Assembly: GCA_016286785.1 (NCBI GenBank)
Contig: JAEEUB010000006.1
Coordinates: forward strand, 1 to 45,391
From: Candidatus Saccharimonadota bacterium
Lineage (GTDB): Bacteria; Patescibacteriota; Saccharimonadia; Saccharimonadales; Saccharimonadaceae
Length of the DNA: 45,391 nt
Reading direction: 5' to 3'
The translations under genes were made by a program, and so were the position numbers. Positions 1-45,391 of the stretch are shown piece after piece; position 1 is the first letter of the stretch; each line of letters opens with the position of its first letter. Below the pieces are notes generated by a model. That model was not told the DNA's origin, did no database searches, and saw only the letters and a program-made list of their open reading frames with translations.

Positions 1-2
1 TC

Positions 3-773
3 GGTGATAATGGTACGATGACCCTCACTGTGGGCGAGGATTGTACATCTTCTGAAGACAAAATAGTTTGTGAAGTAGATGCCAAAATTCCAACCGGTGA
101 ATATACGGTTACGGAAGGTAATGCGGAAATAGAATTCTTTACCTTGAATGTGACTGGCGATAATGGTGAAGAGAAGACCGTAGAGAAGAATGACGAGGTT
201 GAGTTTAAGATTGATAATGAGTATATAGTTGATACAACTTACTTCGATGTAGTGAAGATTTGGGAGGACGAACATAATAAAGATGGTAGTCGCCCAGAAA
301 CTTTGACGGTTAATTTATTGGCAAACGGTGAAGTGGTTGATGATGCGGAATTGTCGGCAGATAACGAAATACAGGATGAAGAATTGCCAGAAGGGTTGGA
401 GAGCAGCGATATTTGGGTATATCCTTTCGAAGGTTTACCGGTAGCAGATGAAAACGCTAAAGTAATTGAGTACTATGCTGAAGAAGTATTAGATGCAGAT
501 GGCTATGAACAAATCGATGAAATTGGTGGTATGCATACAGTTATATTTGTTAACATGCATGAGCCGGTAGTGGATCCGTGTGAAGAAGGTGGCTGTGGTG
601 GCGAAGTACCACCAGTAAAAACACCAGAGACTGGTAAATTAACGAAGTCTCACAATAATGGTGCAGTTGAAGGGTCTTGGACTGGAAATATGATTGGTGG
701 AGCAATGATGGTAATCTTAGGTGTTTCATTGGTCGCCTTTAGTAAGCGTAAAGAGGCGAAATTGACAAAATAG
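3..773 (+). CDS. Cna-B-type surface protein, C-terminal part (5' end outside window)
   Basis: The reading frame is open to the window edge with no stop before the first ATG at 18, so this is the C-terminal ~256 residues of a longer protein. A Cna protein B-type repeat is visible from about residue 80 to 165 (VVKIWEDEHNKDGSRPE, then WVYPFEGLP and IEYYAEE). A short Cys/Gly segment (CEEGGCGG) follows, then a PETG motif resembling a sortase signal, about 18 residues of linker, one hydrophobic helix and a basic KRK tail. This is the layout of a wall- or membrane-anchored adhesin or pilin-like protein. PETG lies further from the helix than in classical LPxTG proteins, so sorting is inferred. A class F-like sortase is encoded at 40393. 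The -35 box of a downstream promoter overlaps the 3' end. Confidence 0.75.
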   Translation, partial: GDNGTMTLTVGEDCTSSEDKIVCEVDAKIPTGEYTVTEGNAEIEFFTLNVTGDNGEEKTVEKNDEVEFKIDNEYIVDTTYFDVVKIWEDEHNKDGSRPETLTVNLLANGEVVDDAELSADNEIQDEELPEGLESSDIWVYPFEGLPVADENAKVIEYYAEEVLDADGYEQIDEIGGMHTVIFVNMHEPVVDPCEEGGCGGEVPPVKTPETGKLTKSHNNGAVEGSWTGNMIGGAMMVILGVSLVAFSKRKEAKLTK

Positions 774-790
774 CATAAGTATGATATAAT
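762..790 (+). promoter_or_regulatory. Consensus promoter firing into a terminator
   Basis: TTGACA (762-767), 17-bp spacer, TATAAT (785-790) with an upstream TG. The -35 overlaps the last codons of the surface-protein gene. The expected start (~797) lies only a few bases before the hairpin at 804-827. Confidence 0.6.
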
Positions 791-803
791 GGAGGTATAG
801 GCA

Positions 804-827
804 GAAATCCCCTTAAGAGGGGATTTC
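804..827 (+). terminator. Hairpin terminator after the surface-protein gene
   Basis: GAAATCCCC / GGGGATTTC stem with a TTAAGA loop, followed by a short mixed T/C run. It separates the surface-protein gene from the rplF promoter. Confidence 0.65.
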
Positions 828-829
828 TC

Positions 830-858
830 TTGTAATTAGGGATAATTTGTGGTATAAT
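830..858 (+). promoter_or_regulatory. Promoter of rplF-rplR-rpsE-rplO
   Basis: TTGTAA (830-835), 17-bp spacer, TGG-TATAAT (-10 at 853-858). The leader is about 25 nt with a purine-rich AAGGGAAAAG before the ATG at 890. Confidence 0.7.
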
Positions 859-889
859 GGTACGGATATTAACATAAAAGGGAAAAGAT

Positions 890-1426
890 ATGAGTCGTAT
901 CGGAAAACAACCCATCGAGATTCCGGCGGGAGTGACAATTACGGTCGGCGAGAGTGAGATTACTGTCGCGGGCCCAAAGGGTCAGCTCAACGTCCCAGTG
1001 CAACCCAAAACCAAGGTTAATGTTGAGGGTGCAGTGGCCACGGTTACCCGTGAGGATGACGAACCAAAGTCCCGTGCTTGGCACGGTTTACAGCGCGCAC
1101 TACTAAACAATGCAGTGCAAGGCGTAACTAAAGGTTACGAAAAGAAACTAGAAATAAACGGTGTTGGCTATCGTCTTTCTGGCGGTGGTCAAGAAATTGA
1201 AATGGCATTAGGCTTTTCGCACCCCGTAAAATATAGGGCACCCGAAGGCGTACAACTTACTACCAATAAAATGGAAATTACCGTTTCCGGCATTGATAAG
1301 CAAAAAGTTGGCCAGGTTGCAGCCGAAATCCGTAACCTCAAGAAGCCAGAGCCATATAAGGGTAAAGGCATTAAGTATGTTGACGAAGTAATCCTTCGTA
1401 AAGCAGGAAAGGCTGGTAAGAAATAA
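890..1426 (+). CDS. rplF: 50S ribosomal protein L6
   Basis: This 178-aa protein is uL6, which sits at the base of the L7/L12 stalk of the large subunit. It opens with the family start [15 protein letters not shown], and the C-terminal half has the conserved [13 protein letters not shown] segment used for 23S rRNA contact. Length matches the usual ~178 residues. It is the first gene after a promoter. Its TAA overlaps the rplR ATG by one base (TAATG), implying coupled translation. The upstream spc-operon genes (rplN, rplX, rplE, rpsN, rpsH) are not next to it; a surface-protein gene is there instead. Confidence 0.97.
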
Positions 1427-1755
1427 TGAATAAGATTTTTAGGGCAAAAAGAACCCGTGCCAAGATTAGCGGCACATCCGAAAGACCACGTCTTTCAGTG
1501 CATTTTTCAAATCAGCACATCACCGCTCAAGTTATCGATGATGAAAAAAGAGTAACTTTGGCTTACGCCACTACCGTAGGTTCCAAGATATCTGGATCCA
1601 TGATCGAGAAAGCAACTAAAATCGGTGAAGAAATCGCCAAAAAGGCAAAAGCCAAAAAGGTCAAAAAAGTCGTGTTTGATCGTGGCTCTAAGTTATATGC
1701 TGGGCGCACGTCTGCACTTGCAGACGCAGCCCGTAAAGAAGGATTGGAGTTTTAA
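1426..1755 (+). CDS. rplR: 50S ribosomal protein L18
   Basis: This 109-aa protein is uL18, the 5S rRNA-binding protein of the large subunit. The signature is clear: [20 protein letters not shown] near the N-terminus, and [22 protein letters not shown] followed by EGLEF at the C-terminus. It is slightly shorter than the E. coli form. It starts inside the rplF stop codon and ends two bases before the rpsE start, as in a tightly coupled ribosomal operon. Confidence 0.96.
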
Positions 1756-1757
1756 TT

Positions 1758-2522
1758 ATGCCAGAGAATGAGAAAAAAGCCCCAAGGGTAATCAACAAAT
1801 CTGGTACGCTTAAGATGGACGACAAGACTGCCGCCACCAAGCAGACTCGCGATATTTCGGGTCGCAAGATGGATAGGCGTGGTCGCCGCGATCGCGTACG
1901 TGCAGACGCTGGGCCAAAAGAATTTGACAGTATTACAATTTCGGTAGACCGTGTATCTCGCACCGTTGCCGGTGGCCGCAGAATGCGTTTTAAGGCATTA
2001 GTTGCACTTGGCAACCATAAGAACAAAGTCGGTATTGGCGTAGCTAAAGGTAATGATGTTACGACGGCAGTCGCAAAAGCTACATCAAAAGCCAAGAAAA
2101 CCATGGTCACATTTAATATTAATGGCGAAACCATTTGGCACGAAACCCGCACTAAAGTAACTGGCGCCGATGTATTGATGAAGCCAGCCGCTCCTGGTAC
2201 AGGTATTATTGCTGGTGGCACAGTGCGTTCAATCATGGGCTTAACTGGAGTAAAAAACCTAATTTCCAAATCGCTTGGTTCTACTAACAAAGTAAATATT
2301 GCCTACGCAGTGATCGAGGGTTTGCGCCAACAGGTTCCACGCTCAGAATGGAATAATGCCAATAATGCCAAAAAAGCCGATAAGGCTCCAGCAAAAGAAG
2401 CTACTACTGAAAAAGCGGCCAAAGCCACAGAAAAATCTGCGGTAAAAGCTACCGCAAAAAAGGCAAAAGCTCCTGCTAAAAAAGTAGCAAAAAAGTCCAC
2501 TACTAAAAAGGAGGACAAATAA
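1758..2522 (+). CDS. rpsE: 30S ribosomal protein S5 with N- and C-terminal extensions
   Basis: The uS5 core is unmistakable: EFDSITISVDRVSRTVAGGRR (residues ~55-75), GVAKGNDVTTAVAKA, then PGTGIIAGGTVRSIMGLTGVKN. S5 helps decoding accuracy and mRNA unwinding at the small-subunit entry. At 254 aa it is well above the usual ~165. It has a ~50-residue charged N-terminal extension and a ~50-residue C-terminal tail made almost wholly of Lys, Ala and Thr (KKAKAPAKKVAKK), resembling histone H1. The tail is probably disordered and may bind rRNA, which is inference. The stop overlaps the rplO start (TAATG), leaving no room for rpmD. Confidence 0.96.
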   Translation: MPENEKKAPRVINKSGTLKMDDKTAATKQTRDISGRKMDRRGRRDRVRADAGPKEFDSITISVDRVSRTVAGGRRMRFKALVALGNHKNKVGIGVAKGNDVTTAVAKATSKAKKTMVTFNINGETIWHETRTKVTGADVLMKPAAPGTGIIAGGTVRSIMGLTGVKNLISKSLGSTNKVNIAYAVIEGLRQQVPRSEWNNANNAKKADKAPAKEATTEKAAKATEKSAVKATAKKAKAPAKKVAKKSTTKKEDK

Positions 2523-2989
2523 TGAAGTACAATGATTTAATAGTCGAGAAAAACACTCGCCCAACCCGTAAGGGTCGCGGCATCGCAGCCGGTCAAGGTA
2601 AAACGGCTGGCCGTGGTACTAAAGGCCAAAAGGCCAGAGCCGGCCACAATAAGATGCCACGAGGTTTCATGGGTGGCCAGCGCGCTATGATGCAGGCTGT
2701 ACCAAAGCTTAAAGGTTTCAAATCTCACCATATTAAAGCCGAGGTAGTTTACACCGATCGTCTCAACGAGTTAAAAGGCAAGGTCGACAATTTTGCGTTA
2801 GCTAGAGCCGGCCTAATTACTTCGCCATATGCAAAGGTCAAAGTAATTACTAGGGGCGATTTAACCGCTAAAATCGATCTAGAGACTCAATTCGCATCAA
2901 AAACCGCAATTGAATCAATCAAAAAAGCTGGCGGCTCATTTAAAAAAGTCGCAGTAGTAAAAAAGCCAGCTAAAAAAGAAGCTAAGTAA
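2522..2989 (+). CDS. rplO: 50S ribosomal protein L15
   Basis: This 155-aa protein is uL15, a late-assembly protein of the large subunit. The N-terminal glycine/basic motif GRGIAAGQGKTAGRGTKGQ, then GFMGGQ, is diagnostic. The C-terminus has a short lysine-rich tail. It directly follows rpsE with a one-base overlap. In most bacteria rpmD lies between rpsE and rplO, and secY follows rplO. Here rpmD is missing and secY is ~36 kb away, and a strong terminator follows instead. Confidence 0.96.
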   Translation: MKYNDLIVEKNTRPTRKGRGIAAGQGKTAGRGTKGQKARAGHNKMPRGFMGGQRAMMQAVPKLKGFKSHHIKAEVVYTDRLNELKGKVDNFALARAGLITSPYAKVKVITRGDLTAKIDLETQFASKTAIESIKKAGGSFKKVAVVKKPAKKEAK

Positions 2990-2993
2990 AAGC

Positions 2994-3024
2994 AAAAAAA
3001 TAACCCCGAAAGGGGTTATTTTTT
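2994..3024 (+). terminator. Terminator of the rplF-rplO operon
   Basis: Near-perfect hairpin: A-run plus TAACCCC, GAAA loop, GGGGTTA plus T-run. The A- and T-tracts on both sides could also work on the minus strand. Confidence 0.92.
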
Positions 3025-3025
3025 G

Positions 3026-3034
3026 TGCTATAAT
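3026..3034 (+). promoter_or_regulatory. Extended -10 promoter of the FKBP gene
   Basis: TGC-TATAAT directly after the terminator. The leader would be about 26 nt with a TGGAG ribosome site before the ATG at 3067. No good -35 is seen. Confidence 0.65.
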
Positions 3035-3066
3035 GTATCTAATATTTAAGTGGAGAATTTACCAAA

Positions 3067-3789
3067 ATGGACGAGAAGGAACTAAAAACCAGTACTAAGC
3101 AACGTATTATTATCGCAGTTATTGCAGTTTTGATGCTCGGCTCAATTATTGCCGGGTATGCCGCAATTATTTTAAACGGCGGAAACAAATCATCTAGCAC
3201 GGGTGACACCAAAATAGACGATGCCAAGGTTGCAGAATATAAAAAAGCTTACGATAATATACTGGCCGAGTTCAAAGACGCAACTAAAAACGATTACGAG
3301 GAATTTATTAGTTTTAAATCCGAGATTAAGGCCTACAACGAATCTAGTGCCAACGAAGGCGGTTTGCAAACTCGCGACTTAAAGAAGGGGACTGGAGAAA
3401 AACTCACTGATGACTCAGATTATCTGGCCTACTATGTGGGTTGGTGCGCAAACGAATCGGTTTTTGATTCCTCGTTCGATAACAACGACAACCCAACTTC
3501 ATTCTCAAAAATCCTAGATGCCTCACTGGGAATGATTGAAGGCTGGAATGAGGGCATAAAGGGAATGCGCATCGATGGAATCCGCGAAATCACCGTTCCT
3601 GGCGAACTAGCCTATGGCGATTCAATGGAGATTTGTGGCGGCAAAAACAAGCCACTCAAATTTATTGTGATGGCTAAAGCAAAAGAAGAGCCGCTAAAGT
3701 CTTTAGCCGAGAAAGTAGACTCAGCGTATATGCGCTTTCAATATGCAAGTTACGGCATAGACTACGACGAAATGCAGGGCGAAGAATAA
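3067..3789 (+). CDS. Membrane-anchored FKBP-type peptidyl-prolyl isomerase
   Basis: A single N-terminal membrane helix (residues ~12-36) is followed by a charged spacer and an FKBP-like domain (~95-210). Family features include LKKGTGEKLTD, a YVGW strand, VFDSSF, and the segment GWNEGIKGMRIDGIREITVPGELAYGD typical of FKBP active sites. The domain ends in PLKFIVMAKA. FKBPs catalyse prolyl cis-trans isomerisation. With this topology it would help fold exported proteins outside the membrane, which is inference. The first ~90 residues match nothing I know. It has its own promoter and is not part of the ribosomal unit. Confidence 0.85.
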   Translation: MDEKELKTSTKQRIIIAVIAVLMLGSIIAGYAAIILNGGNKSSSTGDTKIDDAKVAEYKKAYDNILAEFKDATKNDYEEFISFKSEIKAYNESSANEGGLQTRDLKKGTGEKLTDDSDYLAYYVGWCANESVFDSSFDNNDNPTSFSKILDASLGMIEGWNEGIKGMRIDGIREITVPGELAYGDSMEICGGKNKPLKFIVMAKAKEEPLKSLAEKVDSAYMRFQYASYGIDYDEMQGEE

Positions 3790-3803
3790 GAGCCCGCTTA
3801 GAA

Positions 3804-3832
3804 TTGACTAAATAGCGAAAACGTGGTATTAT
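3804..3832 (+). promoter_or_regulatory. Promoter of orphan gene 3886-4356
   Basis: TTGACT (3804-3809), 17-bp spacer, TGG-TATTAT (-10 at 3827-3832). The leader contains AGGT/ACCT (3841-3852), and an ACCC at 3858-3861 that could pair with the GGGGG ribosome site. Confidence 0.7.
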
Positions 3833-3885
3833 CATAAAGTAGGTAAAAACCTAAGTAACCCATTTAAAAAAAAAGGGGGTAGAAA

Positions 3886-4356
3886 ATGGGTATTATCGTA
3901 TCAATCATCGGGATAATTATAATCCTCATACTAAACCTGTTCGTCGCGTGGATCATCCACCACAACCAATTCGACTATGAATCGGAGAGAGCAGAAACGT
4001 GGTGGAACGTAATCTGCGCACTCGTCTCATGCGTAGTCGTTTACGCCACACTCGAGGACTCAATGATTCGCATCCTGTTTCTGGTTGTGATCTGGGGCAT
4101 CTACTATAAAATGCCAAAGCTTTACGGTATCAAGGTGGCGCATCGCAGTAGGCGAAAGTCTAAGTCGATCGCCAGTCGTAGGACGGCGATAGGCAAAACA
4201 TCCGTCATGGCGAAGTACTTCAAAGTTCCAGCGAGCGTCCAGTACCAGAAGTCACGCCCAAAGGAGCTTAGAAGAGTACCAAAAGCCGAGGAAAGGAGGC
4301 TGCAGTACAAAAAAGTGACACGGCACTTCGTCAACGGCCGTAGTGGTCACCGATGA
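3886..4356 (+). CDS. Small membrane protein with a basic tail, unrecognised
   Basis: I do not recognise this 156-aa protein. The first ~85 residues hold two or three hydrophobic helices (residues 1-25, ~42-57 and ~60-75) around a polar stretch. The C-terminal ~75 residues are strongly basic (RRKSKSIASRR, RPKELRR, EERRLQYKK), suggesting a cytoplasmic nucleic-acid- or lipid-binding tail. The start is set by an AAGGGGGT ribosome site six bases upstream. It stands alone between its own promoter and terminator. Codon choice is richer in G/C-ending codons than the flanking genes, hinting at recent acquisition or different selection. Confidence 0.6.
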   Translation: MGIIVSIIGIIIILILNLFVAWIIHHNQFDYESERAETWWNVICALVSCVVVYATLEDSMIRILFLVVIWGIYYKMPKLYGIKVAHRSRRKSKSIASRRTAIGKTSVMAKYFKVPASVQYQKSRPKELRRVPKAEERRLQYKKVTRHFVNGRSGHR

Positions 4357-4374
4357 TTCTTGCGGTCATAAGGC

Positions 4375-4400
4375 AATCCCCCGGTTCGCCGGGGGAATTT
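4375..4400 (+). terminator. Terminator of orphan gene 3886-4356
   Basis: AATCCCCCGG, TTCG tetraloop, CCGGGGGAATT. A very stable stem but with only a short T-run. Confidence 0.8.
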
Positions 4401-4443
4401 GCATATATGTATATCTTGTGTTTCGATAATAGTTACGGTAATC

Positions 4444-4472
4444 TTGACAATAATAATGAACTGTGATATAAT
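4444..4472 (+). promoter_or_regulatory. Perfect consensus promoter of orphan gene 4514-4837
   Basis: TTGACA (4444-4449), 17-bp spacer, TGA-TATAAT (-10 at 4467-4472). Both hexamers are perfect and the extended -10 TG is present, making this one of the strongest-looking promoters in the window. Confidence 0.85.
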
Positions 4473-4513
4473 ACAAATAGAGAGCCCATAAATATAGACG
4501 AAAAGGAGTAAAA

Positions 4514-4837
4514 ATGGGTGATAGAATCTTATGTTTGGTGACGTTCGTGGCGTTGTTCCCCGTGGCAATAGTCGCCCAGAAGATGAAAAACCGCACAGTG
4601 GCAAAAGGCGTAATGGTTGTTGCTTTTCTGGCAGCAATCACAATCTCGGCGCCAGCTGCATGGCGGTTTCATTATTGCCATCCAGAGGCGTATGAGACGC
4701 CCTGGGGCGCTGCGGTGGTAGGTACCGCGGGGCATGTGTTCATGCTGGCGCTCGTATGTTGCTTGGGGTTCATGGACGCACGAGCTAATCAGCATCGAGG
4801 CGCCAGGCGTCCTACGCCACGTCAAGACTCCGAGTAG
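4514..4837 (+). CDS. Small membrane protein, unrecognised
   Basis: This is a 107-aa protein of unknown function. Hydrophobic segments lie at residues ~5-22, ~31-48 and ~64-86, with short polar links. The second link (WRFHYCHPEAYETPWG) is rich in His, Cys and aromatic residues. The C-terminus (RANQHRGARRPTPRQDSE) is basic and polar. An AAGGAG ribosome site at 4503-4508 fixes the start. Like its neighbour at 3886 it is monocistronic, with a consensus promoter, a stable terminator and raised G+C relative to nearby genes. The two proteins show no obvious sequence similarity. Confidence 0.6.
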   Translation: MGDRILCLVTFVALFPVAIVAQKMKNRTVAKGVMVVAFLAAITISAPAAWRFHYCHPEAYETPWGAAVVGTAGHVFMLALVCCLGFMDARANQHRGARRPTPRQDSE

Positions 4838-4860
4838 CTCCACCTCTCCTTTGATGGAGC
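4836..4860 (+). repeat. Inverted repeat before the terminator
   Basis: GCTCCA / TGGAGC arms around a 13-nt loop, starting at the stop codon of the orphan gene and directly abutting the terminator hairpin at 4861. Confidence 0.5.
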
Positions 4861-4890
4861 AAATCCCCCGGGTTCGCCCAGGGGATTTTT
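4861..4890 (+). terminator. Terminator of orphan gene 4514-4837
   Basis: AAATCCCC and GGG around a TTCG loop, closed by CCC and GGGGATTT, then a T-run. Sequence is close to the terminator at 4375. Confidence 0.88.
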
Positions 4891-4916
4891 GTGGTTTTTA
4901 AGATTTAAGCTATAAT
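4889..4916 (+). promoter_or_regulatory. sbcB promoter, predicted leaderless
   Basis: TTGTGG (4889-4894), 16-bp spacer, TATAAT (4911-4916). Only 7 nt separate the -10 from the ATG at 4924, so transcription should begin at the start codon. No ribosome site is present. Confidence 0.7.
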
Positions 4917-4923
4917 AAGTAAT

Positions 4924-6285
4924 ATGGAATCGAATAGTTTTTTCTTTTATGATTTAGAAACCAGCGGTCTAAATCCAAGAGAGGATCGCATCATGCAATT
5001 CGCAGGCCAACGTACCACATTAGGCCTAGAACCAATCGGCGAGCCGGTTAATATTCTGATTAAACTAACAGATGATGCTCTGCCAAGCCCCGGGGCAATA
5101 CTAGTAACTAAAATTACACCACAGGACACTTTGAGGGATGGCATCGGCGAAGCGGACTTTGTTAAGATTGCTACAGAGGAAATATTTACGCCAGGTACAG
5201 TGGCGGTAGGTTACAATACTGTTCGTTTTGATGATGAATTTATGCGCGCAATATTGTGGCGCAATTTTATCGACCCATACGAGTGGGAGTGGAAAGACGG
5301 CCGCTCGCGCTGGGACATGCTCGACGTAGTAAGATTAACTAGAGCGCTTCGCCCCGAAGGCATCAATTGGCCTTTTACCGAAAAAGGTAAGCCTACCAAT
5401 AGACTCGAGCTGTTAACTAAATTGAACCATCTAGAACACTCTCATGCTCATGATGCGTTGTCGGATGTCTATGCTACGATTGCTGTAGCTAAATTAATTA
5501 GAGAAAAACAGCCGAAGCTTTTTGACTACCTCTACAAAATGAAGGATAAAAGAGAAATAAAAGCATTAGTAAATCTAGACTCTCCGCGCCCTTTCGTATA
5601 CGCTTCGGGCAGATACTCATCAGAGTATAACAAAACCACGGTCGCCTATCCTCTAGCAAAAGGCAAAAATGGTAACATCCTGGTTTACGATTTAAGATAT
5701 AGCCCCAAGGAACTAACGCAGGACAGTAGTCATACGGCACCTTATTATCCAATCGTAAAAGAACTGTGCTACAATAAATGTCCGGCAGTGGCCCCACTAA
5801 ATGTTTTGGATACGGAAGACGGTTGGGCGAAAATAGACCTAAATAGAGATAAAATCGAAGACAATTTAAAGGAGCTAATTAATTATCCCGAGTTTACAAA
5901 GAAAGTTATAGAAGAACTCGAAAAAAGGCCAGAATTTCCACCCGCCATCGAGCCAGAAGCAGCTCTCTACGATGGTTTCCTAAACGATGCCGATCGTAGA
6001 GAAGTTGCCAGAATTAGCGGGCTTGATACAAATAGACTTGCCGACTATCACCCGTTTTTTTCGGACGAAAGACTTCCGGACTTATTGCTGCATTATAAAG
6101 GTCGCAACTTCCCGCAATCTTTATCCGAAGACGAGACGAAAAAATGGCAAGAGTACCGCAAAGCACGAATCGAGCGCCTAGCGCCAAGTTTTCTTTCTGA
6201 GTTAGAGCTTGCCTATACAAGGGATGAATTCATTGCCGAAGAACTAAAGCTCTACTTTGAATCACTCTTGGAACACGAATTTTAA
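4924..6285 (+). CDS. sbcB: Exodeoxyribonuclease I
   Basis: This 453-aa protein matches exonuclease I, a 3'-5' single-strand DNA exonuclease used in recombination and mismatch repair. The DEDD exonuclease fold is visible: FYDLETSGLNPREDRIMQFA (ExoI motif with the catalytic Asp/Glu), GYNTVRFDDEFMR, and HAHDALSDVYATIAVAKLI (third acidic motif). It also keeps ExoI-specific phrases such as LPSPGAILVTKITPQ and RSRWDMLDVVRLTRALRPEGINWP. Length is near the E. coli enzyme (475 aa). The family is best known from Gammaproteobacteria. The gene is alone and its mRNA is predicted to be leaderless. Confidence 0.93.
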   Translation: MESNSFFFYDLETSGLNPREDRIMQFAGQRTTLGLEPIGEPVNILIKLTDDALPSPGAILVTKITPQDTLRDGIGEADFVKIATEEIFTPGTVAVGYNTVRFDDEFMRAILWRNFIDPYEWEWKDGRSRWDMLDVVRLTRALRPEGINWPFTEKGKPTNRLELLTKLNHLEHSHAHDALSDVYATIAVAKLIREKQPKLFDYLYKMKDKREIKALVNLDSPRPFVYASGRYSSEYNKTTVAYPLAKGKNGNILVYDLRYSPKELTQDSSHTAPYYPIVKELCYNKCPAVAPLNVLDTEDGWAKIDLNRDKIEDNLKELINYPEFTKKVIEELEKRPEFPPAIEPEAALYDGFLNDADRREVARISGLDTNRLADYHPFFSDERLPDLLLHYKGRNFPQSLSEDETKKWQEYRKARIERLAPSFLSELELAYTRDEFIAEELKLYFESLLEHEF

Positions 6286-6357
6286 AAGTTTAACCCCAAA
6301 GTTCGAAAAAATTGCGACTTCAATCTTGTAAAAATGTCAACCACATAAAAACGCTTA

Positions 6358-6366
6358 TGCTATAAT
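6358..6366 (+). promoter_or_regulatory. ldh promoter, predicted leaderless; decides the start
   Basis: TGC-TATAAT (-10 at 6361-6366). The ATG at 6367 abuts the -10 and would lie upstream of the transcription start. The ATG at 6373 falls 6 nt after the -10, at the expected +1. Confidence 0.7.
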
Positions 6367-6372
6367 ATGTCT

Positions 6373-7287
6373 ATGGACAACAATAAAGTGATGATTGTGG
6401 GAACTGGCAATGTGGGCGCAAGTATTGCTTTTGCCCTCCTAAACCAGAGAACCGCAGTAAACGAGATTGTCTTAACGGACATTGTCGCGCGAGATGCTGA
6501 AGGTGAAGCTATGGATTTAAGAGATGCTCTCGCGGTAGCTCCAAGCTATATCAAAATTAAAAACGGCACCTATAAAGATGCAAAAGACTGCGACATTGTG
6601 GTAATTGCCGCCGGCGCCAACCAAAAACCTGGCGAGACTCGCATGCAACTACTTAAGAAAAACGTCAATATTCTAAAAGGAATGATTGGGCAGATTATGG
6701 CTAGTGGCTTCGACGGTATCTTTTTAGTAGTCACTAATCCCATGGATGTGCTAACTTACTTCACCATGAAATTTTCCGGCTTACCATCCGAAAGGGTAAT
6801 CGGATCCGGTACGGTACTAGATTCGGCGAGATTGAGACAACGTATTGCAGGTTACATGAATGTAAATCCTAAATCTGTTCATGCTTACCAGATCGGCGAA
6901 CATGGCGATACAGAGCTGACTTTATGGTCGCTAGCAGACATGGGTGGCCAAAAAATCACCTCACTTTTACCAGAGACCGCCAGAAAAGACATTTCAGATT
7001 TTGTCAAAAAAGAGGCTTACGACATTATCGAAAGAAAAGGTGCAACCTATTACGGCATAGCTACCTGCACGGCACAAATTTTAAATTGCATTCTAAACGA
7101 TGAAATGCGAGTGCTTCCGGTGTCTTCCTACGACGAATTCTCTGGCACATCGTTCGGTTTTCCGTCTGTGGTTGGACGAAAAGGCGTTATTCGTCGGCTC
7201 GACCTTAAAATCTCGGAAAACGAAGGTGTAGATCTACAAAAGTCAATCAATGCTCTAAGAAAAGCTATAGAATCTGTTAAAATATAA
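6373..7287 (+). CDS. ldh: L-lactate dehydrogenase
   Basis: This 304-aa enzyme reduces pyruvate to L-lactate with NADH, regenerating NAD+ in fermentation. It has the Rossmann motif GTGNVGASIA near the N-terminus, the active loop GANQKPGETR (Gln at the LDH-specific position, where malate dehydrogenases carry Arg), VTNPMDVLTY, SGTVLDSARLR, and the catalytic-His motif IGEHGDTEL. I place the start at the second ATG (6373) because the first ATG directly follows the -10 and could not be in the mRNA. The gene ends inside the next promoter region. It fits a cell living by glycolysis to lactate. Confidence 0.95.
   Translation: MDNNKVMIVGTGNVGASIAFALLNQRTAVNEIVLTDIVARDAEGEAMDLRDALAVAPSYIKIKNGTYKDAKDCDIVVIAAGANQKPGETRMQLLKKNVNILKGMIGQIMASGFDGIFLVVTNPMDVLTYFTMKFSGLPSERVIGSGTVLDSARLRQRIAGYMNVNPKSVHAYQIGEHGDTELTLWSLADMGGQKITSLLPETARKDISDFVKKEAYDIIERKGATYYGIATCTAQILNCILNDEMRVLPVSSYDEFSGTSFGFPSVVGRKGVIRRLDLKISENEGVDLQKSINALRKAIESVKI
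7275..7283 (+). promoter_or_regulatory. Candidate leaderless promoter for the DUF2207 gene
   Basis: TGT-TAAAAT (-10 at 7278-7283) inside the end of ldh, 6 nt before the ATG at 7290. A second TATAAT at 7283-7288 is too close to the ATG to give a transcript containing it. Confidence 0.5.
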
Positions 7288-7289
7288 TC

Positions 7290-9209
7290 ATGAAGCGAAA
7301 ATTATTATCTAGTATTAGATTAATGGTTGTTATTTTCGGGCTGCTGATTGGTGGAGTTCTGCTAGGCAAACCCACTCATGCGGCAAATGTTAATAATTTT
7401 TATTTTAGTGATTTTACGGCTGACTATTATTTATCAAAAGATTCCGAAGGTATTTCGCATCTAAAAGTGATTGAAAGTGTGACAGCGGAATTTCCAGATT
7501 ATAATCAAAACAAGGGAATTTGTCGCCAAATTCCATTTACTAACCAAGATAAGAAAAATGTAACTCTGAAGAGCCTAACTCGTAGCAATCTAAAACTCAC
7601 TAGAAACGGCGCCCCGGAGCCAATCTATAGTATAGAAAAAGAAAACGACTATTATAATGTTTGCACCGGTACAGAGGAATACGTTTTAGGAACACAAACT
7701 TACGTTTTTGAATACGAGTTTGAGAAAGTCGTAACCGAATTTACGGACATTAAATATGACGATGATTTAGAACCGATAAAATCATCTTATCAAGAGTTAT
7801 ATTGGGATACGAATGGAAATGGCGCAAGTCAAAGATTCGATTCGGTAACGGCGCGACTGCATTTTTCAAATGGCAGCTCTAATCCTTATGCTGGCAAAAG
7901 CTGGTGCTACGTTGGCTCATATGGAGCAAAAGGTCAAGAAAGATGTAAAATAACAGAGATAGATGATGGTGTAGAATTTGCTGCTAAAAACCTAAAAGCA
8001 TACGAAAACCTAACCTTTGTTGCGGAGCTAAAACCGGGGAGCTTTGTGGTTCCCGGGCCGGTCGAAGACTATACTTACCTGTATTTACTTGGAATTATTA
8101 TTATAATTTGCATTATTTGTATCATTGTTGCAATTAGGCGCTCCGCTAATACGCGGAAGAAAGCCAGGCGCTACAAAGAGCTGTTCGTAAAACCAGAATA
8201 TCAACCGAGTAAAGACTACGGACTAACCGAAATGGCGGAAGTATATCTCGGCGATAAAAAGGACGTAGAAGTCGCAATGCTACTAGAAATGATTGTGCAA
8301 CGCAAAATCGAACTCATAAAAGAAGATAAGAAAAAGTGGAGTTTTACAGTTAGACAAGAAGCTTATAATGAATATGCTGACTTATTATCGATTATAAACG
8401 GTGGTACCAAGCCGGAAATTGGTGACACGGTAAAGGTTGAGAAACACACCCCAACTACCACACTAGTTAGCCTTGGCAGCAGCTTAAAAAAAGCGAGTTT
8501 AAAACAAACCAAAGAAGATGGCTTTGTGGAAGACAAATATACTACCGGAGCCAGTCATAAACGTGGTTTCGCCAATAATTTCGCATCAATCCTAGCCTAC
8601 GGATTTTTCGTTATGATGTTTGCTTTTTTTGCTTTTGGTCTTCTTGACGAAGGAATAGGCTTAAATTCGACGTATGGAAAAATTATGGTCTTTGAAGAAG
8701 AGTTTTTCCCCGCAGCTTTTCAAGTAATTATGATTACAATAATAATCTGCGTCATCGTTATCAACAAAACAGCTCAGTTCAAATATATTACCGATAAAGG
8801 CCTAGAAGCATCTAATTATATGGAGGGGCTAAAGCTATATATAGAAATGGCCGAAGCGGACCGTATGAAACTATTGCAGAGCGTAGAGGGCGCAGATGTT
8901 TCAGCCGAAGGAATTGTAAAATTGTATGAAAAGCTATTGCCCTACGCAGCTGTTTTTGGCCTAGAAGAAAGCTGGATGAATGAAATGAAAGAATACTGCA
9001 AGGTGGCCGAAATAGAGGAGCCAGATTACTTAATGACCGGGCTGGCGGTATCCGAGATTTCTCGCAGTTTGCACAGTGCAGCTACATACGCTTCCGCATC
9101 TACCACGATGGGCAGTTCTGGTGGAAGTTCATCCTCTGGGTTTTCCGGAGGTGGAGGCGGCGGCTTCTCTGGTGGAGGCGGCGGAGGCGGCGGCTTTTCT
9201 GGTCGCTAA
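7290..9209 (+). CDS. DUF2207-type membrane protein with Gly/Ser-rich tail
   Basis: This 639-aa protein has a signal peptide (KRK n-region, hydrophobic core, cleavage near THAAN at ~residue 31). An extracellular beta-rich domain follows (~32-250), then a transmembrane helix (~263-283), a basic cytoplasmic segment, two more helices (~432-452 and ~475-490), a helical domain and a C-terminus of SGGSSSSGFSGGGGGGFSG type. This architecture and glycine tail are characteristic of the DUF2207 (YciQ-like) family, whose biochemical role is unknown. The start lies 2 bases after the ldh stop. Family assignment comes from layout, not from a profile search. Confidence 0.75.
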   Translation: MKRKLLSSIRLMVVIFGLLIGGVLLGKPTHAANVNNFYFSDFTADYYLSKDSEGISHLKVIESVTAEFPDYNQNKGICRQIPFTNQDKKNVTLKSLTRSNLKLTRNGAPEPIYSIEKENDYYNVCTGTEEYVLGTQTYVFEYEFEKVVTEFTDIKYDDDLEPIKSSYQELYWDTNGNGASQRFDSVTARLHFSNGSSNPYAGKSWCYVGSYGAKGQERCKITEIDDGVEFAAKNLKAYENLTFVAELKPGSFVVPGPVEDYTYLYLLGIIIIICIICIIVAIRRSANTRKKARRYKELFVKPEYQPSKDYGLTEMAEVYLGDKKDVEVAMLLEMIVQRKIELIKEDKKKWSFTVRQEAYNEYADLLSIINGGTKPEIGDTVKVEKHTPTTTLVSLGSSLKKASLKQTKEDGFVEDKYTTGASHKRGFANNFASILAYGFFVMMFAFFAFGLLDEGIGLNSTYGKIMVFEEEFFPAAFQVIMITIIICVIVINKTAQFKYITDKGLEASNYMEGLKLYIEMAEADRMKLLQSVEGADVSAEGIVKLYEKLLPYAAVFGLEESWMNEMKEYCKVAEIEEPDYLMTGLAVSEISRSLHSAATYASASTTMGSSGGSSSSGFSGGGGGGFSGGGGGGGGFSGR

Positions 9210-9249
9210 CAGCCCAACCACATTAATCTGGTAATTAAGCGATATTATA

Positions 9250-9258
9250 TGTTATAAT
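9250..9258 (+). promoter_or_regulatory. Promoter of the Pro/Ser-rich membrane-protein gene
   Basis: TGT-TATAAT (-10 at 9253-9258). The leader is ~40 nt with a TAAGGAAAA ribosome site before the ATG at 9306. Confidence 0.65.
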
Positions 9259-9305
9259 AAAACCATAAGCATGATTAATAACTTTAATTTTTAAGGAAAA
9301 AAGAA

Positions 9306-10454
9306 ATGGATCCAACAAATAATAATCCAACACCATCGCCGTTACCAGGAACGGGCTTAGGCTCAAATCAACCGAATCCGACAACTAACACTAGCCCGGT
9401 AGCGGGAGGGCCAAATTTGCAACCAATATCGCAGAATCCGCTCGTCTCCCCATCCGAATCTCAGCCAGTTCCGCCAGTTGCCGCTGCTCCAGTCTCTCCA
9501 GCTACTCCAGCTTCTTCAACTACACCAATGGGTCCGTCTGCGCCGGTGTCTCCGGCTTCGCCAATTCCTCCCGTCCCACAAGGGTCGCCTAGTTCACCAG
9601 TTCCGCCAATAGCTACACCTGTAAACCCAATCATCAACCCGGGCGTATCTCTACCACAAAATGGCGTAGGGGCTACCGATGCAATTTTGAGACCCGAACC
9701 GGTTGCACCGCCCGATCCAGTTGAGGAGGAGCTAAAGGCCCCAATGCGCGCCGCTGCTCCAGCCCCAGGTTCAATTGGCTCAGCGGTATCTGGCCCAGCT
9801 GATGAAATTGGCAGTGCTACTAATAGGACCCCCAGCGTCTCTTTCAATGATCCAGCTACGCAGCCGGATGCAAACAGTGTCTCTACACCCCTCATGAGCA
9901 AAGGGGCAAAAAAATCCAATAATAAAACTCTAATCGCCCTTATTGTAGTTGCTGCCTTAGTCGTGCTTGGTTTAGGCGTTGTGCTAGCAATGCAATTTAT
10001 GACTGGTCAGCCTGCTCCATCTAGCGGTAGCCAGTCCAACAATTCGGTTGTAGAACCAGATAATAATTCTTCAAACACACCTGGTCCTGCCGACTCATCC
10101 AAAAACTCTGATTCTTCTGAAGCGTCAAACTCAACTACCAGTGTAAATAAGGTACTAACTTGTACAAAAACTGCATCATCAGAATCATCCGAGGCTAGCC
10201 CGTCAACTTCAAGCGTTACGACAATAACTGCGAATTTTAAAGACGGAAAATTAGTTGATATAACATCCGAAGCGAAAGCTACCACCGTAACCTCAGATTC
10301 GGAAAGCTCGGCCAAGACCGTAACCGTAGCTGATATCACGACAGCTAACGCTGCGGAATACAATTTACCCGTAAAAGAAGGAATTGTAGACTTTACTCTA
10401 GAAGGCATCCGCAGCAATTATGAGCTTCTTGACTTCACTTGCGAAGCATTGTAG
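9306..10454 (+). CDS. Pro-rich/Ser-rich single-pass membrane protein, unrecognised
   Basis: The first ~200 of 382 residues are low-complexity, rich in Pro, Ser, Ala and Thr with many PVSP/PVPP units, and are probably disordered. One transmembrane helix lies at ~209-231 (IALIVVAALVVLGLGVVLAM) after a KKSNNK positive patch, so the proline-rich half should be cytoplasmic. Outside lie ~60 Ser-rich residues and a small ordered domain (~280-382) with two Cys (LTCTKT and DFTCEAL) that could form a disulfide. The outer domain resembles small lipoprotein-like modules, but I cannot name a family. It is monocistronic with a clear ribosome site. Confidence 0.7.
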   Translation: MDPTNNNPTPSPLPGTGLGSNQPNPTTNTSPVAGGPNLQPISQNPLVSPSESQPVPPVAAAPVSPATPASSTTPMGPSAPVSPASPIPPVPQGSPSSPVPPIATPVNPIINPGVSLPQNGVGATDAILRPEPVAPPDPVEEELKAPMRAAAPAPGSIGSAVSGPADEIGSATNRTPSVSFNDPATQPDANSVSTPLMSKGAKKSNNKTLIALIVVAALVVLGLGVVLAMQFMTGQPAPSSGSQSNNSVVEPDNNSSNTPGPADSSKNSDSSEASNSTTSVNKVLTCTKTASSESSEASPSTSSVTTITANFKDGKLVDITSEAKATTVTSDSESSAKTVTVADITTANAAEYNLPVKEGIVDFTLEGIRSNYELLDFTCEAL

Positions 10455-10457
10455 AAT
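10452..10457 (+). promoter_or_regulatory. Candidate leaderless metG promoter
   Basis: TAGAAT overlaps the stop codon of the preceding gene, 6 nt before the metG ATG at 10464. No ribosome site is present. Confidence 0.45.
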
Positions 10458-10463
10458 AATTTT

Positions 10464-11876
10464 ATGACGAAAAGATATATTACTACGGCTATACCGTACG
10501 TAAATGGCTTGCCTCATATTGGTCATGCCGTAGATTATTGCTTGGCCGATGTTTATGCAAGGTATCACAAGTTACTCGGTGACGAAGTTAGGTTTCAGGC
10601 CGGAACGGATGAACACGGCGGCAAAATCTTTCAGAAAGCCAAAGAATTAAATATTCCGGTGCAGGAATATGTGGATCAAAATGCCGAAAAATTTCGTGAT
10701 TTTATCAAAGCTTTAGATGTTGAATGCACGGATTATATTAGAACCTCAGACAATGAGCACGTTAGGCGAGTTCAAGAAATTTGGCTAAAACTTAAAGATC
10801 ACATCTACCTCGAAAAATATTCGGGCTGGTATTGTACAGGTTGTGAACGATATATTACTCAAAAAGAATACGATGAAAATAAAGGTATCTGCCCAGATCA
10901 TCAAAAAGCATACGAGAAGTTAGAGGAAGAAAACTATTATTTTCGCATCTCTGATTTTAAAGATGAAATAAGAGAAGCAATCAGTAGTGGCGAGATGCTA
11001 ATTTTACCCGACTTCAGAAAAAAAGAAATACTAAAGCTGCTAGACGAATCGCCTGACGTGTCCATATCTAGGCCAAAAAGCCAACTTACATGGGGAATAA
11101 CGGTTCCTGATGATTCGGACCAAACGATGTATGTTTGGTTAGACGCTTTATCTAACTACATCACTGTGCTTGGATACCCAGATAAAGATATTAGTGAGTG
11201 GTGGCCCGCTTCGGCGCAATTCGTGGGTAAGGATATTTTAAGATTTCATGCAATTATTTGGCCGGCAATTCTACTGGAGTTGGGGTTGCCTTTACCCAAA
11301 GTAATTGTGTCGCACGGATTTGTGTTATCAAACGGTCAAAAGATGTCCAAATCTATCGGCAATGTGGTTAATCCGGTAGAAGTTATCGATCGTTATGGTG
11401 CTGATGCTTTTAGGTATTATTTCCTGCGTCATGTAGATACTTTTGCTGATTCGGATTTTACATGGGATAAGTTTATTAATGCATATAACAACGAGCTAGC
11501 AAATGATTTTGGAAACCTGGTACAACGGTTAGCTACTCTCGCCGTTAAAAATAATATCATAATTTTACCAAGAGAGCACGAGCTAGATCAAGAATACAAA
11601 AATCTGATGGATGGATTTAAATACTCTGAGGCTTTTGAATATATATGGGAAAAAATTCAAAATCTAAACAAAAAGATAGATGAAGAAAAGCCATGGATCC
11701 TAGCAAAAAACAAAGAAACGGTCAAGTTGGAAGAGTGTCTAAATAACTTAATTAACGGTTTGTTAGATTGTAGCTATGCTCTTTCTCCATTTATGCCGAC
11801 GGCTACAAACAAGGTGTCTAAAATCTTTAGTGATAAAATTAACCTTCCAAAGTCACCTCTATTTCCTAAAGAATAA
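10464..11876 (+). CDS. metG: Methionyl-tRNA synthetase
   Basis: This class I aminoacyl-tRNA synthetase charges tRNA-Met and the initiator tRNA. The ATP-site motifs are PYVNGLPHIGHA (residues 11-22, HIGH) and KMSKS (293-297). The knuckle region is YCTGCERYITQKEY...CPDH, with the cysteines largely retained. WYVWLDAL-like substrate-pocket sequence appears as MYVWLDALSNYI. At 470 aa it ends after the anticodon-binding helical domain and lacks the C-terminal EMAPII-like tRNA-binding domain found in longer MetRSs, so it is the short form. It ends at a strong terminator facing the convergent aquaporin gene. Confidence 0.95.
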   Translation: MTKRYITTAIPYVNGLPHIGHAVDYCLADVYARYHKLLGDEVRFQAGTDEHGGKIFQKAKELNIPVQEYVDQNAEKFRDFIKALDVECTDYIRTSDNEHVRRVQEIWLKLKDHIYLEKYSGWYCTGCERYITQKEYDENKGICPDHQKAYEKLEEENYYFRISDFKDEIREAISSGEMLILPDFRKKEILKLLDESPDVSISRPKSQLTWGITVPDDSDQTMYVWLDALSNYITVLGYPDKDISEWWPASAQFVGKDILRFHAIIWPAILLELGLPLPKVIVSHGFVLSNGQKMSKSIGNVVNPVEVIDRYGADAFRYYFLRHVDTFADSDFTWDKFINAYNNELANDFGNLVQRLATLAVKNNIIILPREHELDQEYKNLMDGFKYSEAFEYIWEKIQNLNKKIDEEKPWILAKNKETVKLEECLNNLINGLLDCSYALSPFMPTATNKVSKIFSDKINLPKSPLFPKE

Positions 11877-11905
11877 AAAATCACCCGATTAAGGGTGATT
11901 TTTTT
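11875..11905. terminator. Bidirectional terminator between metG and the aquaporin gene
   Basis: A-run, TCACCC, GATTA loop, GGGTGA, T-run. Symmetric A/T tracts suit both convergent transcripts; the aquaporin stop lies just beyond. Confidence 0.9.
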
Positions 11906-11915
11906 GAGCCAAACT

Positions 11916-12848
11916 TTAGCTTGTTACTTTTTCGCTAAAATCTGCGATGTAGAATCCTAAGATTCCGCCAATCATTGGGATTAGGGCGTAAGCAGAAAGC
12001 GCTTGGCAGATACCGCCAAGAATTTCGCCAAAGTTTTCGCCTGAAGTTGGGAAAATCTTCATCATGAGAGCAACGGCAGGATTGTAAACGAAGTTGTTAT
12101 TAGCGCCAAGGAAGGCTGCAGAAATAACATAACCTACAACCACGGCTAGAATCATACCACCGGTTACAGTAGCAGCAAAGGTGAAGACGCTGCGTTTGTA
12201 AGCGAGTGCTCGCGAGAAGAAGAACGCGATGATTGTTGCGCCAAGTAGTTCTACAAATGCAATTGGCCAGAACTTACCTTCACCAATTGCTGACATAGCC
12301 GGAATTTCATATGCAGTTTCGCCACCAGCAAGATGGAACGCATTAAAGATTAACCAACCAAGCCAGGCGCCAATTACCTCGGCGATGATATACATAACGC
12401 CACGAATCACGGAAATTCTGCGGCTTGCCATCATGCCAACGGTAACAATTGGGTTAAGGCAAGCACCAGAAAATGCATATATAGCAATTAAAATTGCAAT
12501 AACCGCAAATGCATAGGTTGCAATATTAGCTACACCAAGTAGCGATACAGAAAGTAGAAGTAGTGTTATAAACATCGTACCAATCACTTCTCCAAGGAGC
12601 GAACCGTAAAATCTGCGCCTCTTAAAGATGACGAGGATACTTTCCTTTTCCTCATACTTGCGAGCAAAGAATCCAGCAAGAAAACCGTATTTAGTGGCTA
12701 CAACCTTTTTTTCAACTGCCTTTTTCTCTACTGTGGTATTCGTTTTTGTTGCCTCGAGATCTGTTTTCTTCGCAGTTTTCGTGGCGGTTTTGGATTTGGC
12801 TGATGAAGCCTTCGGCTTCTTCGTTGTCTTTGACTTTTTAGTCGCCAT
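11916..12848 (-). CDS. Atypical aquaporin/MIP-family channel with Lys-rich N-terminus
   Basis: This 310-aa protein has six membrane helices and the two half-helix loops of the major intrinsic protein family: SGACLNPIVTVG (NPI at 132-134 in place of the first NPA) and NNFVYNPAVALM (NPA at 256-258). MIP channels pass water or small neutral solutes. Two features are unusual. The first NPA is NPI, and the residue after the second NPA is Val instead of the selectivity-filter Arg, predicting a wider or altered pore. A cytoplasmic tail of ~50 residues is dominated by Lys, Ala and Thr, like the tail of S5. The start is fixed by a perfect AAGGAGGT site. It is the only minus-strand gene here. Confidence 0.88.
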   Translation of the reverse strand: MATKKSKTTKKPKASSAKSKTATKTAKKTDLEATKTNTTVEKKAVEKKVVATKYGFLAGFFARKYEEKESILVIFKRRRFYGSLLGEVIGTMFITLLLLSVSLLGVANIATYAFAVIAILIAIYAFSGACLNPIVTVGMMASRRISVIRGVMYIIAEVIGAWLGWLIFNAFHLAGGETAYEIPAMSAIGEGKFWPIAFVELLGATIIAFFFSRALAYKRSVFTFAATVTGGMILAVVVGYVISAAFLGANNNFVYNPAVALMMKIFPTSGENFGEILGGICQALSAYALIPMIGGILGFYIADFSEKVTS

Positions 12849-12853
12849 TATTG

Positions 12854-12861
12854 ACCTCCTT
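12854..12861 (-). promoter_or_regulatory. Strong Shine-Dalgarno site of the aquaporin gene
   Basis: On the minus strand AAGGAGGT, 5 bases before ATG, fully complementary to the usual 16S 3' tail. It fixes the start codon. Confidence 0.85.
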
Positions 12862-12877
12862 AAATAATATTGGATTC

Positions 12878-12886
12878 ATTATACCA
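12878..12886 (-). promoter_or_regulatory. Extended -10 promoter of the aquaporin gene
   Basis: Minus strand TGG-TATAAT (-10 at 12878-12883). It is divergent from the promoter at 12899-12907, about 15 bp apart. Confidence 0.7.
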
Positions 12887-12898
12887 CAAAAATTTATA

Positions 12899-12907
12899 TG
12901 GTATAAT
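12899..12907 (+). promoter_or_regulatory. Extended -10 promoter of the small tail-anchored protein gene
   Basis: TGG-TATAAT (-10 at 12902-12907), divergent from the aquaporin promoter. The leader is ~28 nt with AGGGAAG before the ATG. Confidence 0.65.
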
Positions 12908-12941
12908 GAAAAAGTTATATTAAATATATTTAGGGAAGCAT

Positions 12942-13175
12942 ATGGGCGTAATAGTAAACAAAGATAATAGCAAAAGTGATGAATTATCGCGTCGCATCGA
13001 CGCCGATTTACGAGAAAAATTAAGTGGCAATTCTCGGGTTTCTAGCGATGATCCAGATTTAGCTGAGGACGCAGAATACCTAAAAGACCTCAAAAAAACT
13101 GGCAGATTTTCGTGGGTCTGGGCAGTTTTAGTTATTTTGGCAATTCTATCGTTAATATTGATTTTCCGTTTGTAA
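12942..13175 (+). CDS. Small tail-anchored membrane protein, unrecognised
   Basis: This 77-aa protein has a charged soluble N-terminal part of ~55 residues, probably helical (SDELSRRIDADLREKL, then DLAEDAEYLKDLKKT). A single hydrophobic helix follows at the extreme C-terminus (WVWAVLVILAILSLILIFRL). That layout is tail-anchored with the soluble part in the cytoplasm. No family is recognised. A start at 12942 is supported by AGGGAAG upstream. It is followed by the 871-aa membrane protein, which has its own promoter. Confidence 0.65.
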   Translation: MGVIVNKDNSKSDELSRRIDADLREKLSGNSRVSSDDPDLAEDAEYLKDLKKTGRFSWVWAVLVILAILSLILIFRL

Positions 13176-13211
13176 AGTCTTAGATCTTTTTGCCTCATGA
13201 AAAAGCTTTAG

Positions 13212-13220
13212 TGCTATAAT
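13212..13220 (+). promoter_or_regulatory. Leaderless promoter of the 871-aa protein gene
   Basis: TGC-TATAAT (-10 at 13215-13220), 7 nt before the ATG at 13228. No ribosome site is present. Confidence 0.7.
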
Positions 13221-13227
13221 AATTAGT

Positions 13228-15843
13228 ATGGAAGACAAAATTACAAATCCATCCGAAGCGGTAAGAAGCTCAGAAAAAAAGAGCATTAATCCTGATTTCA
13301 TTAATAACGTCAAGGGCGGCAAAAAAGAAGAAGCCGCCAAAAACTTGAACGAGTTCGAAAATTCAGCCGGCTCATCCTCATCGGAATCTAGCAGAGAGTC
13401 ATGGGGTGGCCCACTGCTCGGTGGCTATTATCGAGGTAGCGGTAAAGAGTCCGAATCAGGCAACGCTTCAAAAGGTAAATCTAAAGGAAAGATTTCAAAA
13501 AAAGCCCCACTCATCATCGGAATTGGACTAGTTCTATTGGTGCCCGCCGCAATTATTCTACTCAAAAACCCGTTAACAATAATTGGCGCACTCGATTATA
13601 ATATGATGGATTCATTAAACTATATCGGAACGGCAGCAGCGATGGAGAATCTTGCGCTTAGAATTCTCCAAGAAAAAACATCCGAAGGCAGAATTCCTAG
13701 TAAGATAGCTAACGATCTCGCGGAGCACGGCTATATATTTGGTCAGGTAACAGAGTCTGGCGATTTTGTTCGTACTAATACTTATATTGCAGATATAGAT
13801 AAAAACATGGAAATAGCTGCCACTGGTTTTGATTATCATCAGTATGGCAGTGAAGGTAAACTATCGGTCCTTTATAATGGTGAAATAATCAAAGCAGAAG
13901 ACCTTGTGCTTGCTGTAGAATCTGACCCAGAAAAATATAAGAATTACATAGACGCCATCAAGGTTAAAGCAGAATATTTTATTAACGCCGCTCAAGAAGT
14001 ATACGAAAAACTGGGACTATCGCTAACGAACTTCTACGACTGGGAGACTACCGGCAACGAGGAAGAGGACAAAAAAGCCTATAATAAAATAATAAACGAA
14101 ATATTAAAAGATGATATTTCGGCGGCATTCGCGGGTTGTGGAGAGAGTGTAGATGACTGTGCAGAAGCAGAATTAGAAGGCAGTAGCGAAGGTATAGTTT
14201 CTAGAGCAATTGATGCGGGCGGCAGCAATGATAAGTCGTCCCAACTACTAAACATGGCAATCTCGTCAACAGAACCGCTAAGGGCCGCTAGGGCATTCCT
14301 TGCAATCGAGGAACCGATTCAAAGAGCAAGATTGGATGGGACTGGACCCGTTAATCAAGTCATGGATACGCTAAATCGCCAGACCGAATTTAAATATATC
14401 GACGTCAATACCAATGAGCCAGTAACGGTGAAAAAATCCATTCTCGAAACGAAGAATTTCGCTGCAGCAGCTTCCGGTGGCGTTTATTCGGTTTCGGAGG
14501 CAAATAATTTTTCCCGTGACCGAGTTTTAGTAGCCACAGGAACGGAATCAAGCAACGAAATCGGCACAGTAATCAAAGAGTCAATACTGCGCGATAATAA
14601 TAAAACGTCGCCACTTGCTATGCTTAAAAAAGCGTTTGGTTTTGGGGTTGATAGGGATACGATTGAGAAAGCCGAGGATAGTGTTAGAGTTGCCACTATG
14701 GAATTTAATAGTGACAATTTTACTAGTATACTTGGTGGAAATAGGGCGGTAGCGGGTGGCTCGTATATTATTGGGGCGATCAATCAGCAACTAATAGGTA
14801 CGATGCCTGCGGATAGCGAAACAGTTATGGCTTCTCAACAAGAAGTCGATAAAGTTTTGGCATTAAGGGCCAATGCCGAGCAAGTAAATCTTAGTCCATT
14901 CGACACTTCATCCCCAAATACATTCTTAGGTAACATCACTCATCGTATTTCTAGTGCATATCTTAACCATTCGTCACGTGGCAACTCTAGCCTCGTAACA
15001 ATGTTTGGATCTTTGGCTAATCTCACTAGCGATTCGGCTAGTAGTTTACTGGGCGACGCTATCGCAGACGGCAGTGATAGAAAGTTCACTACTCTGGGAG
15101 GCGCCTGTACGACCGCCTCACAGGCATATAATTCAATGGGCGACATATATTGCAACGAGCTCAGGCCTCTCGTTCTTGATTATAAGGATAAAACAATGTC
15201 ATGGTGGCAAGAAACTCTAGGGGGCGAAATTGACTCCAATGGCAAACCAATAAAAGGATCAGAATTTGCGGAATTTATAGATAATGCCACAAATAGGGAG
15301 GCACCAGTCGGCGTGCAAAGTGAAACAATTTGTGCAGGCGATGAACCAAGTAGTCAATTTTTTGGTCTAGGCAGTCTCTTGAGCCTATTAATTGGCGGAT
15401 GCAAAGCCGATTCCGATGTCGTTACGGGCGCTAAATATACTCTTAGTGGCAGCAATGATTATAGTTCGAAGGTAAAAAAATACGTAGGTTACATGATGTA
15501 TGATCGTGCAAATTCAATGGTCGAAAATGTCAAGAGTGAGGTGTCAAAGTATAGAGAGGAATATTACAAAGAGCATCCACTAGATAATTCGCCGGCTGGC
15601 AGAATTGCTCGTATGTCTGGCATGACAAAAGACGAAGCAAAGCTCGCACTAAGCTACGCCTCGTACCTTGCCCGGATTAGAAATTACAACCCCCTAGAAA
15701 GATATGCGTTTGGAGGCCCATATCTAAGAATAGACAATCAACCGCTAATAATAGATGACGCAGAAATCAAAGAAATGGTTTACTGCTACTGGCGGGGAAA
15801 ATCTGAATACTTCGACCTAAGAAATAAGAGCCACGTAGCCTAA
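13228..15843 (+). CDS. Large membrane-anchored extracellular protein, unrecognised
   Basis: I do not recognise this 871-aa protein. The first ~90 residues are polar and Ser/Gly/Lys-rich and probably disordered in the cytoplasm. One helix (~94-112, LIIGIGLVLLVPAAIILL) crosses the membrane, leaving ~750 residues outside. The outer part looks mostly helical. It has scattered Cys in likely disulfide pairs (AGCGESVDDCAEAE; GGACTTASQ...IYCNEL; ICAGDE...GGCKAD). There is a possible re-entrant hydrophobic patch near FFGLGSLLSLLIGGC, and a C-terminal YNPLERYAFGG. The topology resembles large structural envelope components, and a secretion-machine or surface-assembly role is possible but only a guess. 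No catalytic motif is evident. Confidence 0.6.
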   Translation: MEDKITNPSEAVRSSEKKSINPDFINNVKGGKKEEAAKNLNEFENSAGSSSSESSRESWGGPLLGGYYRGSGKESESGNASKGKSKGKISKKAPLIIGIGLVLLVPAAIILLKNPLTIIGALDYNMMDSLNYIGTAAAMENLALRILQEKTSEGRIPSKIANDLAEHGYIFGQVTESGDFVRTNTYIADIDKNMEIAATGFDYHQYGSEGKLSVLYNGEIIKAEDLVLAVESDPEKYKNYIDAIKVKAEYFINAAQEVYEKLGLSLTNFYDWETTGNEEEDKKAYNKIINEILKDDISAAFAGCGESVDDCAEAELEGSSEGIVSRAIDAGGSNDKSSQLLNMAISSTEPLRAARAFLAIEEPIQRARLDGTGPVNQVMDTLNRQTEFKYIDVNTNEPVTVKKSILETKNFAAAASGGVYSVSEANNFSRDRVLVATGTESSNEIGTVIKESILRDNNKTSPLAMLKKAFGFGVDRDTIEKAEDSVRVATMEFNSDNFTSILGGNRAVAGGSYIIGAINQQLIGTMPADSETVMASQQEVDKVLALRANAEQVNLSPFDTSSPNTFLGNITHRISSAYLNHSSRGNSSLVTMFGSLANLTSDSASSLLGDAIADGSDRKFTTLGGACTTASQAYNSMGDIYCNELRPLVLDYKDKTMSWWQETLGGEIDSNGKPIKGSEFAEFIDNATNREAPVGVQSETICAGDEPSSQFFGLGSLLSLLIGGCKADSDVVTGAKYTLSGSNDYSSKVKKYVGYMMYDRANSMVENVKSEVSKYREEYYKEHPLDNSPAGRIARMSGMTKDEAKLALSYASYLARIRNYNPLERYAFGGPYLRIDNQPLIIDDAEIKEMVYCYWRGKSEYFDLRNKSHVA

Positions 15844-15863
15844 TATTTATATTATATCATACT

Positions 15864-15892
15864 TTGATAAATAAGTCAACTAGAGGTATAAT
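15864..15892 (+). promoter_or_regulatory. pheST promoter, nearly leaderless
   Basis: TTGATA (15864-15869), 17-bp spacer, TATAAT (15887-15892). The gap to the ATG at 15902 is 9 nt, so the leader is 0-3 nt. No T-box or attenuator is present. Confidence 0.7.
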
Positions 15893-15901
15893 GTCTCTTA
15901 T

Positions 15902-16867
15902 ATGGAACAATCAGAGAAAATTGGAAAGCTAAAGCAAAAACTAAAAGAATTAAATGCTGAGTATGCTAAAATTAAAGAGATTAAAGCGGAACGCCGTGCA
16001 GAATTCGGTCGCCAACTAAATGAGGCCAAGCAGAAGGTTCTAGCCGAAATTAAAAAGGCTGAGCAAGACTTAATTAATAAAGAATCTAAGCCAATCGATA
16101 TTACGGCTTGGTCCGGCGTAAACGAACCTCTCCCCGAATTTTATCCGGCAACTTTAGGATCAAAGCATCCCCTGATGGCCGAACTAGATCGCGTCACGGG
16201 TATTTATCAAATGATGGGATTTGATGTGGTAGAATCCCGCCAACTCGACGACGAGTTTCATATGTTCGATAGTCTAAATTTCGTTAAAGAACACCCGGCA
16301 CGAGATGGCTACGATACTTTCCGTACAGAAGAAGGCCTAATCCCGCCAGCTCATACCTCAACCATGCAGCACCGAGTACTTAAAAGTTATAAACACAAAT
16401 TGGAAGAAGGAGAAGCAATAGCGGTTGTTGTTCCTGGTCGTGTATACAGAAACGAGGACGTAGATGCTACTCACGAACACACTTTTTATCAGTGCGAGGG
16501 GGTCTATGTTTCTAAGGATTGTACCATGGGAGATATGCTAGGGATTTTGAGGGAATTCTTTGAAAAGTATTACGAGCAAAAATTGAATATTAGAACCCAG
16601 CCAGGTTATTTCCCATTTACCGAGCCGTCATTAGAGTTTATGATTGAAAAACCAAAGTCTCTAGGCGGCAAAAAAGGCGACTTTTTGGAGATGCTAGGGT
16701 GCGGCATGATTCATCCTAATGTATTAAAAATGGCCGGGATTGACCCATTAAAGTACCACGGTTTTGCCTGGGGCGGAGGGATCGACCGCCTCGTAATGTT
16801 GCGCTATGGTTTAGGAGACGTTCGTCACTTTGAATCTGGAAACTTAAACTTTTTGAGGGAGTTTTAA
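15902..16867 (+). CDS. pheS: Phenylalanyl-tRNA synthetase alpha subunit
   Basis: PheS is the catalytic subunit of the alpha2-beta2 PheRS, which charges tRNA-Phe. It has an N-terminal coiled coil (residues ~1-60) that binds the tRNA, then class II motifs: HPLMAELDRVTGIYQMMGFDVVE, motif 2 region VVVPGRVYRNEDVDATHEHTF, and motif 3 GFAWGGGIDRLVMLRYGLGDVR. FPFTEPSLEF forms part of the Phe pocket. The 321-aa length is typical. It is followed by pheT after one base, the usual pheST operon. Confidence 0.96.
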   Translation: MEQSEKIGKLKQKLKELNAEYAKIKEIKAERRAEFGRQLNEAKQKVLAEIKKAEQDLINKESKPIDITAWSGVNEPLPEFYPATLGSKHPLMAELDRVTGIYQMMGFDVVESRQLDDEFHMFDSLNFVKEHPARDGYDTFRTEEGLIPPAHTSTMQHRVLKSYKHKLEEGEAIAVVVPGRVYRNEDVDATHEHTFYQCEGVYVSKDCTMGDMLGILREFFEKYYEQKLNIRTQPGYFPFTEPSLEFMIEKPKSLGGKKGDFLEMLGCGMIHPNVLKMAGIDPLKYHGFAWGGGIDRLVMLRYGLGDVRHFESGNLNFLREF

Positions 16868-16868
16868 C

Positions 16869-19217
16869 ATGAAAATTTCACTAAACTGGCTAAGAAAATA
16901 TGTAGATATAAATATCCCAAATGAAGAACTCATTCGACTTATCGGCGCGCGCCTAGTGGAGGTCGAGGGTGTAATCGACGAGACTAGTAAATATGATAAA
17001 ATCTACGTTGCGCGCGTTGAGAAAGCCGAAAAAATCCCAGACACACATTTAACGCTATGCCAAATTAATGTAGGAACAGCTTCTGATTCATTGGTCCAAG
17101 TCGTATGTGGCGCACCAAACGTGCGCGAGGGGATGCTCGTAGCTTGGATTGCGCCCGGCGCCATTGTTCCAGCATCAGTCAAGGAAGACGCGCCTTTTGT
17201 AATCGGCAAACGCAAAATGCTAAAAAAATACGAATCAAGCGGCATGCTTGCCGGAGCAGACGAGCTAGATTTTGGTGATGATCATAGCGGAATCGTAGAA
17301 ATAGACCCAAAGGAAGCAAAGCCAGGAGACTTGCTTGCGGACGTTTTTAATCTAAAGGATTTAATCCTAGAAATTGAAAATAAGTCCTTGACGCATCGTC
17401 CGGATTGTTTTGGTATTATTGGATTTGCCCGCGAAGTCGCCGGAATCATGGGGCAAAAGTTTAATGACCCAGATTTCTTGTTTAAAGAAGACACTTTCAA
17501 GGATCTCGTATTAAAACAAACCAAGACTGGCCTAGAAAGCGAGGACCAAAAGATCGATATTGAGGTTTCTGATTCTAAAATATGTCCAAGATATTCTGCA
17601 GCTGTACTCAAAATTAAAGATGCTACAGAAAAAGAAAAGTACCTGACCAGTATGCAGGTGCTCCTAGCCAAATCTGGCATGAATAGTATTTCAAAGATAG
17701 TAGACATCACAAACTATATTATGCTTTTAACCGGCCAACCGTTGCACGCTTTTGATTTTGATAAATTTGTTAAGGTCGGAAAGAATAGTAGTCCAAAAAT
17801 AGCGGTAAGGCTTGCCAAAAACGGCGAAAAAATGATCTTACTGGACGACGAGGAGGTTGAACTAAACGAAAACGACATCGTTATTGCAAGTGGCGATACT
17901 CCAGTGGCACTAGCAGGTGCTATGGGGGGTAAAAATACTATGGTAGATGACGAAACCAAGCAAATATTACTAGAGTCGGCGTCATTTAGTTTATATAATC
18001 TTCGTAAGACTCAAATGGCTCATGGCATCTTCTCCGAAGCAATCACCAGATTTACAAAAGGCGTGCCGTGCGGAGGCACATTTAATGTGCTAGCCGAAGC
18101 TTCAAAAGAAATTGGCGGAAAACCGGTGGCGGTTAAAGATTATTACATGGAGCCCAATCTACAGCCTATTGTAAAAATTACAACAAAAGAAATTAACAGC
18201 CTTCTAGGCACGAACTACGACGAAAAGCTCATCATGGATACATTAAAAAATGTTGGTTTTGAGGTCCAAAATGATAAGAGCGAGTTAACCGTAATTCCAA
18301 AGTATTGGCGTACCGATATTCATATTAAAGAGGACATAATCGAAGAAGTAGGGCGATTGCTTGGTTACGATAATATTATTCCAACATTGCCACTACACGG
18401 CACGGCCGACATCAATTCAATGTTTGCGCTAAAACACAAAATCCGCGATTTGATGGATAAGCTCGGCGCAAACGAACTATTGACCTATAGCTTTGTCTCT
18501 GGCAAATTACTTGAAAAAGCCAATCAAGACCAATCAAACTCGTACAAAATTGTTAATTCAATCTCACCAGAGCTACAATATGTTAGACAAAGTATCGTTC
18601 CGAGTTTACTAGATAAGGCGTTTTTAAACGAGAAATTACCAGTTGAACAATTCGCAATCTACGAAATGAACAAAGTGTATCGTAAAGAATGGGGTAGAGA
18701 CGAGGAGGACGTACCGGTAGAAAAAAATTCGCTAGGATTCATTATTGCAGAGCGTAAAAAGAAAGAAACTGCATACTATGCCGCTAAAAAATATGTCGCA
18801 AGACTGCTAGGTGAAATTGGGATAGTTCCAGAATTCTTGCCACTAAAAAACAGCAACGCCACTTTAAGGCCATTTGATTCAAATCGTTCGGCCGAAATAG
18901 TACTAAAGAACAAAACAATTGGTGTAGTGGGAGAGTTTAAAAATTCAGTGCGCGCCAGCTTTAAACTCGCCGAATACTTAGCTGGCTTCGAGCTAGACCT
19001 AGACGCCGTTTTGCAAAGTGCAAAACTTAAAAAAGAAATCAGGCCGTTTAGCAAAAAATCAGAAGATATAACTATTACTACTGATACCTCGTATGAAGAA
19101 ACTTTAAAGAAAGTACAAAAAGAACATCCCGGGGCTAGAATTGAGCCCGGAACAATCTATCAGGGTATTGGGCAAAAAACCAAAAATATGACATTCCATC
19201 TAGAATTCGTAGAATAA
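16869..19217 (+). CDS. pheT: Phenylalanyl-tRNA synthetase beta subunit
   Basis: This 782-aa protein is the PheRS beta subunit. The domain order is complete: N-terminal MKISLNWLRKYVDI, tRNA-binding EMAP-like domain (~40-150, VVCGAPNVREGMLVAWIAPGA), B3/4 editing domain with NKSLTHRPDCFG and later VDITNYIMLLTGQPLHAFD, B5 domain (~405-475, ending IEEVGRLLGYDNI), core domain, and a C-terminal ferredoxin-fold anticodon-binding domain (RPFSKKSEDITI). The B3/4 domain clears mischarged Tyr-tRNA-Phe. The gene is co-transcribed with pheS. Confidence 0.96.
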   Translation: MKISLNWLRKYVDINIPNEELIRLIGARLVEVEGVIDETSKYDKIYVARVEKAEKIPDTHLTLCQINVGTASDSLVQVVCGAPNVREGMLVAWIAPGAIVPASVKEDAPFVIGKRKMLKKYESSGMLAGADELDFGDDHSGIVEIDPKEAKPGDLLADVFNLKDLILEIENKSLTHRPDCFGIIGFAREVAGIMGQKFNDPDFLFKEDTFKDLVLKQTKTGLESEDQKIDIEVSDSKICPRYSAAVLKIKDATEKEKYLTSMQVLLAKSGMNSISKIVDITNYIMLLTGQPLHAFDFDKFVKVGKNSSPKIAVRLAKNGEKMILLDDEEVELNENDIVIASGDTPVALAGAMGGKNTMVDDETKQILLESASFSLYNLRKTQMAHGIFSEAITRFTKGVPCGGTFNVLAEASKEIGGKPVAVKDYYMEPNLQPIVKITTKEINSLLGTNYDEKLIMDTLKNVGFEVQNDKSELTVIPKYWRTDIHIKEDIIEEVGRLLGYDNIIPTLPLHGTADINSMFALKHKIRDLMDKLGANELLTYSFVSGKLLEKANQDQSNSYKIVNSISPELQYVRQSIVPSLLDKAFLNEKLPVEQFAIYEMNKVYRKEWGRDEEDVPVEKNSLGFIIAERKKKETAYYAAKKYVARLLGEIGIVPEFLPLKNSNATLRPFDSNRSAEIVLKNKTIGVVGEFKNSVRASFKLAEYLAGFELDLDAVLQSAKLKKEIRPFSKKSEDITITTDTSYEETLKKVQKEHPGARIEPGTIYQGIGQKTKNMTFHLEFVE

Positions 19218-19262
19218 TCGCAACGTCACCATTCCTTTTAAAGTTGCATACAATTATACTTA

Positions 19263-19271
19263 TGCTATAAT
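19263..19271 (+). promoter_or_regulatory. Leaderless ftsE promoter
   Basis: TGC-TATAAT (-10 at 19266-19271) with a possible TTGCAT 16 bp upstream. The ATG at 19278 lies 6 nt after the -10. Confidence 0.7.
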
Positions 19272-19277
19272 ATTCTT

Positions 19278-20045
19278 ATGATATTGCTCGATTCGGTTAC
19301 CAAAAAGTATCCCGGCGATTCTGAGCTAGCGCTCGATTCGGTATCTTTGCATATCGAGCCGAATGAATTTGTTTTTTTGGTTGGAAAATCAGGCGCTGGT
19401 AAATCCACCCTAATAAAGATGATAACCAAGGAGGAAATACCGGATTCTGGCAAGATTATAATTGGCGGCATTGACTTAGACTACGTGAAAAAACGTCACA
19501 TTCCTGGCTATAGGCGGCGTCTTGGAGTGGTTTTTCAAGACTTTAAACTTTTGCCACGCAGAACGGTTTACGAAAATGTGGCATTTGCGCTAGAAATTGC
19601 CGGAATGAGCAACAAAGAGATTCGCCGCACTGTGCCAAAAGTACTAGAATTAGTCGACTTATTAGATCAAGCCAACAAATTTCCAGATCAACTCTCTGGT
19701 GGCCAAGCTCAGCGCGTTTCAATTGCCCGCTCCGTTGCAAGACAGCCTAAAATCCTAATCGCAGACGAGCCCACCGCCAATTTAGACAAACTAACTACGA
19801 GCGAAATTATCGATTTATTAAAGCGCATTAATGATTTTGGCACTACAATCCTTGTTACGACTCACAACGAGAACGTCGTTAACAATTTGCAAAAAAGGGT
19901 TGTAACCCTAAAAAATGGTAAAATCGTTAGCGATCAAAAAAATAATGGAATATATAGCCTAGATAATACACCAATACCAAAACAACCGGCACGCAAAGTT
20001 CAAACGCCAGGTCATGCCCTGCGGCCCAGAAGAAAAATAATTTAG
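19278..20045 (+). CDS. ftsE: Cell-division ABC ATPase FtsE
   Basis: FtsE is the cytoplasmic ATPase of the FtsEX complex, which regulates peptidoglycan hydrolases at the division site. ABC motifs are intact: Walker A GKSGAGKST (36-44), Q-loop VVFQDFKLLP (~84-93), signature LSGGQ (139-143), Walker B ILIADEPTANLD (159-170) and the switch His in VTTHNE. FtsE-specific phrases include RTVYENVAFAL. At 255 aa it has ~35 extra basic C-terminal residues (PGHALRPRRKII). ftsX follows 8 bases later, then a CHAP hydrolase that is probably its target. Confidence 0.94.
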   Translation: MILLDSVTKKYPGDSELALDSVSLHIEPNEFVFLVGKSGAGKSTLIKMITKEEIPDSGKIIIGGIDLDYVKKRHIPGYRRRLGVVFQDFKLLPRRTVYENVAFALEIAGMSNKEIRRTVPKVLELVDLLDQANKFPDQLSGGQAQRVSIARSVARQPKILIADEPTANLDKLTTSEIIDLLKRINDFGTTILVTTHNENVVNNLQKRVVTLKNGKIVSDQKNNGIYSLDNTPIPKQPARKVQTPGHALRPRRKII

Positions 20046-20053
20046 AGGCAAAA

Positions 20054-21079
20054 ATGACGAAAGAAGAAAAAGCGAAAACAATTAAGAAAACATCCAAGAA
20101 AAACCTCCGCACCATGCAAAAAAATCGGAAGCGACATATTTTGCGGGAAAGAGCAAGGATTGTTAAATATGGAACCAAAGGCTTTGGCCGCAATATTTGG
20201 CTTTCTACGGCCGCCACGGCGGTCATGGCAATAACGCTAATCATTTTATTTGTAACGATAGTCGCAAGTGTAATCTTAACTAGTACTGCCGAAATGATGA
20301 AAGACAAAATAGATATTACGATTTATTTTAAACCCAACACTTCGGCCGAAACACTTGACGAATTAACCAATTTAATCAAAGAAGATCCAAACATCAAGAG
20401 TGTAGACGCGTCTACGTCTGCTCAGGAATATGAAAAATTCTTAGCCGAAAACAAAAATAGTGATGACGTGCTAGAAATACTAGACGACGAAATGAAGCAA
20501 TTAATGATTAGCAAGATGCAAGCAACAATGAGGATTAAGGTTTATGATGTAGATAACCTCACTAGCGTTAAAGAAATTGTTGAAGAAAATGAAACATTTA
20601 GGGCTTATACAGACAAAGAAAAAGCTCCAACCTACGATGTTAACCAAGCCGAAATCGCCACCATCACCTCATGGGCAAGAATTGCTCGCACGGGCGGCAT
20701 TATCCTTGCTGCAGTTTTTCTGGTCATCTCGATTTTAATTATATTTAGTACCATCAGGATGGCAATCTTCTCTCGTCGCGAAGAAATATATATGATGAAA
20801 CTAGTTGGTGCCGACAAAAGCTTTATTCGTGGACCGTTCCTAGTCGAGGCTGAGATTTGCGGCATAATCGCCGGCCTAATTGCCGCCACGATATCTTATT
20901 TTGGGTTCCGTTTCCTGTCGCCAAAGTTAGAAGGCTACGGTATCGACGTTAGCTCAATTAATTCCATCTTAGAATCTAACCAACTAATTATTGTTTTTGC
21001 AATCTTTATTGTGGCGGGCGCACTAATCGGCAGAATATCGGCAAGGCTAGCAGTTTCTAAATACTTGCATAAGACATAA
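20054..21079 (+). CDS. ftsX: Cell-division membrane protein FtsX
   Basis: FtsX is the membrane partner of FtsE. The 341-aa protein has a basic N-terminal extension of ~45 residues, a first helix (~55-80), and an extracellular domain (~85-205) containing the FtsX-type IDITIYFKPNTSAETLDEL start. Three more helices lie at ~220-240, ~270-290 and ~315-335, with the cytoplasmic loop REEIYMMKLVGADKSFIRGPFLVEA typical of the family. FtsX passes the ATPase signal to an extracellular coiled-coil hydrolase, here most likely the next gene product. GAGG upstream gives a ribosome site. Confidence 0.93.
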   Translation: MTKEEKAKTIKKTSKKNLRTMQKNRKRHILRERARIVKYGTKGFGRNIWLSTAATAVMAITLIILFVTIVASVILTSTAEMMKDKIDITIYFKPNTSAETLDELTNLIKEDPNIKSVDASTSAQEYEKFLAENKNSDDVLEILDDEMKQLMISKMQATMRIKVYDVDNLTSVKEIVEENETFRAYTDKEKAPTYDVNQAEIATITSWARIARTGGIILAAVFLVISILIIFSTIRMAIFSRREEIYMMKLVGADKSFIRGPFLVEAEICGIIAGLIAATISYFGFRFLSPKLEGYGIDVSSINSILESNQLIIVFAIFIVAGALIGRISARLAVSKYLHKT

Positions 21080-21085
21080 TCCTTA

Positions 21086-21094
21086 TGCTACAAT
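21086..21094 (+). promoter_or_regulatory. Leaderless promoter of the CHAP hydrolase gene
   Basis: TGC-TACAAT (-10 at 21089-21094), 6 nt before the ATG at 21101. Read-through from ftsEX is also possible since no terminator separates them. Confidence 0.6.
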
Positions 21095-21100
21095 AAAAAC

Positions 21101-22282
21101 ATGATAAGGCGAAACAAAAAATTAATTTTGATCCTAGGGATAATCTCGGTAATGGTAGGGGCGCCAACTGCGTCAGTATTTATTAATAATCAATCGGCCG
21201 ATGCTATTTCTAAAGCCTGTCAAAACTCTGCCGCATGCCGTGAAGCCGTAGAAAAAGAGAAAGAAGCTACCAAAAATGCCGCCTCTGCGGCTCAAACCGC
21301 CAATGCCTATCAGGCAAAAGTTGGCGAATTAACAGTAGAGGTAGCAAAAAAGGAAGCCGAAATCGCCGAAACCGAAGCTGAAATTAAAGATTTAAAAGGT
21401 CAAATCGCCGAAACCGAAGCACGTTTAGCCGAGGAGCAAGAGGCCTTGGCTGAGCTTCTTGTTAATATGCATTTTGAATCGGATGCGGAGCCAATCAAGA
21501 TTCTGGCGGGTGCCAGCTCTATTTCAGACTTAGCTGAAAAAGCAGCCCGAGAAGAAGTTGTTAAAGAACAAATTAGCGCTACCGCCGTGGCAGTAAAAAA
21601 AGCAAAAGAAAAGCTAGAAGCCGATAAGGCCGAAGTAGAGAGGTTGCTCGAAGAGCAACAATCGGCAAGAGAGTCGCTAGTCGCTAAAAAAAGTGAACAG
21701 CAAGCGTTAGTTACCAAGTACGAAAATGACGCAGAAGCATATGCGGAAGTTGCAAAAGCTGCCCAACTTGCCCAACGCGAAGCAGAAAAAGCCGAACAAG
21801 AGGCTCACCCAGAACTATATCGAGGTAGTGCTTACACTGGCGCAAATACCTATCCATGGCAGGCCGATTGCCCAGGCAGGCAAGACGAGTATATTACTTA
21901 CTGGGAAGATGGTCTAGGTTGGAATAGTATCGGCGGCTATGTTTGCGAATGTGTCAGCTACGCAGGCTGGAAAGCGTACGAAAGATTTGGAGTTGCAATC
22001 AGCTGGGGGAATGCGTATTCTTGGGACGATGCCGCGATTTCGGCTGGATATCTAGTAAATAAAACCCCGGCAGCAAACACGGTTGGCCAGGTGGATGGCT
22101 ATCCATATGGTCACGTATTTTGGGTAGAAAGCGTTAATTCAGATGGCTCAATTAACGTAACGGAATACAATAACGCCTATGCTACATATCTATATTCGGG
22201 CAGCATGCATTATGGCGACTTTGGCTCCCGTACGATCTCTGCTAGTGAGGTATGGCAATATAATTTCATCCATTTCGAATAA
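21101..22282 (+). CDS. Secreted coiled-coil CHAP peptidoglycan hydrolase (PcsB-like)
   Basis: This 393-aa protein has a signal peptide (RRNKK, hydrophobic core, cleavage near SADAIS, ~residue 35). A long coiled coil follows (~45-235, rich in Ala, Glu and Lys), then a C-terminal CHAP domain (~250-393). Catalytic residues are visible: Cys284 in CECVSYAGWKA, His338 in YPYGHVFWVE, and Asn/Glu in VTEYNNAY. The layout matches PcsB/CwlO-type division hydrolases that FtsX activates by moving the coiled coil. Position directly after ftsEX supports that pairing. It would cut stem peptides or cross-bridges during daughter-cell separation. Confidence 0.88.
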   Translation: MIRRNKKLILILGIISVMVGAPTASVFINNQSADAISKACQNSAACREAVEKEKEATKNAASAAQTANAYQAKVGELTVEVAKKEAEIAETEAEIKDLKGQIAETEARLAEEQEALAELLVNMHFESDAEPIKILAGASSISDLAEKAAREEVVKEQISATAVAVKKAKEKLEADKAEVERLLEEQQSARESLVAKKSEQQALVTKYENDAEAYAEVAKAAQLAQREAEKAEQEAHPELYRGSAYTGANTYPWQADCPGRQDEYITYWEDGLGWNSIGGYVCECVSYAGWKAYERFGVAISWGNAYSWDDAAISAGYLVNKTPAANTVGQVDGYPYGHVFWVESVNSDGSINVTEYNNAYATYLYSGSMHYGDFGSRTISASEVWQYNFIHFE

Positions 22283-22290
22283 AGTTGATG

Positions 22291-22299
22291 TGCTATAAT
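22291..22299 (+). promoter_or_regulatory. Leaderless promoter of the S41 protease gene
   Basis: TGC-TATAAT (-10 at 22294-22299), 7 nt before the ATG at 22307. Confidence 0.7.
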
Positions 22300-22306
22300 T
22301 AAAAAC

Positions 22307-23497
22307 ATGAGTTATAAAAAAGAGTGGAATGAGAAAAAAATTAGTTTAGCCAGCTCAATTATTATTGGCGGAGTACTTGCTGTAGCTGGGGTTTTTGTTG
22401 GACTAAATTGGAATAATTGGTTTAGCAGCTTCGGTCCGTATCTAGGCATAAATAGTAGCAACAATCTAGACTGGTCACCTCTTAACGAAGTATATGATAA
22501 GCTTGCTGGTTCCTATAACGGCGAACTAGACAAAACCAAAATGATCGAAGGAGCTAAAAAAGGGATGACCGAGGCTCTCGGCGACGTCTATACTGTCTAC
22601 ATGGATGCTGAGGAAGCTGCAGAATTTGAGGATGATCTTCATGGCAATGTTGGCAGTGGAATCGGAGTAGAAATGGGGATGAGAGACGGCTATGTTCGGG
22701 TTCTCAGGACTTTGCCAGACAATCCAGCTAGAAAAGCCGGTATTCTAGCAGGAGATATTATCTATAAGGTCAACGGCGAAGAAGTCTATACCCTTTCCAC
22801 GGAAGAAATCTCCAAAAAAGTTCGCGGCGAGGAAGGCACAGAGGTAACAGTTTCCGTCGTGAGAGATGGCGAAGAAAAATCATTCACCATGAAGCGAGAA
22901 ACTATCAATAATGTATCTGCCTACGTCGATTACGATGGCAGTACTGCAATTGTAACCGTAACTCGTTTCGATAACGACACCGGGACGATTGTTCAGGGTT
23001 TTGCTAAAAATTTCGCCGATAAAGGCGTCAAAAAAGTAATCCTAGATTTAAGAAACAATGGCGGCGGATATGTTGCTGCGGCCCAAGACCTACTGAGTCT
23101 CTGGATCGATAGCGACGCAATCCTAGTGCAAAAATCTAAACACTTTGGTGATTCCACTACAAAGAGTAGTTCTGGTAAGGCAATACTAAAAGATATGAAC
23201 ACAGTAGTATTAGTAAACGGTTCCTCTGCTTCGGCATCGGAAATCGTTGCCGGTGCACTGCAAGACTACGGTAAAGCTAAAATCGTAGGAGAAAAAACTT
23301 ACGGCAAAGGCGTTGTACAACAGTTGTTTAAATTGTCAAAAGGAACAGAACTAAAAGTAACGACCGCAGAATGGTATACCCCAAAAGAACGCTCAATCAA
23401 CGGCGAAGGAATTAAGCCGGATATAGAGGTAGAGCGCACCTACGAAGATATCAATGCCATGCGCGATCCTCAAATGGAAAAAGCTAAAAGTATATGA
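22307..23497 (+). CDS. ctpA: C-terminal processing protease, S41 family
   Basis: This 396-aa protein has one N-terminal membrane helix (~12-34) and then a CtpA-type serine protease outside the membrane. A PDZ domain (~105-195) contains GSGIGVEMGMRDG and NPARKAGILAGDIIYKVNGEEV. The protease core has VILDLRNNGGGY, the catalytic Ser in GSSASASE (305-312) and the catalytic Lys in EKTYGKGVVQ (~332). Such enzymes trim exported proteins from their C-terminus and often control wall hydrolases, which suits its place after the CHAP hydrolase. The stop overlaps the next start (ATGA). Confidence 0.95.
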   Translation: MSYKKEWNEKKISLASSIIIGGVLAVAGVFVGLNWNNWFSSFGPYLGINSSNNLDWSPLNEVYDKLAGSYNGELDKTKMIEGAKKGMTEALGDVYTVYMDAEEAAEFEDDLHGNVGSGIGVEMGMRDGYVRVLRTLPDNPARKAGILAGDIIYKVNGEEVYTLSTEEISKKVRGEEGTEVTVSVVRDGEEKSFTMKRETINNVSAYVDYDGSTAIVTVTRFDNDTGTIVQGFAKNFADKGVKKVILDLRNNGGGYVAAAQDLLSLWIDSDAILVQKSKHFGDSTTKSSSGKAILKDMNTVVLVNGSSASASEIVAGALQDYGKAKIVGEKTYGKGVVQQLFKLSKGTELKVTTAEWYTPKERSINGEGIKPDIEVERTYEDINAMRDPQMEKAKSI

Positions 23498-24732
23498 AAA
23501 TAGTAATCGCAACAGCAGTTTACTACCCAATGATTAACGGGGTAGCGATGTTCTCGCACAACCTTGCAAAGGGCTTATCCGCTAGGGGTCACGAGGTGCT
23601 AGTTCTTTGCCCTAGTCAAACCGGCAAAAACTACACCAAAATCGAAGACGGTGTCAAGGTGTGCCATCTTAAATCGATCGACATTAGAGTATACCCAGAT
23701 CAAATCAACAAAGTTCCACCAAGGAAAAAGATATTTGGGCTAGAACTTCCGCATTTATTCTATAAAGAAGGACTTAAGGTCTCGGTGTTTCCGTCTCCAG
23801 AAATCAAAAGAATCTTAAATAATTTCAAGCCAGATGTAGTACACGTACAGGTTTCAGACCCCATAGGATTGTCTGTGGTATCTTATGCTAGGAAAAATCA
23901 CGTTCCGATTGTGACGACCGAGCACAACCAGCCAGAAGTAATAACGGAGTCTCTCAAAATGCCAAAGCCGGTAAGACGCCCGGTCAATGCTCTGCTTTCC
24001 TCATATTTTCGAAATCGTCAGAGTAGAAGTGATTTTGTGACAATGCCGACCGAACAAGCGATTCGTAACCTTCTTAAAAAACACGAACTCGGAATTCCAA
24101 TAGCAGCAGTATCGAATGGCGTTGATCTGTCTAATTTTAAACCCGGAAAAGCCCCTTCAAAAATCTATGAAAAATACAAGATTCCAAAGACTAGCCCAAT
24201 AATCCTTTATATCGGCCGTGTGGATCCAGAAAAAAAGGTCGGTACTATAATTTCCGCATTCAATCAAGCGCGTAGGGTTGTTCCGAAAGCAAGGCTAGTT
24301 ATAGTTGGCGATGGGGTAGATAAAATGCGACTTGAAAAGATGGTAAAAAAGCTTTCATTAGAAAACGATGTGATGTTTTTAGGCCGAGTTTTGCCACCAG
24401 ATTTGTATGAGCTTTATAAAACTGGAACAGTGTTTGCTACAGCTAGCGAGATTGAGACCCAGGGGATAGTTCTAATCGAGGCCGCGGCTTCTGGTCTGCC
24501 CCTAATCGCAGTAAACAAAGGGGCAGTGGGTGAGGTGTGTATTAATGGCAAAAATGGTTTTCTTTGCGAGCCTGGCAACATTAACGAAATTGCCAATGCA
24601 ATGATAAAGACATTATCCGATAAAAAGTTGCAAGACAAGTTTTCTAAAAACTCAATCAAGATAGCTGGAGAACATGATCTCGAGAGAACTCTCGATAAAT
24701 TCATCAATATTTACAATAAAGTTATAAGATGA
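23494..24732 (+). CDS. GT4-family glycosyltransferase
   Basis: This 412-aa GT-B enzyme of family GT4 has the N-terminal phrase YYPMINGVAMFSHNLAKGLSARGHEV (acceptor side), IGRVDPEKKVGTIISAF at the donor domain, and the EX7E region EIETQGIVLIEAAASGLPLIA that binds the nucleotide sugar. Overall it resembles diacylglycerol glucosyl/mannosyltransferases (UgtP/PimA-like), so a glycolipid or cell-envelope product is likely. The acceptor cannot be told from sequence. It has no signal or membrane helix. It overlaps the protease gene by 4 bases (ATGA), suggesting coupled translation. Confidence 0.85.
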   Translation: MKIVIATAVYYPMINGVAMFSHNLAKGLSARGHEVLVLCPSQTGKNYTKIEDGVKVCHLKSIDIRVYPDQINKVPPRKKIFGLELPHLFYKEGLKVSVFPSPEIKRILNNFKPDVVHVQVSDPIGLSVVSYARKNHVPIVTTEHNQPEVITESLKMPKPVRRPVNALLSSYFRNRQSRSDFVTMPTEQAIRNLLKKHELGIPIAAVSNGVDLSNFKPGKAPSKIYEKYKIPKTSPIILYIGRVDPEKKVGTIISAFNQARRVVPKARLVIVGDGVDKMRLEKMVKKLSLENDVMFLGRVLPPDLYELYKTGTVFATASEIETQGIVLIEAAASGLPLIAVNKGAVGEVCINGKNGFLCEPGNINEIANAMIKTLSDKKLQDKFSKNSIKIAGEHDLERTLDKFINIYNKVIR

Positions 24733-24741
24733 TGTTATAAT
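24733..24741 (+). promoter_or_regulatory. Leaderless leuS promoter
   Basis: TGT-TATAAT (-10 at 24736-24741), 7 nt before the ATG at 24749. Confidence 0.68.
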
Positions 24742-24748
24742 ATCTATC

Positions 24749-27208
24749 ATGAATAGATATGAACCGTTAAAGATCGAAGAAAAATGGCAAAAAATTTGGG
24801 AAGAAACTAAACCATATCAGGCTACCGAAAAAGATGGTACGCCTAAAATGTTTATCGCTGAAATGTTTCCTTACCCATCTGGCGCCGGCCTCCACGTTGG
24901 CCACGTGCGGAATTTTACAATCGTAGATGTACTTACCAGGTTTTATGAGCAACAGCGTCTAAACGTAATGCGCCCGTTTGGTTACGATACGTTTGGTCTA
25001 CCTGCCGAAAACTACGCTATTAAAACAGGTATGCCGCCTCAAGAAATCACTAAAATTAATATCGATAACTTCCGCAAGCAAGCCAAGCGCCTTGGATATG
25101 CCATTGATTGGAACCGCGAAATAAATACATCAGATCCAGAGTATTACAAATGGACTCAGTGGTGTTTTTTGCAACTATATAAAAAAGGCCTAGCCTATCA
25201 AAAGGAATCATACCAGTGGTGGTGCCCAGAGGATCAAACCGTGCTTGCAAACGAGCAGGTAGAAAACGGAAAATGTTGGCGCTGCGGTCACGAAGTAGAA
25301 AAGAAGAAAATGAAACAATGGTTCTTTAAGATTACGGAGTACGCAGACGAGTTGCTGGACGAAATCGACACCCTAGATTGGCCCGAAAAAATCAAAACCA
25401 TGCAAAAGAATTGGATTGGTCGATCGACTGGTGCGGAGATTGATTTTGAGGTTGTGGCGGAAGGCGAAGGGCCTTTTTCGGACACGCTCAAGGGCGCTCG
25501 CCCAAGCTTACAGTCCTCAAAAGGCCTTCACCCTTCCGCCCAAAACATCAAAGTCTTTACTACGCGACCTGATACGATTTATGGTGCGACGTTTTTGGTG
25601 GTGGCGCCAGAGTATCCGGGGTTAGATTATATTGTTTCGGACGATGCGCGTGATGAGGTGATGGCTTATAAGCGGGCGGCATTATTAAAATCTGAAGTGG
25701 AGCGTCAAGAAAATAAAGAAAAAACTGGCGTATTTACTGGGGCTTACGCAATTAATCCAGCCACAAAGGAAAAGATTCCGGTTTGGGTGGCTGATTATGT
25801 GCTTGCGGGCTATGGCACGGGCGCAATTATGGCTGTGCCAACAATGGACGAGCGCGATCATGAATTTGCTGAGGCTCATGACTTGCCAATCGTAGAAACA
25901 GAGCTCTGCGAATTTGATCAATTTGGCACTCCAAAAACAACTTACAAAATGCGTGACTGGCTAATTAGTCGCCAAAGATATTGGGGCTGTCCAATTCCGA
26001 TTGCTTATGATAAAGATGGTAATGCTCACCCTGTGCCCGAAGACCAACTTCCGGTGTTAATTCCAGAAGTAAAGGACTACAAGCCAGATCATACTGGCAA
26101 ATCCGCACTCGCCAAAGCAAAAGACTGGCTTAAGGTTAAAATACCAGTTAAAGACCCCAAAACTGGCGAAACCCATATGGAAGAGATGACTCGCGAAACT
26201 GATACTCTAGACGGCTACGCATGTTCATCTTGGTATCTTTGGCGCTACGCCTCCCCGCATGATAAAGAACATGCATGGAATCCAGAAGCCATTAATTATT
26301 GGGCTCCAACAGATATCTACGTTGGTGCCGATCACGCCGTGGCACATCTTTTATACATTAGATTTTGGTGCAAATTCTTCGCCGATCAGGGTTATTTGCC
26401 GTTTCGTGAACCAATCAAAAAACTAATTTACCACGGTTACATCAACGCGCCCGACGGCAAAAAAATGAGTAAATCTAAAGGCAACGTAATTGATCCATTA
26501 GATGTTATAAACGATGGCTATGGCGCAGATACCTTACGTACTTATGAAATGTTCATCGGACCCGTAGAATTAGATGCCGCCTGGGACCCACGTAGCGTGG
26601 GCGGCGTTTATAGATTCTTAAACCGTTGTTATAATTTATGCTTTGATTGCGACAAATCTTGTAAAACCTCTTTCGAGGGGAATCCGCAGTCGCTACGAGG
26701 ACTCAGTGACGAGCCCCGTGAAGACGGGCGCGAGGAACGTCCCGAGGAAGATGGTTTTAAAGATTTGTTAGCTATCAGGCATAAAACTATTAAAAAAGTT
26801 ACAGAAGACATATATAAATGTAACTTTAACACGGCCGTGGCTGCACTTATGGAATATGTTAATGAGCTCCATAAAACTGGAGCCGTCAAAGAAGATTTAA
26901 TTGTTCTAGCTAAGCTTTTAAAGCCGTTTGCCCCGCATCTATCTAGCGAAATGCTTGAAAAATTAAATGCAGACGATGAATGGCCGAAGTGGGATGACAA
27001 ATATTTGGTGAGTGAAACTGTTGACGTAGTTGTGCAGGTTAATGGTAAACTAAGGGGCAAATTGACGATTAACGTAGATGAATTAGACGATGAAGAGAAA
27101 ATCATCAAACTAGCCACAGACGATAAAAAGATCAAAAAATACATCGAAGGTGACATCAAAAAGATAATTTTTGTTAAACGTGCCAAACTACTAAATATCG
27201 TCGTATGA
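24749..27208 (+). CDS. leuS: Leucyl-tRNA synthetase with two extra in-frame inserts
   Basis: LeuRS is a class I synthetase that charges tRNA-Leu. Motifs are complete: FPYPSGAGLHVGHVRNF (HIGH), zinc-knuckle CPEDQTVLANEQV...CWRCG with its Cys kept, editing-domain VFTTRPDTIYGATF and YGTGAIMAVPTMDERD, KMSKS (572-576), and a C-terminal VVQVNGKLRGKL. Two segments do not fit the family: residues ~236-264 before the editing-domain strand, and ~639-671 in the anticodon helical domain. Both are GC-rich, of odd composition, and bounded by inverted repeats (see the repeat features). The frame is kept, so the enzyme is probably active. The stop overlaps the next ATG (ATGA). Confidence 0.95.
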   Translation: MNRYEPLKIEEKWQKIWEETKPYQATEKDGTPKMFIAEMFPYPSGAGLHVGHVRNFTIVDVLTRFYEQQRLNVMRPFGYDTFGLPAENYAIKTGMPPQEITKINIDNFRKQAKRLGYAIDWNREINTSDPEYYKWTQWCFLQLYKKGLAYQKESYQWWCPEDQTVLANEQVENGKCWRCGHEVEKKKMKQWFFKITEYADELLDEIDTLDWPEKIKTMQKNWIGRSTGAEIDFEVVAEGEGPFSDTLKGARPSLQSSKGLHPSAQNIKVFTTRPDTIYGATFLVVAPEYPGLDYIVSDDARDEVMAYKRAALLKSEVERQENKEKTGVFTGAYAINPATKEKIPVWVADYVLAGYGTGAIMAVPTMDERDHEFAEAHDLPIVETELCEFDQFGTPKTTYKMRDWLISRQRYWGCPIPIAYDKDGNAHPVPEDQLPVLIPEVKDYKPDHTGKSALAKAKDWLKVKIPVKDPKTGETHMEEMTRETDTLDGYACSSWYLWRYASPHDKEHAWNPEAINYWAPTDIYVGADHAVAHLLYIRFWCKFFADQGYLPFREPIKKLIYHGYINAPDGKKMSKSKGNVIDPLDVINDGYGADTLRTYEMFIGPVELDAAWDPRSVGGVYRFLNRCYNLCFDCDKSCKTSFEGNPQSLRGLSDEPREDGREERPEEDGFKDLLAIRHKTIKKVTEDIYKCNFNTAVAALMEYVNELHKTGAVKEDLIVLAKLLKPFAPHLSSEMLEKLNADDEWPKWDDKYLVSETVDVVVQVNGKLRGKLTINVDELDDEEKIIKLATDDKKIKKYIEGDIKKIIFVKRAKLLNIVV
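25456..25540 (+). repeat. Palindromic insertion 1 in leuS
   Basis: Arms at 25456-25477 and 25519-25540 are inverted copies matching at 18 of 22 positions (GGCGGAAGG...GGCCTTTT). Inside is a GGGC-GCTC-GCCC hairpin (25492-25503). The segment adds about 29 residues relative to E. coli and Bacillus LeuRS as I recall them, just before the strand leading to TTRPDT. The layout is like protein-coding palindromic elements such as those of Rickettsia. Confidence 0.7.
26662..26759 (+). repeat. Palindromic insertion 2 in leuS
   Basis: The outer arms (26662-26679 and 26741-26759) are imperfect inverted repeats sharing TAAAACC, TCTT and GGG. A central hairpin CCCGT-GAAG-ACGGG lies at 26715-26728. CGAGGA occurs three times in the segment. 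It encodes a ~32-residue charged stretch (DEPREDGREERPEED) with no counterpart in typical LeuRS. Confidence 0.6.
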
Positions 27209-27711
27209 GATTAATTCTAGTTTTAGATAATATTCGTTCAACTTATAACGTGGGAGCGATTTTGCGCACCGCCGAGGGGTTTGGTGTAGAAAAGGTAATA
27301 CTTTCTGGCTATACGCCAAGAATACACGACGAATCCCTTTTGCCTCATCTAAGAGAAAAACAGAATAAAGCCATCCATAAAACTGCACTCGGAGCAGAGG
27401 ATATGCTTGATATTTATTCGTCCAGTGATATAAAAAAGAACTTAGAGGAGCTAAAAAAACAGAAGTGGCAGATTGTAGGGCTAGAGAATAACATCAAAAA
27501 AGCAAATTTAGTAGAATTAAACAGTATTAAAACAAAAGATTTATTATCCGATAGAATCGTTTTAATTCTAGGCGAAGAAGTTAAAGGGATAGATTATTCG
27601 CTACATGATATAATTGACCTGTTCGTCGAAATACCTATGCGCGGCCAAAAAGAATCGTTTAACGTATCTGTAGCGGCCGGAATTGCAATCTATGGTATAA
27701 TGAACTTATGA
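27205..27711 (+). CDS. TrmH/SpoU-family RNA 2'-O-methyltransferase
   Basis: This 168-aa SPOUT methyltransferase uses S-adenosylmethionine through a deep trefoil knot. The three SpoU motifs are clear: DNIRSTYNVGAILRTAEGFGV (motif 1), IVLILGEEVKGI (motif 2), and VEIPMRGQKESFNVSVAAGIAIY (motif 3). It has no N-terminal extra RNA-binding domain, so it is a minimal form. The target (a tRNA or rRNA ribose) cannot be told. It overlaps leuS by 4 bases and the following glutaredoxin gene by 4 bases, making a tight three-gene unit. Confidence 0.92.
   Translation: MRLILVLDNIRSTYNVGAILRTAEGFGVEKVILSGYTPRIHDESLLPHLREKQNKAIHKTALGAEDMLDIYSSSDIKKNLEELKKQKWQIVGLENNIKKANLVELNSIKTKDLLSDRIVLILGEEVKGIDYSLHDIIDLFVEIPMRGQKESFNVSVAAGIAIYGIMNL
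27693..27701 (+). promoter_or_regulatory. Internal leaderless promoter of the glutaredoxin gene
   Basis: TGG-TATAAT (-10 at 27696-27701) inside the methyltransferase gene, 6 nt before the ATG at 27708. Confidence 0.55.
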
Positions 27712-27908
27712 TAAAAATCTATACGACTCCAACCTGCGCCTATTGCCACGCCTTAATGGATTGGCTAGATGAATTGGGTGTAGAATATACAGAAGTTGAT
27801 GCGAATAAAGATCAAAGTATTAAAACTGTGCCAGTTACGGAAATTGGCGGCCAGCGTATAGTCGGTTTTGACCGCCCAGCAATCAAAAAGGCCTTAAAAA
27901 ATCTATAA
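27708..27908 (+). CDS. Glutaredoxin-like thiol-disulfide protein
   Basis: This 66-aa thioredoxin-fold protein has the redox pair CAYC (residues 10-13) after strand MIKIYTTPT, then VEYTEVDANKD, the cis-Pro segment TVPVTEIGG and GFDRPAIKKAL. It is shorter than classical glutaredoxin and close to NrdH/YruB-type mini-glutaredoxins that reduce ribonucleotide reductase or other thiol proteins. The partner is unknown. It overlaps the upstream gene by 4 bases but also has its own promoter-like -10. Confidence 0.87.
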   Translation: MIKIYTTPTCAYCHALMDWLDELGVEYTEVDANKDQSIKTVPVTEIGGQRIVGFDRPAIKKALKNL

Positions 27909-28010
27909 TTTTGTAAAAACTATTTACGGCTAAAATTTATCATATATAAATTAAACAAAATCAAAAAACGCTACTTTCCCATGTTCATGTCTTAGTCTAA
28001 ACTCAAAATA

Positions 28011-28039
28011 TTGTCTAATTTTGTATTTCGTGGTATTAT
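28011..28039 (+). promoter_or_regulatory. rpmF promoter
   Basis: TTGTCT (28011-28016), 17-bp spacer, TGG-TATTAT (-10 at 28034-28039). The leader is ~28 nt with AAGGAG (28063-28068) before the ATG at 28073. Confidence 0.7.
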
Positions 28040-28072
28040 TACACAAACTATCTATTAAAACTAAGGAGTAAA

Positions 28073-28231
28073 ATGCCTGAACCTAAGAAACAAAGCAGCC
28101 CGCGCAAAACTGGGCTTCGTAGGAGTCATTTAAGGCTAGAGCTCGCCCGGAGAGTAAATAAAATTTCTCCAGTCAAAGCTTTCGAAACCAAAAAGAAGAC
28201 CCCAAATCTAAAAGTTAAAACTAACAAATAA
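28073..28231 (+). CDS. rpmF: 50S ribosomal protein L32, cysteine-free
   Basis: A 52-aa very basic protein starts MPEPKKQSSPRKTGLRRSH, matching the bL32 N-terminus (M-[AP]-x-PK-[KR]-x-[ST]-x-SR...RR[SA]H). After that it continues LRLELARRVNKISPVKAFETKK and a lysine-rich tail. L32 is a small large-subunit protein near the peptidyl-transferase region. No cysteines are present, so the zinc ribbon of many L32s is absent. AAGGAG five bases upstream sets the start. nusB follows 17 bases after the stop, probably in the same transcript. Confidence 0.82.
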   Translation: MPEPKKQSSPRKTGLRRSHLRLELARRVNKISPVKAFETKKKTPNLKVKTNK

Positions 28232-28248
28232 TAAGAGAATTTTAAAAT

Positions 28249-28779
28249 ATGGCAAGTAATCGACATCTAGGTAGAGTAATAGTGCTTCAAAGTTTATACG
28301 AGTATGAACTTAGAACTTTGGCGCACGATCCCCAGGTCGATCTTAAAGTCATTGTTGCAAAAAACATCGAGCCATACGAAAAGGCTCTCGGCGACACGGA
28401 GTTTGTCTATAGTCTAGCACAAAACGTTGCCGATAATTTTGAGTTACTTGATAAGGTTCTAGCGCCAATAGCGCCAGAGTGGCCAATCGAGTCAATTGCA
28501 GCAATCGACCGGAATATACTTCGGATGGGGCTATATGAACTTTCGGAATGCGGGGACACTATCCCTCCGAAAGTAGCAATAAATGAAGCGGTAGAGCTAG
28601 CAAAAGCCTTTGGCTCGGAAAATTCGTCCAAATTCGTTAATGGTGTGCTAGGTACTGCTTATAAAAATTTAGGAATCACTGAATCGGATAATCATGAAAC
28701 CAAATCACACACCGCAAGCGGAACCAACAGCGAGAAGAACTCTCAAGGTACCAGAAGCGCTACCGACGGAGAGGATTAA
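28249..28779 (+). CDS. nusB: Transcription antitermination factor NusB
   Basis: This all-helical RNA-binding factor works with NusE (S10) in rRNA antitermination. Family features are [18 protein letters not shown] at the N-terminus, then [57 protein letters not shown]. The NusB fold ends near residue 143. The last ~33 residues ([16 protein letters not shown]...) are polar low-complexity and coincide with the overlapping start of the Nudix gene, which reads the same DNA in another frame. Confidence 0.92.
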
Positions 28780-29272
28780 AGAATCCGCTCTCGATAAAAT
28801 TAAATCTGCGGTATTTCGTCGTAAGACGGCAATTCAAGAGATTGTGCGTGAACCTACCTCCGGTGGAATTATTTTTAGATTCACCAAAGACAGAAAAGAT
28901 ATCGAAATTCTTTTAATCCAAGATTCAAAAGAACGCTGGACTATTCCTAAAGGTCATATCGAACCCGGCGAAACCGCTAAAATGACCGCTCGCCGCGAAA
29001 TCGAAGAAGAAACAGGACTAAAGAATGTCTCCGTTTTGGCGTGGCTAGGCAAAATTCATTTTAAATACCGAAGAATGGATAAACTAGTTTTAATGACAAC
29101 ACAAATCTATCTTGTTCAGGCGCTTGATAGTAAAGAAATGCCCATCCCGGAAAAATGGATGAAAGGTATAAAATGGTTTTCGTTTACGGACGCGCTAGAC
29201 GCTATCGAATATGAAGATATCGAAAAAATAATGCTTTTAGCCAAGAAAAAAATACGTGCCGGCGATTATTAA
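28694..29272 (+). CDS. Nudix hydrolase
   Basis: This 192-aa protein carries a perfect Nudix box (residues 87-109: [12 protein letters not shown] then [11 protein letters not shown]) for Mg-dependent cleavage of a nucleoside diphosphate linked to another group. SGGIIFRF and WTIPKG flank it as expected for the fold. The substrate is unknown; diadenosine polyphosphates or oxidised nucleotides are possibilities. The first ~50 residues are charged and probably not part of the fold. The ATG at 28694 puts 86 bases inside nusB. A GTG near 28844 (IVREPT) would remove the overlap, so the true start is uncertain. Confidence 0.88.
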
Positions 29273-29306
29273 AAGCCACGAAAAGTAACAGATAAAAAGG
29301 AGGACA

Positions 29307-30017
29307 ATGGAAGAATATCAACAATTTGCAAGAGAGAAACTCGGATTTGAATTCCATGACATTAATTTACTTGTAACAGCTCTTACGCATCGAAGCTATG
29401 TTAATGAGCATAAAGCCGCGCATGAGCACAACGAAAGATTAGAATTTTTGGGCGACGCAGTACTAGAATTAGTTTCTTCAGATTTTTTGTATCGCAATTA
29501 CAACGAACCTGAGGGAATTATGACGGCTGTAAGAGCAGCCCTGGTTAGAACCGAATCTATCGGCGCCGCCGGAATTGAACTAGGTTACGAGCCCCTTGTC
29601 AGGTTGTCTAAAGGTGAGTCGCATGGCTCCGAGAGAGCGCACGAATCTATTCTAGCAGACTGCTTTGAGGCTGTAATTGGGGCTATCTATTTAGATCAGG
29701 GTTATGATGCAGCACGGGAATTTATTAATAAGCACATTTTGGTTAAAATCGATAAAGTTCTAGAAGAAGGTACTTGGCGCGACCCAAAGTCGTACGTACA
29801 AGAACTTGCACAAAAGATAGATGGAGTAACGCCAGTATATAAGACCATAAAAGAAGAAGGTCCAGATCATGACAAGACGTTTACCGTAGGGATATATGTC
29901 GGAAACTCTTTGAAAGGCACTGGTAAAGGTCATTCTAAGCAAGAAGCCCAGACTAATGCGGCAAGAGAGGGAGTAAAAAAATACCGAACCGAGCATAAGC
30001 CTAAGAGCGACAGTTGA
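29307..30017 (+). CDS. rnc: Ribonuclease III
   Basis: RNase III cuts double-stranded RNA, including rRNA precursors. The signature ERLEFLGDAVLEL (residues 43-55) holds the catalytic acidic residues, with a further acidic pair at DCFEAVIGAIYLDQGY. A double-stranded-RNA-binding domain occupies ~158-228 (DPKSYVQELAQK...GTGKGHSKQEAQTNAAREGVKKY). At 236 aa it is of usual length. A strong AAGGAGG lies just before the start. It follows the Nudix gene by 34 bases, and rRNA-linked neighbours (nusB, rpsP) fit its role. Confidence 0.96.
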   Translation: MEEYQQFAREKLGFEFHDINLLVTALTHRSYVNEHKAAHEHNERLEFLGDAVLELVSSDFLYRNYNEPEGIMTAVRAALVRTESIGAAGIELGYEPLVRLSKGESHGSERAHESILADCFEAVIGAIYLDQGYDAAREFINKHILVKIDKVLEEGTWRDPKSYVQELAQKIDGVTPVYKTIKEEGPDHDKTFTVGIYVGNSLKGTGKGHSKQEAQTNAAREGVKKYRTEHKPKSDS

Positions 30018-30043
30018 TTTTTTCGCTAAAGTGTGATATAATA
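30015..30043 (+). promoter_or_regulatory. Promoter of orphan gene 30076-30306
   Basis: TTGATT (30015-30020, overlapping the rnc stop), 17-bp spacer, TGA-TATAAT (-10 at 30038-30043). Confidence 0.75.
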
Positions 30044-30075
30044 AAAACAAGTACATTATGACCGAAGGGGGAAAA

Positions 30076-30306
30076 ATGGCAAAGAAAGTCGGAGCCAACG
30101 CAGACGATCGGAACGAGTGTGCCGAGAGAGCCATGGGCAATTTCGATGGGACATGGGAGGAGTACCTCGAAATGTACAGTCCCACCAAAGAGCCGATATA
30201 TGGTCCCGACGGCCAGGTCGTCGGGACAAAGATAACACCCAAAGACCCAAACGAGGGCGTTAGAAGGGCCCTCGAAAATTACCTAGCGAGACAGCTAGAT
30301 GATTGA
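30076..30306 (+). CDS. Small acidic soluble protein, unrecognised
   Basis: This 76-aa protein of unknown function starts MAKKVGANADD, contains FDGTWEEYLEMYSP and IYGPDGQVVGTKI, and ends in a helix (VRRALENYLARQLDD). No signal or membrane segment is present. I choose the ATG at 30076 because AAGGGGG lies just upstream; an in-frame ATG at 30058 would add six residues without a ribosome site. It has its own promoter and terminator and, like the genes at 3886 and 4514, a G+C-richer style than its neighbours. Confidence 0.6.
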   Translation: MAKKVGANADDRNECAERAMGNFDGTWEEYLEMYSPTKEPIYGPDGQVVGTKITPKDPNEGVRRALENYLARQLDD

Positions 30307-30323
30307 TGGGGATTAGGGTAGTT

Positions 30324-30348
30324 AAGGGGCCGCACCTTGGCCCCTTTT
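30324..30348 (+). terminator. Terminator of orphan gene 30076-30306
   Basis: AAGGGGCC / GGCCCCTT stem, GCACCTT loop, T-run. Confidence 0.88.
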
Positions 30349-30364
30349 CTAATTTTAAAAATTG

Positions 30365-30373
30365 TGATATAAT
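30365..30373 (+). promoter_or_regulatory. rpsP promoter
   Basis: TGA-TATAAT (-10 at 30368-30373). The leader is ~22 nt with AAGGAG before the ATG at 30402. Confidence 0.7.
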
Positions 30374-30401
30374 CAAGAAATTAATAATTTAAGGAGAAAA
30401 A

Positions 30402-30773
30402 ATGCTAGCGATTCGCATGCAACGTAATGGCCGGTCACATTACCCAACGTACCGGATAGTCGTCCAAGAATCACAGCGTCATCCGCTTTCGGGACGCGTG
30501 GTCGCAGAGGTCGGCAACTACAATCCCGCAACTAAAGCTTTAACTTTAGATAAAGAGACTGTAGAAAAATATCTAAAAAACGGCGCACAACCATCTTCAC
30601 GCGTAGCGTTCATCTTAAAGAAGAACGGCGTTAAATTACCAAAATGGTATAAAGAAACCGCAGAAAAGAAAGCAGCGCCAAAGCACGCCGATAAGCTTCG
30701 CAAGAATCAACCTAAAGAGGCTCCGGCAGAAGCAGCCGAGGAAGTTCCAAGCGAAGAAGAAAAAGCAGAGTAA
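30402..30773 (+). CDS. rpsP: 30S ribosomal protein S16
   Basis: This is the bS16 small-subunit assembly protein. Signature: MLAIRMQRNGRSHYPTYRIVV at the N-terminus, then VEKYLKNGAQPSSRVAFILKKNGV. The S16 core ends at ~85. The remaining ~38 residues are a charged, finally acidic tail (EEVPSEEEKAE). AAGGAG gives a strong ribosome site. Pairing with a KH-domain gene directly downstream is a conserved arrangement (rpsP-khpA), although here each gene has a separate promoter. Confidence 0.95.
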   Translation: MLAIRMQRNGRSHYPTYRIVVQESQRHPLSGRVVAEVGNYNPATKALTLDKETVEKYLKNGAQPSSRVAFILKKNGVKLPKWYKETAEKKAAPKHADKLRKNQPKEAPAEAAEEVPSEEEKAE

Positions 30774-30785
30774 AATCTAAGTATC

Positions 30786-30813
30786 AAAAATAGTCCTTTA
30801 CTGGGCTATTTTT
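30786..30813 (+). terminator. Terminator of rpsP
   Basis: AAAAATAGTCC / GGGCTATTTTT, 11 pairs including one G-U, TTTACT loop. It separates rpsP from khpA. Confidence 0.85.
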
Positions 30814-30814
30814 G

Positions 30815-30823
30815 TGCTATAAT
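30815..30823 (+). promoter_or_regulatory. khpA promoter
   Basis: TGC-TATAAT (-10 at 30818-30823) immediately after the terminator. AAGGAG precedes the ATG at 30850. Confidence 0.7.
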
Positions 30824-30849
30824 TAAAAAAATTAACTTAAGGAGAAAAA

Positions 30850-31272
30850 ATGGCTACTATCGACCAGCAATTTGTAGAATACATAGTAAAAACCTTAGTC
30901 AACAATCCTGAAAAGGTAGCAGTTGAACGCAAGATCGACGAAAAGGGTGTGCTTCTCTCCCTCACGGTAGATCCAGAAGATGTAGGTCGGGTAATCGGCA
31001 AACGTGGCGTAACTGCCCAAGCAATAAGAGTTCTTTTAAGGGCTCTAGGCACAAAACAAGATGCGCGCTACAATCTTAAAATCGTTAATACTGACGAAGA
31101 AGGCACGGCTCATCATGGTTCAAAGCCAGAAGAAACCCCAGTAGTAGATGAAAGCACAACAAACGACACGGAAGATGAAGATGTGACGGAGGAAGAGGAA
31201 TCATCGGCTACATCTGAACTTGCCGAAAAAACTCGGGCCGAACTAGCAGATTTGGACGATTTGGATATCTAA
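30850..31272 (+). CDS. khpA: KH-domain RNA-binding protein KhpA
   Basis: The first ~80 of 140 residues form a small KH domain: DQQFVEYIVKTLVNNPEKVAV, then the GxxG loop in GRVIGKRGVTAQAIRVLLRAL. KhpA binds RNA, often with KhpB, and affects division and translation in Gram-positives. The last ~60 residues are a strongly acidic tail (DDTEDEDVTEEEE-like) not found in the usual ~75-85-aa protein; it may tune RNA binding, which is inference. It sits next to rpsP as in many bacteria. Confidence 0.9.
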   Translation: MATIDQQFVEYIVKTLVNNPEKVAVERKIDEKGVLLSLTVDPEDVGRVIGKRGVTAQAIRVLLRALGTKQDARYNLKIVNTDEEGTAHHGSKPEETPVVDESTTNDTEDEDVTEEEESSATSELAEKTRAELADLDDLDI

Positions 31273-31280
31273 ATTTTACC

Positions 31281-31314
31281 AAAAAAATAACCCCAAAACA
31301 GGGGTTATTTTTTT
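31281..31314 (+). terminator. Terminator of khpA
   Basis: A-run plus TAACCCC, AAAACA loop, GGGGTTA plus T-run. The stem is the same as in the rplO terminator. Confidence 0.92.
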
Positions 31315-31325
31315 ATAAAAAAGGC

Positions 31326-31353
31326 TTGACAAATAATATGAGAAGACTATAAT
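31326..31353 (+). promoter_or_regulatory. Promoter of a candidate small RNA upstream of rpoB
   Basis: TTGACA (31326-31331), 16-bp spacer, TATAAT (31348-31353). Start expected near 31360. Confidence 0.75.
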
Positions 31354-31358
31354 AAACT

Positions 31359-31444
31359 TAAGCTAACTGCGAGTCGGCTTATACATAAAAAGTTGAGAGC
31401 TTATATATGTCTAGAAATCCGCTTTTCTTTGAAAGCGGTTTTTT
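31359..31444 (+). ncRNA. Candidate ~85-nt small RNA
   Basis: Between a consensus promoter and a terminator lies a short unit with no usable ORF. A 5' hairpin (31359-31381) pairs TAAGCT with GGCTTA and ACT with AGT around a GCG loop. A weaker ACATA/TATGT pair (31383-31387 with 31406-31410) follows, then the terminator stem CCGCTTT/AAAGCGG and six Ts. It could be a trans-acting small RNA or an attenuator for rpoBC. I recognise no known RNA family. Confidence 0.5.
31415..31444 (+). terminator. Terminator of the candidate small RNA
   Basis: CCGCTTT (31419-31425) / AAAGCGG (31432-31438) then TTTTTT. Confidence 0.85.
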
Positions 31445-31458
31445 GGGCCTAAAACATA

Positions 31459-31487
31459 TTTACAAAATCAAAACCTCGTAGTATAAT
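31459..31487 (+). promoter_or_regulatory. rpoBC promoter
   Basis: TTTACA (31459-31464), 17-bp spacer, TATAAT (31482-31487). It gives a ~150-nt leader, much longer than any other here. Confidence 0.7.
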
Positions 31488-31493
31488 CAAATA

Positions 31494-31642
31494 TAAGAAG
31501 TAGTGTGCCTTATTTTTATTACTTGATGAGAGCTGGCGACTCTCAGGGGGAAAATAGGGCAGTAATCTTCGGCGCTGAGATGGCAGCCTAGCTAGAGCTG
31601 ACGTCAAAAAAGAATACTAATAACACTAATAAAAGAGGTAGA
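31494..31642 (+). promoter_or_regulatory. Structured leader of rpoBC
   Basis: The leader folds well by eye. A 10-bp helix pairs 31507-31516 (GCCTTATTTT) with 31551-31560 (AAAATAGGGC). Inside it TGAGAG (31527-31532) pairs with CTCTCA (31540-31545) around a 7-nt loop. ATTACT (31518-31523) can pair with AGTAAT (31561-31566), crossing the outer helix to make a pseudoknot or an alternative fold. A GCTG/CAGC hairpin (31574-31587) follows. GAGGT before the ATG is the ribosome site. A regulatory role is inferred. Confidence 0.5.
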
Positions 31643-34600
31643 ATGGCTACAAAACCAAAGTCCGGTGAAAGAGTTTTTTTCACCGAAGGTGACCAAGCAC
31701 TGCCAATTCCGGATCTTACGGCACACCAAAAAGATTCTTGGGCAGACTTTGTCGATAACGGACTAAGGGAAGTTTTTGAGGAGCTAAATCCAATCAAGGA
31801 TTACACCGGCAACAAACTCTCTCTTAGCTTTAAAGAACATTATTTTAAAGAACCAAAAGAAACGGATGCTCAGGCAAAATACAATCTTGCTAGTTACGAA
31901 GCACCGCTTCACGTTGTAGTTGAGGTCGAAAATCTAGAAACTGGAGCCAAAAAAGAACAAGACATCTATTTTGGCGATTACCCATGGATGACTGATCGGG
32001 CTACGTTTATCATTAATGGCACAGAACGCGTAGTTGTTTCACAATTAATTCGTTCAGCTGGCGTTTTCTTTAGTGCCGAAACTATCGGTCTAAAGAGATA
32101 CTACGGAGCAAAGGTAATCCCAGGTCGTGGTGCATGGCTCGAATTTGAAACTGCCGGCAACGGCGCAATGTATGTCAAGATTGATCGTCGCCGCAAAATC
32201 CCAGTAACTACTTTCTTAAGGGCACTAGGATTAACAAAATCCGAAATCAAACAAAGCTTTGCCGCCGTAGACAATGGCGAAAAGAGCTACATCGAAGCAA
32301 CCCTAGAAAAAGACACAACATCTAGCCAAGGCGAGGCGTTACTTGAGGTTTATCGCCGTCTTCGTCCAGGCGACCTAGCGACGGTCGAAAACGCTAAGTC
32401 GATGATTGAAAGAACATTCTTCGATCCAAAGCGTTATGACTATTCAAACGTAGGTAGATTCAAGATTAACCGCAGACTCGGGTTCGATACACCTAACGAT
32501 CCAGAACACCGTACATTGCAAATTGAGGATGTTATTGCGATAATTTCCGAAATTATTCGCCTAAACAACACTCAGGAACCAGCAGACGATATCGATTCGC
32601 TTTCAAACCGTCGTGTAAAACTAGTCGGCGAGCTCGTCCAAAGACAGTTCAGACTAGGTATGCTTCGTCTGCAAAGAAACATTTTAGACCGCATGTCGAT
32701 GGCAAACCCAGAAGAAGTTACGCCGTCCCAACTTCTAAATCCTCGTCCGGTAGTGGCGGCAGTAAAAGAATTCTTTGCTACCTCTCAGCTTTCACAATTA
32801 ATGGACGAAGTTAACCCATTCTCGGAGCTAGCTCACAAAAGGCGTCTAAGCTCGATGGGGCCTGGTGGTTTAACCCGTGAGCGTGCTGGGTTTGATGTGC
32901 GCGATGCCCACCCAACCCATTATGGCCGTATTTGTACCGTGGAAACACCAGAAGGCGGCAACGTGGGGCTTGTACTTAACTTTGCTACTTACGCCAAAAT
33001 CAACGAATACGGATTTATCGAAGCGCCATACCGTGTCGTTAAAAATGGCAAAGTTACCGACGAAATTGTTTACATGGACGCCGATACCGAAAAAGACAAA
33101 GTAATCGCAGATGCCTCGGTTAAGCTAGATAAGGATGGAAAATTTGTAGAAGATTGGGTTTCTGCCCGTGTGCATGGCACGCCAGCTCAGGCCGAAGCAT
33201 CAACAGTGACCCATATCGATGCAGCACACAAGGAAATTCTTGGCGTATCAGCATCGCTGATTCCATTTGTCGAGAAAAACCGCGTAGACCGCTCTCTAAT
33301 GGCCTGCGCAATGCAAAAACAGGCTGTACCGCTACTAAGAAATGATAACCCAATCGTGGGTACCGGTATTGAGGGCGAAGTCGCCAAAAACACTTCCCAA
33401 TTAGTAACAGCAATCGGCAAAGGGGTGGTAAAGAAAGCCGATGGCGATTCTGTGATAGTTACTTATGACAAGGGTGGTGATATCGAATATAAATTACAAC
33501 ACTTCGAAAAGACCAACGACGACCGTTGCTACAACCAAAGATGCGTCGCCGCTCGAGGTCAAAAAGTCAAAAAGGGCGATATCCTGATTGAAGGCGCCTC
33601 CATCAATAACGGCGAGCTCGCCCTTGGCCGTGATCTCATAGTCGCTTTCATGCCTTGGCGTGGCTACAACATGGACGACGCCATCGTTATTTCAAATCGT
33701 TTGGTTGAAGACGATACATTAACGTCCATCAATATAAAGGATTTCGACGTAGAAGTTCGTGAAACCAAATTGGGTCCAGAGCAAGTCACAAGAGACATTC
33801 CAAACGTATCGGAGCACTCACTTCGCCATCTCGGTGAAGACGGTATCGTCACTATTGGCTCAGAAGTCAAAAACGGAGACATCCTAGTAGGTAAGATTAC
33901 GCCAAAAGGTGAGCAAGAACTAAGTTCTGAAGAGAGGTTACTCCGTGCAATCTTCGGCGAAAAAGCCAAGGATGTACGTGATACCTCAATTCGTATGAAC
34001 GGCTCATCAACCGGCAAGGTCGTAGATGTACGCGTTTACACCAGAGAGCAAGGACACGAGCTAAAAGCTGGCGTAATCATGCAAATCAAGATCTTTGTAG
34101 CCGAAATGCGTAAAATCGGTGTTGGCGATAAGCTCGCTGGACGCCACGGCAACAAAGGTGTAGTATCCCGTGTATTGCCAGTTGAAGATATGCCGTTTAT
34201 GGAGGATGGTACTCCTGTAGATATTGTTCTTTCACCGATGGGCGTACCTTCCCGTATGAACCTAGGCCAGCTATTTGAAACGCACCTTGGTATGGCAGCC
34301 AGAGCCTTAGGCTATAAAGTCGCAACACCTTCATTTAACGGTGTACCAGATGAAAAAATCTCAGAAGAGCTCAAAAAAGCAGGCCTAGCTGAAGATGGTA
34401 GAGTTCAACTATACGATGGACTAACTGGCGAACCATTCAACGAAAGAACTTCCGTTGGGGTAATGCATATGCTAAAGCTTCATCACATGGTAGAAGATAA
34501 AATTCATGCCCGTTCAACTGGACCTTACACCATGGTTACCCAGCAGCCGCTAGGTGGTAAAGCTCAAAATGGTGGCCAAAGGTTTGGGGAAATGGAAGTC

Positions 34601-35023
34601 TGGGCGCTAGAAGCTTATGGCGCAGCAACTACACTTCAAGAAATGTTAACAATAAAGTCCGATGACGTCTACGGCCGTGCTAAGGCTTACGAAGCAATCA
34701 TCAAACACGAGCCAATTGAAGGACCAAAGCTCCCAGAAGGATTTAATGTTCTGGTAAAAGAATTACAAGGTTTAGGTCTCAAAGTTGACCTTCTAGACCA
34801 CGGCGAATCAGCCGATGCGGGCGACGTCATCGAACGCACTTCGAAAGAAATCGAAAAATCGAAAGATGATCAATCCATCTACGATCAGCACAAAAAGGAT
34901 ACCGAACCGGAAATCTATGACCTCGACGAATCAGAGGCCGAAGCAATGATCGCCGAAGAAGGTATCGATATTAATGAGGAAGACGAAGACGATGGTGCAG
35001 TTGACCTCGGAGAGGAGTTCTAA
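31643..35023 (+). CDS. rpoB: RNA polymerase beta subunit
   Basis: This 1126-aa beta subunit forms one side of the RNA polymerase active cleft. The rifampicin-pocket region QLSQLMDEVNPFSELAHKRR-LSSMGPGGLTRERAGFDVRD is intact, with Val at the E. coli N518 position and Met at L533. PWRGYNMDDAIVIS, GDKLAGRHGNKGVVS and the C-terminal GGQRFGEMEVWALEAYGAA are all present. It is a compact form without the large lineage inserts of E. coli. An acidic tail (INEEDEDDGAVDLGEEF) ends the protein. rplJ and rplL, usual upstream partners, are not here. rpoC follows after one base. Confidence 0.97.
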   Translation: MATKPKSGERVFFTEGDQALPIPDLTAHQKDSWADFVDNGLREVFEELNPIKDYTGNKLSLSFKEHYFKEPKETDAQAKYNLASYEAPLHVVVEVENLETGAKKEQDIYFGDYPWMTDRATFIINGTERVVVSQLIRSAGVFFSAETIGLKRYYGAKVIPGRGAWLEFETAGNGAMYVKIDRRRKIPVTTFLRALGLTKSEIKQSFAAVDNGEKSYIEATLEKDTTSSQGEALLEVYRRLRPGDLATVENAKSMIERTFFDPKRYDYSNVGRFKINRRLGFDTPNDPEHRTLQIEDVIAIISEIIRLNNTQEPADDIDSLSNRRVKLVGELVQRQFRLGMLRLQRNILDRMSMANPEEVTPSQLLNPRPVVAAVKEFFATSQLSQLMDEVNPFSELAHKRRLSSMGPGGLTRERAGFDVRDAHPTHYGRICTVETPEGGNVGLVLNFATYAKINEYGFIEAPYRVVKNGKVTDEIVYMDADTEKDKVIADASVKLDKDGKFVEDWVSARVHGTPAQAEASTVTHIDAAHKEILGVSASLIPFVEKNRVDRSLMACAMQKQAVPLLRNDNPIVGTGIEGEVAKNTSQLVTAIGKGVVKKADGDSVIVTYDKGGDIEYKLQHFEKTNDDRCYNQRCVAARGQKVKKGDILIEGASINNGELALGRDLIVAFMPWRGYNMDDAIVISNRLVEDDTLTSINIKDFDVEVRETKLGPEQVTRDIPNVSEHSLRHLGEDGIVTIGSEVKNGDILVGKITPKGEQELSSEERLLRAIFGEKAKDVRDTSIRMNGSSTGKVVDVRVYTREQGHELKAGVIMQIKIFVAEMRKIGVGDKLAGRHGNKGVVSRVLPVEDMPFMEDGTPVDIVLSPMGVPSRMNLGQLFETHLGMAARALGYKVATPSFNGVPDEKISEELKKAGLAEDGRVQLYDGLTGEPFNERTSVGVMHMLKLHHMVEDKIHARSTGPYTMVTQQPLGGKAQNGGQRFGEMEVWALEAYGAATTLQEMLTIKSDDVYGRAKAYEAIIKHEPIEGPKLPEGFNVLVKELQGLGLKVDLLDHGESADAGDVIERTSKEIEKSKDDQSIYDQHKKDTEPEIYDLDESEAEAMIAEEGIDINEEDEDDGAVDLGEEF

Positions 35024-35024
35024 G

Positions 35025-38000
35025 ATGGCTTGGATGGATAATTTCATAAGCGCATCAGATTTCGACTCTATCAGATTAACAATAGCGAGTCGAGACGATA
35101 TCTTGAATTGGAGCTATGGTGAAGTTACTAAACCAGAAACAATCAACTATCGTACCCAAAAACCAGAACGAGATGGCTTGTTCTGTGAGAGAATCTTTGG
35201 ACCAACCAAGGATATAAATCCGCACGATTCCAAATTAAAAGGTGTCCGCTCGCGCGAAGCTGCGGTTGATAAAGAGGGCAACCTTGTTACTAAATCGATT
35301 ACGCGCCGGGAAAGAATGGGGCACATCGAATTGGCTGCACCAGTTGCGCATATATGGTTTATGCGTGGAATCCCTTCCGCTCTAAGCTTACTGCTAGATA
35401 TTACTGTTAAAAACATCGAAAGAGTAGTTTATTTTGCAACTTACCTTATAACCGATGCAAAAACAGAAGAAATCCAAAAAACCTTGGAGCAGCTAGAGAG
35501 TCAAACGAGAGACGCCGAAATGGCCATCAAGATTCGTTACGATAAAGAAGCAAAAGTAAAAGGCGCAGATATCAAAGCTTTGGCCGAAGAACAGGCAAAA
35601 GAGTTAGAAGAGCTAGAGTCCGAATATCAAACCAATAAATCAACTCTAGAATCATTCAAAAAAGGCAATACAATTACCGAAGTTCAATATCGTAATCTAC
35701 CAGAAGAATATGAAGATCTAATTACGGTAGAGATGGGCGCAACCGCAATTAAAAAAATGCTCGACGAAATTGACCTTGATAAGCTAATCGAGGATTTGCA
35801 TAAAGAAGAGGAAGAGGCTAAAGGTCAAAAAGAGAAAAGAATCCAAAAGAGACTAAAAACTTTGGAAGGTATGCAGTCTGCCGGGATTAAGCCAGAGGAT
35901 CTTATTCTTACGGTTATTCCAGTTATTCCGCCAGATCTAAGGCCAATGATTGCATTACCGGGTGGCAGGTTTGCTACGTCAGATCTAAATGACCTTTACC
36001 GCCGCGTTATTAACCGTAACAACCGTCTTAAAAAACTAATGGATCTACATGCCCCCGAGGTTATTTGTAGAAATGAGATGAGGATGCTACAAGAAGCGGT
36101 AGATGCATTAATTGATAATTCTGCTGCTCATGGCTCAAGAGGCGCAAGCTCTACTAATGGTAGGAGAAAACTAAAATCTTTGTCCGATCTCTTAAAGGGT
36201 AAACAGGGTAGATTCCGCCAAAACCTACTAGGTAAACGTGTAGATTATTCTGGACGCTCCGTGATTGTTGTGGGTCCAGAGCTTAAACTCAACGAATGCG
36301 GCTTACCAAAACAAATGGCGCTCGAACTCTTTAAACCCTTCGTTATCTCTTGGTTAATCGGAAACGAATACGCTAATAACATTCGGGCAGCCTCAAGGCT
36401 AATCGAAGCCAAAGAGACTATAGTATGGGACGCGCTAGACGAAGTAATTAAAGGTAAATATGTACTATTAAACCGCGCGCCGTCTTTGCATAGACTGTCT
36501 GTACAGGCATTTCAACCAAGATTAATCGATGGTAAAGCCATAAAACTACATCCACTCGTAGCATCAGGCTTTAACGCCGACTACGATGGTGACCAAATGG
36601 CAGTCCACCTACCTTTGTCGGATGCCGCTCAGGCAGAAGCCAAAGAATTGATGTCCGCATCGAGAAACCTTCTAAAGCCGGCCGATGGCTCACCAGTACT
36701 TGCTATTTATCAGGACGTAGTGCTGGGCGCTTATTATCTAACGTACGATAAACCAGGCACCGACACGGATAAACCAAAAGCATTCTCTAGCGTTTACGAA
36801 GCCGAAATGGCATACGATCAGGGCGTTATTGCCTTGCAGACTCCAATTAGAGTCTTTGCAAAGAAAGAAATCCGCAATACTACCCTTGGTCGAGTAATCT
36901 TTAACGAAATCTTGCCAAAGGAATATCCATATGACAACTCGGTGCAAACTAAGAAACATCTATCGAAGGTTATGGCAGATATCTTTGACCTTTACGGCTC
37001 GGATGTAATGGTAAAAACCGCAGACGCATTAAAGGATCTAGCATTCGAATACGAAACAATTGCATCAATCTCGACCGCTAAAGATGATTATCCAACCTAC
37101 GATGAAATCGATGACTTTATCGCCGAAGGTGATGCCAAAACTGCAATGATTCAGGAGCAATTTAACGACGGCTTAGTCACCGAAGAAGAGCGCCATAAAT
37201 TAACTATTGCCAACTGGCGTGACATCGACAAGAGAATTTCAGAATTCTTGCAGACAAAACTATCTGAAATGGACACCGATATCGCCGTAATGGTAAACTC
37301 CGGTGCTCGTGGTAACATTTCGAACATCAAGCTTGCATCTGCCGAAATTGGCATCATGGTAGATATCAATAACAACGAAATCGAATTACCAGTCAAATCT
37401 TCATACAAAAAAGGCTTAAACACACTTGAGTCATTTATCGCGACTCGAGGTGCCCGCCAAGGTCAAGTATCGACAGCCCTACGTACTGCCGACTCCGGTT
37501 ATCTAACTCGTAGGCTAGTTGATGTATCTCAAGACGTCTTTACCTCAGATGAGGAAGCTCCAGATCCAGGATTTACGGTCTACCGCAACGAAACCGATGC
37601 ATCTGGCATTGACTTTAAAGCTAGACTAGTTGGTCGTTACACTGCCGAGCCAATTCCGGGGTATCTAGAAGCCAACGAATTAATCACTAAAGAAATGGCA
37701 GAGCAAATCGAGGCCGATGATAACATTTCATCTGTTAAGATTCAGTCAATCTTGTCCACTACTGCGGTAAATGGAATTCCACGCAAAGCCTACGGCGTTG
37801 ATATGTCAACCAGAACACTAGTTGCCGCAAACGAACCAGTTGGTGTTATAGCCGCGCAATCATTAGGTGAGCCAGGCACGCAGCTTACGCTCGATACTAA
37901 GCACGGCTCAGGCGTTGCAGGTTCTGGTGCTATCGCAAGAGGCCTTCCTCGTGTTGAGGAGCTCCTAGAGGCTCGCTCACCTAAAGGTCAAGCCTATGTC

Positions 38001-38858
38001 TCGCCTATTGATGGTGTAGTCAATATTTGGGAAGACAATAATCATTATATTGTCGAAATTACACCTCAATCTGGTGCCGTTGAAAGATTCGAACTTGAAA
38101 ACCGTAAGCCAGCAGTCAAGGACGGCGCAAGCGTTAAGGCGGGCGCAACGCTTGTTAAAAAGAGTGGTGATAAAGCCGCAATTAAAGCCCCGCACGACGG
38201 TGTTGTGGAACTAGTAAAAGATGCTATTATGCTAGTATCTTCGGCTTCAACTCCAGTTAGAATCGAAATACCAGGTGATGCCGAGCTCGTAGTTAAAAGC
38301 AATGACACCGTAGAGGCGGGCGATAGGTTAACCGTAGGATCTCTTAATCTTCAAGACTTAATGAAATATAAGGGTGTTGAAGAAACTGAACGCTATATTA
38401 TGAACGATGTTCTAAGCGTATACGCAGCACAAGGTCACGAGATTTCGCCAAAACACCTTGAAATTATCGTACATCAAATGTTCTCGAGAGTACAAATAAA
38501 CGAACCTGGAGATTCGGAATTTGTATCTGGCGATATCGTGTCAAGAGCGATGGTTGTAACGGTGAATAAAGAGCTAGAAGCGGCCGGCAAAGAGCCAGCA
38601 ACCTATACTAACCTTCTACTTGGTATTACAAAGGTGTCAATCTTCTCAGATTCGTTCTTATCTGCAGCATCATTCCAAGATACTACTAGGGTATTAATTA
38701 ACGCTGCGATTAACGGACGCGTAGATCACCTCAGAGGTCTAAAAGAGAATGTGATTATTGGCCGTAAGATACCAGTAGGTACTGGCGTAGCCCCACTCGA
38801 AAGTTTTGAGACGGCCGGGCAAAAAGAACCCACCGAAGAAGATTTAGAAAATCTTTAA
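35025..38858 (+). CDS. rpoC: RNA polymerase beta' subunit lacking both zinc-binding sites
   Basis: The 1277-aa beta' subunit carries the catalytic motif NADYDGDQMAVHLPLS (near 36574-36621), the clamp and bridge helix regions, and VGVIAAQSLGEPGTQLTLDTKH. I start at 35025, one base after the rpoB stop; the longer frame from 34974 would overlap rpoB. Two things are odd. The N-terminal zinc site (residues ~60-92), normally four Cys between IFGPTKD and RRERMGH, has none. The second site has EEAPDP for EEDCGT and STTAVNGIPRKAYG for the usual Cys-bearing segment. Only three Cys remain in the whole protein. A charged coiled-coil insert lies at ~145-225. Confidence 0.96.
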   Translation: MAWMDNFISASDFDSIRLTIASRDDILNWSYGEVTKPETINYRTQKPERDGLFCERIFGPTKDINPHDSKLKGVRSREAAVDKEGNLVTKSITRRERMGHIELAAPVAHIWFMRGIPSALSLLLDITVKNIERVVYFATYLITDAKTEEIQKTLEQLESQTRDAEMAIKIRYDKEAKVKGADIKALAEEQAKELEELESEYQTNKSTLESFKKGNTITEVQYRNLPEEYEDLITVEMGATAIKKMLDEIDLDKLIEDLHKEEEEAKGQKEKRIQKRLKTLEGMQSAGIKPEDLILTVIPVIPPDLRPMIALPGGRFATSDLNDLYRRVINRNNRLKKLMDLHAPEVICRNEMRMLQEAVDALIDNSAAHGSRGASSTNGRRKLKSLSDLLKGKQGRFRQNLLGKRVDYSGRSVIVVGPELKLNECGLPKQMALELFKPFVISWLIGNEYANNIRAASRLIEAKETIVWDALDEVIKGKYVLLNRAPSLHRLSVQAFQPRLIDGKAIKLHPLVASGFNADYDGDQMAVHLPLSDAAQAEAKELMSASRNLLKPADGSPVLAIYQDVVLGAYYLTYDKPGTDTDKPKAFSSVYEAEMAYDQGVIALQTPIRVFAKKEIRNTTLGRVIFNEILPKEYPYDNSVQTKKHLSKVMADIFDLYGSDVMVKTADALKDLAFEYETIASISTAKDDYPTYDEIDDFIAEGDAKTAMIQEQFNDGLVTEEERHKLTIANWRDIDKRISEFLQTKLSEMDTDIAVMVNSGARGNISNIKLASAEIGIMVDINNNEIELPVKSSYKKGLNTLESFIATRGARQGQVSTALRTADSGYLTRRLVDVSQDVFTSDEEAPDPGFTVYRNETDASGIDFKARLVGRYTAEPIPGYLEANELITKEMAEQIEADDNISSVKIQSILSTTAVNGIPRKAYGVDMSTRTLVAANEPVGVIAAQSLGEPGTQLTLDTKHGSGVAGSGAIARGLPRVEELLEARSPKGQAYVSPIDGVVNIWEDNNHYIVEITPQSGAVERFELENRKPAVKDGASVKAGATLVKKSGDKAAIKAPHDGVVELVKDAIMLVSSASTPVRIEIPGDAELVVKSNDTVEAGDRLTVGSLNLQDLMKYKGVEETERYIMNDVLSVYAAQGHEISPKHLEIIVHQMFSRVQINEPGDSEFVSGDIVSRAMVVTVNKELEAAGKEPATYTNLLLGITKVSIFSDSFLSAASFQDTTRVLINAAINGRVDHLRGLKENVIIGRKIPVGTGVAPLESFETAGQKEPTEEDLENL

Positions 38859-38872
38859 CGAGTGGTAAACCG

Positions 38873-38901
38873 AAAAATCCCCCACCTAAAGGGGGATTTT
38901 T
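38873..38901 (+). terminator. Terminator of rpoBC
   Basis: AAAAATCCCCC, ACCTAAA loop, GGGGGATTTTT. Confidence 0.92.
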
Positions 38902-38944
38902 CAGCGCAATACGCTTTTTAGACTTCCAAAAACAATCTAAGTAT

Positions 38945-38957
38945 GCTAATATATAAT
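38945..38957 (+). promoter_or_regulatory. secY promoter region
   Basis: Overlapping -10 candidates: TAATAT (38947-38952, preceded by TGC) and TATAAT (38952-38957). Either excludes the upstream ATG at 38943 from the mRNA and supports the ATG at 38979, which has AAGAGGT just before it. Confidence 0.55.
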
Positions 38958-38978
38958 ATAGTTGTTATAAGAGGTATT

Positions 38979-40409
38979 ATGCATTTCAAGACTATTTTCA
39001 AATCCCTAAAGAACAAAGACATGTTAAAGCGAGTATTTATAATACTCGGAATTATAGTGGCCTACAGGTTACTAGCTCAAATCCCAGTACCAATGGGCGA
39101 CGCTTCCACATTTAAAGAAGCAGTGTCAAATTTAATGGAGAAATCCGATTTTTCAAGTTTTTTAAACTTGATCTCTGGTGGCGGACTAGCCTCGTTTAGT
39201 ATTATTTTGGTTGGCTTGTCCCCTTATATTACCGGCTCGATCGTGATTCAACTTTTGACTAAGGCTATCCCGTCTTTAGAAGAAATATCAAACGATGGCG
39301 AAACGGGCCGCCGTAAAATAAATCAATGGACCAGAATGCTTACGGTGCCTCTTGCCATTATTCAATCTATTGCATATATCTTTATCCTGTATCAATCAAC
39401 GCTATCTGCAAACATTGCATCAGATTTTACTCCAACTTTTAACGACTGGGCACTCTCAGTTACATCGATGACTGCTGGTTCACTCATCCTTATGTGGCTC
39501 GGCGAGCTAATTACCGAACAGGGCGTCGGCAATGGTATCTCGACATTGATTTTTGCATCAATTATATCTCAGTTACCAACAACCATGGCGTCACTTGGTG
39601 CGGCACTCTTTAATACCGACAAGGGAATGCTTGAGTTATTCGGATTAGAAATACCAGTTGATCCAACAACATTCTGGATTCTTCTAGGATTCTCTGTAGC
39701 AATGCTTGTAGTTATCTACTTCTTGGTAAAGCTAAACGAAGCTCAACGAATAATAACCATCAATTATGCCAAGAGAGTACATGGCAATTCGTCTTATGGC
39801 GGCATTAAGTCCATCTTACCAATTAAACTAATAGCAGCAGGCGTAATTCCAGTAATCTTTGCTACCGCTTTTTTGTCGTTGCCAGCTCTAGTTGGCCAAG
39901 TGATTACATCCATAGATTCTGGAAATGAATTCGGTGAAATGCTTGTCAGCGTCTTTTCTGCACCGTCAGCAAATAATTTTAGCACCATGTATCCAGATGG
40001 CATAACATTGCAATGGTTCGTTTACCCGGCGCTCTATTTTGTGTTGGTATTCATCTTTACGTATTTTTATACGTCAATCATCTTTAATACTAAAGAGATT
40101 GCCGATAATTTGCAAAAACAGGGCGGCTTTATTGAGGGAGTTAGACCAGGTATCACTACAGCCAATTACCTAAGCAAAGTGGTAAATAGATTAGATTTAT
40201 TTGGCGCTTTAGCATTAGGCATTATTGCTATGCTTCCATTCATTACAGATTACGTCTTCATTGTGACTACAGGTGCCCCAATCGGTTTATCGATTTCCGG
40301 AACAGGACTTCTAATTGTAGTGACGGTGGCACTTGAGAATCTACGGTCGATAGATTCAAGAGCATTAATGGTAACATACGACGATTTTAATAATGAGTCT
40401 AGAAATTAA
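38979..40409 (+). CDS. secY: Preprotein translocase subunit SecY
   Basis: SecY forms the membrane channel of the Sec secretion pathway. The 476-aa protein has about ten helices and family segments RVFIILGIIVAYRLLAQIPVP, GGGLASFSIILVGLSPYITGSIVIQLL, NGISTLIFASI, and the cytoplasmic-loop stretch IIFNTKEIADNLQKQGGFIEGVRPG. I prefer the ATG at 38979 (AAGAGGT ribosome site) over one at 38943, which lies at the promoter. SecY normally follows rplO; here it follows rpoBC. Its last 17 bases overlap the sortase gene. Confidence 0.95.
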   Translation: MHFKTIFKSLKNKDMLKRVFIILGIIVAYRLLAQIPVPMGDASTFKEAVSNLMEKSDFSSFLNLISGGGLASFSIILVGLSPYITGSIVIQLLTKAIPSLEEISNDGETGRRKINQWTRMLTVPLAIIQSIAYIFILYQSTLSANIASDFTPTFNDWALSVTSMTAGSLILMWLGELITEQGVGNGISTLIFASIISQLPTTMASLGAALFNTDKGMLELFGLEIPVDPTTFWILLGFSVAMLVVIYFLVKLNEAQRIITINYAKRVHGNSSYGGIKSILPIKLIAAGVIPVIFATAFLSLPALVGQVITSIDSGNEFGEMLVSVFSAPSANNFSTMYPDGITLQWFVYPALYFVLVFIFTYFYTSIIFNTKEIADNLQKQGGFIEGVRPGITTANYLSKVVNRLDLFGALALGIIAMLPFITDYVFIVTTGAPIGLSISGTGLLIVVTVALENLRSIDSRALMVTYDDFNNESRN

Positions 40410-41079
40410 GGGTTGGCGAAAAATTATTAAATGGGTGGCTTGGTTCCTAATTGCTACTCTACTCTTAACTTTTTTTATTAAAGTTGCAACTTACGAAAAT
40501 CAATACTATAACGAAAAAGAGGGTTCGGAACGAGAAGTCACAACAAACAGAGCCGCCGAAGAAGAACTAATCGAAGAAGAACCTACCGAAGAAGAAGTGC
40601 GAGAATACACCGTAGCTGCAGATCGTCCACGTTATCTAACTATCGAAAAACTAGGAATAAGAAACGCTAGAATTTTGCCCATGGGCGTAAATGCATCCGG
40701 TGAACTAGATACTCCTCAAAACATTTTCGACGTTGGCTGGTATAACGCATCAGGAAAACCAGGACAAGGCGGCACAATGATTATAGATGGCCACAATGGT
40801 GGCCCGCACGTTCTAGGCGTATTTAAAGCTACCCCAAGTCTGTCCGAAGGAGATATTATTACAGTCGAGCGCGGCGATGGAATAAAATACAATTATTCTG
40901 TTATGGAAAATAAATCCGTACCCCTAAGCGAATCAGATAAATACATGGTAACTGCATCAAAAAGTCCAGTCAAAGGCAAAGAGTCGGTGACCCTAATCAC
41001 CTGTACTGGCGAGTGGTCGCAGACGCAAGGTACGTATCTCTCTAGGCAGTTTACGCGAGCCGTAATCGTAGAAGACTAA
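40393..41079 (+). CDS. Sortase (class F-like)
   Basis: This 228-aa transpeptidase has an N-terminal membrane helix (~12-32), a Glu-rich spacer (~42-72) and a sortase beta-barrel. The catalytic triad is visible: His134 in IIDGHNGG, Cys204 in LITCTGEW, Arg218 in YLSRQF. Sortases cut an LPxTG-like signal and link surface proteins to the wall. The short domain and the GWY...PGQGG-GH spacing look most like class F or E enzymes. The Cna-B protein at the window start carries PETG and may be a substrate. It overlaps secY by 17 bases, an unusual pairing of export channel and anchoring enzyme. Confidence 0.88.
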   Translation: MSLEIKGWRKIIKWVAWFLIATLLLTFFIKVATYENQYYNEKEGSEREVTTNRAAEEELIEEEPTEEEVREYTVAADRPRYLTIEKLGIRNARILPMGVNASGELDTPQNIFDVGWYNASGKPGQGGTMIIDGHNGGPHVLGVFKATPSLSEGDIITVERGDGIKYNYSVMENKSVPLSESDKYMVTASKSPVKGKESVTLITCTGEWSQTQGTYLSRQFTRAVIVED

Positions 41080-41094
41080 TTCAAAATTTAATGC

Positions 41095-41123
41095 TTTACA
41101 ACTAAAGCTATTTGTGATAAACT
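41095..41123 (+). promoter_or_regulatory. Promoter of infA and the downstream ribosomal operon
   Basis: TTTACA (41095-41100), 17-bp spacer, TGA-TAAACT (-10 at 41118-41123). The leader to the ATG at 41137 is very short (~7 nt). Confidence 0.6.
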
Positions 41124-41136
41124 TAAATAGTAATTT

Positions 41137-41361
41137 ATGGCTAGTCAAAAGGAAGTGATAAAACTCACTGGTAGTGTTATTGAGGCACTGCCAAATACCC
41201 AGTTTCGGGTTGAACTCGAGAATGGTCATGTTATTGTTGCCCACATGAGCGGGAAGATGCGAAAAAACTATATTCGCCTCGTCCCGGGCGACAGAGTCGA
41301 AGTTGAGTTAACCCCTTACGATCTTACAAAGGGCAGAATCAGCTTCAGACTCAAAGATTAA
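41137..41361 (+). CDS. infA: Translation initiation factor IF-1
   Basis: This 74-aa OB-fold protein binds the A site of the 30S subunit during initiation. The family sequence is clear: [22 protein letters not shown], then [34 protein letters not shown]. Length matches the usual 72. It is the first gene of the rpmJ-rpsM-rpsK-rpsD-rpoA run, the common order, but is separated from secY by the sortase gene. No ribosome site is obvious and the leader is very short. Confidence 0.95.
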
Positions 41362-41495
41362 TATCAACCGTTGTAATTTTTACAATGCTTTATTGGAGGT
41401 CGAAGAGTTAAATACTAGTTGCAAAAGTATTTAGCTACGAGATTTTTATTAAGCGAAGATTATTACGACGTTAATAAGGAAAGGGTTTTAACACA
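41362..41495 (+). promoter_or_regulatory. Structured gap between infA and rpmJ
   Basis: Three hairpins fill this 134-nt stretch: TTGTAA-TTT-TTACAA (41371-41385), a ~10-bp stem with TAAATACT (41409-41416) and AGTATTTA (41426-41433), and TTATTA/TAATAA (41460-41477) just before AAGGAAAGGG. An unused GGAGGT lies at 41395-41400. The position is like the S4-regulated leader of the alpha operon in other bacteria; regulation here is inferred. Confidence 0.45.
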
Positions 41496-41612
41496 ATGAA
41501 AGTACGTGCAAGTGTTAAAAAAATTTCACCAGATGACATCATTGTGCGCCGGAAGGGTGTACTTCGTGTCATCAATAAGAAAAAACCTAAGAATAAGCAA
41601 AGGCAGGGTTAA
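41496..41612 (+). CDS. rpmJ: 50S ribosomal protein L36, cysteine-free
   Basis: This is the 38-aa bL36, the smallest ribosomal protein. [10 protein letters not shown] and KNKQRQG are diagnostic. The usual zinc ligands are all replaced: Ser11 and Asp14 stand where Cys11 and Cys14 are, Asn27 for Cys27, and Asn33 for the His. This is the C-minus form, and it appears to be the only L36 in this operon. rpsM begins three bases after its stop. The gene is too short for a standard ORF cut-off. Confidence 0.93.
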
Positions 41613-41615
41613 TAT

Positions 41616-42002
41616 ATGGCTAGAATAGCTAGCGTGGTAATTCCTTCCGATAAGCAAGTGTGGATTGCGCTTACTTATGTCCATGGAATTGGCCGCACAA
41701 CTTCAAAGAAAATCCTTGCGGAGGCTAAAATCGAGCCTACCACTCGGGTGAAAGATCTCACCGAGGCTGAAGAACAGAAAATCAATGACATTATTTCGAA
41801 AGAATATCATGTTGAGGGTGATCTTCGACGCCTAGTGAGCAATAATATTAAAAGAATTAAGGATATCAATTCCTATAAGGGAATGCGTCACAAGGCAAAA
41901 TTGCCAGTCAACGGCCAGCGTACTCGTACGAACGCACGTACTCGTAAAGGTAAGGCGATCGCGGTCGGTGGAGCACAACCTAAAGCAGCGAGTAAGACTT
42001 AA
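41616..42002 (+). CDS. rpsM: 30S ribosomal protein S13
   Basis: uS13 lies in the small-subunit head and contacts tRNA and the large subunit. The 128-aa protein has [30 protein letters not shown], an H2TH-like middle, and the C-terminal [24 protein letters not shown]. The long basic tail reaches the P site. It is part of the rpmJ-rpsM-rpsK-rpsD-rpoA-rplQ operon, with AAGGAG between it and rpsK. Confidence 0.97.
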
Positions 42003-42011
42003 AGGAGCAAT

Positions 42012-42458
42012 ATGGCAGAAGAAGAAAACATCAAGAACAACGAAGCGGTGGTCGAAGCCACCAGCGCGCCAGCTGCTTCCAAATCTAAATCAAAAAAAGC
42101 TAAGCGCATTGTTAATGCTGGAGCCGTTCATATCCAAGCTACCTTCAACAATACCATCATCAGCGTAACCGATAGACAAGGCGGAGTATTGTCCGCATCT
42201 TCAGCTGGAGCAAATGGATTCCGTGGATCTAAAAAAGGCACCGCATTTGCGGCGGGTGTTGCAGCCGAAAAAGCGCTAGAAATAGCAAAGAAAAACCATG
42301 CACTTAATTCCGTGGACGTATATGTCTCGGGAATTGGTCTTGGTCGAGATGCTGCAATTCGCGCAATTTCAACTGTTGGCATCAAAATCGACAGTATCAC
42401 AGACGTAACCCCTATCGCGCACGGTGGTGTACGACCTAAGGGAGAAAGGAAACCATAA
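42012..42458 (+). CDS. rpsK: 30S ribosomal protein S11
   Basis: uS11 sits on the small-subunit platform near the mRNA exit. The 148-aa protein has a ~35-residue charged N-terminal extension, then the core: GAVHIQATFNNTIISVTDRQGGVLSASSAGANGFRGSKKGTAFAA and the C-terminal DVTPIAHGGVRPKGERKP. Length without the extension matches the family. The stop overlaps the rpsD start by one base. Confidence 0.97.
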   Translation: MAEEENIKNNEAVVEATSAPAASKSKSKKAKRIVNAGAVHIQATFNNTIISVTDRQGGVLSASSAGANGFRGSKKGTAFAAGVAAEKALEIAKKNHALNSVDVYVSGIGLGRDAAIRAISTVGIKIDSITDVTPIAHGGVRPKGERKP

Positions 42459-43075
42459 TGGCTAGAGATATTTCCCCAATTGTAAAACAAAGCCGACGCG
42501 AAGGATTTGCACTAGCACCAAAAGCGCATAAAGTAATGGCCAAAAAATCAGGCATTCCGGGTGAGCACGGCGATATGCGCGTTAGGGGCGGTAGCCTATA
42601 TCTAACACAACTTCGCGAAAAGCAGAAAGTTCGCCGTATGTATGGCCTACTAGAAAAACAATTCGCTAAATTGATGAAAGAAGCATTAAAGGCCGAAGGT
42701 ATGACTGGTCAAAAACTTCTAGAACTCCTAGAAAGAAGAACAGACAACGTCGTATATCGTGCTGGATTTGCCCTTACACGTCGCCAAGCTAGGCAACTTG
42801 TGACCCATGGTCACTTCCTGCTTAATGGTAGAAGAATAGATATTCCATCGATTCGCCTAAAACCAGGCGACACCCTAGAGGTAAGACCTAAATCGTCAAA
42901 GACCGAATATTTCAAAAATCTATCTAATATAACCGGTGCGGCTAACGTTTCACCACTTTCATGGATGAAAGTAGATGCGAAAAAAATGAAGATCGAAATT
43001 ACAGGTTTGCCAAAACGCGAGGAGGCCGAACCTGGCATTAACGAACAATTAATTGTTGAGTATTACTCACGCTAA
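42458..43075 (+). CDS. rpsD: 30S ribosomal protein S4, cysteine-free
   Basis: uS4 starts small-subunit assembly on 16S rRNA and in many bacteria represses its own operon. The 205-aa protein has REGFALAPKAH and PGEHGD at the N-terminus, LREKQKVRRMYGLLEKQF, an S4 RNA-binding domain (GFALTRRQARQLVTHGHFLLNG...), and INEQLIVEYYSR at the end. The cysteines of the zinc-type N-terminus are absent, as in E. coli S4. If autoregulation exists here, the gap before rpmJ is a plausible target. Confidence 0.97.
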   Translation: MARDISPIVKQSRREGFALAPKAHKVMAKKSGIPGEHGDMRVRGGSLYLTQLREKQKVRRMYGLLEKQFAKLMKEALKAEGMTGQKLLELLERRTDNVVYRAGFALTRRQARQLVTHGHFLLNGRRIDIPSIRLKPGDTLEVRPKSSKTEYFKNLSNITGAANVSPLSWMKVDAKKMKIEITGLPKREEAEPGINEQLIVEYYSR

Positions 43076-43087
43076 GGAGAAAAGGAC

Positions 43088-44038
43088 ATGACTACAAAAA
43101 ACATTCATGAGGCATCACTTGCTAGCGTAAAGGAATTAGGTGAAAATAGCGCGGAGTTCGTAATTAAGCCACTTTATTATGGCTACGGCAACACGCTTGG
43201 CAACTCTTTGCGCCGGGTGCTTCTATCGAGCGTGAAAGGTGCAGCAATTACGGCCTTTTCTATCGAAGGCACAAGCCACGAATACGCCACTATCCCTGGA
43301 GTTAGGGAAGATGCGGTAGATATCATGCTGAATCTAAAAAACATTCGTTTTAAGATGCATACCGATGCGCCCATCGAACTAGACCTAGAAATGCGCGGAG
43401 ACAAGCAATCAGAAAAAGATGGCGAAAAAAGAGTTATAGCCGGAGATATCAAGCTTCCAGCAGAAGTCGAAATCGCTAATCCAAACCAAGTAATTTGCCA
43501 CATCGATGATCCAAAAAAGACCATCAAAATGCATTTTGTCGTGGAAACGGGTAGAGGCTATCTGACTATTGAAAAATCAAGCGAGGATAGAATCCACTCA
43601 GATATGATTGCAATCGACGCAGTATTCACACCAGTCCTAAGAGTACGCTACAAGGTAGAGAATACTCGTGTAGGACAAGATACTAATTTGCAACAATTAA
43701 CCATGACAATTGATACTGACGGCACTATTACTCCTCAAGAAGCCTTTGAGGAAGCCGCTGCAATATTAGTTAATCAATATACGGCACTAGCTGGAAGCAC
43801 AAAGGTCGAATCAGCACCAATGCCAGGAACACGTCGCGAAGAAGAAGATTCAGGCTTATCTTTACCAATCGAAGAGCTTGATCTTTCAGCTCGCACCGCT
43901 AATGCACTTCTCAATAATGACATTAAAACCATTAGAGACCTAATCACCCTATCAGAGACTGATTTAAGGGATCTTAAGGGATTCGGACAAAAGGCATTAG
44001 ATGAAGTAAAAGAAAAGTTAACGGAGTTTAATATTTAA
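43088..44038 (+). CDS. rpoA: RNA polymerase alpha subunit
   Basis: The alpha dimer is the scaffold for assembling RNA polymerase. The 316-aa protein has an N-terminal domain with FVIKPLYYGYGNTLGNSLRRVLLSSVKGAAITAF and GVREDAVDIMLNLKNI, a flexible linker (~235-255), and a complete C-terminal domain (LDLSARTANALLNNDIKTIRDLITLSETDLRDLKGFG) for upstream DNA and activator contact. The AAGGAGAAAAGG before the start is a strong ribosome site. It lies between rpsD and rplQ as in the classical alpha operon. Confidence 0.97.
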   Translation: MTTKNIHEASLASVKELGENSAEFVIKPLYYGYGNTLGNSLRRVLLSSVKGAAITAFSIEGTSHEYATIPGVREDAVDIMLNLKNIRFKMHTDAPIELDLEMRGDKQSEKDGEKRVIAGDIKLPAEVEIANPNQVICHIDDPKKTIKMHFVVETGRGYLTIEKSSEDRIHSDMIAIDAVFTPVLRVRYKVENTRVGQDTNLQQLTMTIDTDGTITPQEAFEEAAAILVNQYTALAGSTKVESAPMPGTRREEEDSGLSLPIEELDLSARTANALLNNDIKTIRDLITLSETDLRDLKGFGQKALDEVKEKLTEFNI

Positions 44039-44039
44039 T

Positions 44040-44456
44040 ATGCACCGCCACAGTTATAAAGGCCGAAAATTCGGCCGCGAAACCGACCAGAGGCTAGCAC
44101 TCACTCGTGGGCTGATGTGCTCCCTAATCAGATATCAATCTATTGCTACAACTTTAGCTAGAGCCAAAGAAATCCGCAGAAAAATGGAAAAGTTAATCAC
44201 TATAGCTAAAAAAGGCGACCTGCATAATCGCAGATTGGTAATCTCTAGATTAAACGATCTAGAAGCCGCCACCATTTTAGTAGACGTGATTGCGCCACAG
44301 ATCGAAAGAAATTCAGGATATCTCAGAATTGAACGTGCTGGCTTTAGACGCGGAGATAATTCCGAAATGGCAACAATCAGCTTTGTTGATGAGTTGACTA
44401 TGGAAGCCCCAGCAGACGAAAAATCAGCTAAAAAGACTAAAAAGGAGGCTAAATAA
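44040..44456 (+). CDS. rplQ: 50S ribosomal protein L17
   Basis: bL17 lies near the peptide exit tunnel. The 138-aa protein opens with MHRHSYKGRKFGRETDQRLALTRGL, a form of the family MRHR...LGR...HR.ALLRNL start. It also contains KEIRRKMEKLITIAKKGDLHNRR and the C-terminal GYLRIERAGFRRGDNSEMATISFVD. A short lysine-rich tail follows. It begins one base after the rpoA stop and overlaps the rplM start by one base. Confidence 0.95.
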   Translation: MHRHSYKGRKFGRETDQRLALTRGLMCSLIRYQSIATTLARAKEIRRKMEKLITIAKKGDLHNRRLVISRLNDLEAATILVDVIAPQIERNSGYLRIERAGFRRGDNSEMATISFVDELTMEAPADEKSAKKTKKEAK

Positions 44457-44881
44457 TGAAAACTTATAGTCAAAAAGCCTCGGAAATTAAGCGCGACTGG
44501 TACCTAGTCGATGCATCAACGATGCCGCTAGGCAAAATTGCAGTCATAATCGCGGATAAGTTAATGGGCAAATCAAAAGTTACCTACACTCCACACATTG
44601 ATAACGGTGATTATGTTGTCGTAATCAATGCAAAAGACGTAGTAGTGACCGGAGACAAAATGGTCCAGAAAAAATATTATCGCCACAGTATGTATCCAGG
44701 TGGTCTTTCGGAATTAAAACTCGAGGAAGTAATCGAAAAAGATCCTGCGCGCGTAATTCGTGAGGCCGTAAAAGGAATGCTCCCAAAGAATAAATTAGCC
44801 GCAGACCGCATGAAGAGATTGCGCGTTTTTGCCGGCCCAGAGCATACGCACGAAGCCCAAAACCCAAAGGAGATTAAATAA
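44456..44881 (+). CDS. rplM: 50S ribosomal protein L13
   Basis: uL13 is an early-assembly protein of the large subunit. The 141-aa protein has WYLVDASTMPLGKIAVIIADKLMGKSKVTYTPHIDNGDYVVVINA, a KYYRHSMYPGGLSE segment and VKGMLPKNKLAADRMKRLRVFAGPEHTHEAQNP. Length is standard (~142). It overlaps rpsI by one base, the conserved rplM-rpsI pair, here attached directly to the alpha operon. Confidence 0.97.
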   Translation: MKTYSQKASEIKRDWYLVDASTMPLGKIAVIIADKLMGKSKVTYTPHIDNGDYVVVINAKDVVVTGDKMVQKKYYRHSMYPGGLSELKLEEVIEKDPARVIREAVKGMLPKNKLAADRMKRLRVFAGPEHTHEAQNPKEIK

Positions 44882-45282
44882 TGACTACTGCAAAGAAATA
44901 CGTATACGGACTTGGACGTCGTAAAGCTTCTACGGCAACCGCACGTCTCTATAAAGGTAAAGGCAATATCACAATCAACGATAAGCAAGCTCTAGATTAT
45001 CTATCTGGGAATAAAACTTATCTTGCTGAAATTACCGATCCGCTAGCAATTGCTGGCAAGCAAAAGGATTACGATATCACAATTTTAGCAAAAGGTGGCG
45101 GTCTTGCTGGTCAAGTAGATGCAATCAAACTTGCAATCTCAAAAGCATTAACTGCTGAAGCCCCAGACCTAAGGCCTATACTCAAAAAAGCTGGAATGAT
45201 GAAACGCGATCCACGCGAAAAAGAACGCAAGAAATACGGTTTGCGCTCTGCTCGTCGCAAAGAGCAATTCTCGAAGCGTTAA
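44881..45282 (+). CDS. rpsI: 30S ribosomal protein S9
   Basis: uS9 lies in the small-subunit head with its C-terminal tail reaching the P-site tRNA. The 133-aa protein has YVYGLGRRKASTATARLYKGKGNITIN, GGGLAGQVDAIKLAISKAL and the C-terminal MMKRDPREKERKKYGLRSARRKEQFSKR ending in the family's SKR. It is the last gene of the ribosomal run and is followed by a large hairpin. Confidence 0.97.
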   Translation: MTTAKKYVYGLGRRKASTATARLYKGKGNITINDKQALDYLSGNKTYLAEITDPLAIAGKQKDYDITILAKGGGLAGQVDAIKLAISKALTAEAPDLRPILKKAGMMKRDPREKERKKYGLRSARRKEQFSKR

Positions 45283-45283
45283 A

Positions 45284-45353
45284 GCGAAAAAGGTACTTTT
45301 CGAGCATGCCTATGGGTGTTCGCCCAAGTCAATGTTTCCCAAAGTACCTTTTT
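45284..45353 (+). terminator. Large branched terminator after rpsI
   Basis: A 13-bp stem pairs AAAAAGGTACTTT (45287-45299) with AAAGTACCTTTTT (45341-45353). The 41-nt interior holds a smaller hairpin (TGGGT/GCCCA, 45313-45326). The T-run is part of the stem. Confidence 0.75.
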
Positions 45354-45375
45354 TGCTGCTCAGCAAATCATATTA

Positions 45376-45384
45376 TGGTAAAAT
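45376..45384 (+). promoter_or_regulatory. Possible promoter at the window edge
   Basis: TGG-TAAAAT (-10 at 45379-45384), 7 nt from the window end. It presumably serves a gene outside the window. Confidence 0.4.
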
Positions 45385-45391
45385 AATCACA

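Follow-up and report, generated by a model that had tools for sequence, protein, structure and literature searches.

The window, a stretch of 45,391 nucleotides, makes up contig 13 in a genome of 767 kb. The rpoB gene it carries has its closest named relatives among Candidatus Saccharibacteria of gut and rumen. The genes rpoB and rpoC form a transcription unit of about 7 kb, and the gene upstream of rpoB, khpA, ends at position 31272. Features of the intervening region and of the leader are collected in Table 1.

Across the genus, a -10 element matching at least five of six consensus positions is found in 74 of 89 leaders; in 55 of the 89 it lies 8 nt ahead of AGAAG, the commonest spacing. On the basis of this spacing and of the promoter in the window, we predict a transcription start at 31494/31495, coinciding with the invariant AAGAAG. 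The rpoBC leader (31494-31642) begins 7 nt past the promoter and runs for about 149 nt from the predicted start to the rpoB ATG at 31643, in agreement with the original prediction of a long leader ahead of rpoBC.

Table 1. Positions, in the window, of the rpoBC leader elements and of neighbouring features
Feature	Position	Strand	Basis
Promoter of small upstream unit, TTGACA-16-TATAAT	31326-31353	+	12/12 consensus
Terminator of small upstream unit	31419-31438	+	
Promoter of rpoB leader: -35 TTTACA (31459-31464), 17-nt spacer, -10 TATAAT (31482-31487)	31459-31487	+	11/12 consensus
Invariant unpaired AAGAAG, transcript 5' end (predicted)	31495-31500	+	94-100% identical over genus and order
P1 5' strand, TAGTGT	31501-31506	+	Comparative pair counts; pairs with 31623-31628
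P2 5' strand (10-bp helix of the original prediction)	31507-31516	+	Pairs with 31551-31560
P3 hairpin, TGAGAG-CTGGCGA-CTCTCA	31527-31545	+	Significant covariation
L3 loop segment, TGGCG, predicted to kiss 31573-31577	31534-31538	+	Loop complementarity
P2 3' strand	31551-31560	+	Pairs with 31507-31516
P4 5' strand, AGTAATCTT	31561-31569	+	Pair counts; pairs with 31610-31618
L4 loop, CGGCGCTG; CGCTG (31573-31577) predicted to kiss L3	31570-31577	+	Loop complementarity
P5 variable insert hairpin (GATG/CGTC, CAGC/GCTG)	31579-31605	+	Sequence and relatives
P4 3' strand	31610-31618	+	Pairs with 31561-31569
P1 3' strand, ACACTA	31623-31628	+	Pairs with 31501-31506
Shine-Dalgarno of rpoB, GAGG	31635-31638	+	Sequence
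rpoB (RNA polymerase beta subunit), served by the leader	31643-35023	+	Pfam
rpoC, next gene after rpoB	from 34974	+	

Comparative analysis of the leader fold

The folding energy of the leader, taken alone, is unremarkable (z = -1.61; 10 of 200 shuffled sequences fold as well), and the case for structure therefore rests on comparison. Of 99 genomes in the genus, 91 yielded an rpoB gene; we gathered leaders from 89 rpoB loci and built a covariance model from 12 of these. The predicted architecture is a long-range helix P1, joining the 5' end to a region about 16 nt before the start codon, followed by P2/P3, P4 with an optional P5, and a kiss between loops L3 and L4. P1 begins 6-7 nt from the predicted 5' end, and its distance to the start codon has a median of 16 nt in the genus.

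Pairing holds in 92.4% of cells of the genus alignment, and 299 cells carry double changes, versus 78.6% and 87 in shuffled alignments, none of 500 shuffles reaching the observed values. Changes on both sides occur at 20 of the 26 pairs, with a covariation score of 0.410 (0.164 shuffled). The order alignment gives 86.1% of cells paired, changes on both sides at 23 of 26 pairs and a score of 0.533 (0.165 shuffled). Because alignments built with a model lean towards that model, we added a tree-aware, R-scape-like null that redistributes substitutions over a FastTree tree, with significance set at E <= 0.05. Against this null, six pairs are significant among the genus leaders and 11 among those of the order, all of them (6/6 and 11/11) within the proposed P2 and P3. 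P1 and P4, which vary less than the other helices, stay below significance in this test and are supported by pair counts.

Both helices of the original prediction are recovered. As P2, GCCTTATTTT (31507-31516) pairs with AAAATAGGGC (31551-31560) over 10 bp, one of them G.U, and the enclosed 6-bp hairpin TGAGAG/CTCTCA (31527-31532/31540-31545) corresponds to P3; double changes are seen at eight of nine modelled pairs in P2 and at five of five in P3. A third pairing, of ATTACT with AGTAAT (31518-31523/31561-31566), had been put forward as a pseudoknot or two-state switch. It finds no support: 49.5% of its cells pair, against 49.4% in shuffles, with no covariation, and AGTAAT belongs instead to P4. 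The core of P4 (31564-31569/31610-31615) can be extended by eye to 31561-31563/31616-31618 through an outer AGT/ACT, and in the window it contains an A.A mismatch (31565/31614); 94% of its cells are paired, with double changes at five of six pairs. P1 is also paired in 94% of cells, with compensatory changes at two pairs, as in TAGTTTG/CAAACTA variants. P5 (31579-31582/31602-31605 and 31584-31587/31597-31600) is present in some relatives and missing from many others. The long-range P1, P4 with its insert and the L3-L4 contact extend the fold beyond what was first described.

G.U cells outnumber A.C cells in the leader alignment by 170 to 36, which argues that the folded molecule is the transcript of the + strand. 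Together with the compensatory changes, this bias speaks against a signal acting at the DNA level or on the opposite strand. Residues invariant across the order include AAGAAG (31495-31500) and CUUC (31567-31570), each 90-100% conserved. The two segments are mutually complementary (GAAG/CUUC) and, since both are invariant, a pairing between them would lie beyond the reach of covariation.

A predicted tertiary contact between the loops of P3 and P4 is supported by their complementarity. The P3 loop reads URGCG in the genus and UGGCA/G elsewhere, and complements a P4 loop reading CGCUA, or GCCA/GCCG; the window combines UGGCG (31534-31538) with CGCUG (31573-31577). Several variants change in concert, namely UUGCG/CGCAA (locus L078), CAGCG/CGCUG (L022), UUGGCA/UGCCAA (L134) and UUAGC/GCUAA (L053). 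The loops AGGGG/CCCCU of L079, read by eye, form part of a larger loop outside the statistically tested set. For the 100 distinct loop pairs tested, mean complementarity is 4.57 versus 4.34 after shuffling of partners (1/1000), and loop-loop duplex energy is -6.25 versus -5.90 (11/1000), the shuffles in both cases ignoring relatedness.

Occurrence of the leader and its relation to known RNAs

The covariance model found the leader RNA in all 89 rpoB loci of the genus, and the RNA is single copy in the genome of the window. It is present through the family and the order, with matches at E <= 0.1 in 158 of 295 order genomes and 72 of 143 genera, the genomes being a sampled set, mostly of metagenome assemblies, and the E-values rough owing to a shortened calibration. 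The context of matches from outside the genus was read with no preselection for rpoB. All 39 fetched in a first set adjoin this gene, save one chance match at E = 1.7, and in two further sets it lies beside 38 of 40 and 36 of 40 matches. Matches with no adjoining rpoB lie at contig ends, in a repetitive protein gene or on the opposite strand, and two come from outside the order. That whole-genome matches at E near 0.1 adjoin rpoB lends strong and independent support to homology of the leaders. Diverged members of the order that score poorly still hold AAGAAG-AGTG and CTTCG at corresponding places.

The phylum-level search returned only two matches beyond the order, neither ahead of rpoB, and in the genomes checked the leader was not found before any other gene. 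The gene upstream of it varies (khpA in the genus, clpP and others elsewhere), and the leader remains with rpoB. One genome bin (G138) holds two rpoB loci (L158 and L264), each with the leader RNA, which would mean that rpoB is duplicated or that the bin is mixed.

Searches of Rfam 15 assigned no family to the leader or to 20 of its relatives, and the matches of weak E-value all lie upstream, at 31270-31448. The search works in this genome, since it recovered a canonical L10_leader (RF00557) ahead of rplJ (50.5 bits against a cut-off of 44; locus L320, 1800-1946 (-), contig C8). The early suggestion of a structured leader and possible new regulatory RNA is borne out by an element that is conserved, covarying, specific to rpoB across the order and absent from Rfam.

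Four known elements invite comparison. The Lacto-rpoB motif (RF01709), listed for Lactobacillales (PMC2864571), is likewise a structured RNA candidate upstream of rpoB known from comparative genomics only, but it belongs to a different clade; it has no gathering match in the window or in the 20 relatives, and none to the leader itself up to an E-value of 5. The L10_leader, through which L10(L12)4 controls rplJL, resembles our leader in being cis-acting in an operon family that often includes rpoBC. It sits before rplJ, however, whereas our leader sits before rpoB and has no covariance-model match; no kink-turn was seen in the rpoB leader. Since rplJ and the L10_leader that serves it are on a different contig, rpoBC would here be free of the usual coupled control. 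In E. coli, beta/beta' are subject to autogenous control, both transcriptional and translational, as stated in the part of PMC4670729 that cites Dykxhoorn et al. 1996. Within that account, the rplL-rpoB attenuator and autogenous control of rpoBC resemble the mechanism proposed below in acting after initiation, ahead of rpoBC and through product feedback; our leader differs in having no intrinsic terminator, in having its own promoter and in not following rplJL. Finally, a cyanobacterial candidate (cluster 245) known from two genomes was interpreted as an rpl/rpoBC attenuator (PMC1242208), and resembles our leader, by description only, as a conserved predicted structure before rpoBC. In a literature made up mainly of freely readable papers, the only comparable structured leaders that we met were Lacto-rpoB and the cyanobacterial candidate, and we found no report of a structured RNA before rpoB in Saccharibacteria. 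We rate the rpoB leader as a new RNA family of the cis-acting structured-leader type, with an unusual target.

Possible modes of action

The leader shares two general traits with cis-regulatory leaders, namely compensatory changes that support the structure and a constant 5' UTR position in one operon. From these comparisons, the rpoBC leader is almost certainly a cis-acting structured (cis-regulatory) RNA of this Candidatus Saccharibacteria order.

Several familiar devices were rejected. The leader contains no intrinsic terminator, the sole terminator-like site on the + strand lying upstream at 31419-31438, and transcription attenuation was discarded for this reason. Blocking P1 hardly alters the predicted accessibility of the Shine-Dalgarno (median 0.59 versus 0.57 in a pseudoknot-free model), which speaks against sequestration by this helix. 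The UCUUCG/CGAGGA pairing of other genera is no conserved switch because it is absent in the genus of the window, where the Shine-Dalgarno reads AAAGAGGT, and broken in another genus, g11 (UCUUCC). No conserved upstream ORF or alternative pairing was found in the leaders examined; closed frames exist, but, measured against the P3 loop, they are scattered over the three phases (39/30/17), contrary to a leader peptide. As to rRNA mimicry, AGAAGCAG occurs in the GTPase centre of the LSU rRNA, yet local alignments are no better than shuffles.

The Shine-Dalgarno of rpoB outside the genus is itself of note, as it takes an extended conserved form, GCGAGG(A/G), which is rarer before other start-like codons of the same loci (seen at L217, L218, L225, L229, L232, L234, L235, L236, L238, L243, L248 and in other relatives outside the genus).

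The explanation that we tentatively prefer, with somewhat less than even confidence, is an order-specific cis-acting rpoBC leader subject to feedback by a product of the operon. The leader would control expression of the operon downstream, and the likeliest effector would be a protein that the operon makes, either free RNA polymerase or the beta/beta' subunits, given that the leader occurs only before rpoB, in single copy, and has many conserved unpaired residues. By binding the fold beside the ribosome site, such an effector may lower translation or stability of the mRNA. Restriction to rpoB favours an operon product over a metabolite; furthermore, the leader tracks rpoB and, in the genomes checked, no other gene, and L10 control is separately accounted for. 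Against this, no expression platform was recognised in the leader. Conservation ahead of one gene does not alone demonstrate feedback by its product, and RNA polymerase feedback, our leading candidate for the mechanism, is held a shade more cautiously than the explanation as a whole. Equally provisional is the broader hypothesis of an order-wide RNA class that senses polymerase: RNAP or beta/beta' would bind directly to the kissing-loop fold with which their own mRNA starts, and this class may stand in for the control coupled to ribosomal proteins that operates where rpoBC lies behind rplJL.

Alternatively, the fold may be a constitutive 5' UTR element which senses nothing and either shields a long essential mRNA at its 5' end or aids ribosome loading. 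A structure that spans the transcript from its start to just upstream of the Shine-Dalgarno, with neither terminator nor conserved alternative pairing found, would suit such a role. Stabilising hairpins need not preserve unpaired sequence, however, whereas in this leader AAGAAG and CUUC show 90-100% invariance throughout the order, and the loops have kept their tertiary contact. We consider this alternative rather unlikely, if the strongest of those competing with product feedback.

Less probable again is a metabolite riboswitch, in which the junction and kissing loops would pocket a small molecule tied to transcription capacity, for example a nucleotide or alarmone. Many aptamers share a multi-helix junction, a loop-loop contact and conserved unpaired residues, and by analogy the leader, conserved order-wide with all three, could be one of them. 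Most riboswitch classes, typically if not obligatorily, head several kinds of genes; this leader occurs only before rpoB, once per genome, with no recurrence across the genes of a pathway, and no expression platform was seen.

Two further ideas appear improbable, to the same degree. The leader might be controlled by some other protein, be it L10/L12 or a further ribosomal protein, a Nus factor or KhpA. Among leaders bound by proteins, those of ribosomal proteins are the most frequent kind, and co-regulation of rplJL-rpoBC is classical in E. coli, but rplJ lies elsewhere with a canonical L10_leader that the rpoB leader does not match, resemblance to LSU rRNA does not exceed that of shuffles, and in the other genera examined the gene upstream of rpoB is not khpA. 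A put-like action, with the nascent leader binding the transcribing polymerase and changing how it pauses or terminates along the 7 kb of rpoBC, would fit a motif at the extreme 5' end of a transcript tied to the RNAP operon, but there is no known downstream terminator to overcome and neither put nor other RNAP-binding RNAs are known to be restricted to rpo genes.

How the amount of RNA polymerase is controlled in bacteria is not fully understood, E. coli included (PMC4670729). In the present reduced epibiotic order, whose rpoBC is uncoupled from rplJL, one strongly conserved folded RNA stands solely before rpoBC. The leader offers a compact object for testing RNA-based control of polymerase supply, and adds a new RNA family to a branch in which few RNAs have been catalogued.

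A small transcription unit upstream of the leader

Between khpA and the rpoB promoter lies a separate small transcription unit (31326-31446, + strand), to which Rfam gave no match. Its core is conserved as AACTGCGAG...GTTGAGAG.TTATATGTCTAAAAA, and the motif was matched as a pattern in about 55 of the 89 rpoB upstream regions of the genus. It also occurs in other genera of the family, in several cases directly after a khpA-like C-terminus and away from rpoB. We regard this unit as a candidate for a small RNA linked to khpA, or else for a tiny leader ORF. Read by eye, the first hairpin shows apparent covariation among relatives (AAGTAAA/TTTACTT, AAGTTAA/TTAACTT and AAGCTAA/TTAGCTT, in loci such as L061, L068, L079 and L088). 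Furthermore, the loop AACT could pair with a downstream AGTT, suggesting an H-type pseudoknot.
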